Source: Chitinophaga pinensis
GTDB lineage: Bacteria; Bacteroidota; Bacteroidia; Flavobacteriales_D; Crocinitomicaceae
Direction: 5' to 3'
DNA: 64,000 nucleotides
NCBI GenBank assembly: GCA_945863605.1
Contig: CAMAZP010000013.1
Location: 1-64,000 of the forward strand
Shown here: positions 1 through 64,000 of the stretch, in pieces
How positions within the stretch are numbered: the stretch's first letter is position 1
Layout: each line of letters begins with the position of its first letter
Program-made: the position numbers and the translations under genes
The notes under the pieces: generated by a model
What the model saw: the letters and a program-made list of their open reading frames with translations, nothing else
Databases searched by the model: none
What the model was told of the DNA's origin: nothing

Positions 1-135
1 TTGAGTGACCAACAAATTGAACAAATTATCCGAAAAGGAAAAAACGCAATGCCTGCTCAGGAAGCTGTTTTAGAAACGGATGAAAACATTAAATTAGTAA
101 TAGAGCACGTAAAAACGTTGAAAAATAAGCCATAA
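1..135 (+). CDS. C-terminal end of a cytochrome c domain protein (partial)
   Basis: The first frame is open from the window edge to a TAA stop and encodes 44 residues. The segment GKNAMPAQ followed by a helix with spaced valines and leucines (NIKLVIEHVKTL) matches the C-terminal part of a class I cytochrome c domain, where the Met of the MP pair is the distal haem ligand. The haem-binding CxxCH would lie upstream of the window. The TTG at position 1 is taken as an internal codon, not a start. What the rest of the protein is (oxidase subunit, diheme or monoheme cytochrome) cannot be seen. It is followed after 80 bases by hflX on the same strand. Confidence 0.6.
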   Translation: MSDQQIEQIIRKGKNAMPAQEAVLETDENIKLVIEHVKTLKNKP

Positions 136-215
136 CGAGATTCGTCACAATTCAGGGATAATTTTATTGGCAATTTTAATCACCTTAAAAAAACAATTAA
201 CCATCTATAAAAAGA

Positions 216-1406
216 ATGCAAGAAGGACACGTAACCGTTGATGCTGTTGAAGAATCATGTGTGTTGATTGGGGTGATAACTTCTGAAATCAACGAAGAAA
301 CTGCGAAAGAACATTTAGACGAATTGCAATTTCTAGCCGAAACAGCTGGAGCAATCACCGTTGAAACATTTACCCAAAAACTTCCTTATCCGAATCCCAG
401 AACCTACGTTGGAACGGGGAAATTGGAGGAAATCAGACAATACATCAAAGCCGCGAATGTAGAATTGGTCATTTTTGACGATGAGCTTTCGCCATCACAA
501 TTGCGTAATATTGAACGTGATTTAGACTGCAAAGTCTTGGATCGGACCATTTTGATTTTAGACATTTTCGCAAGTCGAGCGCGTACTTTTCACGCAAAAA
601 CACAAGTGGAATTAGCGCAATTGCAGTATATGTTACCTCGTTTGACACGAATGTGGACCCACTTAGAGCGTCAAAAAGGGGGAATTGGTTTGCGTGGTCC
701 AGGAGAATCTCAGATTGAAACGGACAGACGTATCATTCAAATGCGTATTTCATTGATGAAAGAACGTTTGAAAGACATCGACAAACAAATGGGAATACAA
801 CGCAGCAACCGCGGACAATTAGTACGTGTAGCTTTAGTTGGTTATACGAACGTTGGAAAAAGCACGTTGATGAATTTGTTGTCAAAATCAGATGTTTTTG
901 CAGAAAATAAACTCTTCGCAACGCTGGATACAACCGTCAGAAAGGTGGTAATTGACAACTTACCGATGCTTTTAACCGACACCGTTGGATTTATTCGCAA
1001 GCTGCCACAACAATTGATGGAATCCTTTAAATCGACTTTAGACGAAGTGCGCGAAGCAGATTTGTTGGTGCACGTTTTGGACATTTCACATCCGAATTTT
1101 GAAGATCATTTCAATGTGGTGAACGAAACGCTTGCAGAAATTGACAACACTGAAAAACCAACGATTTTAGTTTTCAATAAAATTGATGCTTATCAGCCGC
1201 CAACGAGCGATTTGAACGAAAACGAAGAAGACATCACCTCTTTGGATTCTTTGAAAAAATCGTGGATGGCAAAAATGAACAAAACCAAATGCGTTTTCAT
1301 TTCTGCACAAGACAAAGAGAACATCGAAGAATTAAAAGAGATTCTTTACGAAGAAGTGAAAACCATTTTCAAAGTGAGGTATCCGTATAATGATTTTTTG
1401 TATTGA
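216..1406 (+). CDS. hflX: GTPase HflX
   Basis: A ribosome-associated GTPase of the Obg-HflX superfamily, known in other bacteria to bind the 50S subunit and split stalled or heat-damaged ribosomes. The 396-residue length is usual. The N-terminal HflX domain carries the typical YVGTGK segment (about residues 64-69) and a glycine-rich RGPGESQ linker (160-166). The G domain follows: P-loop GYTNVGKS at 209-216, DTVGF (G3) near 252 and NKID (G4) near 323. The stop codon overlaps the TTG start of the next gene by four bases, so the downstream toxin gene is probably read from the hflX transcript. A diverged copy of the last 14 codons of this gene recurs at 7301. Confidence 0.95.
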   Translation: MQEGHVTVDAVEESCVLIGVITSEINEETAKEHLDELQFLAETAGAITVETFTQKLPYPNPRTYVGTGKLEEIRQYIKAANVELVIFDDELSPSQLRNIERDLDCKVLDRTILILDIFASRARTFHAKTQVELAQLQYMLPRLTRMWTHLERQKGGIGLRGPGESQIETDRRIIQMRISLMKERLKDIDKQMGIQRSNRGQLVRVALVGYTNVGKSTLMNLLSKSDVFAENKLFATLDTTVRKVVIDNLPMLLTDTVGFIRKLPQQLMESFKSTLDEVREADLLVHVLDISHPNFEDHFNVVNETLAEIDNTEKPTILVFNKIDAYQPPTSDLNENEEDITSLDSLKKSWMAKMNKTKCVFISAQDKENIEELKEILYEEVKTIFKVRYPYNDFLY

Positions 1407-1969
1407 GTAAGAAATTGTACATAATTGCAGGTTGTAATGGAGCTGGAAAAACAACAGCTTCGTTCAATATTTTACCATCTATTTTAGATTGCAAAGAGTT
1501 TGTAAATGCTGATGAAATCGCGAGAGGATTATCTCCTTTTCAACCAGAGAAAGTAGCGCTAGAAGCTGGGAGAATCATGTTGCAACGTATCGATGAGTTA
1601 TTGAATTCAGGTGAAGATTTTGCTTTTGAAACCACATTGGCAACAAGAAGTTTTAGAAATACAGTTTTGAAAGCTAAAGAAAGAGGCTACATTGTAACGC
1701 TTTTATTTTTCTGGTTAGAAAATCAAGAATTAGCAATTGAACGAGTAAAAACGCGGGTATCAGAAGGCGGGCACAATATTCCAGAAGAAACAATTCGCAG
1801 AAGATATCTTGCAGGTTTGAAAAATTTATTTGAAATTTACATTCCGATTTGTGACAGAACTTTTGTTTTTAATAACTCTCGAAATAATCCTCAAAAGATA
1901 TTTAAATACGAGGATGGAAAGCAAATTATTTACAACCAAATAGAATTTGATGAAATCAGAAAACAGTAA
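1403..1969 (+). CDS. zeta-toxin-like P-loop kinase (COG4185 family)
   Basis: A 188-residue P-loop protein of the COG4185 group (predicted ABC-type ATPase, related to zeta toxins and UDP-N-acetylglucosamine kinases). The Walker A motif GCNGAGKTT lies at residues 10-18. ADEIARGL near 36 and the basic segment RRRYLAGL near 126 fit this family. Zeta-type toxins phosphorylate UDP-activated sugars and block wall synthesis; that this protein does so is inference. The start is TTG, placed so that TTGA serves both as start and as the hflX stop. The next small gene begins inside its 3' end (20-base overlap), as expected for a coupled toxin-antitoxin pair. No separate promoter is evident, so it is probably co-transcribed with hflX. 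Confidence 0.75.
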   Translation: MSKKLYIIAGCNGAGKTTASFNILPSILDCKEFVNADEIARGLSPFQPEKVALEAGRIMLQRIDELLNSGEDFAFETTLATRSFRNTVLKAKERGYIVTLLFFWLENQELAIERVKTRVSEGGHNIPEETIRRRYLAGLKNLFEIYIPICDRTFVFNNSRNNPQKIFKYEDGKQIIYNQIEFDEIRKQ

Positions 1970-2120
1970 AAATAACGACAACGAAAGTTTTACAGAGAAA
2001 ATCCAAAAAGCGCTAGATTACTCTTACAAAAAACTTATTGAGGATAAAAAACGCTTAGGCCAAAAAATCGTCATTTCCGAAAACGGTGTCATCAAATACA
2101 TTGAGGCGAAGGATTTGTAA
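1950..2120 (+). CDS. small antitoxin-like partner of the zeta-like toxin
   Basis: A 56-residue ORF starts at an ATG inside the last codons of the kinase gene and ends in TAA. The product is charged and mainly helical (FTEKIQKALDYSYKKLIE), then ends in a short strand-like stretch (IVISENGVIKYIEAKDL). Small proteins of this kind commonly accompany COG4185 kinases in Bacteroidota and are thought to be the antitoxin; I recognise the arrangement and not a named domain. The 3' end has a diverged relic copy near 7518. Both the overlap and that conservation argue that the ORF is real. Confidence 0.65.
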   Translation: MKSENSKNNDNESFTEKIQKALDYSYKKLIEDKKRLGQKIVISENGVIKYIEAKDL

Positions 2121-2223
2121 GTTTTTTTAGTTAGTCACAAACGGACTCAATCAACGTTAATTTTCTATTATTTCGCTTGTTACAAAAGGACTATTTCACT
2201 AACTTAAAGTGAAAATAGGAAAA

Positions 2224-3120
2224 ATGGAATTAATAACTAAAGAAAATTTACAAACCAAAATCTTTACCATTCGAGGTGTTCAGGTGATATTGGATTATCA
2301 TTTAGCAGAATTTTATAACGTGGAAACAAAGCGAATTAACGAACAAGTTAAACGCAATGAAAAAAGATTTCCTGAACGTTTTATGTTTCAATTAACCAAT
2401 ATTGAATGGGTTTCAATTAATAGTCAATTGATGAATTTTGAAAATGAAAATAATTTGTGGTCGCAAATTGCGACCGCAAAAAGAAGAAGCTTACCATTTG
2501 TCTTTACGGAACAAGGTGTCGCTATGCTTTCAGCTGTTCTTAAAAGCGAAACTGCAGTGAATATTAGTATTCAGATTATGGATGCTTTTATTAAAATGCG
2601 CCACACAATTACTTCTAATTCATTAGTTAATTTTCGATTGGAAAAAGTTGAAATAAAACAATTGGAGTCAGATCAAAAATTTGAAATGGTGTTTAAAGCA
2701 CTAGAACAAAAAACAAATCTTCCTACTCAAGGAATCTTTTTCGAAGGACAATTGTTTGATGCGTATGTCTTTGCTAATGAACTTATTAAATCTGCCAAAA
2801 ATTCAATTATTTTGATTGATAATTACGTAGATGAAACTACACTTTTAATGTTGAGTAAGAGAAATTCAACTTGTAAAGCAACCATTTACACTTACAGAAT
2901 AAGTGCTCAATTGCAACTCGACTTAACAAGACATAATCAACAATATCCCGCAGTTGAAATAAAACAACTTCGAACGTCACACGACCGGTTTCTTATTATT
3001 GATAATAAAGAATTGTATCACATTGGTGCTTCTCTAAAAGATTTAGGAAAGAAGTGGTTTGCTTTTTCCAAACTCAATGAATTTTTGCCAGATGTTTTTG
3101 CCAGATTGAATGAAGGCTGA
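2224..3120 (+). CDS. ORF6N domain protein with PLD-like C-terminus
   Basis: The N-terminal 90 or so residues match the ORF6N DNA-binding domain found in phage antirepressor-like and RhuM-like proteins: IFTIRGVQVILDYHLAEFYN, then RFPERFMFQLT and LPFVFTEQGVAMLSAVLKS. The C-terminal half (from about residue 175) contains LFDAYVFANELIKSAKNSI and, near the end, HDRFLIIDNKELYHIGAS, which resembles the HxK(x)4D half-motif of phospholipase D-like domains but with Arg where the Lys would be. It may bind DNA as a regulator or be part of a defence or mobile function; the target is unknown. An upstream in-frame GTG exists at 2209, but the ATG is preferred. Confidence 0.8.
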   Translation: MELITKENLQTKIFTIRGVQVILDYHLAEFYNVETKRINEQVKRNEKRFPERFMFQLTNIEWVSINSQLMNFENENNLWSQIATAKRRSLPFVFTEQGVAMLSAVLKSETAVNISIQIMDAFIKMRHTITSNSLVNFRLEKVEIKQLESDQKFEMVFKALEQKTNLPTQGIFFEGQLFDAYVFANELIKSAKNSIILIDNYVDETTLLMLSKRNSTCKATIYTYRISAQLQLDLTRHNQQYPAVEIKQLRTSHDRFLIIDNKELYHIGASLKDLGKKWFAFSKLNEFLPDVFARLNEG

Positions 3121-3231
3121 TTCCCCTACGGATTCAATTGTTTATATAACCAAAGAAATAGAGAAAGAACAGAATATATTAAATTCATGGAATTACATGG
3201 TTTTGAGGATGTGAAATTAGATGATGAATAA
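3121..3231 (+). pseudogene. in-frame gene fragment after the ORF6N stop
   Basis: The reading frame of the ORF6N gene stays open directly after its TGA for 36 codons and then stops at TAA. The predicted tail contains YNQRNRERTEYIKFMELHGF and ends in EDVKLDDE. It has no start of its own near the left end and looks like the C-terminus of some other protein. I do not recognise the parent. Given the 3'-end relics elsewhere in the window, it may be another displaced gene end; chance is the alternative. Confidence 0.3.
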
Positions 3232-3338
3232 ATCGTTGAAACGATTGTGAAATCCCCACGATTGAAACCCCATAGGTGAGGGTTTAAACCCTCTCCTATG
3301 GGGAAAATACCCATATTTAAAAACCATTTCAATGGTTT
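3231..3338. repeat. tripartite palindromic repeat, copy 1
   Basis: Three palindromes in fixed order: a 16-base hairpin AATCGTTGAAACGATT (3231-3246), a 36-base near-perfect central palindrome centred on GGGTTTAAACCC (3268-3303, one mismatch) and an 18-base hairpin AAACCATTTCAATGGTTT (3321-3338). The same architecture recurs at 7390 and 49752 with different stem bases. It is probably a REP/MITE-like non-autonomous element; no transposase is present in the window. Confidence 0.8.
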
Positions 3339-3349
3339 CCTTAATAAAC

Positions 3350-3380
3350 AAAAAATCCCACCAACCGAAGCTGATGGGAT
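3350..3380 (-). terminator. intrinsic terminator of the delta-60 repeat gene
   Basis: On the minus strand ATCCCATCA pairs with TGGTGGGAT (one G-U pair) across a GC-containing loop, followed immediately by a run of six T. It lies about 20 bases beyond the stop codon of the T9SS gene at 3402. Confidence 0.75.
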
Positions 3381-3401
3381 ATAAACTATAATAAAAATTG
3401 A

Positions 3402-6400
3402 TTATTGTTTGATAATTTTAATTGCTTTTGCAGTTGATTTATCAATTTGCAAGAAATACGCACCTTTAGATATTTCCTGAACATCTAAGGTTTGAATCAA
3501 TGCGTTAATTTTTCCTTGCGCAATTATTCTTCCAGAAAAATCAGTGATTACATAACCTTTTCCTAACAAATCATTTGAAACGTTCAAAGTGAATTTGTCA
3601 TTGGTTGGGTTCGGATAAACATTTATTGTTGACATTATTTCCTCACTTATTCCAATTACTCCGTTATTAACAATATTAGAGCGAGATAAACTGTAATTCA
3701 TTATTTTGGTTGGATCACAATTGTTTGGATTTACAACCTCAATTTGGTAATATAATGGGCCAGTTGGTGGAGTTAAATCTGTATACGAATTCAGATTACT
3801 TTGGATTGTTGTTAAAAGTGACATATTTGACAAACTTGTTCCTCTGTAAATTCTATAACTTCCAAAAGTTAATCCTTCATAGTGACTCCAAATTAAATTC
3901 CAAGAATTCCCTACGCCTTGATTAATGGTAAGATGGATAGTTTTGTGAAAATCACTTAATGGTGTTTCTGTTCCACATGTATCCAAGATAGCTAACTTAT
4001 AACGATAAGCTTGCACTGCTGGATTTGAATTTTGGTCTAAAAACACCGCTAAATCTGGATAATTAGTTGCACCAATTTTCGTGTAAACATCCGATACATT
4101 TGTTTCTTTGTAAACATAGAATGAATCGATTCCAGTGGTGATTGGTTTTTCCCAAACGATGCGATTTTCGTTTGTTAATGAATCCATTCCAACAATACAT
4201 ACGTTTGGCGATTGCATGAAAGAAGCATTTACAATATAAGGTGCAGAAGTTTTACTGCATCCATTCGCATTGGTAACAGTTACGGAGTAAGATCCTGACT
4301 GTGAAACCACCAACAAACTTGAAGTTGAACCGGTATTCCATAAATAATTGACAAAACCACTCGGAGCGGTTAATGTCATGGATCCACCAGAGCAAGGAAT
4401 AATTGTTCCAGTTGAAGTAATTGTTGGAATGCTTGGTAATGGATTAATTGTTACAGAAATTCCACTGGAAGTTACAGGACAGTTATTTTGATAAATTGTA
4501 ACGGTATAACTGCCACTTAATAACGCATAAATTGAACTGCTTGTTGCACCTGAAACTGGTACGCCATTTCTATTCCATTGGTAGCTAAAAGATGGATTTG
4601 TGTTGCAGCTTATAAGAACGGAATCTCCCGAACAAGCTGTTAAAGAACCTGTTTGGTTAATAGTTGCGGTATGCGTACATGTTACACCTCCAATTACAAA
4701 AACCATATCGTTGAAAATTTGAGTACTCGTGCAACCTGTCGTAATGTTTTGAGCGACAATTGTTACATCGGCATAGCCATCTTGCGTGTATGTATGGTTC
4801 AAGAAAGGAGCATTCGATTGTTGTGACGTTCCATCTCCAAAATACCAAGTGAAATTGTAATTACTAAAATCATTGGTTTGATTTGCAAAAGCAACATTCA
4901 ATGGAGCGTTACCGAAAGAAGGGTTGGGTGTTATTGAAATATAATCATTGTAATTAACATTCAAATTAAGTGTTACAACACTATCACATCCAAACTGATT
5001 CGTTAATGTTTGGGTGTATTGCCCATATTGGGAATAAAGTTGACCATTCCAAAAGTAAGTATCACCATCACAAATTGTCGCAGTAAAAGATGAAATTGAA
5101 TTTAATATTGTCAAATTTATTGTTCTATGAATGCTATCACATCCGTATATGTTTTGAATTACTTCATTGTAAACACTAGACTGAGAATAAGATTGATTGG
5201 TAAGTGAAAGATATGGCGCACATGAAGATACGGAAATAGTCTCATTCATTGGTGTTGCGCAAACCATTAACCGAGCTATATTGTTTCTAGGAACCCCGTT
5301 AAAAGAATCGAAGTAACCTCCAGCAATGATTTTTCCATCAGATTGAATTGTTAACGTCGAAATACCTTCGTATCCTTGTTGCCCATTAGCGCCAATTACT
5401 GGGTCAAAAGAATTGTCCAAAGATCCATTAGCATTTAAACGGGCAATAGTGTTTCTGGTTATACCATTGAAAATGGAAAAGCCCCCGGAAACAATTATTT
5501 TTCCATCAGACTGTAATGCGATGGATTCAACAGCACTATCAAAACCACTTGCCGGATCAAACGAAGTGTCCAGAGAACCATTGATGTTTAATCGCGCAAT
5601 TTTAGATCTAGAAATTCCATTGTAAGATGTAAATTCACCGCCGACGATAATTTTTCCATCGGGTTGAATGTAGGTGGAATTTATATCACTATTAAATCCA
5701 GCCACCGGATCGAAAGTTGTGTCCAAGGTTCCATCGGCATTTAAACGGGTTACATTGTTACTTGAAACTCCGTTAAAAGCTGAAAATTGCCCACCAACTA
5801 AAATCTTACCATTAGATTGTACTTTCAATGATTTAACCCACCCATCATATGGACCACCAGTAAATCCTGATCCAGGATCAAAAGTCAAATCCAAACTACC
5901 ATTGCTGTTTAAAAGTGCAATATCATTTCGACTTGTTCCATTAAAATTCTCAAACCATCCACCAACAATAATTTTTCCATTTGCAAAAACATTTATAGAC
6001 CATACCTCAGCTAAACCAGTAAAAGAATTTTGAGAAGTTGTTGTAAAACCAATCCCTGTATTGAAGGACGAATCAAAACTACCATTAGTATTGATTCTAG
6101 CAATGGAATTCACCGCATTACCATTAAAAGACACAAATTGCCCTCCTGCAATTAATTTCCCATCCGTTTGAATTGACAAAGTGTAAACTACACCTTGAAA
6201 AGGACCGCCATTAAAAGTATTCCCTCCAGAAAACCCAGAACCTGGATCAAAGGTAATGTCTAAAGTTCCATCTGCATTTAATCTTGCAATATTGTTTCTT
6301 GAAACACCATTGAAACTAAAAAATGAACCTCCTACTACAATTTTACCATCAGGCTGAATAACGGTTGTATAAACTCGTCCATCAAAACCCGTCCCAATAG

Positions 6401-6482
6401 TAAAAGTTGGATCCGCAAATACATTTTGAGCGTATGATCTCAGACAAATTGAAACAAATAAAAAGAAAAAAATTTTTTTCAT
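3402..6482 (-). CDS. secreted delta-60-repeat / PKD protein with T9SS sorting domain
   Basis: A 1026-residue secreted protein. A signal peptide (MKKIFFFLFVSICLRSYA) is followed by seven delta-60 repeats (roughly residues 25-410). Each has the pattern QPDGKIVVGGxFxxFNG then NNIARLNADGTLDxxFDP. A PKD-like domain (FTWYFGDGT near 540), Ig/PKD-like stretches and a fibronectin-like region come next. The C-terminus is a type A T9SS sorting domain (NVYPNPTNDKF to GAYFLQIDKS). It is probably exported across the outer membrane by the type IX system and attached or released; the ligand is unknown. It is transcribed against its neighbours and has its own terminator. Confidence 0.9.
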   Translation of the reverse strand: MKKIFFFLFVSICLRSYAQNVFADPTFTIGTGFDGRVYTTVIQPDGKIVVGGSFFSFNGVSRNNIARLNADGTLDITFDPGSGFSGGNTFNGGPFQGVVYTLSIQTDGKLIAGGQFVSFNGNAVNSIARINTNGSFDSSFNTGIGFTTTSQNSFTGLAEVWSINVFANGKIIVGGWFENFNGTSRNDIALLNSNGSLDLTFDPGSGFTGGPYDGWVKSLKVQSNGKILVGGQFSAFNGVSSNNVTRLNADGTLDTTFDPVAGFNSDINSTYIQPDGKIIVGGEFTSYNGISRSKIARLNINGSLDTSFDPASGFDSAVESIALQSDGKIIVSGGFSIFNGITRNTIARLNANGSLDNSFDPVIGANGQQGYEGISTLTIQSDGKIIAGGYFDSFNGVPRNNIARLMVCATPMNETISVSSCAPYLSLTNQSYSQSSVYNEVIQNIYGCDSIHRTINLTILNSISSFTATICDGDTYFWNGQLYSQYGQYTQTLTNQFGCDSVVTLNLNVNYNDYISITPNPSFGNAPLNVAFANQTNDFSNYNFTWYFGDGTSQQSNAPFLNHTYTQDGYADVTIVAQNITTGCTSTQIFNDMVFVIGGVTCTHTATINQTGSLTACSGDSVLISCNTNPSFSYQWNRNGVPVSGATSSSIYALLSGSYTVTIYQNNCPVTSSGISVTINPLPSIPTITSTGTIIPCSGGSMTLTAPSGFVNYLWNTGSTSSLLVVSQSGSYSVTVTNANGCSKTSAPYIVNASFMQSPNVCIVGMDSLTNENRIVWEKPITTGIDSFYVYKETNVSDVYTKIGATNYPDLAVFLDQNSNPAVQAYRYKLAILDTCGTETPLSDFHKTIHLTINQGVGNSWNLIWSHYEGLTFGSYRIYRGTSLSNMSLLTTIQSNLNSYTDLTPPTGPLYYQIEVVNPNNCDPTKIMNYSLSRSNIVNNGVIGISEEIMSTINVYPNPTNDKFTLNVSNDLLGKGYVITDFSGRIIAQGKINALIQTLDVQEISKGAYFLQIDKSTAKAIKIIKQ

Positions 6483-6537
6483 TATGATTTATATTTTAAA
6501 AGAGTTAATAATTTGAGATGTTATTTTGAGTTTATAT

Positions 6538-6855
6538 TCAGCTTGTTTTAATCTCTAAGTTTTCAAGCACAAAATACCGATAATTGGGATGATCATCAAT
6601 AATCATTGAAACCACACATTTATTATTTCTGCAATTATGCATAACAATTCCGGCAGGTCTATTGCTCTTGTTATTTAACCGAGCGACATCATCAAAATTG
6701 TACCAGTCGTGATTCGCGTTTTCCAAACAGACATCATCGATAGTGTTGTACAACTTGATTTGAACATTTGGTAAATTGAAATTTATCGTTGTTGGAGAAA
6801 GGTAAGTTTTAAAATTATTTTCTAAATCTTTGATTAATAGAGAAAAAGAACTCAT
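6538..6855 (-). CDS. hypothetical protein, 105 aa
   Basis: An ORF with an ATG start, divergent from the XRE gene, with a 90-base intergenic region between the starts. The product has no signal peptide or membrane segment. It contains HDWYNFDDVARLNNK and a later cysteine pair in HNCRNNKCVVSMII, followed by DDHPNYRYFVLENL. I do not recognise a family. Placement in an accessory stretch opposite an HTH regulator suggests it may be controlled by that regulator. Confidence 0.55.
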   Translation of the reverse strand: MSSFSLLIKDLENNFKTYLSPTTINFNLPNVQIKLYNTIDDVCLENANHDWYNFDDVARLNNKSNRPAGIVMHNCRNNKCVVSMIIDDHPNYRYFVLENLEIKTS

Positions 6856-6945
6856 TCGTTTATAATTTTTACAAAAGTGTTAAATAAAAAAACTGTTTAT
6901 TGTAGTATTTATTCCTAACTTAGGCGCATTAAAACTATTTTAGGC

Positions 6946-7299
6946 ATGACAAATCAAGAGCTTGGAGAAAACGTAAGAAAAATCAGAGAATTAAAAGGCT
7001 TTTCCCAACAAAATCTCGCTGATGAAATTAAAGTAGATCAAAAAACAATCAGCCGCATTGAAAAGGGAGATTTGTCACCTAAGTTTGAAACATTGGTGGC
7101 TATTTCAAAAGCTTTAGGAGTAAGTTTAAGTCAACTGTTGTCATTTAATGAAAACCTTATTTTTAATAACTACAGCCAATATCAGCAAGGAGGACAATTT
7201 GTCGCTTATAATAATAACGAAATCGAAAAAGTAGAGAATCTTTACAAGCAATTATTGAAAGAAAAAGATGAGGTAATCGAATTGTTGAAGGCTAGATAA
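6946..7299 (+). CDS. XRE-family helix-turn-helix transcriptional regulator
   Basis: A 117-residue regulator. Residues 5-65 form a classic Cro/C1-type HTH: LGENVRKIRELKGFSQQNLA, VDQKTISRIEKGDLSPKFET and LVAISKALGVSLSQLL. A flexible Asn/Gln/Tyr-rich stretch leads to a C-terminal coiled coil (EIEKVENLYKQLLKEKDEVI) that could mediate dimerisation. It probably regulates itself and perhaps the divergent 105-residue ORF. The stop codon lies one base before the relic copy of the hflX 3' end at 7301, so the gene's right edge is a recombination joint. Confidence 0.85.
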   Translation: MTNQELGENVRKIRELKGFSQQNLADEIKVDQKTISRIEKGDLSPKFETLVAISKALGVSLSQLLSFNENLIFNNYSQYQQGGQFVAYNNNEIEKVENLYKQLLKEKDEVIELLKAR

Positions 7300-7300
7300 A

Positions 7301-7356
7301 CATTTTCGAGGTGAGGTTTCCGTATAATGATTTTTTGTGTTGAATAAAAAATTTTA
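7301..7356 (+). pseudogene. relic copy of hflX 3' end and toxin start
   Basis: 56 bases match 1364-1419 with seven differences. The match covers the last 14 codons of hflX, its TGA and the first codons of the overlapping toxin. Read in frame, the relic gives HIFEVRFPYNDFLC then stop, against the hflX tail TIFKVRYPYNDFLY. The overlapping TTG start then reads NKKFYIF, against SKKLYII in the toxin. Similarity begins sharply one base after the XRE stop. Together with 7518-7625 it is the remains of a second hflX-end/toxin/antitoxin cassette. Confidence 0.8.
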
Positions 7357-7389
7357 TATTTTTTTCGGTCGTAAATTAGGTTGAATCAA

Positions 7390-7494
7390 AATCGTTGAAA
7401 CGATTATCAATTATCACGAAATATCCCATAGGCGTGGGTTTAAACCCATACCTATGGAATAACAACACAACATCCTCCAACCATTTTAATGGTT
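7390..7494. repeat. tripartite palindromic repeat, copy 2
   Basis: The same three-part structure as at 3231: left hairpin AATCGTTGAAACGATT (7390-7405), central palindrome built on CCATAGG and CCTATGG around GGGTTTAAACCC (7426-7457, two mismatched pairs) and right hairpin AACCATTTTAATGGTT (7479-7494). It sits inside the relic toxin-antitoxin cassette, where it takes the place of nearly all the toxin gene. Confidence 0.8.
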
Positions 7495-7517
7495 TTCCAA
7501 AATAAAAACAAACCATC

Positions 7518-7625
7518 AAAACAGCGTCATCAAAGAGATTGAGGTGAAGGATTTGTAGTTTTTATGTGGACAAAAATTGACCAAATCAACGTAAAATTTT
7601 CATTTTTTCGTTTGTAATAAAAGTC
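7518..7625 (+). pseudogene. relic 3' end of an antitoxin-like gene
   Basis: Bases 7518-7557 match 2080-2119 (the end of the antitoxin-like gene) with five differences; weaker similarity runs about 70 bases past the stop. The relic tail reads NSVIKEIEVKDL then TAG, against NGVIKYIEAKDL then TAA in the intact gene. It is the downstream end of the decayed cassette that begins at 7301. The rest of the stretch up to the next gene is AT-rich, without coding signal. Confidence 0.75.
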
Positions 7626-7699
7626 GCAATTTGCGACTGGTTTGAAAGTCTGAGACATTCTAATAATAATTTTTTATCAATATTATAGTTTATAGAAAC

Positions 7700-7733
7700 A
7701 AAAAATGCTACCTCTAAGAAAGTAGCATTTTAT
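7700..7733 (-). terminator. intrinsic terminator of the glycine-rich T9SS gene
   Basis: On the minus strand AAAATGCTAC and GTAGCATTTT form a perfect ten-base stem around a short loop, running into a T stretch. It lies just beyond the stop codon at 7751. Confidence 0.8.
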
Positions 7734-7750
7734 GAATTTTAAATTATTAA

Positions 7751-9679
7751 TTATTTGATTATGTTTAGTTTACCTAAATATTTTTTTGCATTTGAAATAA
7801 TTTGAAGATTATAATAACCAGGAGTAAAATCTTTAATTTCAATATTATTTTCTTTTAAGTTTTCCAATGATTTCTTGTAAACTAATTGTCCAGCTTGATT
7901 GAATAGTTGTAATTCTCCCGCTTCATTTAATTCACTTGTGATTTTAAACTGTCCAGTCGTAGGATTAGGATAAATAGTTAATACACTTTCTAAACTTAAT
8001 TGACTTAAACCTACGGTACAGTTTGTTGAAAGATTTATTGTTTCTGAACCAGAGCAACCTTGCGTATTTGTTACGTTGTATTCAATTACCCAAGAACCTT
8101 GAGATGCTGCGTTGAAAATGTTACCAGCTAACGCGCTTGCATCACCTGTTGTAACTGAAAATGTTCCACCAGCTGGATTTCCAGTTAAAGTTACGTTTTC
8201 TCCTGCACAAAATGGACTTGGTTCACTTGAAGTAATAGTTGGATTTGGAACAGGATTCAATGTTACTAATTGACTTTGCTGAGCTGAGCACCCTGTTGCA
8301 GTTGTTGTGCCCGTTAAAGTATAAGTTTGAGTTGAAGTTGGAATAAAAGCTGTTGCATTTTCTACACCACCAGTCCAAGTATAAGTGTCTGCTCCTGAAG
8401 CTTCTAGTGTTACTTCATCACCCGGACAAACAGAAAAATTACTTTCTACAATTGTTAAAACTGGGTTTTGGTTGATTGTTACGGTTATTGGTGTTGATGG
8501 AGCACTTGTGCCACATGAATTTTCAGCAATAACTGAAATTGATCCATTGTTTCCTATTCCTGTTACTGTTATCGAGTCTGTTCCTTGTCCTGAAACGATG
8601 TTTAAATCTCCTATTACTGTCCAAGTATAAGTAGTGGCATTTGGAACTAGTGATACCTCATAAGAAACTATAGTTCCCGAACATATGCTTGTTATAAAAG
8701 TTGTTGTTTCAGGCGTTGAAGGAATAGGATTAGTGTAAGAAAAAACAACATATCCGTTTCCATTATTTACACCATTAAAAATAACCGTGTTTGTAAACGA
8801 TGAATCCACAAAATTAGTTCCTCCAGCTCCACCTCCACCGGCACCTTTTAAACTCCCATTACACTCTAAAGTTCCGGCGGAGCCACCACCACCTCCACCA
8901 CCACCCACAAATCCACCACCACCACCTCCACCACCTGGAATAGCGAAAGAAGAAAAGCAACAACATGTTGGTGCGTTTCCTCCACTACCACCAATTGAAC
9001 CAATTGCATTTCCTCCAACTGTCCCATTAAAGCCATTACATCCATCTCCATAATTTCCACCGATATTCCCAACACCACCATAACCACCACCAGCAATTCC
9101 GGCTGGTAAAGGAGGGTTAAAATTCGGCACAGCAGGTGTAAAAGCTCCTAAGCCATTACCACCAGCTCCACCACCACCGTCACCACCATTTCCTCCAGTG
9201 ATATCATTTGCTTCACAACCCGCAGCACCACCACCTCCACCACCACCAGCTACAATAATTCTATTTGAAATAGAATTACCTCCAAATCTAATATCAGATG
9301 CACCACCACCTCCACCACCAACATTTATTCCGCCCATTCCACCACCATTAAATCCACCCGTTGCACCAATTCCTTTTCCACCAACAAATACACTAAATGT
9401 TTGTCCTTGATTAACCGTAAGTTGTGTTTGAATATGACTTCCAAGTCCTCCTGACCCACCCAGACCGTTATTGGGGTTGTTTGTTCCATTTGCTCCATTC
9501 GCTCCAAATGCATCAATCGTTAGGGTATTTACACCACAGGGTATAATGTAAACTTGCTCATTGCCCGTAAAATAAAGGGTATCCCTAATTATTATTTGAG
9601 AAATCGTTGTTTTGAAAAAACAGAATAATAAAACAAAAGTAAAAAATTGTTTTTTGGAATATAATAATTTGTGTGCCAT
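7751..9679 (-). CDS. secreted glycine-rich protein with T9SS sorting domain
   Basis: A 642-residue protein. After an N-terminal signal segment comes a strand-rich start (EQVYIIPCGVNTLTIDAFGA) and a very glycine-rich domain to about residue 320. This domain has the hallmarks GGGGGASDIRFGG and RIIVAGGGGGG, typical of the Gly_rich family (the domain type also found in ALK receptors). Two Ig/PKD-like modules follow (TYTWTVIGDLNIVSG; TYTWTGG near 435). A type A T9SS domain (LTIYPNPTTGQFKITSE) ends the protein. Probably a surface or matrix protein of unknown binding partner. The glycine codons create long proline-rich antisense ORFs, which are artefacts. Confidence 0.88.
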   Translation of the reverse strand: MAHKLLYSKKQFFTFVLLFCFFKTTISQIIIRDTLYFTGNEQVYIIPCGVNTLTIDAFGANGANGTNNPNNGLGGSGGLGSHIQTQLTVNQGQTFSVFVGGKGIGATGGFNGGGMGGINVGGGGGGASDIRFGGNSISNRIIVAGGGGGGGAAGCEANDITGGNGGDGGGGAGGNGLGAFTPAVPNFNPPLPAGIAGGGYGGVGNIGGNYGDGCNGFNGTVGGNAIGSIGGSGGNAPTCCCFSSFAIPGGGGGGGGFVGGGGGGGGSAGTLECNGSLKGAGGGGAGGTNFVDSSFTNTVIFNGVNNGNGYVVFSYTNPIPSTPETTTFITSICSGTIVSYEVSLVPNATTYTWTVIGDLNIVSGQGTDSITVTGIGNNGSISVIAENSCGTSAPSTPITVTINQNPVLTIVESNFSVCPGDEVTLEASGADTYTWTGGVENATAFIPTSTQTYTLTGTTTATGCSAQQSQLVTLNPVPNPTITSSEPSPFCAGENVTLTGNPAGGTFSVTTGDASALAGNIFNAASQGSWVIEYNVTNTQGCSGSETINLSTNCTVGLSQLSLESVLTIYPNPTTGQFKITSELNEAGELQLFNQAGQLVYKKSLENLKENNIEIKDFTPGYYNLQIISNAKKYLGKLNIIK

Positions 9680-9929
9680 GAAAAAGATTGTATTAATTCA
9701 ATCAAAAATACAAAATGATAAATTAAGATATAAAATTTGTTTTTAAATAAATTAATTTATTCTTTCTAACTTTTGGTTAAAAGTTGTTTAATAGTGTTTG
9801 AAAAGAAAGCTAAAACTCAACTTATTTGCAGCCCAATAATTATTTTGTGGAGACTTTTTGTAAAAACATTAAACAAAACATGTTTTTTCTTGTTTATTAC
9901 TATTACCCATTCATTAATAAAACCAGTTT

Positions 9930-10598
9930 ATGAACACCACTATTCCATCAGAGATAATCAATTTACACGAGCAAATTGGCGATGAACATATTTTAACTTC
10001 TATAGAAACTCCAATGTTAGCCACTGCTTTCGACAAATCAGAGACAGAAAAAATTGATGAAATTGCACTTCATTTTCAAGCAATAATGGAAACATTAGGT
10101 TTGGATTTAAGTGATGACAGTTTAAAGGGTACTCCTTTCAGAGTAGCAAAAATGTATGTTCAAGAAATTTTTTCTGGACTTAATCCAGCAAATAAACCGA
10201 AGATTGCTCTTTTTGAAAACAAGTATCAATACAATGAAATGTTAGTTGAAAAAAACATTTCGTTTTACAGTAATTGTGAGCATCATTTTGTGCCAATTAT
10301 AGGTAAAGCGCATGTCGCCTACATTTCAAATGGCAAAGTAATAGGACTTTCTAAGTTAAATAGAATAGTTCAATATTTTTCAAAACGACCACAAGTTCAG
10401 GAACGATTGACTGTTCAAATAGGCGAAGAATTGAAAAAAATACTTGGATCAGAGCATGTAGCGGTTGTTATAGATGCAAAACATCTATGTGTTTCTTCAC
10501 GTGGAATAAAAGATGAGTCATCAGCAACAGTGACCAGTTTTTTTTCAGGTAAATTTAAAGAAGAGGCTACGAAAAGTGAATTTTTTAAGTATTTGTAA
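9930..10598 (+). CDS. folE: GTP cyclohydrolase I
   Basis: Converts GTP to 7,8-dihydroneopterin triphosphate, the first step of folate and pterin synthesis. The 222-residue protein carries the zinc-site residues C116 and H119 (SNCEHHFVP) and C187 (KHLCVSSRG), plus the family segments KGTPFRVAKMY, GLSKLNR and ERLTVQIGEEL. A longer N-terminus than some homologues is normal. The gene stands alone between a T9SS gene and the oxidase cluster. The 250 bases upstream are AT-rich and hold no gene. Confidence 0.95.
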   Translation: MNTTIPSEIINLHEQIGDEHILTSIETPMLATAFDKSETEKIDEIALHFQAIMETLGLDLSDDSLKGTPFRVAKMYVQEIFSGLNPANKPKIALFENKYQYNEMLVEKNISFYSNCEHHFVPIIGKAHVAYISNGKVIGLSKLNRIVQYFSKRPQVQERLTVQIGEELKKILGSEHVAVVIDAKHLCVSSRGIKDESSATVTSFFSGKFKEEATKSEFFKYL

Positions 10599-10685
10599 TT
10601 TCAATACGCCTAACTACTAATATGTAACAATGGTTACAAGCCAAATTTGAAATAAAAAATGAAGCTAGCGCGATTAATTAATTCG

Positions 10686-10693
10686 TAATTTTG
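10686..10693 (+). promoter_or_regulatory. -7 promoter element of ctaB
   Basis: TAATTTTG fits the Bacteroidota -7 consensus TAnnTTTG. It ends six bases before the preferred ATG of ctaB at 10700, so the transcript may be nearly leaderless. That argues against the upstream TTG at 10691 as start. No convincing -33 TTG is seen at normal spacing. Confidence 0.5.
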
Positions 10694-10699
10694 CGCCTG

Positions 10700-11596
10700 A
10701 TGATAACTGAAGCAGTCAAAAAACCTTCCCTTTTTAAAATTTATTTGGTATTCACCAAGTTCCGTCTTTCTTTTCTCGTTATTTTATCTGCTTTGTCTGG
10801 CTATTTATTTGCTGGTGGAACTGATTATAAAGAAATTTTTTATTTGATGTTAGGTGGTACACTTGTAACTGCAGCTTCAAATGGAGGGAATCAAATTTGG
10901 GAAAGAGATCTTGATAAACTAATGAAACGAACATCAAATCGACCTTTACCTCAGGGGTGGATGACTGTGAAAGAAGCTTATGTAATTTGTTTCATTTCGC
11001 TTATTGTTGGAACGTTTCTTCTCTATTTAATTAATTGGCAAAGTGCAATTCTTGGATTTTTTGCTTTTTCATCTTACGTTTTTGTTTATACACCAATGAA
11101 ACGTATAAGTCCTTGGGCTGTTTTTATTGGTGCATTTCCCGGAGCAATACCTCCTTTTTTAGGGGCTATTGCGGCTACAGACAAATTTGGATTTTTACCT
11201 GGAATTTTATTTTTTGTTCAGTTTACTTGGCAATTTCCACATTTTTGGGCTATTGCTTGGGTACTTTACGACGATTATAAAGCAGGAGGATTCTCACTTT
11301 TACCTTCAAAGTCAGGTAAATCAAAACAATCTGCTTTTCAAATTATGCTCTACTCTTTGGCATTAATTCCATTTAGTTTGGTTCCATGGATATTAGAATG
11401 GACAGGTATTTGGTCATTAATTATTGCTTCAATTCTTGGCATTGGATTTTTTGTTTATTCTTATCGGTTGTATATTAGCTGTGAAGTTGCAGATGCACGT
11501 AAACTTATGTTTGCTTCGTTTGTTTATCTACCAATTATACAATTTGTATATGTTTTCGATCGAAATAAAGAAATATTAATAGAATTTTTAAAATAA
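10700..11596 (+). CDS. ctaB: protohaem IX farnesyltransferase (haem O synthase)
   Basis: A UbiA-family polytopic membrane prenyltransferase that adds a farnesyl chain to haem b to make haem O for the terminal oxidase. The first aspartate-rich motif is NQIWERDLDKLMKRTSNRPLP-like (N..D...D..M.RT..RPLP); the second lies in WVLYDDYKAGG. About eight or nine hydrophobic segments span the 298 residues. The ATG at 10700 is preferred over a TTG nine bases upstream because the latter overlaps the -7 promoter box. It leads the oxidase gene cluster and is followed after 15 bases by a subunit III gene. Confidence 0.93.
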   Translation: MITEAVKKPSLFKIYLVFTKFRLSFLVILSALSGYLFAGGTDYKEIFYLMLGGTLVTAASNGGNQIWERDLDKLMKRTSNRPLPQGWMTVKEAYVICFISLIVGTFLLYLINWQSAILGFFAFSSYVFVYTPMKRISPWAVFIGAFPGAIPPFLGAIAATDKFGFLPGILFFVQFTWQFPHFWAIAWVLYDDYKAGGFSLLPSKSGKSKQSAFQIMLYSLALIPFSLVPWILEWTGIWSLIIASILGIGFFVYSYRLYISCEVADARKLMFASFVYLPIIQFVYVFDRNKEILIEFLK

Positions 11597-11611
11597 TTAA
11601 AAAATATAAAT

Positions 11612-12664
11612 ATGGACTACTCTAATGAAATTGACCCAGTTGTTAATGAAAAAATGAAAAAAAATCTTGTTTATGTAAGTATATTCAGTATTGTAATGCT
11701 ATTTGCTGGGTTTACCTCTGCTTACATTGTAATGATGGGAGATTCCTTTTGGCTTAAATATCCGCTTCCATCAGGGTTTTGGTTAAGTACTATAAGTATT
11801 GTTCTGAGCAGTATAACTTTTATAATTGCAATTGCAGCTGTAAAAAAGAACAAAAAATCTTTATTAAAAGCTTTTATGGCTTTGACTTTAATTTTAGGAG
11901 TAGCGTTTATTTATTTTCAAGTAAAAGGTTACAATCAGTTAATCGATGGAGGAATTCACCCCATAAACAATCACATCATTGTAACCGACGGAAGATATGG
12001 TGATTACTTTGAAATAAAGTACAAAGGCGATTTTATAGAAGTGGATGGAAATAAATTTTTACTTGGTGGAAAAGAAATGAGTAATGCTGAGTTTGAGGAT
12101 TTGAAAAAATATACGAGCCAATTTACTTCAATCAAAAAAAGAGATGCAATTATTGTTGAAAACGACGATAAAAATTATGAACTTTACTTTAATAATCAGC
12201 CTGTAAAAATAATATTGAAACAACTTTATATTAATGATTCAACTAAAATGGATTATGTTGATGAAATGCGTTTGAGTTATTTAGCAATGAATATTCAAGA
12301 TAGAAGAGGAGATTTTTTTGTTAGAGGGGAATTTGGCAAAGACTTTCATGTATATTTCAAAGGTAAAGAGCTTGAATATAAAAATAGAAAATTACATTAT
12401 AAAGGGAAGGAATTGTCTAATTATCTACAAATTAAAGCAACAGAAACAGCGGATGCTGCAACATCATTTCTATACTTGATTAGTATTGTTCATTTAGCTC
12501 ACGTTTTCTTTGCTATGATTTATTTACTAAAAGTTTCAATTTACTCATTTTCAGGTAGATTCGATGCCAACAACAACCTTTCATTAAGACTTGGTGCAAT
12601 TTTCTGGCATTTTTTAGGCATTTTATGGATTTATTTGATACTCTTTTTGATTTTTATTCATTAA
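11612..12664 (+). CDS. cytochrome c oxidase subunit III family protein (first copy)
   Basis: A haem-copper oxidase subunit III-type membrane protein. Three N-terminal hydrophobic helices (to about residue 105) and two C-terminal ones (TADAATSFLYLISIVHLAHV, then IFWHFLGILWIYLILFLIF) match the short flavobacterial subunit III. Between them lies an extra hydrophilic domain of about 160 residues (115-278) with repeated beta-like short segments (KYKGDFIEVDGNKFLLGGKE; VYFKGKELEYKNRKLHYKGK). This makes the protein 350 residues where family members are usually near 200. The insertion should face the periplasm or cytoplasm as one loop. It is the second gene of the oxidase cluster. Confidence 0.85.
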   Translation: MDYSNEIDPVVNEKMKKNLVYVSIFSIVMLFAGFTSAYIVMMGDSFWLKYPLPSGFWLSTISIVLSSITFIIAIAAVKKNKKSLLKAFMALTLILGVAFIYFQVKGYNQLIDGGIHPINNHIIVTDGRYGDYFEIKYKGDFIEVDGNKFLLGGKEMSNAEFEDLKKYTSQFTSIKKRDAIIVENDDKNYELYFNNQPVKIILKQLYINDSTKMDYVDEMRLSYLAMNIQDRRGDFFVRGEFGKDFHVYFKGKELEYKNRKLHYKGKELSNYLQIKATETADAATSFLYLISIVHLAHVFFAMIYLLKVSIYSFSGRFDANNNLSLRLGAIFWHFLGILWIYLILFLIFIH

Positions 12665-12685
12665 ACTTGCAAAAAAATCATAAAA

Positions 12686-13711
12686 ATGGCAGGACACACT
12701 ACTGAACTTGATGTCAAAGTACTTTGGGGAGGAAAAGAATCTCCTTTTCAAACTAGCTACGGTAAATTAATGATGTGGTTTTTCCTCGTATCGGATGCCC
12801 TTACATTCGGAGGATTACTAATTTCATATGGTTTTACTCGTCATAACACACAAGATGCATGGCCTATTGGGGAAGAGACGTTTAATTCATTACCATTTTT
12901 AGGTCACGGATATCCTTTGATTTATGTTGCTTTGATGACATTCATCTTGATCGTATCATCTGTGACTATGGTTTTAGCTGTTGAAGCAGGACATAGAATG
13001 GATAGAAAAGGGGTTACAAAATGGATGATTGCAACAATTATTGGAGGATTTTTCTTCTTGGGTTCTCAAGCTTGGGAATGGAGTCACTTTATTCATGGTT
13101 CTGAATTTGGTAAAGTTGAATTAGCTGACGGTTCGCAAGCGATAGTTAGAGGCCATTTTGGTGAAATCGAAAATTTTACAGTTATAGAAGCAGGTAAACA
13201 CCACAAAAAAGGAGATGTAATTAAAGAAGATTTGATGCATACTTTCCAACACGCTGCTGAAAAAGGTCATTTACATGATGGAAAAATTCTTTTACATGAT
13301 GGATCAATTGCTAAGATAAACAAAGCAAAAGATGAACACATGGAGCTAATTATTAAAAAAGACGGTAAGAAAAATAAAATAGGAGACGCTCCAATTGAAG
13401 GAGAAGCAGCTACAAAATTATACTACGAAGCAATCTATTCTGCTCAACCTAGCAGGGTTATTTATGGTGCTAATTTAAAACAAAATGAATACGGCCCTCA
13501 ACAATATGGTCAATTCTTCTTCTTTATTACTGGTTTTCATGGTTTTCACGTGTTTTCTGGTGTAATGATTAATATTTTGATTTGTATAGGTGTAATGGCC
13601 GGAACATATCACAAGAGAGGTCACTACGAAATGGTAGAAAAAACAGGACTTTATTGGCATTTTGTCGATTTAGTTTGGGTATTTGTATTTACTTTCTTCT
13701 ACTTAGTATAA
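12686..13711 (+). CDS. cytochrome c oxidase subunit III (second copy)
   Basis: The paralogue next to the previous gene, 341 residues. The N-terminal half (KLMMWFFLVSDALTFGGLLI; LGSQAWEWSHFI) and C-terminal half (QFFFFITGFHGFHVFSGVMI; LYWHFVDLVWVFVFTFFYLV) are canonical for subunit III, including the conserved HGFHV and WHFVDLVW motifs. A charged, His-rich stretch of about 115 residues (140-255) interrupts it, with the repeated phrases DGKILLHDGS and KKDGKKNKIGD. Paired subunit III genes are usual in Bacteroidota aa3-type oxidase clusters; subunits I and II are not in this window. Confidence 0.9.
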   Translation: MAGHTTELDVKVLWGGKESPFQTSYGKLMMWFFLVSDALTFGGLLISYGFTRHNTQDAWPIGEETFNSLPFLGHGYPLIYVALMTFILIVSSVTMVLAVEAGHRMDRKGVTKWMIATIIGGFFFLGSQAWEWSHFIHGSEFGKVELADGSQAIVRGHFGEIENFTVIEAGKHHKKGDVIKEDLMHTFQHAAEKGHLHDGKILLHDGSIAKINKAKDEHMELIIKKDGKKNKIGDAPIEGEAATKLYYEAIYSAQPSRVIYGANLKQNEYGPQQYGQFFFFITGFHGFHVFSGVMINILICIGVMAGTYHKRGHYEMVEKTGLYWHFVDLVWVFVFTFFYLV

Positions 13712-13732
13712 TTATTAAAAAATCAAGAACTC

Positions 13733-14101
13733 ATGGAAAGAGACGACTTAATAGAATATTCGTTACAAGGTCATCATTCAGAAGAGCAAGGAAAAGCTAT
13801 TCGTAAGAAAATATGGATGGTAACAGCGCTTTTAACAGCTATTACAATTGTTGAAGTAGGATTAGGGGCATTTATTAAACAAAGTTCAGGAGCTTGGCCC
13901 TTTGTTAAATGGTCTTTTATTATAATGACATTATTTAAAGCTGGATATATTGTGATGATTTTTATGCATTTAGGTGATGAGAAAAAAACATTGCGTTATG
14001 TAATTTTAGTTCCATACTTTTTATTCATGTTATATTTGATTTTTATAGCTCTTTGGGAAGGATTAGCTGTTGGTGAAGCCTGGTCAACTTACGGAGTTTA
14101 A
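13733..14101 (+). CDS. cytochrome c oxidase subunit IV family protein
   Basis: A 122-residue protein with three hydrophobic helices: IWMVTALLTAITIVEVGLGA, WSFIIMTLFKAGYIVMIFMH and a third ending LIFIALWEG. The central FKAGYIVMIFMHLGDE signature is typical of bacterial subunit IV (COX4_pro), a small accessory subunit of the haem-copper oxidase. It lies 21 bases after subunit III and 11 bases before the next gene, in one apparent operon. Confidence 0.88.
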   Translation: MERDDLIEYSLQGHHSEEQGKAIRKKIWMVTALLTAITIVEVGLGAFIKQSSGAWPFVKWSFIIMTLFKAGYIVMIFMHLGDEKKTLRYVILVPYFLFMLYLIFIALWEGLAVGEAWSTYGV

Positions 14102-14112
14102 TCGGATATATT

Positions 14113-14781
14113 GTGGAAAAAACATTTGCCGGCCGAAGCAAAGTATTCGTAGCATTCTTACTTGTATTTGGACCAGCTTTATTGCTTATTGTAATTGGAA
14201 CAAGAGGTTGTGATCATAAGTTCAAACAACTTGATGATTATGGTTTAGTAAAATCAGTTCCATTTCTAATTGATGGTAAGAAAACAACATTTGCTGATTT
14301 TAAAGGTGATGTACTTGTAATTACTACTCTCCAAAAAACTTGTCCAGAAGATTGTGCTGTCTCTTTTTGGCACATTAACCAAATGATTTACCAACACATA
14401 CGGAAAAACAAACGCAAGAAATTAAAAAGTGTAAAAATTATATCATTTGTTACAGATGGTAAAGGAAATGTTTTACCTGACGAAGACCTACAAATAGTTA
14501 AAGATGCTTTGAAAGATAATGTAGAGTTATATGATCCTAGTTTGTGGATGATTGCCTCCGGTGATGCAAGAGCTATTTATGGTTTTAAACACAATGGACA
14601 AAATTTATTACAAAAAGGAAAAAAATATTACGGTGGTGAGGGTTTTCAAGAGTTGATTTTACTATTAGATAAACAAGGTCATTTAAGAATGGTCTTACCT
14701 GGAAACGAAGAGGGATTAGTTAGAAGGATGAAAGAGCATATTGCTTTGTTACAAAAACAATATGATAAGAACAGAAAATAA
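14113..14781 (+). CDS. SCO1/SenC-like membrane-anchored protein lacking the copper-site His
   Basis: A 222-residue protein with one N-terminal membrane anchor (about residues 11-30) and a thioredoxin-like periplasmic domain. C77 and C81 (TCPEDC) form the CxxxC pair of SCO proteins. In the usual third-ligand region the sequence reads GGEGFQELILLLDKQGHL, without the conserved His that its neighbour has in AHSGAFSL. It may act as a thiol-disulfide protein in oxidase maturation and not as a copper carrier; this is inference. The start is GTG, 11 bases after subunit IV. Its stop is followed directly by the next ATG. Confidence 0.75.
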   Translation: MEKTFAGRSKVFVAFLLVFGPALLLIVIGTRGCDHKFKQLDDYGLVKSVPFLIDGKKTTFADFKGDVLVITTLQKTCPEDCAVSFWHINQMIYQHIRKNKRKKLKSVKIISFVTDGKGNVLPDEDLQIVKDALKDNVELYDPSLWMIASGDARAIYGFKHNGQNLLQKGKKYYGGEGFQELILLLDKQGHLRMVLPGNEEGLVRRMKEHIALLQKQYDKNRK

Positions 14782-15456
14782 ATGAGAAATTTAGCTTTGA
14801 TTCTATTTATAACCGTCCTATTTATAGCTTGTAAATCGAAGCCAAAATCAAAATTACCCTACATTGGAAACTATGATTTAGAGTACAAAAAAGTAAATGG
14901 TAAAACAATTGTAGATACTCTTTATCCGACAATCCCAACCTTTTCTTACCGCAATGAAGATTCGGTTTTAGTTTCAAATAAAAACTTCAAAAATAAGATT
15001 TGGATAGTAGAATTTTTCTTTGCGACATGCCCAACAATATGTCCAATAATGAATTCACAATTAAAAAATTTAAATAAAGAAACCGAAACTTTAAGCAAGC
15101 ATATTCAATTCATTTCTTTTACGATTAATCCTAAAAATGATCAACCCTCTGTGTTAAAGGCCTACAAAAAAACACACGGAATAACAGCAAAAAACTGGAC
15201 ATTTCTTACTGGAGATGAGGTAGAAACACACCGATTAGGAATTGAAAGTTTCCAAACTTTTGCGGGAAGAGATGAGGAAGCCGAAGGAGGTTATGCGCAT
15301 TCTGGTGCCTTTTCTTTGGTAGATAAAAAAGGATATGTAAGAGGGGTTTATGCTGTAACCGGTTATGATGGTACTGTGAACAAAAAAGAATATCAAAGGT
15401 TAAAGAAAGATATATTTAAATTATTAGAAGATGAGTACAACATCACAGCGCCCTGA
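14782..15456 (+). CDS. SCO family copper chaperone lipoprotein
   Basis: A 224-residue lipoprotein (lipobox LFIAC, Cys17) with the SCO1/SenC thioredoxin fold. It has the copper-binding set C83 and C87 (FATCPTICP) and H173 (YAHSGAFSLVD). SCO proteins deliver copper to the CuA site of subunit II and assist oxidase assembly, which fits the operon. It starts on the base after the previous stop and overlaps the DUF420 gene by 26 bases, so it is translationally coupled on both sides. Confidence 0.93.
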   Translation: MRNLALILFITVLFIACKSKPKSKLPYIGNYDLEYKKVNGKTIVDTLYPTIPTFSYRNEDSVLVSNKNFKNKIWIVEFFFATCPTICPIMNSQLKNLNKETETLSKHIQFISFTINPKNDQPSVLKAYKKTHGITAKNWTFLTGDEVETHRLGIESFQTFAGRDEEAEGGYAHSGAFSLVDKKGYVRGVYAVTGYDGTVNKKEYQRLKKDIFKLLEDEYNITAP

Positions 15457-15967
15457 GAAAGTTAAAAATGCTAAAAGATTAATTATTACCTTATCAATAG
15501 TTATACCTGTAGCAGTTGCAATTCTCTTTAAGGTCAAAATTCCGGGTTATGATTTAACATTTCTTCCTCCATTTTATGCAGGAATCAATGGATTAACTGC
15601 TATATTGTTAATAATAGCGCTAATTGCAATTAAAAATAAAAAAGTCGACTTACATCAACTATTAATTCAATCAAGTTTATTTCTATCTGTTCTATTTTTA
15701 GTTTGTTATGTTGCATATCACATAACTTCTGATTCAACAGAATATAAAGGAGAACTACCTGGTTTGTACTTCCCTCTCTTAATATCTCATATAATTTTAA
15801 GTGTTGTTGTAATTCCAATAGTTTTATTTACTTATTTGTTTGCTTGGCAAGGTGATTATGTAAGGCATAAAAAATGGACTAGATTTGCATTTCCAATTTG
15901 GCTATATGTTGCAATAAGTGGAGTGATAGTATATTTTATGATTTCACCTTTTTATACAAACTTATAA
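15431..15967 (+). CDS. DUF420 membrane protein (CtaM/YozB-like)
   Basis: A 178-residue protein with five hydrophobic helices. It shows DUF420 features: FLPPFYAGINGLTAILLIIA, then HQLLIQSSLFLSVLFLVCYV and a HKKWTRFAFPIWLYVAISG ending. Conserved His residues of the family (H52-like in DLHQ, YHITS, LISHI, RHKKW) are present. Family members are needed for haem-copper oxidase activity in Bacillus and Staphylococcus (CtaM). It overlaps the SCO gene and closes the oxidase cluster. Confidence 0.85.
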   Translation: MSTTSQRPEKVKNAKRLIITLSIVIPVAVAILFKVKIPGYDLTFLPPFYAGINGLTAILLIIALIAIKNKKVDLHQLLIQSSLFLSVLFLVCYVAYHITSDSTEYKGELPGLYFPLLISHIILSVVVIPIVLFTYLFAWQGDYVRHKKWTRFAFPIWLYVAISGVIVYFMISPFYTNL

Positions 15968-16026
15968 ACGACAAAAAAATTGGTTTATATTTTTTGTAAA
16001 ATTCAAGTACCATTTGCTTATTTTTT

Positions 16027-16479
16027 ATGTTTTGGAAAATGAAAGAAAAAAACGAAAAACAAGCGCGTTATGATAGGGCTTATCTTAGATTAGCTGAGAG
16101 CTGGGCAAAATTATCACATTGTAAACGGAAACAAGTCGGCGCTATTATTGTTAGAGATGCAATAATTATTTCTGATGGATACAATGGTACACCAGCTGGT
16201 TTCGATAATTGCTGTGAAAATGAAGTAGGAGAAACACATTGGTATGTACTTCATGCAGAAGCAAATGCGATTCTAAAAGTAGCAAAATCAACTAATAATT
16301 GTAAAGATGCAACATTATACTTGACGCATTCTCCTTGCAAAGATTGTAGTAAACTAGTTTTGCAGTCAGGAATAAAAAGATTAGTTTATAAGGAGGCCTA
16401 TAAAGATACATCAGGTATTGATTTTCTCAAAAGTGCTGGACTTGATGTAGAACAAATACAAAAAATTAATGATGTCTGA
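16027..16479 (+). CDS. dCMP deaminase family protein
   Basis: A zinc-dependent deaminase that makes dUMP from dCMP for thymidylate synthesis (ComEB/Dcd group). The zinc and catalytic residues are in HAEANAIL and SPCKDCSKL, 150 residues in all. SWAKLSHCKRKQVGAIIVRD and DGYNGTPAGFDNCCE match the substrate-binding N-terminus. A second ATG four codons in is an alternative start. It overlaps the protease gene by 11 bases. Confidence 0.9.
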   Translation: MFWKMKEKNEKQARYDRAYLRLAESWAKLSHCKRKQVGAIIVRDAIIISDGYNGTPAGFDNCCENEVGETHWYVLHAEANAILKVAKSTNNCKDATLYLTHSPCKDCSKLVLQSGIKRLVYKEAYKDTSGIDFLKSAGLDVEQIQKINDV

Positions 16480-18055
16480 AGCTCCAAAATCAAATTACAC
16501 ATTACCTTTATTACTTGCATTATTTTTATGCATAGGGCTTTGGCTTGGAAGTGAGCTAACAAATCCTTTTAATCAATTAAATGGCAAAAACGCTAGTGAA
16601 GTTCAAAAATTAGAAGACATTTTAAGTCTTTTAGATGATCGTTATGTTGATAAGATAAACAAGGATAGTATTTTTGAAAGTACCATTTCTGAAATGTTAC
16701 ATAAATTAGATCCACATAGTAACTACATTGCTGCAAAAGACATGAAGGCAGTTAATGAATCAATCAATGGAAAATTCGGAGGAATAGGAGTTCGTTTTTT
16801 ATTACTGAGAGATACTATTTGTGTTTCGAACGTTATGGAAAATTCTCCTTCCGAAATTGCTGGGGTAAAGTCTGGTGATAAAATCATTCAGGTAGACGGA
16901 AAAAAAATGACGGGAAAGAAAATCACCAATGATAAAGTAATGGCTAGTCTTAAAGGTGATGAGGGAACTTTTGTAAAAGTTAAAGTGGTTCGTAAAAATA
17001 AAAAGATTGATATAAAAATTAGAAGAGGTGCAATTCCTATAAAAACAGTTACCTGCGCATATATGGTTAACAGTAAAGTTGGTTATATTTTAATCGACCA
17101 ATTTTCAATACCCACAGCTGAAGAATTTAGACAAGCTGCAATTGCGTTAAAGCAAAGAGGAATGAAAGAACTTATTTTAGACCTTAGAGGAAATGGTGGT
17201 GGTGTGCTTTCTTCTGCAACAGATATCGCTGATGAATTTTTAAAAGAAGGATTGATTATTCTTAAAACAAAAGGAAGAAAAACAAAAGAAGAGGTCTATA
17301 AATCGAAGGCTGGAGGGATTTTAGAAACAACGAAAACCATTGTACTAATAAATTCATCTTCCGCATCTGCAAGTGAGATTTTAGCTGGTGCTTTACAAGA
17401 TAATGATAGAGCGATAATTGTAGGAAGAAGGTCATTTGGAAAGGGTTTGGTTCAAGAAGACCGAAAACTAAGAGACGGAAGTAATCTACGAATCACAATC
17501 GCTCGTTATTACACACCCTCTGGGAGGTGTATACAACGCCCCTACAAAGGAAGCTACGAGGATTATATGGAGGATGAGGAGCGTTTTGCCAATGGAGAAT
17601 TATACAAACCAGATAGTAGTATTTATATTCCCTCTTTAAAATACAAAACAAAAGGTGGTAGAACTGTCTATGGTGGTGGTGGAATTACCCCTGATGTTTT
17701 TGTACCTTATGACTCTACAGGAACAAGTTTTTACCTAACCACTTTACAGTGGAGTGGTGCAATCAGTGCATTTTCATTCGATTTTGTGAAGGATAAAAGA
17801 AATAAATGGAAATCACCTGATGAGTTTAATAAAACGTTTTTTGTTACAGATGAAATCGCTCAAAAACTAGCTGATTTTGGAAGTAAAATCTATAAAGTTG
17901 AATATTTTCCAAATGAATTTAAACACAGTAGAAATTTAATAGGTGAACTTCTTAAAGCTGAAATTGCACGTCAAATCTGGACCGAAGAAGGATTTTACAC
18001 TGTTTTTAATCCTTTAGATAATGAGTTTTTAGAGGCGATGAAACAGTTGAAGTAG
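16469..18055 (+). CDS. S41 family C-terminal processing protease
   Basis: A 528-residue periplasmic serine protease. A membrane anchor or signal segment (residues 11-27) is followed by a PDZ domain (about 98-185, GGIGVRF then NSPSEIAGVKSGDKI) and the S41 peptidase domain. The nucleophilic Ser lies in the SSSASASEI segment (about 296-304), and the general base is Lys325 (SFGKGLVQ). Such proteases trim or degrade envelope proteins from their C-termini. The ATG at 16469 and another one codon later are both possible. It is coupled to the deaminase gene by overlap. Confidence 0.92.
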   Translation: MMSEAPKSNYTLPLLLALFLCIGLWLGSELTNPFNQLNGKNASEVQKLEDILSLLDDRYVDKINKDSIFESTISEMLHKLDPHSNYIAAKDMKAVNESINGKFGGIGVRFLLLRDTICVSNVMENSPSEIAGVKSGDKIIQVDGKKMTGKKITNDKVMASLKGDEGTFVKVKVVRKNKKIDIKIRRGAIPIKTVTCAYMVNSKVGYILIDQFSIPTAEEFRQAAIALKQRGMKELILDLRGNGGGVLSSATDIADEFLKEGLIILKTKGRKTKEEVYKSKAGGILETTKTIVLINSSSASASEILAGALQDNDRAIIVGRRSFGKGLVQEDRKLRDGSNLRITIARYYTPSGRCIQRPYKGSYEDYMEDEERFANGELYKPDSSIYIPSLKYKTKGGRTVYGGGGITPDVFVPYDSTGTSFYLTTLQWSGAISAFSFDFVKDKRNKWKSPDEFNKTFFVTDEIAQKLADFGSKIYKVEYFPNEFKHSRNLIGELLKAEIARQIWTEEGFYTVFNPLDNEFLEAMKQLK

Positions 18056-18151
18056 ATAAAACTCCCCCTTACTGACACAAAAAGGAAAAGAGGATTTGGT
18101 TGATCGCATCTACTTATTAGTTTGCTCTTTTGATTTAGAAACGCAACAAAT

Positions 18152-18502
18152 TCAATAAGCCAGACATGATCTTGATATATAAAAGAGATATGAATTCAAA
18201 AAAAGATAAAATATAGCAGGGAACATTAACCACAAAGAATCTTTCATTTTTATCCTAACAAGAGTCCCAGAAAACATTAATAACGCTAGAACTCCTGAAA
18301 ATAAGGTTAAAAATAGGGGGTATTTCAATCCAACTAACAGTCCTAAAGCGCTTACCAATTCAGTAACTGCGGTCATTAGACCTAATTTTTCCAATCCAAA
18401 TCTTTTAAACTCCGATTTCATATTAGTTGAAGCAAAGTAGGAAACGCCGTAAAATAGAAATGAGAAACTTGAAAAAAGAATTAAGAAACTATTAAGTGTC
18501 AC
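18152..18502 (-). CDS. DoxX-like membrane protein (distal of a tandem pair)
   Basis: A 116-residue protein with four hydrophobic helices. The phrase SEFKRFGLEKLGLMTAVTEL followed by VSALGLLVGLKYPLFLTLFSG is typical of DoxX-like proteins. I place the start at a GTG one base after the TAA of the upstream DoxX-like gene. The open frame extends further, but the extra residues would overlap that gene and lack a family match. The function of the family is poorly known. Confidence 0.75.
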   Translation of the reverse strand: MTLNSFLILFSSFSFLFYGVSYFASTNMKSEFKRFGLEKLGLMTAVTELVSALGLLVGLKYPLFLTLFSGVLALLMFSGTLVRIKMKDSLWLMFPAIFYLFLNSYLFYISRSCLAY

Positions 18503-18503
18503 C

Positions 18504-18851
18504 TTAAATAAGTTTTCTTGCCACTGCTGCAATAAAAAGACACAGGAGTAATAAAATAAAAGACAAAGCAAAATACAACAATGGATGCTTCGCCTTAAAA
18601 TGATAATACTGTGCGGCAACCATCAATAGCGCCATTAATAACGAAGATATGAATAACAAATCTGTGTACCAAATACCTACGATTAATAAAGTTGATAATG
18701 ATATTTTGGCCGCTCCGACAATATTCCGAGTTAAATCACTTAATCCATAAGACTTGAATTCCCTTTGAACTCTTGAAAATCTGACTATCCAAATTATCAA
18801 AATTGTTAGGGCAATTAAAATTTGAGCAATAATTGATAATTTTTCTATCAT
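18504..18851 (-). CDS. DoxX-like membrane protein (proximal of a tandem pair)
   Basis: A 115-residue protein with four hydrophobic helices, related in layout to its neighbour: REFKSYGLSDLTRNIVGAAK, then SLSTLLIVGIWYTDLLFISS. The two form an operon with a one-base gap, TAA-n-GTG, which implies coupled translation and perhaps a hetero-oligomeric membrane complex (inference). The ATG start lies 43 bases beyond the tRNA terminator region on the plus strand. Confidence 0.75.
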   Translation of the reverse strand: MIEKLSIIAQILIALTILIIWIVRFSRVQREFKSYGLSDLTRNIVGAAKISLSTLLIVGIWYTDLLFISSLLMALLMVAAQYYHFKAKHPLLYFALSFILLLLCLFIAAVARKLI

Positions 18852-18894
18852 CCTTTAAACTTTTAATGTTTTTTATTAAAATACACGATATACT

Positions 18895-18924
18895 AAAAAG
18901 GAGCTCAAATATGAACTCCTTTTT
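18895..18924 (-). terminator. intrinsic terminator of tRNA-Gln
   Basis: On the minus strand GGAGTTCA and TGAGCTCC pair (one G-U) around a three-base loop and are followed by five T. It lies directly beyond the 3' end of the tRNA gene. A-tracts on both sides mean it could also work for plus-strand transcripts. Confidence 0.8.
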
Positions 18925-18925
18925 G

Positions 18926-18998
18926 TTGGCCCATTAGGGCTCGAACCTAAACTCTTCTGGACCAAAACCAGACGTGTTGCCAGTTACACCATGGGCCA
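18926..18998 (-). tRNA. tRNA-Gln (anticodon UUG)
   Basis: A full cloverleaf on the minus strand: acceptor stem TGGCCCA/TGGGCCA, D arm GTGT/ACAC, anticodon stem TCTGG/CCAGA with loop TTTTGGT giving UUG, and T arm TTAGG/CCTAA with loop TTCGAGC. The discriminator base is A; the 3' CCA is not encoded (CAA follows), so it must be added after transcription. A TAAATTTG -7-like box lies about 30 bases upstream (19028-19035). Confidence 0.96.
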
Positions 18999-19194
18999 CT
19001 ATAGATTTGTTAAAACAAACGCGATGGCAAATTTAAAAACAAAATTTAGATATGAATGGAATTTAAAAAAAAAGTTTTTAAATCTAAAATTTCAGGTATT
19101 TATATTAATACATTAATTTTTTGAGCTTGTAAAAAAGTATCACAAAAGATATATTCTTAAATTCGCACTAATAAACACAAAATTTGATTCCCTT

Positions 19195-22100
19195 ATGAAT
19201 TACAATAAATGGAACACCTTAATAGGTTGGTTGATTTTTTTAGTTGCATCAATCGTTTATCTGGTTACAATAGAAGACACTGTAAGTCTTTGGGATTGTG
19301 GAGAATATATAACTGCCGCCTACAAACTAGAAGTCGGTCATCCTCCTGGGGCTCCGCTTTTTATGGTGTTAGGGCGAGTTTTTTCATTCTTTGCAGCTCC
19401 TGAAAGTGTTGCATTTTATATAAACAGTTTATCTGCTATTTCCAGTTCATTGACCATTCTTTTTATGTTTTGGTCACTAACTTTATTGTTAAAAAAGATT
19501 GTTTCAAAAAAAGTTAGTGAAATTTCTGTAGGAGAACAAACCGCCATATTTATTGCAGCTGCAATTGGTTCATTAGCATACACATTCTCTGATTCATTTT
19601 GGTTTTCAGCAGTTGAAGGTGAAGTTTATGCGATGGCTTCTTTGTTTACTGCAGTTATTTTTTGGGCAATGCTGAAATGGGATGAAGAAATGGGCTTGGT
19701 GCAAAACGGCGAATTATCTATCGAAGCTAGGCCTAATCGTTGGTTACTTTTAATTCTATTTTTACTTGGTTTAGCAATTGGAGTCCATTTATTAGGTATT
19801 CTCGTTGTTCCTGCTATCGGTTATATGATTTATTTTCGTGTATATCAAAAAACGAATATTAAAGGATTTTTACTAACTGGAATTTTATCTGTTTTTGTAC
19901 TAGGGTTTATTCAAGAGGCAATTATACCAGGCACTATTTCATTAGCCTCCACTTTCGAAGTTTCATTTGTAAATTCATTAGGATTACCGTTTTTCACTGG
20001 TACTATTTTCTTTTTTATTGCATTAGTTTCTGCGTGTTTATATGGAGTTTATTATGCAAGAAAAAAAGGGAAAACAATTCTTTATAATGCGATGATGGGA
20101 TTGGTTTTCTTATTAATAGGTTATGGGTCTTTTGCTGTAATCGTTATTCGATCGAACGCTAATACCCCTTTGGATGAAAATGACCCTGAAAACTTAGTTA
20201 CTCTTCATTCCTATTTAAAAAGGGAGCAATATGGTTCAGCTCCAATTCTTTTTGGTAATTATTGGAATTCATTAAAAACAGGAGAGGTTATCACTGAAAA
20301 TGGACCGCAGGTTGTAAGTCGCGAAGGATGGAAAGATTTATCACCTTACTACCTAAGACGTTTTGTTGTATTAGAAAACGATGTTCCTGTTAAAGCGTAC
20401 ACAAAAGAAAACGAGGCACAAGAATGGGTTAAAAATAATAGTGGCACTTATTCTATTGAAGAGAAATATTTTGAAAGTAATGCTTCAATTCGTATTGATG
20501 CAGTTGCCACTTATTCTCAATCAACCTTCTTCCCACGAATGTACTCAGGAGACAATCCTATGCATCAACAAGGATATGAAAGTTGGTCTGGTTATGATCC
20601 AATGGACGGAAAAGATACAGAAATAGGAAGAGATGGAAAACGACTTCCAACTTTCAAAGAAAACTTAAGTTATTTCTTTCGATATCAAGTTAATTGGATG
20701 TATATCCGTTATTTTATGTGGAATTTTTCAGGTAGACAAAATGATATTCAAGGACATGGTGATAACATGCGTGGAAATTGGATTTCAGGAATATCTTTTT
20801 TAGACGAAATGCGCCTTGGTAGCCAAGAATATGCACCAACTTACACAACTCAAAATCCTTCTCACAACAAATTTTACATGTTGCCTTTGATTTTGGCTTT
20901 AATTGGAATGTTCTTTCATTTTAGACGTGCACCAAAAGATGCATTCATCATTCTTTTAGCATTTATTTTCACTGGTTTGGCAATTGTAGTTTACCTAAAT
21001 CAAAAACCATTTGAACCAAGAGAACGAGATTATGCGTATGCTGGTTCATTCTATTTCTTTGCAATGTGGATCGGATTAGGTGTATTCGCAATTTATGACT
21101 TTATACATAAAAGAAATCTAGTTAAAAATCAAATTTATACAGCATCTCTCTCAGGCCTTATTGGTGCAGTAGTTCCAATGTTGATGCTCTCTGAAGGTTG
21201 GGATGACCATAACAGAAGTGGAAAAACAACAGCCCATGATTTAGCGTTAAACTACCTTGAATCGTGTGAGAAAAACGGAATCATGTTTACCAACGGAGAT
21301 AATGATACTTTTCCGCTTTGGTATATGCAAGAAGTAGAAGGAAAAAGAACTGACGTGCGTGTTTGTAACCTTTCATTAATGGGAACTGATTGGTATACAA
21401 ATCAAATGAAAATGAAAGCTTATGAATCAGAGCCACTTCCAATTAAATTTAGAGAAGATCAAATCTTGATGTATGCTGGAAATACCGACCAAATCTATTT
21501 CTTATCTCTATTAGAGTTATTCTCTATGAATCCTAGGCAAGAAATTTTGGACAAAGTATTGGATATGCGTTTAAAATATAATAAAAAACAGGTAGGTCAA
21601 GCACTACGCTATTTTGATTTTAAAGCAAATGAAATCTTAAGTGGAGTAGTTTGTAGTGATGCTGAGTCTCAACAGGCAAAAATGCAATTGGTGACCTCAG
21701 ATACAACTAATTTAAAACAAAGTATTATAAAAAAATACATTGGATTATTGAAATTATATGACGGTGCACGTAGCGAGAAAGTAACAAATATGCAAGCGGC
21801 AGCACAACCACTTCAAGAATTAATAGAGCAATTTGAAATGTCATGGTCATCTGTTGATTTAACTGAAGCAATGGCATTTGTACGCGATGATAAAAATATG
21901 ATTATCAATGAAGGAAATCGCTTTGCATTCTTCCCTTCAGGTCGCTTTACTATGAAAGTAAATAAAGAAAATGCTATTAAATCGGGTGTAATTACAAAAA
22001 CTGAAGCAACAAGATGCCAAGACAGAATTACATTCGAATACAATACTGATCGCGATCGTTACCTTGCAAGAGACGAAGCTATGATGTTAGACATTATCGC

Positions 22101-23091
22101 CAATAATGATTGGAAGCGAGGTATTTATTTTTCCAGTAGCCGCGGTTCTTCGCTCTCCATCGCCTTATTAAGTGCAGGTTTTATTAAACAAGTTGGTTTA
22201 GCTTATGAATTTAGTCCCATGAAAGAAGAACCAGTTTTCTTTAATGTTGATAAAATGTATAAACACATGACTAAAACGTATAGTTGGGGCAACATGTCAA
22301 ATCCAAAGGTGTTGACAGATTATTATGCACGTCGTCACACCCAACAATATAGAGTAAATTTCTTATTGCTTGCTGAACAACTATACAATAAAGGTCAGAA
22401 GAAAAAAGCAATTCAAATTTTAGATATGTCTTTATTAGTAATGCCTGCTGAAACGGTTATTGATTTTGCTGAAGTAAATGCATATGATGGAATGAGCTCT
22501 CTAAAAGTGAATGCTACACACATGAATTTTAATTATCAAGGACAAGATATTCGTGCAAAAACAAGTGGAACTTTACATGAATATGTTCAGTTGTATTTTC
22601 TGTTAGGAGAGAAGAAAAAAGCAACTGAATTAGGAATGAAATTGATGAAAAATTATGAATCAATTTTCAAATACTTTGAGCATAGTAAAGCAACATTTGC
22701 TGGAAATCAAGAAAACGCTGAAGATTTATATGCCGCTTTAGACGCTTCTTTCAAAATGTATGTGATTGCAGCAGATAAACAGTTAGGTGATTTCAATGGA
22801 CCACTTGCTAAACATATTTATAAAAAACTAAATTATGTTTATAAAAGTGTAATGCCGCGTATATACACTGAACTAGAGCAAGCTGCGAGTGATAATAGCG
22901 AAAGTATTTCTGGGGTCTCTTTAGGCACTTATGGAAGTATGATCGTTGGATTGCAATTGAATTTAGGCGCAATGGGCGAACATTATGGATTATTACCTCC
23001 TTCTAATGTTACAAAACAACAGGACCCATCAACACCAACAGTCGATATGCAATTAGGAGTAGGGCAGGTTCAAACTGATACGATGCGTTGA
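19195..23091 (+). CDS. DUF2723 membrane protein (putative protein O-mannosyltransferase type)
   Basis: A 1298-residue protein typical of Bacteroidota. The N-terminal DUF2723 domain begins with LYW/D-type motifs (SLWDCGEYITAAYKLEVGHP, then PGAPLFMVLGR), followed by about a dozen membrane helices to residue ~640, as in GT-C glycosyltransferases. The acidic DCGE motif in the first periplasmic loop is the expected catalytic area. The C-terminal ~600 residues are soluble, with GDNDTFPLWYMQEVEG and helical repeat-like parts (TPR-like LLLAEQLYNKGQKKKAIQIL). It probably glycosylates exported proteins; the donor is not known from the sequence. The deacetylase ORF follows with start and stop nearly touching. 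Confidence 0.85.
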   Translation: MNYNKWNTLIGWLIFLVASIVYLVTIEDTVSLWDCGEYITAAYKLEVGHPPGAPLFMVLGRVFSFFAAPESVAFYINSLSAISSSLTILFMFWSLTLLLKKIVSKKVSEISVGEQTAIFIAAAIGSLAYTFSDSFWFSAVEGEVYAMASLFTAVIFWAMLKWDEEMGLVQNGELSIEARPNRWLLLILFLLGLAIGVHLLGILVVPAIGYMIYFRVYQKTNIKGFLLTGILSVFVLGFIQEAIIPGTISLASTFEVSFVNSLGLPFFTGTIFFFIALVSACLYGVYYARKKGKTILYNAMMGLVFLLIGYGSFAVIVIRSNANTPLDENDPENLVTLHSYLKREQYGSAPILFGNYWNSLKTGEVITENGPQVVSREGWKDLSPYYLRRFVVLENDVPVKAYTKENEAQEWVKNNSGTYSIEEKYFESNASIRIDAVATYSQSTFFPRMYSGDNPMHQQGYESWSGYDPMDGKDTEIGRDGKRLPTFKENLSYFFRYQVNWMYIRYFMWNFSGRQNDIQGHGDNMRGNWISGISFLDEMRLGSQEYAPTYTTQNPSHNKFYMLPLILALIGMFFHFRRAPKDAFIILLAFIFTGLAIVVYLNQKPFEPRERDYAYAGSFYFFAMWIGLGVFAIYDFIHKRNLVKNQIYTASLSGLIGAVVPMLMLSEGWDDHNRSGKTTAHDLALNYLESCEKNGIMFTNGDNDTFPLWYMQEVEGKRTDVRVCNLSLMGTDWYTNQMKMKAYESEPLPIKFREDQILMYAGNTDQIYFLSLLELFSMNPRQEILDKVLDMRLKYNKKQVGQALRYFDFKANEILSGVVCSDAESQQAKMQLVTSDTTNLKQSIIKKYIGLLKLYDGARSEKVTNMQAAAQPLQELIEQFEMSWSSVDLTEAMAFVRDDKNMIINEGNRFAFFPSGRFTMKVNKENAIKSGVITKTEATRCQDRITFEYNTDRDRYLARDEAMMLDIIANNDWKRGIYFSSSRGSSLSIALLSAGFIKQVGLAYEFSPMKEEPVFFNVDKMYKHMTKTYSWGNMSNPKVLTDYYARRHTQQYRVNFLLLAEQLYNKGQKKKAIQILDMSLLVMPAETVIDFAEVNAYDGMSSLKVNATHMNFNYQGQDIRAKTSGTLHEYVQLYFLLGEKKKATELGMKLMKNYESIFKYFEHSKATFAGNQENAEDLYAALDASFKMYVIAADKQLGDFNGPLAKHIYKKLNYVYKSVMPRIYTELEQAASDNSESISGVSLGTYGSMIVGLQLNLGAMGEHYGLLPPSNVTKQQDPSTPTVDMQLGVGQVQTDTMR

Positions 23092-23093
23092 TT

Positions 23094-23705
23094 ATGCGCT
23101 TATTCCGAAGTCCATATATTGCGCGTTTCGCTTTTAGAAACGGGATTTGGAAAGGAAGGGATAAGCGTGCAATTTATTTAACATTTGATGATGGCCCACA
23201 TCCTGAGGTTACACCTTACGTGTTGGATATTCTGAGAAGAAACAATATAAAAGCTACTTTTTTCTGTGTTGGAAACAATGTAGAAAAATACCCCGAGGTG
23301 TTCCGAAAAATATTATCAGATGGGCATCAAGTTGGAAATCATACAATGTCGCATGAAAACGGATTGAAAACTCCTAAAAACGAGTATTTTGAATCCGTTG
23401 AAAAGGCAACAACTTTAATTGAATCAGAGCTATTTCGTCCACCTTACGGAAAAATAACTCCTTTTCAGTTTAAATATATAAATAGTACTTTTAAAAAAAA
23501 AGTTATTTTTTGGACTTGGTTAGCGTATGATTTTGACGCAAAACTTTCAGGAAAAGAAATATTAAAAAAAGCAGAACGAATTAAAGGAGGCGACATTCTC
23601 GTTTTTCACGATAGCTCGAAAGCAAAAAAAAACCTTGAAGAAACATTGGAAACGATTATTCTTATGCTTCAAAAGAGAAATTTTCAATTTAAAAATAGTT
23701 TCTAA
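23094..23705 (+). CDS. polysaccharide deacetylase family protein (NodB/CE4)
   Basis: A metal-dependent N- or O-deacetylase of carbohydrate esterase family 4. The NodB motifs are present: TFDDG with D32-D33, the metal ligands H83 and H87 (GNHTMSH), RPPYGK near 115 and DILVFHDS near the C-terminus. No clear signal peptide is seen, so it may act in the cytoplasm or be membrane-associated. The ATG is two codons after a TTG overlapping the previous stop. It overlaps the antiporter start by one base, so it sits in a three-gene unit. Confidence 0.87.
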   Translation: MRLFRSPYIARFAFRNGIWKGRDKRAIYLTFDDGPHPEVTPYVLDILRRNNIKATFFCVGNNVEKYPEVFRKILSDGHQVGNHTMSHENGLKTPKNEYFESVEKATTLIESELFRPPYGKITPFQFKYINSTFKKKVIFWTWLAYDFDAKLSGKEILKKAERIKGGDILVFHDSSKAKKNLEETLETIILMLQKRNFQFKNSF

Positions 23706-25888
23706 TGGATTACTTTTTTGAACATTTACTTTCAGAATTTCAATTGCCTTTGCGCAATCCAGTTTTACTTTTTTCGCTATTACTTTTCATAATTCTTTTA
23801 TCTCCAATTCTTCTTCGCCGTGCTCAAATTCCAGCGATTATTGGTTTGATTATTTCAGGCGTTATCATTGGTCCGCATGGATTAAGATTGATTGGTGAAC
23901 GCACCCTTGAATCTGAAGGTTCTATCAAATTATTTTCAACAATTGGTTTGCTTTATATCATGTTTATGGCTGGCTTGGAGCTGGAAATGAATCAGTTTAA
24001 AAAGTACTTAAACAAAAGTTTATCCTTTGGGTTTTTTACATTTGCCATACCAATTGCGCTTGGTTATCCATTGTGTTTCTATGTTTTAAACCTTTCTCCT
24101 TTGGCAAGTTTACTGACTGCTAGTATGTTTGCAACCCATACGTTAGTAGCCTATCCAATAGTGAGTAAATACGGCTTGTCAAAGCATTCATCAGTTGCAA
24201 TAACTGTTGGTGGAACTATTTTAACCGATACAGCTGTATTGATTATTTTGGCAATTATTTCTAGTGCAGCCCACGGAAGTTTAGATTTTGCTTTCTGGGT
24301 TCGTCTAGTGACATCATTAACTATTTTCTCTCTAATTATGTTCTTGATTATTCCTAGAGTTGCAAAATGGTTTTTCAGTAAGTTGGATAGCGAAAAATCT
24401 TCCCAATATATTTTCGTTTTATCAGTTGTCTTTTTCGCTGCCTTTCTCGCTGAAGTTGCAGGTGTTGAACATATTATTGGAGCTTTCGTTGCAGGATTAG
24501 TTCTCAATCGATTAATTCCACATAATTCAATTTTAATGAATAGAATAGAATTTATAGGAAACTCTTTGTTTATTCCTTTCTTCTTGATTTTTGTTGGAAT
24601 GGTAGTAGATTACAAAGTCTTTTTCCAAGGAACTTGGCCCCTAATTATCGCAGGAATATTAACAGTTTTTGCTATTTTTAGTAAATGGTTAGCAGCCCTT
24701 GCCACCCAACTATTGTTCGGAATGTCGAAAATTGAACGTCAAATCATTTTTGGTTTAAGTACTTCTCACGCAGCTGCAACGCTCGCAATTATTATGGTTG
24801 GTTACGATGAAGGTCGTGGAATTTTGGACATAAATATTGTCAATGGTACGGTGTTATTGATATTATTCACGTGTATGACTGCATCTTTTGTGACAGAAAG
24901 TGCCGGTAAGAGACTTTTGATTCAAATTTCAGAAAATAGTGATCTAGACCAAAATGAAACCAAGTTACGCAACAAACATATTATGGTTTCTATGAATGAA
25001 TTAAAAGGAAATGAAACACTAATCGAATTTGCGCTGCTTGTTTCAGATCCTAAAGTTATTAATCCGCTCTCTGTTGTCAGTGTATATCCTAATAATGATA
25101 AAGCCGAGTTAATGATTCGAAAATCGCGAAAATCACTCGAAGATATTGTAAAACACTTTTCAGGACACGAAGTTAAAATCAACACAATTGCAACAATAGA
25201 TCATAATCTTTCCTCCGGGATTGCACGTGTTTCTAAGGAATTAGTTTCGGATATTGTTGTATTAAACGATAGCCGAAAAATGTCTTTGATAAAGCGAATT
25301 GTAGGTGACGACCGTGCACATTTATTAGATGTGTGTAACAAAACGATTTTCTTTTGTCAATTGGATAAACCTGCTGTTAGTTATGATAAAATAGTCTTGG
25401 TTATGCCACCACTTTCCGAATTGGAATCAACATTTAGTTTATGGGCAGAACGTATAATTCGACTAGGGAAAGAACTTTCTGTCAACATTGAGTTATATGG
25501 AACTAGTGCTACTTTTGATCGTTTTCAAAAAGTTGGTATTGCAAATAAATTAGATTTTAAAGCAAAACATATTGAAATTGAAACTACAGAAGACTTCTTT
25601 TTGTTGCATACAAAATCAATTCACAATATTGTTGTATTCTGTTCTTCGCGAGTTGGATCAGTATCTTACGAACCTTTAATTGAAAGTTTTGCTCAAAAAA
25701 TCGAGAAAGCTTGTCCGAATAATGACACGATTTTTATCTATCCAGGAATTGAATCCGAAAACTATTATTCATCTTATCAAGATATTTCCGCAAATCCAAT
25801 TAGTGCTGGGGTTGAAACTTTCCAAAAACTCAGCCGTGAAGTTGGAAATATCTTTAAGAAATCTGATACTGAGAATGAAGATAAGTAG
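23705..25888 (+). CDS. cation/proton antiporter (CPA2 family)
   Basis: A 727-residue protein with an N-terminal Na+(K+)/H+ exchanger domain of about 12 helices (to ~410; IPAIIGLIISGVIIGPHGL, VAGVEHIIGAFVAGLVLNRL, STSHAAATLAIIMVG). A C-terminal soluble region of about 300 residues has two universal-stress-protein-like segments (KHIMVSMNELKGNETLIEFA; KIVLVMPPLSELESTFSLW). No KTN/RCK glycine motif is evident. It probably helps pH and cation homeostasis. Its ATG shares one base with the preceding stop codon. Confidence 0.88.
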   Translation: MDYFFEHLLSEFQLPLRNPVLLFSLLLFIILLSPILLRRAQIPAIIGLIISGVIIGPHGLRLIGERTLESEGSIKLFSTIGLLYIMFMAGLELEMNQFKKYLNKSLSFGFFTFAIPIALGYPLCFYVLNLSPLASLLTASMFATHTLVAYPIVSKYGLSKHSSVAITVGGTILTDTAVLIILAIISSAAHGSLDFAFWVRLVTSLTIFSLIMFLIIPRVAKWFFSKLDSEKSSQYIFVLSVVFFAAFLAEVAGVEHIIGAFVAGLVLNRLIPHNSILMNRIEFIGNSLFIPFFLIFVGMVVDYKVFFQGTWPLIIAGILTVFAIFSKWLAALATQLLFGMSKIERQIIFGLSTSHAAATLAIIMVGYDEGRGILDINIVNGTVLLILFTCMTASFVTESAGKRLLIQISENSDLDQNETKLRNKHIMVSMNELKGNETLIEFALLVSDPKVINPLSVVSVYPNNDKAELMIRKSRKSLEDIVKHFSGHEVKINTIATIDHNLSSGIARVSKELVSDIVVLNDSRKMSLIKRIVGDDRAHLLDVCNKTIFFCQLDKPAVSYDKIVLVMPPLSELESTFSLWAERIIRLGKELSVNIELYGTSATFDRFQKVGIANKLDFKAKHIEIETTEDFFLLHTKSIHNIVVFCSSRVGSVSYEPLIESFAQKIEKACPNNDTIFIYPGIESENYYSSYQDISANPISAGVETFQKLSREVGNIFKKSDTENEDK

Positions 25889-26004
25889 AGATTAATTTTT
25901 AGTTCATTTAAAACATTAAAAACGAGTCTATCGGCTGATAAAAAAATAGTTTTTCATTTAGTTGTTTTCAAAAAAAAATGCTAGAATGTGAGCTAGATTT
26001 TTTA

Positions 26005-26027
26005 ATTATTGTAATTTGGACAATAAT
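26005..26027. promoter_or_regulatory. inverted-repeat operator upstream of the MFS transporter
   Basis: ATTATTGT and ACAATAAT form perfect 8-base arms around a 7-base spacer, 14 bases before the GTG start. The core TATTGT-N7-ACAATA recurs at 28754 before the surface glycan-binding gene. The NUDIX regulator encoded between the two sites is the natural candidate to bind it (inference). Confidence 0.6.
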
Positions 26028-26041
26028 TTAAATTTTAAGTT

Positions 26042-27859
26042 GTGAAAAAAACAAATTATAGTGCTTTAGGCACTCTTACTATTGTATTCTTTTTTTGGGG
26101 TTTTATTGCCGCAGGAAATAGTGTTTTCATCCCATTTTGTAAAAGCTATTTTCATCTAGATCAGTTTCAGAGTCAATTAGTTGATTTTGCATTTTATGGC
26201 GCTTATTACTTAGGTGCTCTTGTATTATTTTTTATAGGTTCTAATTCAGGAAAAGACTTAGTAGGAAGTTGGGGATATAAAAAAAGTATTGTATTTGGTC
26301 TAGTCTTTTCAGCCTTGGGTGCAGTAGCGATGATTTTTGCTGTTTATGGCAACAACTTTACGGGGATGTTGATTGGATTATTTATTGTTGCATTGGGGTT
26401 TTCTTTGCAACAAACAGCTGCTAATCCATTTGCAATTTCATTGGGCGATTCATCAACTGGTTCAACAAGAGTAAACTTAGCAGGTGGAGTTAATTCATTT
26501 GGTACAATGATAGGTCCCATTATACTTGCATTTGCTTTGTTTGGCTCTTCATCTGCAGTAACTGATGAAATGATTGAAAAATTGGATTTAATTAAAGTTA
26601 TAGTTTTATATTCAATTGTTGGGTTTTTATTTATCGTTGCGGCGGCAATTTTTGGGTTATCCAAATCTGTTCCTAGTGGGAAAATCGAAGGTGATTTTGA
26701 GCCGTCAAAAAAAGCTCTTAGAAGTTTGTTAATAATGACAGGATTTTTAGTTATAGTTTTTGTACCTGTCTTTTCGAGTTATAGTTCAAAAGAAGCAAAA
26801 CAAATTGTTACCGAAAATTATAAACTAGAACAAGTTAATTCTAAAATTGACACATTACAAAAAACGCTAAAAATTGATTTAGAAAATTCAGTAAAAATTA
26901 AACCTAATTTGTTTGAAGAAACAAAAAGCGAATTGAAGACAAACCTAATAAATGAAAAATTAATTAAGTCTAAAATTAAACTATTAAAGCAACCTTTAGA
27001 ACAAACCAGAATGATATGGTTGTTTTTAGCTTTAGTTGTTGTTGTTGGATCGCTTTTAGTTACAAATTTTATGGCTAAACAAAACCCTTCTGGATGGGGA
27101 GCTATGCAATACCCACAACTTGTATTTGGTATGATGGCTATTTTTGTTTATGTGGGTGCCGAAGTTGCGATTGGTTCAAATTTAGGTGAACTTTTAAAAC
27201 AAAAATCTTTTGGAGGAAAAGAATCAAATGAAATTGCGCCCTATATTTCAATGTATTGGGGAAGTTTAATGATAGGAAGATGGGCTGGAGCAATCAGTGC
27301 TTTTGAATTTAAAACTAATTTAAAAAAGATACTTTCTTTTTTAGTTCCTTTAATTGCATTCGGAATAATATTATTAACTAACACAATTGCAAAATACGAT
27401 GTAAGTTCTCTTTACTATTATGTTATCTGTGTTCTTATTCAAATTTTAGCTTTTTATTATGTTGGAGAAAATCCAATAAAATCATTATTTGTATTTGGCA
27501 TTTTAGGTGCTGCGTCGATGTTAATAGGTATGTTTTCTACTGGAGATATTGCGGTTTTTGCGTTCCTAAGTGGAGGTTTATTTTGCTCTATACTTTGGCC
27601 TTGCATTTTTACACTTTCAATTGCCGGATTAGGGAAATATACTTCTCAAGGTTCTTCTTTTTTAATTATGATGATTTTAGGAGGAGGTATTATTCCTCCA
27701 ATTCAAGGAAAACTAGCAGATTTGATAGGAATTCAAACTTCATACTTAATTCCTTTTATTGGGTTTTTATATTTAGCCTTTTTTGCTTGGTTCGTGAAAA
27801 GATTATTAAAAAAACAAGGAGTCGATAATTTTTCTTCCACTAAACAAAATAGCCATTAA
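26042..27859 (+). CDS. sugar MFS transporter (FucP-like)
   Basis: A 605-residue major facilitator protein resembling the fucose/glucose-galactose proton symporters: FFFWGFIAAGNSVFIPFCKS, LVDFAFYGAYYLGAL and FSLQQTAANPFAISLG in the N-terminal bundle, with GRWAGA near 415. It probably imports monosaccharides released from a glucan. It is longer than the usual 400-450 residues because of a charged, coiled-coil-like loop between the bundles (residues about 247-323). The start is GTG. An operator-like palindrome lies just upstream, and the NUDIX regulator gene follows after 33 bases. Confidence 0.88.
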   Translation: MKKTNYSALGTLTIVFFFWGFIAAGNSVFIPFCKSYFHLDQFQSQLVDFAFYGAYYLGALVLFFIGSNSGKDLVGSWGYKKSIVFGLVFSALGAVAMIFAVYGNNFTGMLIGLFIVALGFSLQQTAANPFAISLGDSSTGSTRVNLAGGVNSFGTMIGPIILAFALFGSSSAVTDEMIEKLDLIKVIVLYSIVGFLFIVAAAIFGLSKSVPSGKIEGDFEPSKKALRSLLIMTGFLVIVFVPVFSSYSSKEAKQIVTENYKLEQVNSKIDTLQKTLKIDLENSVKIKPNLFEETKSELKTNLINEKLIKSKIKLLKQPLEQTRMIWLFLALVVVVGSLLVTNFMAKQNPSGWGAMQYPQLVFGMMAIFVYVGAEVAIGSNLGELLKQKSFGGKESNEIAPYISMYWGSLMIGRWAGAISAFEFKTNLKKILSFLVPLIAFGIILLTNTIAKYDVSSLYYYVICVLIQILAFYYVGENPIKSLFVFGILGAASMLIGMFSTGDIAVFAFLSGGLFCSILWPCIFTLSIAGLGKYTSQGSSFLIMMILGGGIIPPIQGKLADLIGIQTSYLIPFIGFLYLAFFAWFVKRLLKKQGVDNFSSTKQNSH

Positions 27860-27892
27860 TTTTACGTGTTGTAATTAACGACTACTTGAGGT

Positions 27893-28588
27893 ATGTATCT
27901 TATTAATTTCTCCGATTTTTTCACTTCTGCATTTTCGGTTGATTGTATCATCTTTGGCTATTCTGAAGGTAAAATAAAAGCTTTATTGATTAAACGTGCA
28001 ATGGAGCCTTATGAAAATTTTTGGGCAGTACCTGGCGATTTAGTTTATCCCGCAGAAGATTTACCGCAAGCTGCAGAAAGAGTTCTTTTGGAGTTAACAG
28101 GACTTTCGAACGTTCATATGCACCAATCACAATCTTTTGGCAAACCAAATCGACACCCTAACGGTCGGGTAATTACAATTGCATATTTTGCATTGATTCG
28201 CATAGATGATTTTGAAATTAAAGCATCATCATGGGCTGATGATATTAAATGGACAGCAATGGATGAAATACCAGAATTAGCGTTTGACCATAATTTTATA
28301 CTATCCGAGACCTATTCTTTATTAAAACAAAAGCTACTCAATGAACCAGTTTGCTTTGATTTATTACCTGAGCGGTTTACTCTAAATGAAATGCAACAAC
28401 TATATGAATTTGCGCTTGAAACAGAAATGGATAAAGCTAATTTCAGAAAGAAAATCAAATATGTACCTATGATTGCACACGATGAAAAACAACAAAATGT
28501 AAAGCATCGTCCAGCGAAACTATTTTCTTTTAATAAAAAAGAATACTCGAATCAAGTTGCTAAAAAGGATTATCAGTTTAAAATGTAA
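27893..28588 (+). CDS. NUDIX-HTH transcriptional regulator (NrtR/AraR type)
   Basis: A 231-residue protein with an N-terminal NUDIX fold (about 10-150; WAVPGDLVYPAEDLPQAAER, then LLELTGL). The catalytic Nudix box is degenerate: the REUXEE acidic cluster is incomplete, as in regulators that only sense ligand. The C-terminal part (FTLNEMQQLYEFALETEMDK, then FRKKIK) is the winged helix typical of NrtR and of the AraR-type sugar regulators of Bacteroidota. It lies between a sugar transporter and glucan genes, so it probably responds to a sugar or sugar phosphate. Its likely operators are at 26005 and 28754. Confidence 0.85.
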   Translation: MYLINFSDFFTSAFSVDCIIFGYSEGKIKALLIKRAMEPYENFWAVPGDLVYPAEDLPQAAERVLLELTGLSNVHMHQSQSFGKPNRHPNGRVITIAYFALIRIDDFEIKASSWADDIKWTAMDEIPELAFDHNFILSETYSLLKQKLLNEPVCFDLLPERFTLNEMQQLYEFALETEMDKANFRKKIKYVPMIAHDEKQQNVKHRPAKLFSFNKKEYSNQVAKKDYQFKM

Positions 28589-28753
28589 TCTAGGTAATTC
28601 GCTTATTTTTAGCGATATCCATGCCAACTCTTTTTGTTTCAAATGCACAAAGAATTCAATTGACTTTTTTGAATAGATGTATTAAAATTTAAAACAATCT
28701 TAATATTCTGTTGTTTAATATTTCAAAAGAGTAAATAATTATGTTTTTTATAC

Positions 28754-28774
28754 TTATTGTATAATTTACAATAA
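28754..28774. promoter_or_regulatory. inverted-repeat operator upstream of the repeated-module surface protein
   Basis: TTATTGT and ACAATAA form perfect arms around a 7-base spacer, 39 bases before the start codon at 28814. The half-sites and spacing are the same as at 26005. Confidence 0.6.
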
Positions 28775-28813
28775 TTTATTTTAATTTAGCATCAAATTAT
28801 AAATCAAAACACT

Positions 28814-30658
28814 ATGAAACAAAACAGACTTTTTACTAAAGGAGCATTTATAGCTCTTTTTCTGTCGTTTTTTTCGTTGACTTCTCTTTACGGGCAGACG
28901 TTGACGATAATTACAACAGTTTGTTCACCTGCTAACGAAGTTCGACTTACAGGACCTTTTTGGGGGTGGAATCCAACGGGAGGACCAATTGCAGTGAGCA
29001 ACGGTGACGGCACTTGGACATTTTCTTTAAACCCTGTTCCAGCTGCTGATATGGAATATCTTTTGATTGTTGATGGTGTTCAAGAAAATCTTATCCAAGC
29101 TATGGTTAACGGTGGAACTTGTGCTCCAATAACTAACTACTCAAGTTATGCAAACAGAAGATGGTTATTAACTGATTCATTAACAATCACAAACACGTAT
29201 GGTCAATGCGGTAATTGTGGAGGTTCAACTTTAACACAAATGGACTTACCTGTAACATTTGAAGGTACAACAATCGAATACGGTGTTATTGGATTTGAAG
29301 GAGCAGAAGCTTCAACAATTGAAGTTGACCCAACAAATGCTACTAATACTGTTGTAAAAGTTGTGAAATCAGCATCAGCTCAGCCATGGGCAGGAACAAC
29401 AATCACTGCTCCAAGTGCCTTAGGTTTAGCTAATTCAATACCTTTTTCTGCTTCTAATCAAAAAATGACACTAAAGGTTTGGTCACCAGATGCTGGAATT
29501 CCAGTACGTTTGAAGGTGGAAGATCACGGTGATCCAACTCATTCTGTTGAAACAGAATCTTTTACAACTCTTGCAGGGCAATGGGAAACATTAACTTTTG
29601 ATTTTTCAAATCAAGCTACAGGTACCGCTTTAATAAACTTAGCTTACATGTATGACAAACCAACAGTTTTTTTCAATTATGGTGTAAATGGAGCAACAGC
29701 TGGAGAAAAAACATACTATTTTGATGATTTAAAAATGTTTACTCAAGTTGCTTTAGGATTAGAAATCACTGTTGATGTTTGTTCAACAACTGCAAATGAG
29801 GTAAGAATGACAGGTCCTTTTTGGGGTTGGGATCCAACAGCTGGTCCTGTAGCTGTAAATAATAATGATGGAACTTGGACCTTTAATTTAGATCCTATTC
29901 CCACGGTTGATATGGAATATTTAATTATAGTTGATGGTGTGCAAGAAAATTTAATCTCTGACATGCAGAATGGAGGCACATGTGCACCAATAACTGACTT
30001 TTCGGGATATGCAAATAGAAAGTGGATAGTAGGTTCTGGAAATGTTTTTATTAGTTATAATCGCTGCGTACCATGTTCTTATCCAGATATAGTTATAACT
30101 ACAGAAGTATGTAGCCCAGCAACAACTATTAAGTTAACAGGGCCAATTTGGCAATGGAATCCAAACTTTGGTCCAACTGCTGTTAGTAATGGAGATGGAA
30201 CATACACTTTTACTATTTCTCCAGCACCTAAAGATACATTAGAGTATTTATTGGTTAAGGATGGTGTGCTAGAAAATTTGATTCAAGAAATGGTAAATGG
30301 AGCAGGATGTGCACCGATAACAGATTACTCAACTTATGCTAATCGTCGTTGGATTATAGGTCAAGGTGCTGTTTCAAACACCTATGGTAAATGTGCTCCT
30401 TGTTCAATTGGGGTTAGTGAATTAACAGACAATGATTTGATAATTTATCCTAATCCAGCTAATTCAAAAGTAACAGTGTCGAGTGAATATAAAATTGAAA
30501 AAATTGAAGTTTATTCAATTTTAGGAGATTTAATTGTAACAAATTCAGTCCAAATGAACGAAACAGAAATAAGTCTAGATAAACTTAATACAGGAGTTTA
30601 CATGTTTAATATATACGTAAATGATGTTGTTAAAGTAGTTAGAATTATTAAAAATTAA
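28814..30658 (+). CDS. secreted glycan-binding-like protein with three repeated modules and T9SS domain
   Basis: A 614-residue protein. A signal peptide is followed by module 1 (residues ~28-135), a carbohydrate-binding-like beta domain (~140-310; VTFEGTTIEYGVIGFEGAEA), modules 2 and 3 (~315-415 and ~420-530) and a T9SS sorting domain (LIIYPNPANSKVTVSSEYK). Each module repeats VRLTGPFWGWNP, NGDGTWTFSLNP, MEYLLIVDGVQENLI and GGTCAPITNYSSYANRRW with small changes, like the E-set modules of amylase or pullulanase proteins. It probably presents or holds a glucan at the cell surface for the GH16 enzyme encoded next. A shared operator lies upstream and a strong terminator downstream. Confidence 0.8.
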   Translation: MKQNRLFTKGAFIALFLSFFSLTSLYGQTLTIITTVCSPANEVRLTGPFWGWNPTGGPIAVSNGDGTWTFSLNPVPAADMEYLLIVDGVQENLIQAMVNGGTCAPITNYSSYANRRWLLTDSLTITNTYGQCGNCGGSTLTQMDLPVTFEGTTIEYGVIGFEGAEASTIEVDPTNATNTVVKVVKSASAQPWAGTTITAPSALGLANSIPFSASNQKMTLKVWSPDAGIPVRLKVEDHGDPTHSVETESFTTLAGQWETLTFDFSNQATGTALINLAYMYDKPTVFFNYGVNGATAGEKTYYFDDLKMFTQVALGLEITVDVCSTTANEVRMTGPFWGWDPTAGPVAVNNNDGTWTFNLDPIPTVDMEYLIIVDGVQENLISDMQNGGTCAPITDFSGYANRKWIVGSGNVFISYNRCVPCSYPDIVITTEVCSPATTIKLTGPIWQWNPNFGPTAVSNGDGTYTFTISPAPKDTLEYLLVKDGVLENLIQEMVNGAGCAPITDYSTYANRRWIIGQGAVSNTYGKCAPCSIGVSELTDNDLIIYPNPANSKVTVSSEYKIEKIEVYSILGDLIVTNSVQMNETEISLDKLNTGVYMFNIYVNDVVKVVRIIKN

Positions 30659-30684
30659 GATTTAATTGATTGATGAATAAATGA

Positions 30685-30707
30685 GGAGGGGCAACCCTCC
30701 TTTTTTT
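30685..30707 (+). terminator. intrinsic terminator after the repeated-module gene
   Basis: GGAGGG-gcaa-CCCTCC is a perfect six-pair GC stem with a tetraloop, followed by seven T. It separates the surface protein gene from the GH16 gene, so the latter probably has its own promoter. Confidence 0.92.
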
Positions 30708-30775
30708 GAATACTATAAATTTTGTTCCTACCCCCTTATCCGTCTTATTGGAGGGATAAGTATAAAACTTCAACT

Positions 30776-31777
30776 ATGAAAAAATTCAAATTTATATCCA
30801 TTTTCAGTTTACTAACATTTATTAGTCAAGCACAATGGACAATGATATGGAATGATGAATTTGATGGTCCAACACTCGATAACACTAAGTGGACAAAAGA
30901 TATTGGTGGTTGGGGTTTTGGAAACAACGAATCTCAATATTATACGGATAGCCCTACGAACCTTAGTGTTTCAAATGGTGAGTTAATAATTACCGCACGT
31001 GACGAACAATTCCAAACAAATGAATATACTTCTGCGAAAATCATCACTAAAGGTAAATTTCAAATGCACTATGGAAAGATTGAGGCGCGTTTAAAAGCTC
31101 CGATGGGAAAAGGTTTATGGCCTGCATTTTGGATGTTAGGAACAAATATTGATCAGGTTAGTTGGCCGCGATGTGGTGAAATAGATGTGATGGAACACAT
31201 AAATAATAATACAAAAATCAACGGAACTGCTCATTGGGACAACGTTGGTCATAACTATATGGGTGGAGTTATCGATGCAGATGTTACGGAATTTCATACT
31301 TATGCTGTTATTTGGGATTCTTTAGCAATTAAATGGTATATGGATGAAACACTTTACTTTCAATTAAATATTGCTAATGGAGTAAATGGAACAGATGAAT
31401 TTCAATTTCCCTTTTATTTATTACTAAATCTAGCAGTAGGAGGAAATTGGCCAGGGTATCCAGATGCAACAACTGTTTTTCCTGCTGAAATGGCTGTTGA
31501 TTATGTGAGAGTTTATGAATTTGACCCATTTGCAAGTATTAGTGAACTCAATAGCGAATTAATTAAATATTATCCTAATCCTGCATCTGAGAATTTGATT
31601 TTTGAAAATCCAAATTTTGATAAAGTAAGTATTTTCTCTCTTGATGGAAAATTAATTGGTGAAAAAATAGTACAATCTAATTCTATCGATATTTCTTACT
31701 TAGAAAGTGGTATTTATTTATTAAGAGTAATTACTAATAATGGAGAAGTTATTGGTAAGAGATTTGTTAAGCAGTAA
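30776..31777 (+). CDS. secreted GH16 beta-glucanase (laminarinase-like) with T9SS domain
   Basis: A 333-residue glycoside hydrolase family 16 enzyme. The signal peptide ends around FISQA-Q. The catalytic motif EIDVME gives E135 as nucleophile, D137, and E140 as acid/base. GKIEARLKAPMGKGLWPAFW and WYMDE fit laminarinases (endo-1,3-beta-glucanases). After the catalytic domain (to ~255) comes a T9SS sorting domain (IKYYPNPASENLIFENP). The open frame begins 18 codons earlier, but the ATG chosen starts the signal peptide. An imperfect CTTATCC/GGATAAG palindrome lies upstream at about 30735-30760. Confidence 0.92.
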   Translation: MKKFKFISIFSLLTFISQAQWTMIWNDEFDGPTLDNTKWTKDIGGWGFGNNESQYYTDSPTNLSVSNGELIITARDEQFQTNEYTSAKIITKGKFQMHYGKIEARLKAPMGKGLWPAFWMLGTNIDQVSWPRCGEIDVMEHINNNTKINGTAHWDNVGHNYMGGVIDADVTEFHTYAVIWDSLAIKWYMDETLYFQLNIANGVNGTDEFQFPFYLLLNLAVGGNWPGYPDATTVFPAEMAVDYVRVYEFDPFASISELNSELIKYYPNPASENLIFENPNFDKVSIFSLDGKLIGEKIVQSNSIDISYLESGIYLLRVITNNGEVIGKRFVKQ

Positions 31778-31833
31778 AAATTTTATAATTAATTTGAGCT
31801 AATCTATTTTTTAGTTTAATAATTTAAAAGCAT

Positions 31834-31999
31834 TACTTTTGCCAACAAATGTTCTTTTAAATTTTATAAATACAAATATTCATTTACTAAATTCTGTTCA
31901 ATTTTCAATTTAAATTAATAGATTAAAGTAAATATAAACAAATAAATAGCTTGAGGATAAAACCCTTAGATGTGTAAAATGTCTTAGGGTTTTTGTTTT
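31834..31999 (+). other. intergenic stretch with -7-like box and terminator-like hairpin
   Basis: TACTTTTG (31834-31841) fits TAnnTTTG but has no clear -33 partner. About 120 bases later AAAACCCT (31959-31966) pairs with AGGGTTTT (31986-31993), followed by more T. The hairpin is probably a terminator for the GH16 transcript or for a short RNA started at the box. No ORF of note lies between. The hairpin ends about 25 bases before the J-domain gene. Confidence 0.35.
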
Positions 32000-32021
32000 A
32001 TTAAAATAAAATATTACAAAA

Positions 32022-32477
32022 ATGAAACGTATAAACGAGTATAAAAAGCTATTTCAGATAGATAAAGAAATCGATCTTGCTTCATTAAAATTGATGTATC
32101 GTAAACTAGTAAAACAGTGGCATCCAGATAAATATTTAGATGAAGACCCTTTAAAAGCAGAAGCATTAGTAATGGGTAGACAAGTTACAGATGGTTATCA
32201 CTTCTTGGTAAGCATAGCTCCTGAGACAAAACTTGCGAATCTTGCAGAATACCAAAAAACAATACAAGAGTGTGGAATAGTAGACTATAAACACAAGGGA
32301 TTATTACTAGAAATTACTTTTACCGATGGATCTAGTTACGAGTATTTTGGTGTTAATTCAAACTTGTACAAAAAATTCATTAATTCAGATAAGCAGGTTC
32401 GTTTTGCTAAAAGATTTATTTATGAGAGTTTTTTATACAGAAAATCAAAAAAATCAAGCGATGAAGCTATAGATTAA
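32022..32477 (+). CDS. J-domain / KTSC-domain fusion protein
   Basis: A 151-residue protein. Residues ~5-60 form a compact J domain with the HPD tripeptide at 34-36 (LVKQWHPDKY), which should contact a DnaK/Hsp70. Residues ~90-142 match the KTSC domain (ITFTDGSSYEYFGVNSNLYK, FAKRFIYESFLYRK). KTSC domains occur alone or attached to lysyl-tRNA synthetase-type proteins; their function is unclear. The combination in one short protein suggests a small co-chaperone. It is a lone gene with a hairpin upstream. Confidence 0.82.
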   Translation: MKRINEYKKLFQIDKEIDLASLKLMYRKLVKQWHPDKYLDEDPLKAEALVMGRQVTDGYHFLVSIAPETKLANLAEYQKTIQECGIVDYKHKGLLLEITFTDGSSYEYFGVNSNLYKKFINSDKQVRFAKRFIYESFLYRKSKKSSDEAID

Positions 32478-32630
32478 ATTTTTGATTTTATTTGAGTAAC
32501 GATTAGAAGCATTCTTAAATACCTCATTATGAGAAAATATCTTTTTTAAAGACAGTTTTCCTTTCTTTGAGATAAAGCTGTAGTAATTAGTATAAATTAA
32601 CACGCGGATTTTGTGTAAAAATCTAAATGA

Positions 32631-33056
32631 TTAATAAACCATTTTAATAGTTAGTGTTTTGTTTTTATCCAGCTTAGTTGAGCATTCATCGAACGTTGGA
32701 ACCGAAAATTTTGGTCGAATATTGTTAGAAAAAGCATAAGCTTCAGTAGGTATTCCAAAGAAATTTTTATCGCATGTCTTATTGTTATTTTCATCGTGAA
32801 ATAAACAAACAGCATATTTTCCTTCTTCTAAATTTTTGAAGTCGTGAACTATTGTGTTTCCTTCAGGTTTAATCCGAACAATCCTATAGGTTTGTCCAAC
32901 CTTAGCAAATTTTTGAGGATCTTTGTATAATGCAATTTCTATTACACCTTTCTGTGTTTCAATTGAAGTAACTTTAACTGTTAAAGTATGTTCTTCTTTT
33001 TGTGCTAGGATAACAACTGAAAAACTTATAAAAAATAAAGAAAAAAGAAGTTTCAT
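32631..33056 (-). CDS. DUF2141 domain secreted protein
   Basis: A 141-residue protein with a signal peptide (LFFISFSVVILAQ) and the DUF2141 pattern: GVIEIALYKDPQKF, EEGKYAVCLFHDENNNKTCD and FGIPTEAYAFSNN. Members are periplasmic or surface beta-sandwich proteins of unknown function. It is the last gene of a three-gene minus-strand unit, 12 bases after the hydroxylase gene. Confidence 0.87.
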   Translation of the reverse strand: MKLLFSLFFISFSVVILAQKEEHTLTVKVTSIETQKGVIEIALYKDPQKFAKVGQTYRIVRIKPEGNTIVHDFKNLEEGKYAVCLFHDENNNKTCDKNFFGIPTEAYAFSNNIRPKFSVPTFDECSTKLDKNKTLTIKMVY

Positions 33057-33068
33057 GATTTATATTTA

Positions 33069-33770
33069 TTAGTGTTGATCTTTAAATTCAGTTTTGAAAA
33101 TGCGATCCATCCAAAGGAAAGTTGAAGAATAATTCCCCGTTAATTTAGCATGATGGTCGTCGTGATGTTTTGTTTTACTAATCAATGGAATTTTGCTCAA
33201 AATAGGAAGTTTCAAATCTGAGTGTATGTGAATTTCATGTAAGTTTCTCAAACCACCAAAAATCCAAACAGCATAAATACTAACGGGTGTAAAAATCATT
33301 ATCAAGCCAAATCCAAACACGACACCTAACATTCCAAGCATCCACTCTAAGGGGTGAGCATATAAATATTCTAAAGGAAATGGAGTCGTTGCACGGTGGT
33401 GAATCGAATGAATTTTTTTCAACAAAAACTTATTCTCGTGCATGTATCGATGCATAAAATAAAACCAAATATCATCAGCAATAAACGCAATTAAGACTTG
33501 AAGTGCAATCATCCACCAAGCAGTTCCCTCTGATACAAAAAAATCGAAAACAAAATAAGTACCAGTTCCCGAAAAGATTAAAAGCACGATGAAATTGAAC
33601 AAATACAAGGGCATTCTCGAACCAAAAACACCTTTTTTGTAGGCTTTAGATTGAATGCGAAACGATTTAAAAATCTCCGTTTTCAATACGATCATGCTGT
33701 AAATCAACCCAAAAAGGTTAGATGCTAATAATACGCCAATTGTTCCAAGTGCTGCAATTTCTTTGGTCAT
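33069..33770 (-). CDS. sterol desaturase / fatty acid hydroxylase family protein
   Basis: A 233-residue integral membrane di-iron enzyme. The His boxes are HRYMH, HSIHH and HDDHH, with an added LHEIHIHSD, as required for the iron site. About four membrane helices surround them. The family hydroxylates or desaturates lipid chains, carotenoids or sterol-like molecules; the substrate is unknown. The gene overlaps the FkbM-type methyltransferase gene by four bases (ATGA type), so the two are coupled. Confidence 0.87.
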   Translation of the reverse strand: MTKEIAALGTIGVLLASNLFGLIYSMIVLKTEIFKSFRIQSKAYKKGVFGSRMPLYLFNFIVLLIFSGTGTYFVFDFFVSEGTAWWMIALQVLIAFIADDIWFYFMHRYMHENKFLLKKIHSIHHRATTPFPLEYLYAHPLEWMLGMLGVVFGFGLIMIFTPVSIYAVWIFGGLRNLHEIHIHSDLKLPILSKIPLISKTKHHDDHHAKLTGNYSSTFLWMDRIFKTEFKDQH

Positions 33771-34567
33771 GATCTTAAAGCGAATAAATTATACATAGGT
33801 GTGTGTTCTAGACCAATTTCACGCTCTGCGTGAAGTTTTGTAAACCCTTTTGAAATCAATAAATCTTTAGTTTTTTCAAGGCGATTTTCAATATCATGGA
33901 CCTCTATAACTAGAGATTGAATAAGTGGCCAATGTCTTTCGTCAATACCTTGTAAAACAGCCCATTCTGCACCTTCACAATCGATTTTTAACAAATCAAT
34001 TTTCACAACTTTTTCATTATCAATAACGCTTGAAAGTGTTTTAAGTTCACAATTTACTTTTTTACTACCTTTTACTAATTGTCTCGCAATAATCCCTGCA
34101 AAAACAGGAGGAATCCAGCTCATCCACTTCATTCCTTCAGGCGGGTTTTTCATCGTTCCTCTCACTGCATCGCGAAAAGCAGTTGGGTTTTTATCCCATT
34201 GTTCAGGGTGTAAAGTTGAAAGAGCGGGTGTATTTGGAAAGTATGTAAATGTTGCGTTACTCGGTTCATTTGAAACTCCATGTGATAAAACATGAATTTG
34301 TCCTTTCCCAAATTCACTTGCATTTTTTGATAACACATCAGCAATATCAGGTATGGGTTCAAAACAATATGCATGGACATTTATACCTTTCTGAATAGCT
34401 CTTAAACCAAATACTCCGATATTAGCGCCAACATCAAAAACGACATCACCATCTTTAATTGTAATTCCGTTTTGAAGATACCCCTCAACATGGTGGTCTA
34501 GCATTTTTGCTTCCGGTTTGCGCAAACAATAAATTGCTGTGCCGTCGTGTAATGTTGTTTTTGTCAT
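33767..34567 (-). CDS. FkbM family methyltransferase
   Basis: A 266-residue class I SAM-dependent methyltransferase. Motif I is VVFDVGANIGVFGLRAI (about residue 42), motif II is near YCFEPIPD, and LLKIDCEGAEWAVLQGI is the FkbM hallmark. The family methylates hydroxyls, often on glycans or polyketides. Being coupled to a lipid hydroxylase, it might methylate a hydroxylated lipid; this is inference. Confidence 0.88.
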   Translation of the reverse strand: MTKTTLHDGTAIYCLRKPEAKMLDHHVEGYLQNGITIKDGDVVFDVGANIGVFGLRAIQKGINVHAYCFEPIPDIADVLSKNASEFGKGQIHVLSHGVSNEPSNATFTYFPNTPALSTLHPEQWDKNPTAFRDAVRGTMKNPPEGMKWMSWIPPVFAGIIARQLVKGSKKVNCELKTLSSVIDNEKVVKIDLLKIDCEGAEWAVLQGIDERHWPLIQSLVIEVHDIENRLEKTKDLLISKGFTKLHAEREIGLEHTPMYNLFALRS

Positions 34568-34805
34568 ATTATTTGAAGTCCTAAAAATAGCGATTAATAT
34601 TAATTATGTATATATCTAATGCAAATGAAAAATAATAATAATGAAAAAAAGGACATTAATACTTAATGAACTTTCTCGAATCGAATTTATAATATGTTAT
34701 TAATGATAAATTCATCAAGAATTTTCAAATGAAATTAGAGTATTCTATTTAATTATGATAATTTTGTAAACTCATTTGTCAAATGGCAATTAATCTTATC
34801 AAATT

Positions 34806-34946
34806 ATGAAATATAAATTTACAGTTATAGTTGGATTATTACTCATTTTCACTGCTATTTCCTCATGTGGTGGAAGCAAAAAAGTGAGTTGTGATGCTTT
34901 TTCAAGCACTCAACAAACAGAAAACAACGACTCTGCTTCGAAATAA
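34806..34946 (+). CDS. small lipoprotein, 46 aa
   Basis: A short ORF with a clear lipoprotein signal: a hydrophobic stretch (FTVIVGLLLIFTA) and a lipobox ISSC with Cys21, then GGSKKVSCDAFSST and a polar Ser/Asn-rich tail. It is preceded by TAATTTTG (34759-34766), a good -7 promoter box, about 40 bases before the ATG. Its function is unknown. It stands alone between two minus-strand groups, in a region otherwise without coding signal. Confidence 0.65.
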   Translation: MKYKFTVIVGLLLIFTAISSCGGSKKVSCDAFSSTQQTENNDSASK

Positions 34947-35026
34947 TTTTAGTTAAGCTTTTTAATTATCATAAAACCATGATTTATTCTTGAATGAATT
35001 TACATGTTTTTTCGTGCCTTAAAACC

Positions 35027-37105
35027 CTAATAACTCCCCAAGTACCTTCTTAAAAACCACTCTCCAGCTAATAAGAGAAAGAGTAAAAGAAAAATAGAAA
35101 AATAATCCATTAAGTCGTTAAATACCGTTTCTTCATATTGAACATTTGCGATATCTTCTCTTTTTTCAATGTCGGAAAGCAACGATTCATATTGATTTAA
35201 TTGGTAGAATTTCCCGTTTGATTGTTTTGCAAGTTGTTTCATTACTCCATGATTGGCAGTAGTTTCTGATTTTTCAATTTGAATATCTTCGACCACAAAA
35301 TAACCTTGTTTGCTGTATGACTTACCATCATAAGAAGTTTTAGCCGACCAATTGTATTTTCCTGCTTTGAGTTTACCTAACGAAAGTTTGTAAGATGAAC
35401 CAAAAACACCAAATTGAGAACGATAGACTTTGCCATTTTCCGCTGTGACTTTCATTTCAATTAACGGTTTTGTAATTGGTTCCAAGGAGGCATTGTAGAA
35501 CGAAGCATTCACAATAACGTCTTCATCGATTGTAAAGCGTTTTTGAAATTCAACACGTAAACCTGCACCTTGTTGCTTCACTAATAAATAATTAAAGATT
35601 TTACTCCATAAATCTCTAAAAGCATCGTGACTACCAGTTCTAACAAAATCATTTAATTTCCAACGCCACAGACCTTCGCCATAGAGTACACCTGAGCGCA
35701 AGTTATTCTGTTGCAAGAAAAACAAAAGCGGCTCTTTTTTTCGGATTTGTCCAATGCGTTGATACAACAAGACTTCAGCATTACCATTCATTTTCAAACT
35801 TCCGAATTTACTTTTCAAAGGCGGATAATAGGTTATTGCATCAGCTACTTTATCGTCGATTTCGAATGATGAAAAACTTGGATTTAGAAAAGCTTGATTA
35901 TCATCGGTTTGATTTCCAGCAGCCGCCAATAAACCTAGATTGAGTTTAGAAAGTACGCCGTTCGTTGTGTTAGGACCGACCACAAAAAATAAAGGAATTT
36001 TTTTTCCTTGAATCGCATCTAAAGTTGATTGGTCAAAATTAACGCCAGGTTCGTGCCAAATGACCAAGTTCACTTTATCCAACGATTTATTCCAATCTTT
36101 TAAAAGCACACTTTCTGCCTCAATATTTTCGTTTGCATCTAACACTTCTTTCAACGCTGCGATATCAGGATGTGGAGCACCAGCTAAAATCAAGACTTTA
36201 CTACGAGCATCTATTACTTCGATGTAAAAAGTACGCGTGTTATTTTTAAGTGTGTATTCGTTGTCAATTGCTTCGAGCTTAACAATGTAGGTCTGAAATC
36301 CTGGTTTGGTCGCATTTAACACAAAATTTGCTTGTTGAAAATCGCGTTTGCCGTTTTTATATTGCACTATTTGATTGCCAACTTTTTGTCCATTTTGAAA
36401 AATAGAAACATTTACACTACGTGCACCGATTTTAAAAGCTTCTAAATCAACTTCAACTGGGAAATCATTTTTTAAAAAAGCAATATCGTTAACTGTAATA
36501 TTTCGAATTAAATGATCTTTTTTCGGAGTTGTATCTCCAACTGCAAGTGTGAAAACTGGTGTTAAACTTATTTTCTCAGCAGCATAACTTGGATTTGCAC
36601 CAACGTTATAATTTCCGTCAGAAATAAATGTAATTCCACCAATATTTCGGTTATAATAATCGACATTAATTTTTTCAAAACCCAGTTCTAGCGCTGAGCT
36701 ATTTTCTTGAAAACTAGGGATTTCAGCACTAACTTCAGCACCCACAGTCATAGTGACCAATTCAAATCGATCTGCATATTTTGCTTTCAATTTTGTAAGA
36801 AAATCAGTTGTATTTTTTCGAACACTTATGCTGTCCTTGTAATTCAACATGGAAGAAGAATTGTCAATAAGTGCAATAAAAACAGGTTTTTCTTCCCTGT
36901 ATTTTGATGATTGAAATATAATTCCGAGCAATAAAACACCTATGAGCGCCAAAGATGAAAAGCGTAAAATTCGCAAAACCCATTGAAAAATAGGTTTTAC
37001 CTCCGAAAACCATTTTTTATTTTGATAGTGAAAAAAGGTAATTCCAGCTGCAATAAGTACGATTGGAAGTAATAACCAAATTGAAAAATCAGAAATTAGA
37101 AGCAT
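35027..37105 (-). CDS. VWA-domain membrane protein (BatA-like N-terminus)
   Basis: A 692-residue protein. Two N-terminal membrane helices (about 5-25 and 48-66) precede a von Willebrand A domain with a metal-site motif DNSSSM at residue 81 and a TFISDGNYN segment near 157. A long periplasmic region with Ig-like beta segments follows (VNDIAFLKNDFPVEVDLEAF; FYIEVIDARSKVLILAG), and a C-terminal helix (YFSIFLLLFLLLAGEWFLRR) anchors the other end. Such proteins occur in Bacteroidota near Bat aerotolerance operons, but no MoxR or Bat partner is adjacent. Its role is unknown. Confidence 0.78.
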   Translation of the reverse strand: MLLISDFSIWLLLPIVLIAAGITFFHYQNKKWFSEVKPIFQWVLRILRFSSLALIGVLLLGIIFQSSKYREEKPVFIALIDNSSSMLNYKDSISVRKNTTDFLTKLKAKYADRFELVTMTVGAEVSAEIPSFQENSSALELGFEKINVDYYNRNIGGITFISDGNYNVGANPSYAAEKISLTPVFTLAVGDTTPKKDHLIRNITVNDIAFLKNDFPVEVDLEAFKIGARSVNVSIFQNGQKVGNQIVQYKNGKRDFQQANFVLNATKPGFQTYIVKLEAIDNEYTLKNNTRTFYIEVIDARSKVLILAGAPHPDIAALKEVLDANENIEAESVLLKDWNKSLDKVNLVIWHEPGVNFDQSTLDAIQGKKIPLFFVVGPNTTNGVLSKLNLGLLAAAGNQTDDNQAFLNPSFSSFEIDDKVADAITYYPPLKSKFGSLKMNGNAEVLLYQRIGQIRKKEPLLFFLQQNNLRSGVLYGEGLWRWKLNDFVRTGSHDAFRDLWSKIFNYLLVKQQGAGLRVEFQKRFTIDEDVIVNASFYNASLEPITKPLIEMKVTAENGKVYRSQFGVFGSSYKLSLGKLKAGKYNWSAKTSYDGKSYSKQGYFVVEDIQIEKSETTANHGVMKQLAKQSNGKFYQLNQYESLLSDIEKREDIANVQYEETVFNDLMDYFSIFLLLFLLLAGEWFLRRYLGSY

Positions 37106-37276
37106 CGATTCAAAAATAGTTAGAATAAAGAAAAGAAACGAAAATTAATTATTAATTAAAATCAATCTTTATTTTCTTTAACAATCTTAAAATTCAATTT
37201 TAAATTCAGTTTAAAAAAAATTAACAGATTAAGGAATATCGTAAATTCGTTTACTTTTATACTTATAAATTCCTTA

Positions 37277-39727
37277 ATGAAAAGTCTTGTTTTCTATTTA
37301 TCACTTTTAATTTATTTTATTTCTTATGAAAATATTAAAGCACAAAACTACCAAGTTCTTGATGCTTATTCAATGGGAGTAGTACCTTTTGCGAAAGTAT
37401 TTCCTTCAATTGACAAGCCTTTGCTGACAGATATGGATGGGAAATTCCAATTAAATGTTACAGAGCAAGAAATCACCATTAAAGCTAGTACTTACCGCGA
37501 TACAACCTTAAAAATCTATTCTTGGTCAGATACACAAATTTTGCTTCGTCCAGCAGTTCAAAACATTCAAGAAGTAACCGTTTTACCTGGCGAAAATCCT
37601 GCAGATCGCATTATTAAAAAAGCAATTGAAAATCGAAAACTCAATCATCCACTCGAAAATGAGGGTTTTATTAGTCATCAATACAGCAAGTTTATTTTTG
37701 ATATTGACCCAGAAACACGGAAACGATTGATGGATTCTTCAGTTTTAAAGAAAGGCGATACAACTCTTTTGAAAATGCGCAATTTCTTTAGTAAACAGTA
37801 TCTTTTTATGATTGAAAATGCATCAAGGCACTATTTTGAACCTCCCTATAAAGAGAAAGAAATAATTGAAGCTTACAAAGTTTCTGGATTCACCGATCCG
37901 ATTTTTTCAACTTTTGCACAAGAAATGCAATCTTTTCATTTTTATGACAATCAAGTTGCTGTGCTTGGCAAAAATTACATTAATCCAATAGCTTTTGGTT
38001 CATTGAATCGCTATCTTTTCATTTTGGAGGATTCAACAATTAATGCCAAAGACACCACTTACACTGTTTTTTACCGACCGAAAAAAGGCAAAAGTTTTGA
38101 AGGTTTAACGGGTCGTTTATACATCAACACCAATGGTTACGCAATTGAAAAAGTTACAGCTAAGCCTTATGTGATGGATACTTCCGGAATGGCTTTGGAG
38201 ATTGTTCAAGAATATGCTTTTACTGAAAACACGAAATGGTTTCCCTCTAAACTTTCAACTTCTATTGAAATTTATACTGCCGTTGCTGATGTAGAAGCAG
38301 GAACTGTTTCCGTAGTTGCTGGTGGCGAAAAAGTAACAAAACCCAAAAGCTATATCGTTGGAAGAGGATCAACTTACATTGATAAAGTTCAGTTTAATCC
38401 CAAAGAATTAGAAAAAGAAAAGTACAATAATGTATCCACTGAAACTGCTGTAAATGCGGAAATAACCAATGACACTAAATGGAATGAATTGCGCACCAAT
38501 CAACTTTCTGAACGCGAGAAAAACACCTACACTAATTTGGATAGTATTGTTAAAACGCAAAAATTAGATCGCTTTTTGTCACTTGCAAAAGTTCTGGCTT
38601 CTGGTAAGATTCCAATCAAAAAATTCAACTTGGATTTAAAGCGAATCATCAACTATAATCCGTACGAAGGTTATCGTTTGGGCTTAGGAATTGAAACTTC
38701 AGAGCGATTAATAAAACCATTAATACTTGGAACTTATTTTGGCTATGGAACAAAAGATAAAGCTTGGAAATATGGGGCTTACTCACACCTTTTTCTACAT
38801 CGAAGAACGGGCACAAAACTTGAACTTTTTATTCAAAATGATGTTGCAGAAGTTGGTTCTGTACGCTCCATTGCAAATCCTAATTTTTTAACCAATGATT
38901 TAGCACGCGAGTTTTTTATTAAAAACAAAGTGAACCAAGAAAAAATGGGAATTGCTTTTCAAACATATATTCGTTCCAATATGGGCTTGCGATTCGAAGC
39001 AAATACTCAACGACTTTTTTATGGAAACACTTATCAATTTGAAGGTCAAAATGCTTTTCTTGCTAACGAAACTTCACTCATTTGGTCGTGGAATATTCGT
39101 GAGAAAGTAACTATTTTAGGAAATCAACGCCTACCAATGGGAACAAAATTTCCGAAGTTGCAACTCCAAATAGACAAAGGTTGGAAATTGGATGCAGGAA
39201 AATTTTCGAGCAATTTGGATTATTATCGAATAATTTTTCAAGTGCAACAAACAGTTCCCATTATCGGAATTGGAAAGTTAGCATGGTCGCTCAGAACAGG
39301 AATTAGTGATGGCAACGCACCACTTTTCTTTCATCAATTAGTTTCTGCTACGCGATCGAATTGGTCAATTTCTGTCCCAAATACCTTTGAAACTGTTGAG
39401 GCAAATGAGTTTTACCACAAAAAAGCCGCTGCTATATTTACACGTTTTATTTTCAATTCCAAGTACACAAAAGCAAAATGGAACGAACCTCAATTTGGGT
39501 TTCATTACGCATATGGAATTGGCGAATTTCAAAATAAAGAAGCGCACAGCTTAGCCTTTCGCTCGATGGACAAAGGTTTGCACGAGGTTGGATTGTTTTT
39601 AAATGGAATTTTAGTTTCTGGAAATACAAGCATCGGTTTAGGTGGTTTTACACGTTTTGGTTATTATGCGAATCCTGACTGGAAAAGAAATATTGTTCCT
39701 AAGATTGTGGTTGGGGTAGTTTTTTAA
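37277..39727 (+). CDS. DUF5686 outer-membrane protein with carboxypeptidase-like domain
   Basis: An 816-residue protein. After a signal peptide comes a carboxypeptidase-regulatory-like plug domain (about 25-95; QVLDAYSMGVVPFAKVF, TDMDGKFQLNV), then the DUF5686 region beginning NPADRIIKKAIENRKLNHP. The C-terminal ~350 residues are rich in alternating aromatic strands and end in VVF, as in an outer-membrane beta barrel. The family is common in Bacteroidota, with no settled function. It is divergent from the VWA gene. Confidence 0.85.
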   Translation: MKSLVFYLSLLIYFISYENIKAQNYQVLDAYSMGVVPFAKVFPSIDKPLLTDMDGKFQLNVTEQEITIKASTYRDTTLKIYSWSDTQILLRPAVQNIQEVTVLPGENPADRIIKKAIENRKLNHPLENEGFISHQYSKFIFDIDPETRKRLMDSSVLKKGDTTLLKMRNFFSKQYLFMIENASRHYFEPPYKEKEIIEAYKVSGFTDPIFSTFAQEMQSFHFYDNQVAVLGKNYINPIAFGSLNRYLFILEDSTINAKDTTYTVFYRPKKGKSFEGLTGRLYINTNGYAIEKVTAKPYVMDTSGMALEIVQEYAFTENTKWFPSKLSTSIEIYTAVADVEAGTVSVVAGGEKVTKPKSYIVGRGSTYIDKVQFNPKELEKEKYNNVSTETAVNAEITNDTKWNELRTNQLSEREKNTYTNLDSIVKTQKLDRFLSLAKVLASGKIPIKKFNLDLKRIINYNPYEGYRLGLGIETSERLIKPLILGTYFGYGTKDKAWKYGAYSHLFLHRRTGTKLELFIQNDVAEVGSVRSIANPNFLTNDLAREFFIKNKVNQEKMGIAFQTYIRSNMGLRFEANTQRLFYGNTYQFEGQNAFLANETSLIWSWNIREKVTILGNQRLPMGTKFPKLQLQIDKGWKLDAGKFSSNLDYYRIIFQVQQTVPIIGIGKLAWSLRTGISDGNAPLFFHQLVSATRSNWSISVPNTFETVEANEFYHKKAAAIFTRFIFNSKYTKAKWNEPQFGFHYAYGIGEFQNKEAHSLAFRSMDKGLHEVGLFLNGILVSGNTSIGLGGFTRFGYYANPDWKRNIVPKIVVGVVF

Positions 39728-39868
39728 TTTTATGAGAATAGGTTTTTGTCAGAAGAACGGTTAAAACTTTGAAAAAGAAAGTACTACGATTTGGAATCAT
39801 AAATATTAAAATGTGCAGATAATTTTGAAATTAAAAGTGAATAAGTTAATATTGAAATAAAATTTATA

Positions 39869-40741
39869 ATGATTTTAAAAACAATAAAAAAGACTACTTT
39901 ATTCTTAATATTTCTTATTTTTTTTTCGTGTAGAAATGGAGAAAGTAATTTAGGTTCTTCAGCAGGTGGAGCTGTTAGTGAAGATATGAATAAAGAGTCA
40001 CAAGTAGAAAACAATGACCCGCCAGATGATTATGCAGAAGGTGTTTTTCCAAATCCAGACGAAGAAATTTTTCCTACTGAGTTTGAATTGAAAACTTATT
40101 ATATCGTGCCTTCTGGCGCTTACCACGACACGGATGAATTACCAAAAATTAAACAAAAAGAGGAATGGCTTGGTTTTTATAAAAATGATGCTGGTGAATT
40201 GGAATTAAAGGCTGTTAAAATGATCTTCAAACGCGTTTTTGATGAAATGATGGATTCCGACAAAAAAAGACCAACAGGAATTGAGCCTATTCCTTCAGAT
40301 GCCGTCAACTGCGAGTTTGTACTGAATCCAATTGGTGGAATGAAACCAAAGAAATTAGTCTCTTTGGTAAATGAAGCAGATAGCTTTCTTCCAGGTGAAC
40401 AAAAAATAATTAAATCAAATGATGTCGTGTACCGAATTTACGCAACAGGTGTTAAAGTAATAGAAAACGACCAAGAAGGTATCAGAAACTATCAACTTTT
40501 TGTAGAGTCAAAGGATAAAAACGGAATGAAGAAAACACAATTATTGATGCAAGTTCCAACTTTTGGTAAGGATGGGCTACCTTCGATTCGTATTGTTCTA
40601 GCTTCCTATTTAGATGATGATTCAATTCCAGATTTTATTCTAGAAAATGAAAATGATACTTACATTTATCTTTCAAAGTTTGCGTCTGAAAGTGAAATAG
40701 TTAAAGTTGTTGGGTCGGATGTTTTACCAAGTGGATGTTAG
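39869..40741 (+). CDS. lipoprotein of unknown function, 290 aa
   Basis: A lipoprotein signal (TLFLIFLIFFSC) precedes an acidic linker (SEDMNKESQVENNDPPDDYA) and a globular domain. I recognise no family. The C-terminal half contains SYLDDDSIPDFILENEND, a calcium-loop or repeat-like segment seen in VCBS/FG-GAP-type proteins. It may monitor or bind something at the envelope. The stop codon is followed after one base by the methyltransferase ATG, so the two are co-transcribed. Confidence 0.7.
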   Translation: MILKTIKKTTLFLIFLIFFSCRNGESNLGSSAGGAVSEDMNKESQVENNDPPDDYAEGVFPNPDEEIFPTEFELKTYYIVPSGAYHDTDELPKIKQKEEWLGFYKNDAGELELKAVKMIFKRVFDEMMDSDKKRPTGIEPIPSDAVNCEFVLNPIGGMKPKKLVSLVNEADSFLPGEQKIIKSNDVVYRIYATGVKVIENDQEGIRNYQLFVESKDKNGMKKTQLLMQVPTFGKDGLPSIRIVLASYLDDDSIPDFILENENDTYIYLSKFASESEIVKVVGSDVLPSGC

Positions 40742-40742
40742 T

Positions 40743-41543
40743 ATGAATAAAGAAACTCAATTTTTTGAAACAAATAAAAAATCATGGGACGGTGTAGTTG
40801 AAACTCACCTTGCCTCTGATTTTTACAACAACGACGCTTTTATAGCTGGTGAAAACTCTTTGAAAGAAATCGAACTTGCCATTTTAGGTGAGGTGAAGGG
40901 ATTAAAAATTCTTCATTTACAGTGCCACTTCGGTCAAGATTCAATTTCACTGAGTAGAATGGGCGCTGAGGTAACAGGTGTTGATTTTTCACCAAAAGCA
41001 ATAGAAACAGCAAAAAATTTAGCCGTTAAAACAGGACAAAACACGCAATTCATTTGTTCCAATGTTTATGATTTATCAGCTGTTTTAACAGAACAATTTG
41101 ACATCGTATTTACTTCTTACGGCACAATTGGTTGGCTTCCTGACTTGAATCGTTGGGCTAAGGTGGTGGCTCAATTTTTAAAACCAAAAGGAAAATTTGT
41201 TTTTGTTGAATTTCACCCCGTTGTTTGGATGTTTGACGATAATTTTTCTAAAGTTGCCTACAACTACTTTAACGCAGGACCAATAATGGAAAATGAAACC
41301 GGAACATATGCAGATAAAAATGCAGAAATCCGAAATGAGTATGTTATGTGGAATCACGATTTAGGAGAAGTTTTAAGTAGTCTTTTAATGGAGAATTTAG
41401 AATTAAAACAGTTTAAAGAGTACGATTATTCACCGTATAATTGTTTTAAACACACAATTGAATTTGAACCAAGCCACTACAGAATAAAGCATTTAGACAA
41501 TTTTATTCCGATGGTTTACTCATTAGTAATGGAAAAAAAGTAG
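40743..41543 (+). CDS. class I SAM-dependent methyltransferase
   Basis: A 266-residue Methyltransf_25/11-type protein. SAM motif I is KILHLQCHFGQDSISLS (a variant LxCxxGxxS), followed by GVDFSPKAIETAK and FDIVFTSYGTIGWL. The open frame starts 12 codons earlier, inside the lipoprotein gene, but the ATG one base after that stop is the better start. The substrate is unknown. Confidence 0.85.
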   Translation: MNKETQFFETNKKSWDGVVETHLASDFYNNDAFIAGENSLKEIELAILGEVKGLKILHLQCHFGQDSISLSRMGAEVTGVDFSPKAIETAKNLAVKTGQNTQFICSNVYDLSAVLTEQFDIVFTSYGTIGWLPDLNRWAKVVAQFLKPKGKFVFVEFHPVVWMFDDNFSKVAYNYFNAGPIMENETGTYADKNAEIRNEYVMWNHDLGEVLSSLLMENLELKQFKEYDYSPYNCFKHTIEFEPSHYRIKHLDNFIPMVYSLVMEKK

Positions 41544-41546
41544 ATT

Positions 41547-42191
41547 TCAGAACTTAGTTTTAAGTTCTTGATTGACTCTTGCATATTCAAATCGCTTTAA
41601 AAGTTGTGGCAACGCATATCCGTCTAAACCATTAATAGTAACTACGTTTACTTTGTCCAAATGGAGCCATTTATCTTCTCGATCTAAAATGGAATCGTAG
41701 TAAATTGCTTCGATTGCCGCAATGATATGAATTGTATTGTTTTCAATAATTTGATATTCATTCACATAACGACAAAGTAAACGAACAGGACTGCCTTTCA
41801 CAAATGGAATCTGGATTTCATCTAAATATTCTTCCTCTAAATCGGTCATTTCAAATTCAGAAACGGATGCGTCATATGCTGCCGAACTCTGATGTGCAGC
41901 CGAAATCATATTTTCTGTAATCGCATTTACCGTAAAAAAACCTGTTTCTTTCAAGTTGGTGTAAGTATCTCTTGGAACTGTATTTGGTCGAAGTATAAAA
42001 CCCAATAATGCAGGGTCGCTTCCTAAATGAGTGACACTTGAAAAGACAGCAACATTACTAATTCCAGCTGCAGATTTTGTAGCGATTAAGTTGGCTGATT
42101 TATACCCCATACAACTATTGATTAAGTTGAGACGAGGAATTTTACTGAATTGACTGAACGTTTCTTTGGTGTGTTTAATCATCATTTTCAA
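41547..42191 (-). CDS. flavin reductase family protein
   Basis: A 214-residue FMN-binding split-barrel protein of the flavin reductase-like (DIM6/NTAB) family: NLIATKSAAGISNVAVFSSV, PALLGFILRPNTVPRDTYTN and GFFTVNAITENM. Such proteins reduce FMN/FAD with NAD(P)H or act as flavin oxygenase components. It lies downstream of a photolyase gene on the same strand. Upstream are three 32-base-spaced repeats (42291-42377) that could be its operator. Confidence 0.87.
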   Translation of the reverse strand: MKMMIKHTKETFSQFSKIPRLNLINSCMGYKSANLIATKSAAGISNVAVFSSVTHLGSDPALLGFILRPNTVPRDTYTNLKETGFFTVNAITENMISAAHQSSAAYDASVSEFEMTDLEEEYLDEIQIPFVKGSPVRLLCRYVNEYQIIENNTIHIIAAIEAIYYDSILDREDKWLHLDKVNVVTINGLDGYALPQLLKRFEYARVNQELKTKF

Positions 42192-42290
42192 TTACTTTTT
42201 ATAATAACAGAAAGCATCGATTGTTGTTTAATTTTGCAAGTTTCTTTAAAAAGAAATATTGACTTTGTTTTTCTTTTTGGAATTTAGATT

Positions 42291-42377
42291 ACATTTTTTC
42301 GTACGAATTTTTGTTGTTTAACGCATTTTTTCGTACGACTTTTTGTAAATTAATACACTTTTACCCACGACTTTTTT
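42291..42377. repeat. three 32-base-period direct repeats upstream of the flavin reductase gene
   Basis: CATTTTTTCGTACGA begins at 42292 and again at 42324; a third, more diverged unit CACTTTTACCCACGA begins at 42356. The spacing is exactly 32 in both cases. The TCGTACGA core is itself palindromic and flanked by T-tracts. The block lies about 100-190 bases before the flavin reductase start, within a 357-base stretch that otherwise shows no gene. Confidence 0.6.
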
Positions 42378-42548
42378 ATTTTAAATGAAAAAACACGAGC
42401 TTAAACCAAAAAACTCACGCCCCTGATTGTAGCGGCATCCTCCGAAAAAACAAAGTGAGAGCGAAAAAAGAGAGCGTTGATTCAATGTGAAAATGATTGA
42501 AAGAGCGAGAAAGTCGGAGATACAGCGAAAAGTAGGAAATGGCGCCCT

Positions 42549-44021
42549 TTAATTTCTTTTCTGATTCACGTGTTTTGCGAGAATTCGTTTTCCTTCGATT
42601 TTCACCAAGGAAGTGCTTCGAAATGACCAAACAATATCGCTAGCATTTTTGCGCGTTTCCTCAATGTCAACGATGGGATGCGGATAGTTTACACCAATTT
42701 TACACTGATAAAATTCTTGTTCCATTTCGCTCAATTTCCAAGGTTCGTGGATGAGGTGCGCAGGAATATTTTTCAATTCAGGCAACCATTGTTTGATAAA
42801 CGTGCCTTCAGGATCGTGGTCTTCGGAATTCTTAATCGGATTGTAAATTCGAATCGTGTTGATACCTGTCACGCCCGATTGCATTTGTAATTGCGGGTAA
42901 TGAATCCCTGGTTCGTAGTCCAAAAATTGCCGTGCTAGAAAATGTAAATCGCGCCAATCTTGCCATAAATTGAAGACAAAAAACGATACAACCATCGCGC
43001 GCATTCGGAAGTTGATGTAGCCAGTTTGCACCACACAACGCATACACGCATCCACAATTGGAACGCCCGTTTTACCTTGTTGCCACGCCAGAATATAGTG
43101 TTTGTTTCTAACTTTTTGAAGTTGATTGTAAGCTTTGTTGACGTTCTCAAATTCCATACTACATTCATCTTCAAACTTTTGAATGAAATGATAATGCCAA
43201 TGTAAACGTGAAATGAAATTATCTAATGCTCGTTTGTTTTTCGAAGTTTTGTAATGCTGTTGGGTGTACAAATAAACCATCCGCATACTGATATTTCCGT
43301 AGGCCAAATAAGGCGAAATTCGGCTACAACCTTTACGACTCAACAAGGGTTTTGAAATGTGTTTGCTGTAATTTACATAGCGTTCTTCCAAGAAACTTTT
43401 CAAATAACGCCAAGCCAATGTTTCACCACCTTCTTGAAAACTCTTGTTTCTTTTGGTAATGTTTTCGTCTAGTTTCGGTCCTTTGATTTGCTGGTAAAAT
43501 TCATCTTCCAGTCTCAGAAAATTGGTGTTTTCTTCGTTAATCAATTTCGGTACAGAAGTCATGGTTGCTTTCCAACGTTTTTCCCAATCGCTTCGGTTTT
43601 TCAGCCGACGAATGATACCATTGGTGCGACTTTCTTTCCAATTAACTCCCTTTTCCTTGAAGAAAGTTTGCATTTTTAAGTCACGGTCGAAAGTGAGTTT
43701 GTTGCCAATTTCTTGATGCGAGAAAACGATTTGAATGTCGAACTCTTCAGCTAAACTCTGAAAAACAGGAAATACTTCAGAGTGAAAAATATAAACTTGA
43801 GCTTTTATATCTTGAAGCTTTAGATTCATGTCCATCAACGATTCATATACAAAGCGCCAATGTCTTACATCACTGTCTTCGAAAGCCATTACGCTTGGTT
43901 CGAAACAATACAAAAGCAAAATTGGAAGCGATTCTTTTTGAGCCAAAAACAAAGGTTCGTGGTCTGTAAAACGCAAGTCGCGCTTGAACCAAACGATGTT
44001 TATTTTTTGTTTCAAAATCAA
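42549..44021 (-). CDS. cryptochrome / deoxyribodipyrimidine photolyase family protein
   Basis: A 490-residue flavoprotein. The N-terminal alpha/beta domain ([17 protein letters not shown]) would bind an antenna chromophore. The C-terminal FAD domain has [32 protein letters not shown], then [20 protein letters not shown] and [20 protein letters not shown], the known FAD/DNA-binding region. It either repairs pyrimidine dimers with blue light or senses light; the sequence does not decide. It follows the SDR gene by 20 bases, so they form an operon. Confidence 0.87.
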
Positions 44022-44041
44022 TTCTGATCAAGCATCCAACA

Positions 44042-44731
44042 TTAAGAATTCTTTATGTTACCCATTCCACCATCCACGTGCATAATCTGACCTGTAATCC
44101 AACTTGCATTTTCAGAAAGAAGAAATTCCACCACACTCGCAAGGTCTTTTGGTTCACCAATTTTTTTCAAAGGATGACGATTCGCACTTGCTTCGATTTT
44201 TTCAGGTGTGCTCAACAAACGCTCTGCCATTGGCGTATGTGTCAAAGAAGGAGCTACGCAATTCACTCTAATTTTCGGTGCAAATTCAGCAGCTAAGGAA
44301 CGTGTTAAACCTTCAATTGCGCCTTTGCTTACTGCAATAGAAGCGTGGAAAGGCATTCCAGTTTGAACAGCAACTGTGCTAAATAAAACAATAGATGCTT
44401 TATCGGATAATTGTAAGTTCGGTGTGTAGGTTTGAATGCTTTTAATAGCGCCCAAAACATTAATATTGAAATCGTTTTGAAAGTCTGTTTCTTTCAAACC
44501 TCTAAACGGTTTTAGGTTAATTGACCCTGGAAAATAGACCAAACCATCGATTGTTCCTTCTAATTTTGGAAAACTTGTTTCGCCATTTAAAGTGTATTCA
44601 TAAAACTCAGTGAAAGGTGCATCAGGTTCGTTTCTTGAAATGGATATAACCCGTTCATTTTTTGCAATAAGTACTTTTGCGACTTCTTTTGCTACGGCTG
44701 ATGAAGCTCCGATTAGTAATGTTGTTTTCAT
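44042..44731 (-). CDS. SDR family oxidoreductase without the catalytic Tyr
   Basis: A 229-residue Rossmann protein of the short-chain dehydrogenase family. The dinucleotide loop is GASSAVAKE (8-16). S118 (VLFSTVAVQTG) and K136 (SIAVSKGAIEGLTRSLA) are in place, but the residue four before the Lys, normally the catalytic Tyr, is Ile132. The C-terminal VNCVAPSLTHTPMAERLL and ITGQIMHVDGGMG are canonical. The same replacement occurs, as I recall, in a subgroup that includes genes near photolyases. It is co-directional with the photolyase gene; its reaction is unknown. Confidence 0.83.
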   Translation of the reverse strand: MKTTLLIGASSAVAKEVAKVLIAKNERVISISRNEPDAPFTEFYEYTLNGETSFPKLEGTIDGLVYFPGSINLKPFRGLKETDFQNDFNINVLGAIKSIQTYTPNLQLSDKASIVLFSTVAVQTGMPFHASIAVSKGAIEGLTRSLAAEFAPKIRVNCVAPSLTHTPMAERLLSTPEKIEASANRHPLKKIGEPKDLASVVEFLLSENASWITGQIMHVDGGMGNIKNS

Positions 44732-45131
44732 AAAGCTAAAACAATAAAAAAAGAGGAATTGTTTTGAAAGAATGAAATAGTATATTCAATTTTAAAAAAC
44801 TAGAAATCTATTTCAGAATACAAAGAAAAAACAGCTAAAAAAACTGGACTTTAAGGTTTATTGAAAAGTATAAATTAGTAGGAAAATAAATAATAAATAC
44901 AACTTTTAACGAAATTGAATTTTACTAAAAAGTAGCCATAATTATTTAATTATTACTTAAACTACTTAATTGATTTATAGAATTTTATGATATAATTGGT
45001 AAATTATTATAGATTTCAGTTTAGTAACATTAAACAGAAAATAATATAATATAGTAAATTAGGATTTAGGAGATAAATTTGATTATTAATCTCAGAAATC
45101 CTTTAGACATACATATCAAAGTCAAGTCATT
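44732..45131. other. 400-base AT-rich intergenic stretch with one stable hairpin
   Basis: No credible ORF is seen on either strand. The only clear structure is at 45061-45102, where AGGATTT pairs with AAATCCT and GAGAT with ATCTC around an AT loop. The hairpin lies 30 bases from the relic aspS end and could be a terminator for minus-strand transcripts arriving from the hydrolase gene, or mark the edge of the inserted segment. Confidence 0.5.
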
Positions 45132-45203
45132 TTACCCTCTCAACTTAATCCCCAACTCTTTCAATTGTTTATCATCCAATGGTGATGGTGCGTCAATCAT
45201 TGT
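45132..45203 (-). pseudogene. relic copy of the aspS 3' end
   Basis: Bases 45142-45203 match the end of aspS (47286-47347) over 62 bases with five differences, in the same orientation. Read in frame it gives [20 protein letters not shown] then LRG and TAA, against [20 protein letters not shown] and LK in aspS. The changes are synonymous or conservative, so this end evolved within a working gene. The match stops abruptly after CATTGT. A longer ORF running into the hydrolase gene is a by-product and not a gene. Confidence 0.88.
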
Positions 45204-45283
45204 ATTGTGACTATGATAATTTGTCTTATTTTTTAATATTTTCAGTTGATACAAGAATTTATTTTTCATTTCATAAAACGAAT

Positions 45284-46594
45284 TCACTTCTTTTTTGTGA
45301 TGTTGAATAACTCCATTCGCCAATTACTTTTAAGCTTTTCTTGAATTTGAAATTCATTATTATGCAATTCAGCATTCATAATATCTGAGGTAAGCGTTAT
45401 AACTTCTCGATAATATTTCCATTGTCGGTTTAGGAAGTCGGTTCCGTAACCAAAACCAAAAGATTTATCGAATCGAACCAAATACGATTGCCAAGGCAAC
45501 CAACTTATAAATGAATTGTGATTAATATAAGGTCCTGCGAGGAAAATATATGGAGTATATTTATTTAACCTAAATGGAGCAAATCCAGGGTCATTAATTG
45601 TGTCTGTAATCGGAAGTAGTTGCTCATACCATAATGGGTTCTTTGGCGCTAACATATAGGTTATTGTTGTTGCGTTTTTAGCTCGATAATCGGTTAAAGG
45701 CAATAAATTTGAATGAAATTCTTCCATTTCTGTTGGTGTATCAGATTCCGCTGTTGTGTGAAGTGAAATAATTGTATTTGCAATTTTGGGATAATCAGAA
45801 AAATCATATTCCAGCCAACTTTGTGCCCCTAAACTATGCCCAACACCTATTGTATAATTGGTATTTACGTACTTTAATTTTTTTGAAAACTGGCTAACCT
45901 TTAGCATATCTCTTCTGAAAGTTGATTTACTTCCAATTGTTGTATCTCCTTTTTCAATTACTATTGTGTCGATTGGAGATCTTGATAAACCGTACTCTGT
46001 TGGTAAATTATACCAGGCAGAAATAACAACAAAACCTTTACTTGCCCAATATTCGCATGCGATGTTATTATCGAACGGTACACTTTGAGCTCCATGATGA
46101 TAGAGAATTAAAGGAAATTTCTCGTCGGAAACAGGCAAATTTCTTTGTGCATAAACACTTGCGCCCTTCAATTTTTGCCATGCTCGAATGATGGTATCTG
46201 ATTTAGTTAATTCTCCAGTTAATTCATTTATTGGCGCGTAGAATAATTCTCTTGAAATAACAGTTTCTATACTTTTTTCAAAAATAGATGATAACAACTT
46301 ATCTGAAAAAGTAGATGGGAGTTTGGTGTATTCATTGAACAGCATTGGCTTCTTAACTTTTTGTTTTGAAGGATACCAAATTTGAATCCAAATTGGCTTC
46401 TTAAATTTCTGATTATTTATAACATAATCGTCTATTTCATCAAAAATTACAGTGTCTTTGAAACCAACTCCCCATTTGCCATATTCAATACTATCCATTT
46501 TCAATGAATTAAGTGTTTTTTGAGTATACACTTTAAACCCAAAAAACAACATAATTAAAATCATTAATACTTTTAAAACACCATTTATCATCAT
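45284..46594 (-). CDS. alpha/beta hydrolase (PAF-acetylhydrolase-like)
   Basis: A 436-residue exported hydrolase. The N-terminal hydrophobic segment (VLKVLMILIMLFFGFKVYTQ) acts as signal or anchor. YHHGAQSVPFDNN forms the oxyanion region, and GVGHSLGAQSWLEYD is the nucleophile elbow with Ser in GHSLG. The layout (PKQKVKKPMLFNEYTKLPS-like N-terminal part, late His in INHNSFISW) recalls platelet-activating-factor acetylhydrolase-like or dienelactone hydrolase proteins. The gene sits in the segment bounded by the two aspS ends and may be cargo. Confidence 0.75.
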   Translation of the reverse strand: MMINGVLKVLMILIMLFFGFKVYTQKTLNSLKMDSIEYGKWGVGFKDTVIFDEIDDYVINNQKFKKPIWIQIWYPSKQKVKKPMLFNEYTKLPSTFSDKLLSSIFEKSIETVISRELFYAPINELTGELTKSDTIIRAWQKLKGASVYAQRNLPVSDEKFPLILYHHGAQSVPFDNNIACEYWASKGFVVISAWYNLPTEYGLSRSPIDTIVIEKGDTTIGSKSTFRRDMLKVSQFSKKLKYVNTNYTIGVGHSLGAQSWLEYDFSDYPKIANTIISLHTTAESDTPTEMEEFHSNLLPLTDYRAKNATTITYMLAPKNPLWYEQLLPITDTINDPGFAPFRLNKYTPYIFLAGPYINHNSFISWLPWQSYLVRFDKSFGFGYGTDFLNRQWKYYREVITLTSDIMNAELHNNEFQIQEKLKSNWRMELFNITKKK

Positions 46595-46658
46595 CTGAAA
46601 ATTTAATTATTTCATCATCTTCCTGTGACTCTTCTTCGTTTACATTTTCGGCTTTTTG

Positions 46659-47012
46659 TTACTCGTGTTCAATAATTAAGGTAGTCGTTAATTCAACTAG
46701 ATTATTACGTGTTAGCATCTCAACAATTAGTGTCAAGTTTGAGTCAAAAAGTGATATTAAAGCTTTGTTATGAATATTTCCAGTTTTAACCAGTAATAGT
46801 TTTTTCGGTTGTGCATTAATAAGATAACTCTCTAAGAAATCATTATCTTTTGTTATAACGACTCTATTTTCTTCAATTGCAATAGAAGTTATTAATCCAT
46901 CTGAGGATGCATTTGAATCAGGTAATTCCATTGTGTGAATTGCATCATAACCTCTGTGTTTAAGCAAATAACTTAAAGCAATTGGTAATTGAGCATCAAC
47001 AATAAATTTCAC
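46659..47012 (-). CDS. DUF5615 PIN-like toxin
   Basis: A 117-residue PIN-like protein (Mut7-C/DUF5615 type): FIVDAQLPIALSYLLKHRGY at the start, then ASSDGLI and VVITKDNDFLESYL, and LLLVKTGN. The acidic residues of these motifs form the presumed nuclease site. Genes of this family pair with DUF433 genes as toxin-antitoxin modules. It overlaps the DUF433 gene by four bases. Confidence 0.85.
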   Translation of the reverse strand: MKFIVDAQLPIALSYLLKHRGYDAIHTMELPDSNASSDGLITSIAIEENRVVITKDNDFLESYLINAQPKKLLLVKTGNIHNKALISLFDSNLTLIVEMLTRNNLVELTTTLIIEHE

Positions 47013-47242
47013 GATGCAATTTTATGTATGCTTTTTGAACTAGCTAATTTAGACGCATAACTCAAACACGCTAAAAAATCTTCCCGTTCTAAATCGGGAT
47101 AATCTTCCAATAATTCTTCGATAGTCATTCCAGATGCCATAAGTTCTAGCATATTTTCCACAGGATAACGCAAACCTCTAATGGTTGGTTTACCATGACA
47201 AATTGTTGAATCGATTGTAATGCGTTCTAAATTATTGTGCAT
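47009..47242 (-). CDS. DUF433 antitoxin
   Basis: A 77-residue helical DNA-binding protein: RITIDSTICHGKPTIRGLRY and VENMLELMASGMTIEELLED are the DUF433 signature. It is the likely antitoxin for the overlapping DUF5615 gene. It starts 36 bases after the aspS stop on the same strand, so read-through from aspS could express the module. Confidence 0.87.
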   Translation of the reverse strand: MHNNLERITIDSTICHGKPTIRGLRYPVENMLELMASGMTIEELLEDYPDLEREDFLACLSYASKLASSKSIHKIAS

Positions 47243-47278
47243 AAAACTTATTTTAATATCCGAAAATACAATTTAATT

Positions 47279-49024
47279 TTATTTTAACCTAATCCCCAAT
47301 TCTTTCAACTGTTTCTCATCCAAAGGTGATGGTGCGTCAATCATTGTGTCGCGGCCGCTGTTGTTTTTAGGGAAAGCGATGTAATCACGGATAGATTCTG
47401 AACCGCCCATTGTGGCAACCAAACGATCTAAACCGAAAGCCAAACCTCCGTGTGGTGGCGCTCCGTATTCAAAGGCATTCATCAAGAATCCAAATTGCGC
47501 TTGCGCTTCTTCTTTCTTGAAACCTAAAAGGTCAAACATTTGCGATTGCAACGCTCTGTCGTGAATACGAATTGAACCTCCGCCCAATTCTACTCCGTTC
47601 ATTGCTAAATCGTAAGCATTCGCACGCACTTTTCCAGGTTCTGTGTTTATCAAATGGAAATCTTCTGGTTTCGGAGAAGTAAATGGATGGTGCATTGCGT
47701 GGTAACGTTCATTTTCTTCATCCCATTCTAACAATGGAAAATCCAATACCCACAATGGTTTGAACACGTCTGGATTTCTCAATCCTAAAGTGGTACCTAA
47801 ATTCAAACGCAATTCGTTCAATTGCTTGCGTGTTTTTTCTAAATCGCCACACAACAATAAAATTAAATCACCCGGTTGTGCATTTGCACGTGTAGCCATC
47901 TCTTTCAAATCTTCTTCAGAATAGAATTTATCCACCGATGATTTGAACGTTCCGTCTTTATTGTATTTGATGTAAACCAATCCTTTTGCACCAATTTGTG
48001 GACGTTTTACCCATTCAGTTAATTCATCCAATTGCTTACGTGTGTATTCAGAACAACCCGGCGCACTGATTCCGATGACAGCTTCTGCGCTATCAAAAAC
48101 CACGAAATTTTTACCGTGAGCTAAATCGGTCATGTCCACGAACTCCATTCCAAAACGAATGTCTGGTTTGTCGGAACCGTATTTTTCCATTGCTTCAGCG
48201 TAGGTCATTCTTGGGAACGCACCTTCAAATTCAACACCACGCACCGTTTTGAATAAGTGCTTAATCAATCCTTCAAACATTTCCAAGATGTCGTTTTGCT
48301 CCACAAATGCCATTTCACAGTCAATTTGTGTAAACTCAGGTTGTCTATCTGCACGTAAATCTTCGTCGCGGAAACATTTCACAATTTGGTAGTAACGGTC
48401 GAAACCTGAAACCATCAATAATTGCTTGAACGTTTGTGGCGATTGAGGTAAAGCGTAAAATTGTCCTTCGTTCATGCGACTTGGTACCACGAAATCACGC
48501 GCTCCTTCTGGTGTAGATTTAATTAAAACAGGTGTTTCAACATCTAAAAATTCTTTTGAATCCAAATATTTTCTTGTTTCCAAAGCCACTTGATTACGCA
48601 AGCGCAATTTTTGCAACACAGGATTTCTTCTTAAATCTAAATAACGGTATTGCATTCTGATTTCGTCGCCACCGTCAGTTTCGTCTTCAATTGTGAATGG
48701 AGGCAATTTCGCAGCGTTTAGGATTTTCAATTCCGTCACGTTGATTTCGATTTCACCTGTTGGCATATTTTTATTCTTGCTACTGCGCTCGATAACGATT
48801 CCAGTTGCTTGAATCACAAATTCACGTCCTAATTTTCTTGCTTGTTCGCACAAATCGGCATTCACTTCCATATTGAAAGCTAACTGTGTAAGACCGTAAC
48901 GATCGCGTAAATCGGTAAACGTCATTCCACCTAAATCTCTTGAACGCTGTACCCAACCTGCTAAAGTTACAGTTGTACCAACGTGTTCCATTCTTAATTC
49001 TCCACAAGTGTGCGAGCGATACAT
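47279..49024 (-). CDS. aspS: aspartyl-tRNA synthetase
   Basis: A 581-residue class IIb synthetase that charges tRNA-Asp. The OB-fold anticodon domain starts [20 protein letters not shown]; class II motif 2 is [20 protein letters not shown], and motif 3 is [16 protein letters not shown]. The bacterial GAD insertion lies between (near [14 protein letters not shown]). The frame is open 22 codons further, but the ATG chosen matches the normal N-terminus and lies below a strong promoter. The 3' end has a diverged copy at 45132. Confidence 0.97.
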
Positions 49025-49043
49025 AAGCTTAAATTTTAGGTTG

Positions 49044-49074
49044 CAAAAGTAAGAAACAAAGAGCGCTTTAACAA
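49044..49074 (-). promoter_or_regulatory. promoter of aspS
   Basis: On the minus strand TTG (49074-49072), 20 bases and TACTTTTG (49051-49044) match the Bacteroidota -33/-7 consensus. It overlaps the last codons of coaE, and transcription would start about 15 bases before the preferred aspS ATG. Confidence 0.75.
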
Positions 49075-49664
49075 TGCAATTTTCTTTCAATTTTTATTTG
49101 TTCAAGCAAGCATTCAATTTGTATTAAAAGTGGACTTTCACCATCATTTAAAATTTGTAAAGACGTCATTTTGCGTTTTTCATCATCTTTTAATTGATTA
49201 TTCATTCGCGCTAAAACTTCTTCCTTGTTGATAATATCTCTATTTAAAACACGTTTCAAACGTAATTCTTCAGGTGCATAAACTAAAATTGTAGCATCGA
49301 AATTGCGATAAGCACCCGTTTCAAAAAGAATGGCGGCCTCATTAAAAATTAAATCACTTGTTTGCGCTTTTGTCCAATCTTCAAAATCTTGTCGCACAAT
49401 TGGATGAATTAACTGATTGACTTTCAATCGGAGATCGTCGTTTGAGAAAATGGTTGATGCGAGCACTTTTTTATCTAACTCGCCACCGAAGTAAACATTT
49501 TCACCTACGAGGTCAATCAATCCTTGTCGAATTATAGGATGAGTATTTGTCAATTCTTTAGAGCGAACATCTGAATAGTAAACAGGATAACCCATTCGCT
49601 CGATGATGGTCGCAATAAATGATTTTCCTGAGCCAATACCACCAGTGATTCCAATTCTCTTCAT
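49068..49664 (-). CDS. coaE: dephospho-CoA kinase
   Basis: Catalyses the last step of coenzyme A synthesis, the ATP-dependent phosphorylation of the 3'-OH of dephospho-CoA. The 198-residue protein starts with the P-loop [11 protein letters not shown] and has the CoaE features [10 protein letters not shown] (Asp of DADxxA-type), [10 protein letters not shown] and EAAILFETG. It is followed by aspS on the same strand. Confidence 0.94.
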
Positions 49665-49751
49665 TGAAGCGAAGATAATTTAAATTAGAAATACGTAGTT
49701 AGAATTTCTTCAATATTTGTATTACAGTTACGAACCTCAAAAAATCATTTA

Positions 49752-49856
49752 ATCCATTGAAATGGATAATTCATGCGCACAAAAACCCATAGGCGCGTGA
49801 TTAATCACGCACCTATGGGTAAAATAATCATACATCAAAAATGGTTTCAACCATTT
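49752..49856. repeat. tripartite palindromic repeat, copy 3
   Basis: The same architecture as at 3231 and 7390 with changed stems: left ATCCATTGAAATGGAT (49752-49767), a central 36-base palindrome around GTGATTAATCAC with CCCATAGG/CCTATGGG outer arms (49785-49820, one mismatch) and right AAATGGTTTCAACCATTT (49839-49856). It ends one base before the stop codon of the LamG gene. Confidence 0.82.
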
Positions 49857-49857
49857 A

Positions 49858-51177
49858 TCATTGCAACACAATCTTTCTCACCGTCACCGTATTATTTTGC
49901 GGATCGATGAGGTGAACAAAATACAATCCGTTACCCGACCAAGTACTCAAATCCACATAGAATTGCGCTTGATTGATTAAGCTTTGAAATACCTGCTGAC
50001 CTGCGTTGTTTTCAATTTTTATCGTATAACCAGCCATTGCTGCAAAGTTTCCATTATCAATGGTGATATGATCACTTGCTGGGTTGGGATAAATTAAAAT
50101 AGTATTCTCGTTGTTTGGTGCTGGTAAGCTCAAGGTCGTGTTAATAATTAGTGTATCTGTAACTGTTGTTAAACAAGTATCTCCAATAATTATTTGTGCC
50201 ACATCTGATGTATCAATACAACCACCCGCGTTTACAATGGCTCTAAAAGGTTGATTGTAGTTGGATAATTGTACGTTTGAAACAGTTAATGTATTGGTTG
50301 CACCACCTAAATAGTTAGCATTTGAAGGAACATTTTGCCAACCAAAATTAGATGGATTGCTTTGCCATTGATACGTGCTCCCAGCTATTGCATTTACAGA
50401 AAACTGTGCGTTTGAACCAACAGGATTAACTGAATTGGTTGGTTGAGATGTGATTTCATTACCACAACTATTATACAAAGCAGAAATTTCTTGCGGAGTT
50501 AAAGCACGGTTCCAAAAACCAATATCGTCAAGTTTACCAAATAAATCTTGACCTGCTATTGAGCCAAACCAAACCAAGTCTCCCAATTGTGTGTTAAAAT
50601 TCTGGTTTCCATTATAATTGAAAAATTGGCTTGTTGTTATGTCTCCATTGATATAAAATTTAAATGAATTTGTTGTAGTTCCAAATGATGGTTGGTACGT
50701 AATAACTAAGTGATTCCACGTTCCAATAGGAGTAATAGGATTGTGTGCAACTTGGCTATTTGAATTATCAATAGTCGGAGAATGACCACCTTGCTGAGTT
50801 GGAAATAAATAAATATTCATTCTCGAACCTATTGATGTTAGACCATAATACATTAACCCTCCTTCACTTGTATTGGATAGATACCATAATGAAATCGACC
50901 TTGCATTTTGACCAAGTATTCCAGAATAGTTGGTTTGTATTTTTTGATTTCCTCCATTAAAACTATATGCCTTATTCGCTAATCCAAATCGATCCGTTGT
51001 CAACGTCGCTCCATTCACCGTCCCATTATTCCCATTCCCGCTCTCATCATTGGCATTTCCGTTAAACGGCCACCAACCCACTAAACCGTTTGAAGGAACA
51101 TAACTTGGTACTTGCGCCCAAAAATTTGCAGTTAAACTAAGCCCAACTGCAAAGGCTGTAAACATAACTTTTTTCAT
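49858..51177 (-). CDS. secreted LamG-domain protein with T9SS sorting domain
   Basis: A 439-residue protein. The signal peptide ends near NFWA-Q. A LamG/concanavalin-like domain (about 20-225) starts GLVGWWPFNGNANDESGNGN and includes SISLWYLS and DDIGFWNRALTPQEISALYN. An Ig-like stretch (QFSVNAIAGSTYQWQSNP) and a T9SS domain (ILIYPNPASDHITIDNGNF) follow. It probably binds a surface polysaccharide or matrix. The frame is open 15 codons upstream; the chosen ATG starts the signal peptide. A structured RNA region lies just upstream. Confidence 0.88.
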   Translation of the reverse strand: MKKVMFTAFAVGLSLTANFWAQVPSYVPSNGLVGWWPFNGNANDESGNGNNGTVNGATLTTDRFGLANKAYSFNGGNQKIQTNYSGILGQNARSISLWYLSNTSEGGLMYYGLTSIGSRMNIYLFPTQQGGHSPTIDNSNSQVAHNPITPIGTWNHLVITYQPSFGTTTNSFKFYINGDITTSQFFNYNGNQNFNTQLGDLVWFGSIAGQDLFGKLDDIGFWNRALTPQEISALYNSCGNEITSQPTNSVNPVGSNAQFSVNAIAGSTYQWQSNPSNFGWQNVPSNANYLGGATNTLTVSNVQLSNYNQPFRAIVNAGGCIDTSDVAQIIIGDTCLTTVTDTLIINTTLSLPAPNNENTILIYPNPASDHITIDNGNFAAMAGYTIKIENNAGQQVFQSLINQAQFYVDLSTWSGNGLYFVHLIDPQNNTVTVRKIVLQ

Positions 51178-51220
51178 TTTTAAAAGTTTTAGTTTCACCC
51201 GCCCCAAAGTGAGTTTATAC

Positions 51221-51425
51221 AAAAAAAGAAGCGTGGGACAGTTGCCTTACTCGTAACTGAGGGAGACGAAGCCCTATCCACAAAGTAAAGTAACGCCCAC
51301 GCCGTAGCATGAGCGTTTCACTTTAACTTCCCTGTGGATTTGAAATTTCGTCTTTTCAGTTACAGGTTGTTTAGCAAACGCTAATTTTTAATTCCAATAA
51401 AATCCGATATGCCGTTGCAAAAGGA
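51221..51425 (-). ncRNA. candidate structured RNA of about 200 nt (6S-like shape)
   Basis: A long nested self-complementary region. Stem pairs are 51253-51260 with 51356-51363, 51264-51270 with 51347-51353, 51276-51282 with 51333-51339 and 51294-51302 with 51307-51315 (tetraloop). An outer AGCGT/ACGCT pair runs straight into a run of seven T on the minus strand. Two apical pairs are G-U only if read on the minus strand, which fixes the strand. A promoter lies at the right distance. The rod-like shape and size resemble 6S RNA, but I see no decisive sequence signature. It could instead be a leader of the LamG gene or a palindromic repeat element. Confidence 0.5.
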
Positions 51426-51430
51426 TGGTA

Positions 51431-51460
51431 CAAAGTTAAGCGTCAAATTTTTAATACAAA
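51431..51460 (-). promoter_or_regulatory. promoter of the candidate structured RNA
   Basis: On the minus strand TTTG (51460-51457), 18 bases and TAACTTTG (51438-51431) closely match TTTG-N19-TAnnTTTG. The predicted start is near 51425, upstream of the first paired segment. Confidence 0.7.
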
Positions 51461-51578
51461 AACTTACAACTAAAATAAAAGAAAATTAGACCTAAAAAGC
51501 GCTGAATTCGATTGCAAAATTGAAAATAGTAGATTGAGTAACTAACCTTTTAAGAATTTAAAATGCTAATTTCGCACA

Positions 51579-52313
51579 ATGAATCAAAAAGAGTGGTTTG
51601 CGGAATGGTTTGACACGAGTTATTATCACCAGTTGTATCAAAACCGCAATGAAGAAGAAGCTGCTTTGTTCATTTCGAACTTATTGCAATTTCTGAATTT
51701 ACCAAAATCTTCCAAATTATTGGATTTAGCTTGCGGAAAAGGTCGTCATTCAGTTACCTTAAATTCCTTTGGTTACGAAGTTTTAGGTGTTGACTTGGCG
51801 GCGAATAGCATTCAAGAAGCTTCCAAATTTCAAAATGAATCGCTATCATTTGCAACTCACGATATGCGCGAAGTGATTGAAAACAAAACGTTTGATGCGA
51901 TTTTTAATCTTTTTACAAGTTTTGGATATTTCGACCACGAAAGTGAAAATGAAAAAGTGTGTGCCTCAATCGCAAAAATGCTCGCTCCAAAAGGAAAATT
52001 AATCATTGATTTTATGAATGCGGAGAAAGTGATTCAACAATTAGTGGCGGAAGAAGTGAAACAAGTTGGAGACTTGGCATTTAATCTAGAGCGACGTTAC
52101 GACGGAAAACACATCTACAAAGACATTCGTTTTCAAGATAATGGACAAGATTTTCATTTCACTGAACGTGTTCAAGCTTTGAAACTTGCCGATTTTACAC
52201 GTTTATTGCAAACTGATTTTAACATACTAGCAACTTTCGGAACATTTGATTTGCAAGCTTACTCACCAACAACCTCCGATCGATTAATCATTATAGCAGA
52301 GCGAAAAATATGA
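51579..52313 (+). CDS. class I SAM-dependent methyltransferase
   Basis: A 244-residue protein with motif I LLDLACGKGRHSVTLN, GVDLAANSIQEA and the DMREVIENKTFDAIFNLFTS segment. It starts EWFAEWFDTSYYHQLYQNRN, typical of a Bacteroidota methyltransferase group of unknown substrate. A TAATTTCG box lies about 11 bases upstream. It overlaps the ZIP transporter start by four bases. Confidence 0.86.
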   Translation: MNQKEWFAEWFDTSYYHQLYQNRNEEEAALFISNLLQFLNLPKSSKLLDLACGKGRHSVTLNSFGYEVLGVDLAANSIQEASKFQNESLSFATHDMREVIENKTFDAIFNLFTSFGYFDHESENEKVCASIAKMLAPKGKLIIDFMNAEKVIQQLVAEEVKQVGDLAFNLERRYDGKHIYKDIRFQDNGQDFHFTERVQALKLADFTRLLQTDFNILATFGTFDLQAYSPTTSDRLIIIAERKI

Positions 52314-53035
52314 ATTTAAGTACCGTATTTATTGGATTATTCGTTTCTGTTATCATTGGTGGAGTGGTGGTTAATTACCTTCACGCTACGAATAAAAATC
52401 AGTTCATTAAACTTGCATTGGCGTTTAGTGGTGGTTTTTTGTTGGCGATTATTTTTCAGCATCTACTTCCTGATTTATACCACGAGGGCGCTGGAGAAAT
52501 TGGGATTTATATTTTAATTGGTTTTCTCGTTCAGTTGATTTTAGAATATTTTTCTGGCGGAATTGAACACGGTCACGTTCATGTGCATCAAGGTCAGCCT
52601 TTGCCTTGGGCCTTGTTTATTTCACTTTCTGTTCACTCTGTCATCGAAGGAATTCCGTTGGGAAATCAATATATGGGCATTGTTTCCGACCACGGTCACG
52701 CACACGGTTCACTTTTCTGGGGAATTATTTTCCATCAAATTCCAGTTTCAATTGCACTTATGACTTTGTTAATGAGCACAAAACTTTCAACATTTCAATC
52801 GTGGTTAGTTTTAATCGCCTTTGGAATTATGACGCCACTTGGAGTACTGTTAGGATTTGCCGTTTCCCCTGAACAATTAGGAATTGATGTTCACGTAATT
52901 TTAGCTATTGTCGTTGGGATGTTTTTGCATATTTCAACCACCATTATTTTTGAAACCACTGAAAACCATAAGTTTAACTTACTAAAATTGGTAAGCATCG
53001 TTTTTGGTTGTGGCTTGGCGATGGTGATGTATTAA
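52310..53035 (+). CDS. ZIP family metal transporter
   Basis: A 241-residue importer of zinc or related divalent metals. About eight helices, a His-rich loop (HGHVHVHQ) after helix 3, and the signature metal-site helices HSVIEGIPLG and FHQIPVSIALM are present. It overlaps the methyltransferase gene. Its last 11 codons recur, with synonymous changes only, at 53828 on the far side of a toxin-antitoxin pair. Confidence 0.92.
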   Translation: MNLSTVFIGLFVSVIIGGVVVNYLHATNKNQFIKLALAFSGGFLLAIIFQHLLPDLYHEGAGEIGIYILIGFLVQLILEYFSGGIEHGHVHVHQGQPLPWALFISLSVHSVIEGIPLGNQYMGIVSDHGHAHGSLFWGIIFHQIPVSIALMTLLMSTKLSTFQSWLVLIAFGIMTPLGVLLGFAVSPEQLGIDVHVILAIVVGMFLHISTTIIFETTENHKFNLLKLVSIVFGCGLAMVMY

Positions 53036-53112
53036 ATATCAAATAATTATCTTTTAACTTTATAATTTTATACCCACAAATTTATTTTTGAAATAGAATT
53101 TTCTACTTTATT

Positions 53113-53451
53113 TCAAATTTGAGCTAAATAATTGTCTATATCCATTTTTAATTGGGGTAAATGAATCGATATAATTCCCCAAATAATCACATCATCCACT
53201 TTATCATAATTATGAATTACCCAATTTCTTGTGTCAACAATTTGTCTTGCGTTTGTTAAATTAAACTCTGGATCAATTTTTAGAATTCTATTCGTGGCTT
53301 CACCAATTATTTCTATCTCTCGCTCAACGGCTCTGCGAACTAACTTATTTTTCTGGTAATCATAGAAATTTCTTTCTTTTCCTACAAATTCAAAAATAGA
53401 ATCTATTGATGTTTTAATATCATATAAATGCATTTTGATTTCATGCTTCAT
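53113..53451 (-). CDS. HEPN-domain RNase toxin (HepT type, DUF86)
   Basis: A 112-residue helical protein with the catalytic RX4HXY motif R75-N-W-V-I-H80-N-Y82. In the MntA-HepT systems this Tyr is the target of AMPylation by the antitoxin. AVEREIEIIGEATNRILK is the usual central helix. It overlaps the nucleotidyltransferase gene by 11 bases and is convergent with the ZIP gene. Confidence 0.9.
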   Translation of the reverse strand: MKHEIKMHLYDIKTSIDSIFEFVGKERNFYDYQKNKLVRRAVEREIEIIGEATNRILKIDPEFNLTNARQIVDTRNWVIHNYDKVDDVIIWGIISIHLPQLKMDIDNYLAQI

Positions 53452-53761
53452 AGATCAATTTTTTGGATTCATTTATACTTTGAATAAAGTAAGGATTTGA
53501 AAGTGAATTTTCTGTTACAATATCAATTTCACGATGAAAAAGTTCTCTTAATTTATAATGTAGTGAAAAATAATTAGCAGTATATTCTTCAATTGAAACA
53601 TTGTCAGCAAACGAAATGAGAAAATCAATATCGCTTTGATCGTTAAACCGTTCAGAAACAACTGAACCAAATGCATAGAGCCTTTTTATTTTAAAGGTTA
53701 TGCATAATAGTTTTACCTCTTCGATATGTTGTTCTATAATCGCTTGCATTTTTTTATTCAA
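53441..53761 (-). CDS. MntA-like nucleotidyltransferase antitoxin
   Basis: A 106-residue minimal nucleotidyltransferase. The GSX10DXD motif is complete: G32-S33 and D44-I-D46 (AFGSVVSERFNDQSDIDFLI). It should neutralise the HEPN toxin by AMP transfer. It is the first gene of the pair. Confidence 0.9.
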   Translation of the reverse strand: MNKKMQAIIEQHIEEVKLLCITFKIKRLYAFGSVVSERFNDQSDIDFLISFADNVSIEEYTANYFSLHYKLRELFHREIDIVTENSLSNPYFIQSINESKKLIYEA

Positions 53762-53827
53762 AATTAGCTTTTCTAAAGTTAAGAAAATTTTATTTTAGAA
53801 AATCTATTTTGTAGTCTGATTTTCTTT

Positions 53828-53860
53828 TTCGGTTGTGGCTTAGCGATGGTGATGTATTGA
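53828..53860 (+). pseudogene. relic copy of the ZIP transporter 3' end
   Basis: 33 bases match 53003-53035 with three differences. All are silent: TTT/TTC, TTG/TTA and stop TAA/TGA. Both copies encode FGCGLAMVMY and stop. Upstream codons remain in frame and hydrophobic (SLIFF) but no longer match. It lies 66 bases from the antitoxin start, in the same direction as the transporter, and the toxin-antitoxin pair is enclosed between the two copies. Confidence 0.85.
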
Positions 53861-53867
53861 TTGTAAT

Positions 53868-55214
53868 TCAATTTCTTCCTTCAACAAACCATTCCACATA
53901 CTCCAAAATTTTTGTCCCCAAAAAATAAGGCAAATTAAGTAATTCAAAGGGCTTTCCACTTGGAGTTTTCGTTTGAATAATGTTTAATTCACCGCCATAA
54001 ATTCTAAGCGCAAAACTATGTGGACATTGTTCCATGAATTGGTGTAAAGAACGCAATTTTCCCTCTTTTCCAGACTTAACTTCGATTGGAATTACCATGC
54101 TTTTATAATTCACCACCAAATCGACTTCCGCTGAAGATTGATTTTTTTCCCTAACCCAAAAATGAGGCTTGTGAAAACTAGTTTCATTCAAGGAAATAAG
54201 TTCTTGCGTTATTAAATGAGGAATTAATTTTCCTTTAAAAGCTTCACTAAAATCTTTTAATCCGATTAATTCATGTTGAATTTTTAACGAATAATTTACT
54301 AATCCAGTATCTAAAAACTGCATTCGTGGTTTTTTATTCAAATCTGTTTTAATTGGAAAATTCACATCCGTTGTTGGATAAATCAATTGTAAAATCCGTG
54401 CTTCATCGAGTGTTTTAAAAGCTTCTGAAACTTCTCGCGATTTATAACTAGAATTACCAAAATTTTGAAAGGTAACGCGTTCATCGAGAAAATTGGAAGC
54501 AGTGGTCATTAGATGAAAGATTACTTTTTCTTCTGTTCGATTTTTAGCATACTTTTTCACATCATTTCGGTAAGCTCCCCAGATTCCTTCATAAATCTCA
54601 AGGAGTTCTGTAAAACTTTTTTCATCAAGGTAGCGATTAACAACTTCGGGCATTCCGCCGATAATTGCATATAAATGAAAATAATCCAGTAATGTTGAGT
54701 AGGCGCTTGGCGAAAGAGGAATTTGATCCATTGCTTTGAGTGCATTCGGTTTGTTCATCGCACTTAAAAATTCACTAAAATTTAAAGGATGAAGGAATAG
54801 AAATTGAACACGTCCAACAGGAAAGCTTTTTACTTGACTGAGCGCAAATTCCAATAAAGAACCCGCTGAAATAACATGTAAAGCAGGAGTTTCTTCATAA
54901 AAATAACGAAGCAATGCTATAACTTTTGGGTTCTCTTGAATTTCATCGATGAAAAGTAAGGTGTTTGCATAATCATTTTCCAACTCAAGTTTTAAAAACA
55001 AAGAATCAACAATCGTTTGAACGGTTGAATGTTTTTCAAAATAGACATTGTGTTCTTCTTTTTCAAGGTTTAAGTAAATGTATTGCTTGTAACTTTCTCC
55101 GAACGTATTAATAAGTGTTGTTTTCCCAACTTGACGAGCACCTCTTAGTACTAGCGGTTTCCTTGTAGGGCTTGCTTTCCATTTCTCTAATCGCTTTAAA
55201 AGTTGTCGTTTCAT
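53868..55214 (-). CDS. AAA_14/DUF4143 ATP-binding protein
   Basis: A 448-residue protein. The AAA domain has Walker A GARQVGKTT (25-33) and Walker B TLLFIDEIQENPK (near 85-97). The C-terminal DUF4143 domain has HFWVREKNQSSAEVDLVVNY and IPIEVKSG, an arrangement like a PD-(D/E)XK nuclease fold (ExK in EVKSG). Functions are mostly unknown; many are patchily distributed accessory genes. Four 33-base-period repeats lie directly upstream of its start. Confidence 0.87.
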   Translation of the reverse strand: MKRQLLKRLEKWKASPTRKPLVLRGARQVGKTTLINTFGESYKQYIYLNLEKEEHNVYFEKHSTVQTIVDSLFLKLELENDYANTLLFIDEIQENPKVIALLRYFYEETPALHVISAGSLLEFALSQVKSFPVGRVQFLFLHPLNFSEFLSAMNKPNALKAMDQIPLSPSAYSTLLDYFHLYAIIGGMPEVVNRYLDEKSFTELLEIYEGIWGAYRNDVKKYAKNRTEEKVIFHLMTTASNFLDERVTFQNFGNSSYKSREVSEAFKTLDEARILQLIYPTTDVNFPIKTDLNKKPRMQFLDTGLVNYSLKIQHELIGLKDFSEAFKGKLIPHLITQELISLNETSFHKPHFWVREKNQSSAEVDLVVNYKSMVIPIEVKSGKEGKLRSLHQFMEQCPHSFALRIYGGELNIIQTKTPSGKPFELLNLPYFLGTKILEYVEWFVEGRN

Positions 55215-55243
55215 TGCTTTTTTTTCGCTAAATTATTGAGGTG

Positions 55244-55365
55244 TTGTCACAAAGTAAGGGCAATTTTTATTATTTCTTGTCACAAAGTAAGGGTAAATTT
55301 ATCAATTATTGTCACAAAGTAAGGGTAAATTTTTAAAATTCTTGTCACAAAGTAAGGGTAATTTT
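55244..55365. repeat. four direct repeats with 32-33 base period upstream of the DUF4143 gene
   Basis: TTGTCACAAAGTAAGGG starts at 55244, 55277, 55309 and 55342, identical in all four units, with an A/T-rich spacer of about 15 bases. The spacing of about three helical turns puts the motif on one face of the DNA, as for an operator array. It begins 30 bases before the DUF4143 ATG. The remaining ~150 bases to the next gene show nothing else. Confidence 0.85.
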
Positions 55366-55521
55366 GTTTTTCGCGTTGAAAAGGTAACTTAATTGTCCTT
55401 TTTTTCAGAAAAAAAATCGAACAAAAAACTCAAGATGAAACTCTAAAATAGTATAAAAAGGAAACAATGAGAGTTTGTTTATTAAATTAATACCTCATTA
55501 TTAAAACAATAGATATAACAC

Positions 55522-56982
55522 CTACAACCCTTTAATATAACTATCATACAAGTCATTGAAAGCTATTCCGTTTTCGGTTCTTTTTTTAGAAAGCTGTTTT
55601 AATTCCACCAAAGCCCAAAGTATAAATTCTTTCAAGAAATTGTAATCATCTTTGGAGACATTTGGTTGATAGACCTTAATCAAATCATCAAGCGGTTCGA
55701 TGAGTGATAAAGTGGAATTATATAGTTTGTTTGTAGCTTCATCTTGTAATTCAAAGTTATTCGCTTGGAAAAACCATTCAAGTACCGCATCATAAGGTGT
55801 TTTTAGATCTTGTTTTTTTAGTTTTTCAATTTTTGGAAAATATTTCAAAAACAAGGTTTTCGTTGCTTCACTAATCAATTGATTGGCAACGTAGTAACTT
55901 CCTTCTTGTTCTCCTTCGTAGACTAGTTCTACTTTTCCAGTGATTGACGGAATCATTCCTAGTAAATCGCTAAAACGCACAGAAGTCGTATTTTCTCCAT
56001 TTAAAAGTGCACGTCTTTCAGCAGTACTAATAAGGTTTTCATACGCCGTGATACTCATTCGAGCACTTACGCCACTTTTATGATCTACAAACTCACTGAT
56101 TCTCGCTTCAAATGCAATTTGTTCCAATACATCTTTCGCCAATTCAGGAACATAAACTTTGAGTGCGCGTGTTTCTAATTTTTCTGCTTCTTGCGTTGTA
56201 ATTCGTTTTGCCGTTTCTAAATCGAAAGCATAATGGGTCAAGATTTGTGAACCAATTCTATCTTTCAACGGTGTAACGATGCTTCCTCTGTTGGTATAAT
56301 CTTCTGGGTTTGCGGTAAAAACAAATTGTAAATCAAGCGGCATTCGCAACTTAAAACCACGAATTTGTATGTCACCTTCTTCTAAAATGTTGAAAAGCGC
56401 CACTTGAATTCTAGCTTGCAAATCAGGTAATTCATTGATTACAAACAAACAACGATTTGCACGTGGAATCATCCCAAAATGCAACACACGATCATCAGCA
56501 TAACTCAATTTTAAATTCGCAGCTTTGATAGGGTCAATATCTCCAATTAAATCTGCAACTGTTACATCCGGAGTAGCTAACTTCTCGAAGAAACGTTCGT
56601 CGCGATGTAACCATTCAATGGGTGTTTCGTCTCCTTTTTCAGCAATTAAATCTTTAGCAAATCTACTGATTGGTTTTAATGGGTCGTCGTTGATTTCGCT
56701 TCCTGCAACAACTGGAATATATTCGTCTAATAATTGAATCATCAAGCGTGCAATTCTCGTTTTACCTTGACCGCGTAAACCTAATAAATTGATATTGTGC
56801 TTTGATAAAATTGCACGTTCTAATTGTGGAATAACCGTTTGTTCGTAGCCGTGCATTCCTTCAAATGTCTTCTTTCCAGCTTGCAGTGAAGCAATCAAAT
56901 TATCTCTTAATTCTGTTTTTATATTTTTAGATTGGTAAGCGCTTTTCTTCAACTCACCTAAGGTTTTTATTGCTGTGTCCAT
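55522..56982 (-). CDS. AAA+ ATPase (MoxR / magnesium-chelatase I-like)
   Basis: A 486-residue AAA+ protein. Walker A is LLGLRGQGKTRIARLM, Walker B and sensor lie in CLFVINELPDLQARIQVALF, and FKLRMPLDLQFVFTANPEDY is the ChlI-type insert. Together with the VWA gene upstream it forms a chelatase-like I/D pair, probably a metal-insertion or remodelling chaperone of unknown target. The open frame begins 14 codons earlier inside the VWA gene, but the ATG four bases after that stop is preferred. Confidence 0.85.
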   Translation of the reverse strand: MDTAIKTLGELKKSAYQSKNIKTELRDNLIASLQAGKKTFEGMHGYEQTVIPQLERAILSKHNINLLGLRGQGKTRIARLMIQLLDEYIPVVAGSEINDDPLKPISRFAKDLIAEKGDETPIEWLHRDERFFEKLATPDVTVADLIGDIDPIKAANLKLSYADDRVLHFGMIPRANRCLFVINELPDLQARIQVALFNILEEGDIQIRGFKLRMPLDLQFVFTANPEDYTNRGSIVTPLKDRIGSQILTHYAFDLETAKRITTQEAEKLETRALKVYVPELAKDVLEQIAFEARISEFVDHKSGVSARMSITAYENLISTAERRALLNGENTTSVRFSDLLGMIPSITGKVELVYEGEQEGSYYVANQLISEATKTLFLKYFPKIEKLKKQDLKTPYDAVLEWFFQANNFELQDEATNKLYNSTLSLIEPLDDLIKVYQPNVSKDDYNFLKEFILWALVELKQLSKKRTENGIAFNDLYDSYIKGL

Positions 56983-56986
56983 AGTT

Positions 56987-58105
56987 TTAATTAATGCGTT
57001 TTTTTCTATTGCTTTCGTAATCATGAAAAATCATTTCGCCTAAACCTTTTAGTCCGGTAAAAAATGCCTTTCCTTTATTTGATTTAGTAAATTCTTCGAT
57101 AAATGACTGAAGATAAGGGTCTTGTGCAATCATAAATGTTGTTATTGGAATATGCAATTTTCTAGCTTGAGCGGCCATTGTGTAACATTTCTCAACGATG
57201 AATTGATCTAATCCATTGCTGTTTTTATAATATTGTCCATCAGGCATTCGAAGACAGCTTGGTTTTCCATCTGTAATCATAAAAATTTGCTTGTTGGTAT
57301 TTCTTTTTCTTCTTAAAATATCCATCGCTAACTCCAAACCAGCAACCGTGTTTGTGTGATAGGGACCAACTTGCAAGTAAGGTAACTCTTTGATTTTTAT
57401 TGGCCAAGCGTCATTTCCAAAAACGATTACGTCGAGTGTGTCCTTCGGATAACGAGTAGTTATTAATTCTGCCAAAGCCATTGCTACTTTTTTAGCAGGA
57501 GTGATGCGGTCTTCACCATACAAAATCATACTGTGGCTGATGTCAATCATCAAAACGGTACTCATTTGAGATTTGTGGTGCGTATCCTCGATGATTAAAT
57601 CTTGTTCGGTCAATTTAAATTCCTCTTGTCCGTGATTGATTTGTGCATTTTTTAGACTTTCGGTCATAGAAATACGCTCAATACTATCACCAAATTGATA
57701 ATTTCTAAATTCTCCTGTGGATTCATCACCTTGACCACTTTTCTTGGATTTGTGATTACCAGCGCCACTCTTTTTGATTTTACCGAAAATTTGTTCCATT
57801 GCATTTTTACGAAGAGCTCGTTCAGTTTTCGCAGTGATTTGCAATGCGCCTTTTCCATCTGGTTTGATTTCTTCTCGGAGATAGCCTTTTTTCTTGAGAT
57901 CTTCGATAAAATCATCCATTGTATACTCCTCATTCGTGAGTTTATACTCCTCATCTAGGATTTTAAACCAATCTAAAGCTTCGTCCACATCACCAGAAGT
58001 ATGCGTAATCAATTCACTGAAAATATCAAAAAGACGCTCGAAATTGGATTGTTCAGGAGCTTGATAGGGTGTAAAAATAAATCCTGATGTAGGCTTGTTT
58101 TTCAT
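56987..58105 (-). CDS. VWA-domain protein (chelatase D-like partner)
   Basis: A 372-residue protein. The N-terminal half is helical and charged; the C-terminal VWA domain has a full MIDAS: TVLMIDISHSMILYGED, then TNTVAGLELAMDIL (Thr) and FMITDGKPSCLRM (Asp). It is the first gene of the pair with the AAA+ ATPase and probably its adaptor. Confidence 0.85.
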   Translation of the reverse strand: MKNKPTSGFIFTPYQAPEQSNFERLFDIFSELITHTSGDVDEALDWFKILDEEYKLTNEEYTMDDFIEDLKKKGYLREEIKPDGKGALQITAKTERALRKNAMEQIFGKIKKSGAGNHKSKKSGQGDESTGEFRNYQFGDSIERISMTESLKNAQINHGQEEFKLTEQDLIIEDTHHKSQMSTVLMIDISHSMILYGEDRITPAKKVAMALAELITTRYPKDTLDVIVFGNDAWPIKIKELPYLQVGPYHTNTVAGLELAMDILRRKRNTNKQIFMITDGKPSCLRMPDGQYYKNSNGLDQFIVEKCYTMAAQARKLHIPITTFMIAQDPYLQSFIEEFTKSNKGKAFFTGLKGLGEMIFHDYESNRKKRIN

Positions 58106-58209
58106 ATTAGGGTAACAAGGAAAATACTAAAAAGTTTTAGGATTTGTGTTATTAAAGTTAAAAGTAAAGATTCTAAAACAACACAATTGATTCTATGAAC
58201 AAAAATGAA

Positions 58210-59298
58210 TTAAAAATAAGTCGAAGTATTTTTTTTTGAATCCGCTTTTTTCTTTTTTTCTGGAAATCGATATCCGCCCGCAATTTTAATACTGTAGAAG
58301 TATTGTCTGTAAATTAAATCCGAAAAACGAATGGATTTATTATCGAAATCAGTCAGTAGAAAAATGAAATATTCTGGTCGAGAATACCCACCCATTAGAC
58401 GAATATCATAGCGAGGAGCTAAACCTAAAAATCCACGTGGGTTTTCAGGAACTGTGTAAAACTTAGATTGCACAACACCACCAATTCCTAACCATCCAGA
58501 AAATTGCCAATTGTTGATACGGTCAACATACGCATATCCAGGAATTACTCCAAAATCAAAGGAAGATAGGGTAGAGGATAGGGTTTTGGAATTTGCAGGA
58601 TTTTGTAAAGGCTGAGGTATCAATGGAACTCCGTTATTGTCAGCACCGAAAACATTTACCGTTCCTTTAACATACCACGTGTGAACTCGACGAACATAAT
58701 GTGCTCTTTTTCCGACCAAGGCGTTCATTTTAAAATTTTTGTCTTTAAAATACCAAGCGTTTACAGCAAAGTTTAAAGTTCCAATAGAAGCTTCATTTTG
58801 GTTTGGATTTACCTCTGTATAGGTTGAGTCCCAACGATAAGCATCTTGAATGGAATAACCCAAAACTGACTTAAATTCAAAATCAAAATACATCTTTTGA
58901 AATGAAAAATCCAAGCCCAAATTGAATTGCTTGGTTTCACCAAATTTTTCAACCGAACGAAAGGAATTTAAAACTGGAAAACCAATGCGCATCGAAAACC
59001 ATTTGTAGGCGAAACCAAGCCCCATGAATAATCTAAAATTGTTTTTATAGCTTAGCTTTCCTAGTTCAGAAGTGTAAGGATAACGCAGAAAAAAAGGCGC
59101 AGTTGAATATCCCAAATCGGCAAAAACTACCTTTCGATCTCTAAAGTTTTCAATGACTAAACTATCGTCTTGTGCAATAGAAAAATTAATTGAAGAAAAG
59201 CATGTCAAAATAAAAACACCAAGTTTTAAAGTGCTCAATTTGAAACTATTAAAACTCACGAAATCAAAAAATAATAAGTTGCGTTTTAACTTTTCCAC
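58210..59298 (-). CDS. DUF4421 outer-membrane protein
   Basis: A 362-residue protein with an N-terminal export segment (LGVFILTCFSSINFSIAQ) and a beta-strand-rich body with alternating aromatics. The C-terminal YRQYFYSIKIAGGYRFPEKK fits the DUF4421 family. Probably a beta-barrel of unknown role. A charged Lys/Ser tail ends the protein. It follows the oligopeptidase gene by 22 bases on the same strand. Confidence 0.7.
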   Translation of the reverse strand: MEKLKRNLLFFDFVSFNSFKLSTLKLGVFILTCFSSINFSIAQDDSLVIENFRDRKVVFADLGYSTAPFFLRYPYTSELGKLSYKNNFRLFMGLGFAYKWFSMRIGFPVLNSFRSVEKFGETKQFNLGLDFSFQKMYFDFEFKSVLGYSIQDAYRWDSTYTEVNPNQNEASIGTLNFAVNAWYFKDKNFKMNALVGKRAHYVRRVHTWYVKGTVNVFGADNNGVPLIPQPLQNPANSKTLSSTLSSFDFGVIPGYAYVDRINNWQFSGWLGIGGVVQSKFYTVPENPRGFLGLAPRYDIRLMGGYSRPEYFIFLLTDFDNKSIRFSDLIYRQYFYSIKIAGGYRFPEKKKKADSKKNTSTYF

Positions 59299-59320
59299 TA
59301 GTGTTTTAGAATTTAAAATC

Positions 59321-61411
59321 CTATTTCGAAATTCCTTCTAAACTTAAGATAAAGGCATAAACTTTAGCGACTTCCAAACGTTCTTGTGTGCGTCCAGAAC
59401 CACCGCCGTGACCTGCATCCATATTACATTCGAACACCAATGGGTTTTTGTTTGTTCGGTATTCGCGCACTTTTGCAACGTATTTCATCGGTTCCCAATA
59501 CTGAACTTGTGAATCGTGGTATCCAGTTGTGATATACATCGCAGGATAATCCATTCGGTGAATATTGTCAATAGGTGAATACTTTAGCATATAGTTGTAA
59601 TAATAGGGATCATTTGGATTTCCCCATTCTTCATACTCGCCGGTTGTTAACGGAATCGATTCATCCAACATTGTCGTTACAACATCCACAAATGGAACTT
59701 GCGAAACGATTCCTTTCCAAAGATAAGGCGCCATATTGGTTATAGCTCCCATCAATAATCCTCCAGCACTTCCACCTTGCGCGTAGATTTTATCTTTGTC
59801 GCAATAGCCGTGATGTCCTAAATGTTCCGCCGCATTGATGAAATCGGTAAAAGTGTTGATTTTTTTATCGAATTTACCGTTTTCGTACCATTCTTCACCC
59901 ATATATTTACTTCCGCGAATGTGTGCAACAGCAAACACAAAACCTCTGTTCAACAAACTCAATCTTGTTGCGCTGAAAACATCAGGAAGTGTGTAACCAT
60001 AAGAACCATAGCCATATAATAAACAAGGCGCATTTTTTAAATCGGTTCCTTTTTTGTAAACTAAGCTAATTGGAATTTGAGTGCCATCGTTCGCTGTAGC
60101 CCAAATACGTTGAGAAGTATAATCTTCCGATTTAAAGTTTTTATCTAATAATTCTTTTCTAAACCAAACCGTTTGTTGACCAGTCACCATATTGTATTTG
60201 TAAACGGTCGAAGGCGTTGTCATTGAATTATAAGAGTAGAAAATTTCGTCGGTATTGAATTCATCGTTTAGTCCTAATCCTAAGAAATAAGTTTCTTCAT
60301 TCATCGAAAGATAGCGCTCTGAATTATCGTTGATGTTTCTCAGTTTTAACTTGCGCAAACCGTTTGTGCGTTCTTCAATCAATAAGAAATTTTTAAAAAC
60401 TGAAATCCCTTCGATTAAGGTTTTTGGATCGTGAGCAACTAATTCTTGGCAAGTTTCAATGGATGTTGGAGCACTTGCTGAAACAAGTATGCGTTTGTTC
60501 GTCGCTTGGTCGTTTGAGAGAATATAAAAACCGTTAGTGTGATGTGCGATTTCATATAAATGTCCTTGTTTTCTTGGAAGAAATACGCTTGGTTTATCCA
60601 AAGGTTTATCGGCATCAATCCATTGCATTTCGGAAGTTGTGGAGCTGTACGAATAAAGCATTATGTATTTGTCAGTGATTGATTTTCCTACACCAGCACT
60701 GAATTTTTCGTCTTTTTCTTCGTACACTAAAACATCAGTTTTTGAATCAGTTCCAAGAATGTGGCGGTAAATTTGAAATTCTCTAAGTGTTACGGTATCT
60801 TTCTTTCCGTAAAAAACAGTTTTGTTATCGTTTGCCCAAACTACTCCACCACTAACATCCGAGATTTTATCCTTTAGGAATTTTCCATTTTTATTTTGAC
60901 GGAATGTGATATTGTATTTTCTTCTCCCAACAAAGTCTTCGCTTACAGCCAAAATTTCATTATTTGGAGACGGATTCCATTCCGCTAGTTCGTAGAATGA
61001 TTTTCCTTTTGCGCGCTCATTTTCATCAAAAAAAATAGTTTCTTTCCCATTTTCAATTTGAACAATTTGTTGATAATCTTTGCCTTCAATGCTTTTTACT
61101 TGGTATGTTTTTCCGTTCATAATAAATGGAGCACTTACCTCGTTTGGATTAATTCGTTGGTCAAATTCAGTCATTAACGATTGCACCAAACCTTGAATGG
61201 GCTTAAAATATTCATTGTTGTAAGCGTTTTCTTTTGCCAAATGATCTAAAACGGGTTTGGAATCGCGCTCGTTCATCCAATAATAATCGTCGTTGCGCGT
61301 GTGATTATGAATGGTTAAAGCTTTAGGTTTTTTAGGAGCTATCGGTTCTTGAACTTGCGAAAATGCCAACATAGGAAAAATCATTAGTGGGATTTGAATA
61401 AACTTTTTCAT
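59321..61411 (-). CDS. ptrB: S9 family peptidase, oligopeptidase B
   Basis: A 696-residue prolyl-oligopeptidase-family serine protease cutting after basic residues in short peptides. After a signal peptide (LMIFPMLAFSQ) comes a beta-propeller (about 80-410), then the alpha/beta hydrolase domain. The nucleophile is in YAQGGSAGGLLMGA, and the catalytic His is in NMDAGHGGGSGR. SIPLTTGEYEEWGNP is typical of oligopeptidase B. The signal peptide suggests a periplasmic form. Confidence 0.92.
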   Translation of the reverse strand: MKKFIQIPLMIFPMLAFSQVQEPIAPKKPKALTIHNHTRNDDYYWMNERDSKPVLDHLAKENAYNNEYFKPIQGLVQSLMTEFDQRINPNEVSAPFIMNGKTYQVKSIEGKDYQQIVQIENGKETIFFDENERAKGKSFYELAEWNPSPNNEILAVSEDFVGRRKYNITFRQNKNGKFLKDKISDVSGGVVWANDNKTVFYGKKDTVTLREFQIYRHILGTDSKTDVLVYEEKDEKFSAGVGKSITDKYIMLYSYSSTTSEMQWIDADKPLDKPSVFLPRKQGHLYEIAHHTNGFYILSNDQATNKRILVSASAPTSIETCQELVAHDPKTLIEGISVFKNFLLIEERTNGLRKLKLRNINDNSERYLSMNEETYFLGLGLNDEFNTDEIFYSYNSMTTPSTVYKYNMVTGQQTVWFRKELLDKNFKSEDYTSQRIWATANDGTQIPISLVYKKGTDLKNAPCLLYGYGSYGYTLPDVFSATRLSLLNRGFVFAVAHIRGSKYMGEEWYENGKFDKKINTFTDFINAAEHLGHHGYCDKDKIYAQGGSAGGLLMGAITNMAPYLWKGIVSQVPFVDVVTTMLDESIPLTTGEYEEWGNPNDPYYYNYMLKYSPIDNIHRMDYPAMYITTGYHDSQVQYWEPMKYVAKVREYRTNKNPLVFECNMDAGHGGGSGRTQERLEVAKVYAFILSLEGISK

Positions 61412-61497
61412 TATTTCAGTTTAGGGAACAAAACTACTTAATTGTAGATAACTAGGGTAATCTTTAGAATTTGTTTTGGTTTTAGTATTTTTAAAAA

Positions 61498-61920
61498 CTA
61501 CAACTTTATTACAATTATTTCGAATTCTGCAGGTGTTAAAATTTTTGCAGTTTGAAAAGGATTTAGGGCTATTAAATCTTTATCTCCTGTGACTAGAAAA
61601 TCTGCATTTGAGAAATCAATTAAGTCTAACAAAAAATTATCTTTTGCATCACGACAAATTGTATGTTTAGTTTTTATAGGAACATTAATGGCAATCGTAT
61701 CTAATAATTCAATTAGTTCTTTTACTGATTCTGAATTGAAATATTTTTTAAGTTTTTCTCTTTTTGTTACTGTTTTTAGTTCTAAAATAAGTTGATCTGT
61801 AACAATAATTGTTATTGAGCCGTTTGCTATATGGCGTTTTATTTTGGATAGTTGCTTCCCAATCAGGAAGCTAATCCAAATATTCGTATCAAAAATTACT
61901 TTAATGCTTTCGTTTGTCAT
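61498..61920 (-). CDS. PIN-domain toxin (COG1569 type)
   Basis: A 140-residue PIN nuclease. The acidic site is D11 in VIFDTNIWISFLI, a central Glu in LILELKTV, and aspartates in ICRDAKDNFLLDLI and LVTGDKDLI. Such proteins cleave RNA. The start used is the ATG ten codons into the open frame, which gives the standard N-terminus and a 20-base overlap with the antitoxin gene. Confidence 0.88.
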   Translation of the reverse strand: MTNESIKVIFDTNIWISFLIGKQLSKIKRHIANGSITIIVTDQLILELKTVTKREKLKKYFNSESVKELIELLDTIAINVPIKTKHTICRDAKDNFLLDLIDFSNADFLVTGDKDLIALNPFQTAKILTPAEFEIIVIKL

Positions 61921-62131
61921 AAATCGCTTGTCTAACAATCTCAACTTCATTGGTTAATGTTTCAAGATCAAGTTCTTTGGTTTTTAGCGATTTAAGAAGA
62001 CGAGTTAATTTAGTTCCAATTGCTTCTTTTTCAAGCTCTTTAGATAGTTTAATTTTTTGCTGAACTGGTAACTGTTTCACCATTAAAAGTAATTGTTCAA
62101 ATGATATATTAACCGGAATTACTGTTTTCAC
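61901..62131 (-). CDS. antitoxin partner of the PIN toxin
   Basis: A 76-residue helical protein (VNISFEQLLLMVKQLPVQQK, then a charged helix) whose 3' end overlaps the PIN gene. Small proteins of this kind precede COG1569 toxins in Bacteroidota. Unlike the other three modules in the window, I found no copy of a neighbouring gene end on its far side. Confidence 0.78.
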   Translation of the reverse strand: MKTVIPVNISFEQLLLMVKQLPVQQKIKLSKELEKEAIGTKLTRLLKSLKTKELDLETLTNEVEIVRQAIYDKRKH

Positions 62132-62218
62132 TTTTTTTAATTTTTAATTTATTCAAACTTACAAAATTTATTAATCTAGAATGTGTTCTAATTTTGAGTT
62201 TTTGAAGTCAATTCGAGT

Positions 62219-63658
62219 TTAATAATTTCGATAATCGTTCCAGAGATTGGAGCGAATACCGATCATCGGAACAACCCGAAACTTTTGGTCTTGTAAAGCA
62301 GAATCAAAGCGTAATTGAACTTCACCGAATGCTTGTAAATTTCCTTTTTCAGAAAGTTGATATGCACCAAAGAGATTCAATCGTCCGAAGTAATTTCTTT
62401 TTCCTTCGCCAATGCGGAAGTAAAAATCATAAGGTCGTAATGTGTAAGGTTGGTAAATATTTGATCCATAACTATCACCACCAATATCCCAACCTTGATT
62501 TCCAAATACCGCTGTAGCTTTAGCAAAAACACGTTGATGTTGCCACTTTAGTTCCCCTAATAATTCGGCAAAATTTGCACCAAATGGATGGCTTAATGTG
62601 CTTCCTTGATTCCCATAATTTGCTAGTGAATTTAAATGAGCATAGGTGTACGGTCTGACAGCATTTAACTCCAATCTAAACCCAAAAATTTGCTTTAAAA
62701 ACTTCATTCTACCTTTAAAACCTATTTGTCCACCAAATTTATTTCCCCACCAACCATTTCTTGCTCGAATTTCACTCAATAAAAATTCATCAACTATAAA
62801 TTGTCCATAAAGCATTGTGCGATTTATGAATTTCACTGAAAAACTTGCTCCAATTAATACATTATCAGAGGACCCAATTGAATACTCTTGCGGACGATAA
62901 AACACCAAAGGATTCAAATATTCTACATCAAAACCTCGATATAACATAGTGTCTTTTGGTTGAAATACAACGGTTTCAAATAATCCAAAGTTGAGCCATT
63001 TTGTTGCATTCCAGCTAATATGATGAGTCGCAATGAATTTAGATCGGTTTTGATTTTGGAAATTTTCGCGCATAAATTGGTAAAGCATGGTATATTCAAC
63101 GTGCCAAAATTTAGTTCTTACTTGCGCAAAAGGATAGGTTTTTCCATAATCACTCAAGAACAAAGAGCGCGCCCCATCGCCAATAAAATTTTTGTCGATT
63201 CCTGTTTGAAAATTGAAATGTTTGTTTGGCGTAAATGCAAGTCGAGCAGTCGGCTGTAATTCGAGTTTTGAATTTCCTAATGTCTTAAAATAATTAGAAG
63301 TTAGTAAACTATCCCCATCATTTATTATTAGATTCATACCAGTTCGTAAATACCATTTTGGGGAGAAATTCGATTCCCACATAAATCCAGCTCCTGCACG
63401 GTAGTTTAATTTTGAACCATATTGTAAGCCTGCATCCAGTGTTGGAATTAACTGCGATTTTTTTCCAATTCCATATCCAATTTTTAAATCAGCTATTTGT
63501 CTGATTTTAGGGTAAATAGCTGAATGATCATCGTAACTCCACTTTGAAACTGAGTCAATAGCTTTTTCTTCATTTAACCAACCAACCGCACCTTGTCCCG
63601 AAACCAAAACAGGAGCCAAAAGCAAAAGAAGTAAGATTATTTTTGTTCTAATAATCAT
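62219..63658 (-). CDS. capsule-assembly Wzi-like / gliding protein RemB-like outer-membrane protein
   Basis: A 479-residue protein with a signal peptide (LLLLLLAPVLVSGQ) and a barrel of many short aromatic strands. TMLYRGFDVEYLNPLVFYRP and SDNVLIGASFSVKF, and HPFGANFAELLGELKWQHQR near the end, recall the Wzi family and RemB of Flavobacterium gliding. It may help hold surface polysaccharide or take part in gliding. It overlaps the upstream gene by 11 bases. Confidence 0.7.
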   Translation of the reverse strand: MIIRTKIILLLLLLAPVLVSGQGAVGWLNEEKAIDSVSKWSYDDHSAIYPKIRQIADLKIGYGIGKKSQLIPTLDAGLQYGSKLNYRAGAGFMWESNFSPKWYLRTGMNLIINDGDSLLTSNYFKTLGNSKLELQPTARLAFTPNKHFNFQTGIDKNFIGDGARSLFLSDYGKTYPFAQVRTKFWHVEYTMLYQFMRENFQNQNRSKFIATHHISWNATKWLNFGLFETVVFQPKDTMLYRGFDVEYLNPLVFYRPQEYSIGSSDNVLIGASFSVKFINRTMLYGQFIVDEFLLSEIRARNGWWGNKFGGQIGFKGRMKFLKQIFGFRLELNAVRPYTYAHLNSLANYGNQGSTLSHPFGANFAELLGELKWQHQRVFAKATAVFGNQGWDIGGDSYGSNIYQPYTLRPYDFYFRIGEGKRNYFGRLNLFGAYQLSEKGNLQAFGEVQLRFDSALQDQKFRVVPMIGIRSNLWNDYRNY

Positions 63659-64000
63659 TGTAATGACTTAATAATGAAGTTCTCATTCCAGCACTCACAA
63701 CAAAAGCTTGTGAATTTTCTGCTCCAGTTTGTTTTCTGTAGGTGATATTTCCGAAGAAGTTCCAGTTTAATTTTTTGTTCATTCGGTATCCTATTTCAAA
63801 TTGATTGTGCGAAATTTTATCATTTGAAACAGTATTGTAATATTGAATAGGTAATAAATCATTTTTTGTGTGATCGACTAAGAAATAATTTACAGATTTA
63901 AGATCCGCATAAATCCTTTTCCATTCCCAACCTAATCGGAACACAATTTCATGAAACCCATTTTCCATTGGATGAGCAAGAGCAAGGTTATAATGACTGT
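63648..64000 (-). CDS. second Wzi/RemB-like outer-membrane protein (partial, C-terminal end)
   Basis: The frame is open to the window edge; an internal Met near the edge is not its start. The visible C-terminus has ALAHPMENGFHEIVFRLGWE and then WKRIYADLKSVNY. This parallels the HPFGANFAELLGELKWQHQR segment of the neighbouring gene, so the two are probably tandem paralogues. The end (FVVSAGMRTSLLSHYNDY) is barrel-like. It is upstream of, and coupled to, the Wzi/RemB-like gene. Confidence 0.65.
   Translation of the reverse strand, partial: SHYNLALAHPMENGFHEIVFRLGWEWKRIYADLKSVNYFLVDHTKNDLLPIQYYNTVSNDKISHNQFEIGYRMNKKLNWNFFGNITYRKQTGAENSQAFVVSAGMRTSLLSHYNDY

Follow-up and report, generated by a model that had tools for sequence, protein, structure and literature searches.

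The RNA encoded on the minus strand at 51221-51460 of the analysed window (the whole 64-kb stretch of contig CAMAZP010000013.1, positions 1 to 64,000) is best read as the 5' leader of the downstream mRNA. It belongs to a well-supported family of leader RNAs across Bacteroidota. On balance, we favour a reading in which this leader acts in cis on the mRNA of the gene at 49858-51177 (minus strand), as one member of a phylum-wide family and as a two-state switch with attenuator logic. Computation establishes the promoter, the leader position and orientation, the helices, the co-variation of pairings 1:2, 2:3, and 3:4, and the U-tract. A terminated RNA of about 200 nt may exist as a by-product of the leader.

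The minus strand of 51221-51460 folds with a minimum free energy of -71.3 kcal/mol, whereas 200 dinucleotide shuffles average -50.0 (sd 4.5; z -4.74). This bears out the proposal of a structured minus-strand RNA in the sequence-only reading. As the plus strand reaches -64.6 kcal/mol (z -3.80, dinucleotide shuffles), the strand preference is real but modest. The nested complementary segments and poly-U end (51221-51230, UUCUUUUUUU) described earlier are also present. A scan of 50900-51800 for sigma-70 promoters found none; inspection of the minus strand reveals TTTG-N18-TAACTTTG (51460-51457; 51438-51431), which corresponds to the Bacteroidetes promoter pattern. TANNTTTG occurs within 100 nt upstream in 82 of 120 representative copies (shuffled expectation 10.5, sd 2.9, 30 rounds). 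The near-consensus promoter suggested before is therefore present and enriched family-wide, but it is of the Bacteroidetes type, not sigma-70. Transcription is expected to start near 51425, and the element is predicted to be transcribed from this upstream promoter in the sense of the downstream gene. The supposed complete unit of about 200 nt keeps its own promoter and its length to the U-tract, but the conserved structure and the gene continue beyond: in the source copy, the gene starts 44 nt past the U-tract, and hairpin H2 (51212-51195) lies 17 nt from the ATG. A terminator scan restricted to hairpin loops of 3-8 nt flagged two hairpins, the U-tract at 51221 not being among them.

Table 1. 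Parts of the source copy of the leader; positions are those of the window, and z values come from co-variation tests.
Feature	Position	Strand	Basis
TTTG, candidate -33 promoter element	51457..51460	-	sequence; Bacteroidetes consensus
TAACTTTG, candidate -7 promoter element (TAnnTTTG)	51431..51438	-	sequence; family-wide enrichment (82/120 vs 10.5)
Leader RNA element	51193..51390	-	R1 222.8 bits, E 8.7e-47; R2 210.2 bits, E 9.9e-41 (this copy is in both training alignments)
Strand 1 (a): AGCGUUU 51382-51376, CCUGU 51366-51362; partner strand 2	51362..51384	-	a-b z -13.7, -19.0
Core helix P2, 5' side GUAACUGA	51356..51363	-	z -31.6; 97.7% of cells paired
Core helix P2, 3' side UCAGUUAC	51253..51260	-	z -31.6; 97.7% of cells paired
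P3 5' side AGACGAA; partner mini-hairpin loop UUCGUCU 51270-51264	51347..51353	-	z -22.4
Mini-hairpin AGGG-CUUCGUCU-CCCU, loop forms P3 pseudoknot	51260..51275	-	a closing G and C invariant in 82/82 representatives
P4a 5' side AUCCACA	51333..51339	-	P4 z -27.1
P4a 3' side UGUGGAU	51276..51282	-	P4 z -27.1
Strand 2 (b): ACAGG 51335-51331, AAACGCU 51318-51312, to 51307; partner strand 1 or 3	51307..51335	-	a-b; b-c z -12.9
Strand 3 (c) GCGUGGGCGUUAC; partner strand 2 (rod) or strand 4 (putative terminator stem)	51290..51302	-	c-d z -21.4
Strand 4 (d) GGCAACUGUCCCACGC	51231..51246	-	c-d z -21.4; a-d -2.6, absent in conditional tests
U-tract after strand 4	51221..51230	-	UUUU at most 14 nt after strand 4 in 68/82 representatives
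Hairpin H2 preceding start codon; possible pairing of its loop GGGGC 51205-51201 with strand-4 GUCCC 51239-51235	51195..51212	-	z -6.2; -6.1 near-ORF
Gene behind the leader; LamG protein (439 aa), type IX secretion sorting tail	49858..51177	-	PF13385 8.3e-13, PF18962 1.7e-10

Three strong copies are encoded in the source genome (3.09 Mb, 63 contigs): the source copy and two on contig 26, which are 83 and 86% identical to it over the matched part and have different upstream genes. A MITE or dispersed repeat was rejected, as many near-identical copies would be expected. The sequence-only reading had named dispersed copies as a point against itself; copies do occur, but they are diverged leaders rather than a repeat element. 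A DNA search matched 10 of 86 genomes of the genus, while a pattern scan of GTDB contigs returned 21 stretches, all in MAGs, whose submitters' labels are inconsistent (Flavobacteriales, 'Lishizhenia', 'Chitinophaga', and 'Chryseobacterium'). Covariance model R1, built from 24 copies, matched 12 of the 86 genus genomes and 45 of 399 order genomes (20/70 genera); model R2, built from 62 copies, matched 50 of 240 family genomes (15/24 genera) and, across a phylum sample, 60 of 395 genomes (32/170 genera), with 1-6 copies per genome. Family and genus placements of the relatives are the labels of the search tool.

Specificity of the models was judged from antisense strands of true copies, which score up to 31 bits, so that only higher scores were accepted; for this reason three weak matches (L120, L121, and L122, 28.9-34.1 bits) were excluded and stand outside alignment A4. 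Duplicates or near-duplicates (L109, L113, L123, and L176) were excluded as well, L245-L260 are omitted from loci L201-L260, and several family and phylum matches also lie outside the alignment. Applied to 501,088 bases (100 loci, both strands) at E<=1e-5, R2 gave 100 matches, exactly one per locus. Rfam 15 (4227 families) yielded only a tRNA and no 6S in the whole 64-kb window at the gathering threshold. Within 51100-51600 at E<=10 there was again no 6S, and the best match was a snoRNA family (E 0.11, about half its cut-off). In 38 further relative loci searched at E<=0.5, no Rfam family matched the element; off the element, there were a sub-threshold whalefall-1 in L082 and tRNAs in L136 and L149. 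Judged by the window and these 38 loci, the family is large and apparently unlisted in Rfam 15.

The copy number, the patchy distribution, and a truncated remnant (L028) would suit a mobile or repeat element (a MITE or a single-strand recombination site) with hairpins that function at the DNA level. We consider this very improbable: the element has a promoter, a preferred orientation, and a regular gene spacing, its pseudoknot is kept by co-variation, and the source-genome copies share only 83-86% identity over the matched part. Moreover, 72,556 plasmid and 50,697 phage records yielded nothing when each collection was queried with the nucleotide sequence of one copy, an insensitive search for so diverse a family.

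The genomic position of the element is strongly biased. Of 162 aligned copies, a set that contains close relatives, 156 are followed by an ORF of at least 100 aa, which shares the strand of the element in 135; upstream neighbours are evenly oriented (66:66). An ORF starts within 60 nt after the element in 108 of 162 copies, with a sharp peak at 15-19 nt; this is an undercount, because the simple ORF caller overlooks the real neighbour of some copies (e.g., L003, L027, and L101). Many of the other 54 have their next gene at 100-700 nt. The usual order in 26 loci inspected is promoter, RNA, U-tract, small hairpin, and an ATG about 41-48 nt past the matched end. An independent small regulatory RNA, either 6S-like or acting by antisense, that ends at the U-tract and reaches downstream genes by leaky read-through would have the observed promoter of its own, stable rod, U-tract, and size of about 200 nt, and the 54 copies in which the simple caller found no ORF start within 60 nt would suit it. 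It is nevertheless an improbable explanation, given the orientation towards the downstream but not the upstream gene, the lack of a 6S match in the window, and a co-varying pairing past the U-tract in near-ORF copies.

Co-variation was assessed by comparing the duplex energy of each copy's own partner strands with that of partners taken from other copies. For 38 representatives of the 62 copies, z was -19.6 for P2, -14.3 for P3, -16.5 for P4, -7.6 for P5, and -9.0 for H2; strand 4 with the H2 loop gave -6.2, 3:4 gave -9.2, and P1 gave -0.7 (controls -1.5 and +1.2). The signals are larger for 82 representatives below 75% identity, found by R2 and absent from its training: -31.6 for P2, -22.4 for P3, -27.1 for P4, -14.8 for P5, and -4.3 for P1, while the five negative controls range from -1.4 to +0.1. 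H2 values are taken from the 38 representatives and from a window-pair scan, the H2 line of the 82 being spoilt by empty segments (mismatched mean +13.81). P3, whose pairing is absent from the models used for alignment, connects the internal loop with the loop of the mini-hairpin and thus constitutes a pseudoknot. A closing G and C of the mini-hairpin and two A of the GAAA are invariant in all 82 representatives. A small 5' hairpin within strand 1 (UAGC-loop-GCUA) gives a weak signal (z -3.6).

Additional helices emerged from a scan of 703 window pairs, in which H2 reached about -8.9 and one 1:4 window pair about -7.3. Strands 1 and 2 pair with z -13.7 and -19.0, strands 2 and 3 with -12.9, strands 3 and 4 with -21.4, and strands 1 and 4 with -2.6; the control pairings 1:3 (+0.4) and 2:4 (-0.2) are null. 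As three real pairings among four strands would yield the fourth indirectly, the tests were repeated within groups of identical core. Within groups sharing the strand-2 core (35 sequences), z was -6.8 for 3:4, -4.9 for 1:2, -4.5 for 2:3, and +0.4 for 1:4; within groups sharing the strand-1 core (42 sequences), it was -8.9 for 3:4, -7.6 for 1:2, and -0.5 for 1:4. Two mutually exclusive folds, with helices 1:2, 2:3, and 3:4 each kept by compensatory change, are thus well supported. The co-variation of 1:4 is probably mostly indirect. This pairing (P1), which plain folding predicts and both covariance models contain, has z -4.3 in the 82 representatives (0/2000 shuffles), with 82.0% of cells paired. 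The outer closing pair of the sequence-only reading, strand 1 with strand 4, accordingly fares worst of all the pairings (z -0.7 to -4.3, null in conditional tests). If 1:4 were real, a stem would precede the U-tract in both states.

Direct counts of base pairs on 100 aligned sequences, in an alignment fitted to the rod, point in the same direction. The fold 1:2+3:4 has 178 double-change cells versus 83.7 (sd 10.4; 0/500) and 82.4% of cells paired versus 75.0, and the rod has 790 versus 239.5 (sd 12.3; 0/500) and 93.4% versus 65.5. For the alternative helices, a separate column-wise co-variation analysis gave a weaker signal than the window test. Helix X2 of the 1:2 pairing has no more than 65.0% of its cells paired. 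In prefix folding, 1:2 forms in 82/82 representatives at the end of strand 2 (34-48/82 for mononucleotide-shuffled prefixes) and 2:3 in 82/82 at the end of P4. At the U-tract, 3:4 with at least 4 pairs appears in only 7/82, and the region of strand 4 and the 3' side of P2 pairs with that of strand 1 and the 5' side of P2 in 73/82, these regions overlapping P2. Structures with 3:4 enforced are a median of 9.9 kcal/mol worse than the rod (range 0-28, pseudoknots ignored). The rod being more stable, the OFF (terminator) state would need help from a signal or from kinetics.

In 68 of 82 representatives, UUUU stands no more than 14 nt behind strand 4; the other 14 lack it there. The 3:4 stem with this U-tract is a candidate intrinsic terminator. 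Strand 4 can also pair with the stretch past the U-tract: z is -6.1 (control -0.9) for the 44 near-ORF representatives, and for the 38 far from an ORF, pairing with downstream sequence gives -4.6, no better than the control of -4.3. The near-ORF pairing could mean that the leader controls translation or mRNA stability, strand 4 swapping between strand 3 and the H2 loop by the AUG, with the U-tract incidental. The clustering of ORF starts 15-19 nt after the element and the co-variation of H2 (-9.0 in the 38 representatives, about -8.9 in the window-pair scan) fit this explanation. We nonetheless consider it rather unlikely, as UUUU stands closely behind strand 4 in most representatives, and a start-codon H2 could not act directly in the many copies, among the 54 noted above, whose next gene is 100-700 nt away.

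Under the favoured attenuator-like reading, strand 1 would pair with strand 2 once both are transcribed. Strand 3 would then displace strand 1 from strand 2, giving the long rod (2:3 and the constant P2-P3-P4a core), and this state would permit read-through into the gene. A signal (ligand, protein, or RNA) might hold 1:2, e.g., via the conserved core with its GAAA and P3 pseudoknot. Strand 3 would then be free for strand 4, and the 3:4 stem with the U-tract would stop transcription. After read-through, the H2 loop just upstream of the AUG could capture strand 4 and may add control of translation. Termination by 3:4 and the U-tract, the balance set by a signal, and the direction of control are what we infer from sequence. 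A more tentative proposal, which we hold to be possible, is that the family constitutes a phylum-wide orphan riboswitch class, whose core with its invariant nucleotides would bind a small molecule or an envelope signal and so choose between 1:2+3:4 (terminator) and 2:3 (read-through). If so, one RNA design would retune the cell surface phylum-wide, ahead of TonB receptors, type IX-secreted surface proteins, ECF sigma factors, and response regulators. Little is known about how RNA controls the Bacteroidota envelope. A family of about 200 nt, found in 60 of 395 sampled genomes and with compensatory evidence for two alternative folds, would add a further level of regulation to the expression of surface proteins and TonB receptors.

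The downstream genes belong to many kinds. In 19 of the 26 inspected loci, the next gene encodes a LamG-type surface protein (judged by eye from a shared N-terminal motif, with Pfam matches for L001, L002, L003, and several more). Of the remaining loci, L014 precedes a protein with the same signal peptide and tail, three (L018, L020, and L026) lie before genes for other kinds of exported protein (by eye), L011 runs out at a contig edge, and L028 and L032 are a fragment and a divergent copy, respectively. The genes behind all three source-genome copies carry PF13385 and PF18962. A usable downstream ORF was available in 107 of 120 representatives, and the scan of these proteins found 16 with a TonB plug, 13 with LamG, 12 with a Por secretion tail, 3 response regulators, 3 LuxR, 2 with sigma-70 region 4, and 2 type III methylases; several others resemble lipoproteins by eye. 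No single pathway is common to these genes, which is unusual for a metabolite riboswitch.

Several loci have individual features. L028 (1501-1541) is a remnant in which the first part of a leader adjoins the 3' end of the gene for a surface protein directly, as a deletion of the intervening part would leave it. L108 and L109 are identical, near flanks included, in genomes placed in different families (G385 and G034), perhaps because a contig was binned into the wrong MAG. In L118 the leader lies directly before a type III restriction-modification methylase gene (PF12564, PF01555), and likewise in L100 (by likeness and the tally of 2/107); the downstream protein of L133 has an N-terminus similar, by eye, to type III methylases. 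In L079/L032 (G057 contig 99), a divergent leader directly precedes a gene whose vWA match is weak (PF13519, E 4.4e-4, below cut-off), followed by a PP2C-like gene (by eye), a pair reminiscent of TerY-type phosphorylation triads. The methylase genes and the vWA gene prompted the idea of a link to defence. A PADLOC search of the 107 downstream proteins gave 2 type III methylases and 3 weak CARF matches, so a general defence association was rejected.

The leader is often 112-135 nt from a divergent gene for a helix-turn-helix-like protein of about 100-150 aa (by eye; L146, L148, L203, L204, L219, L226, and L230, also L152 and L221). The genes flanking these leaders on the other side mostly encode SusC/TonB receptors; it is a sigma factor in L221, and no ORF was found in L152. 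This arrangement suggests a module of leader and helix-turn-helix-like gene with a dedicated transcription factor. Proteins of 61-67 aa have their start at the 3' end of the leader, or within it, in L111, L114, L119, L174, L180, and L184, and are possibly small regulators tied to the leader RNA; the one from L111, the only one of the six compared with Pfam, had no match there. In the window, the divergent neighbour (51579-52313, plus strand) is class I SAM methyltransferase-like and is followed by a ZIP-like metal transporter gene (both by eye).

A literature search found no description of the leader family, which is not proof of absence. A 2017 study reportedly describes 224 motifs. The main texts of PMC11109978 and PMC8632094 do not mention the genus and phylum names searched for. 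The motif table of the 2010 survey of Weinberg includes 6S-Flavo, Flavo-1, Bacteroid-trp, and others (PMC2864571); those of its motifs that are present in Rfam do not match the leader element. Flavo-1 (RF01705) is likewise a structured Bacteroidetes RNA of unknown function. According to the F. psychrophilum transcriptome study, its hits fall within 5' regions in sense or antisense indistinctly (PMC9723704), whereas the leader family is oriented; RF01705 had no match in the window or the 38 relative loci. The same study describes 64 structured 5' regions, some of them without an Rfam match (PMC9723704). Compared by description only, these share with the present family that they are structured 5' leaders in Flavobacteriaceae, several of them unmatched in Rfam.

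The likeness to 6S RNA proposed by the sequence-only reading extends to the length of about 200 nt, the long interrupted rod, and the own promoter, which 6S RNA shares, 6S-Flavo (RF01685) included. 6S RNA forms a long rod with a large open central bulge mimicking a promoter; it binds RNA polymerase and templates pRNA. The leader family differs in having no covariance match, multiple copies, a position and orientation before genes, and a central pseudoknot (P3 z -22.4) in place of the open bubble; on these four grounds, the 6S reading was rejected. RF00013 was searched within the window. Elsewhere, RF01685 was found in 0/1 source genome and in 1/100 order genomes (41.4 bits, below the 85-bit cut-off), and with 0/14 controls detected, this model is insensitive here.

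The closest parallels are trp-type transcription attenuators (1:2, 2:3, 3:4) and transcriptional riboswitches, whose 5' leaders likewise contain helices that exclude one another, with a U-tract behind the final one. In contrast to these systems, a constant pseudoknotted core joins two loops here, strand 4 can be captured by a fifth strand that precedes the start codon, and the downstream genes encode envelope proteins and regulators of many kinds.
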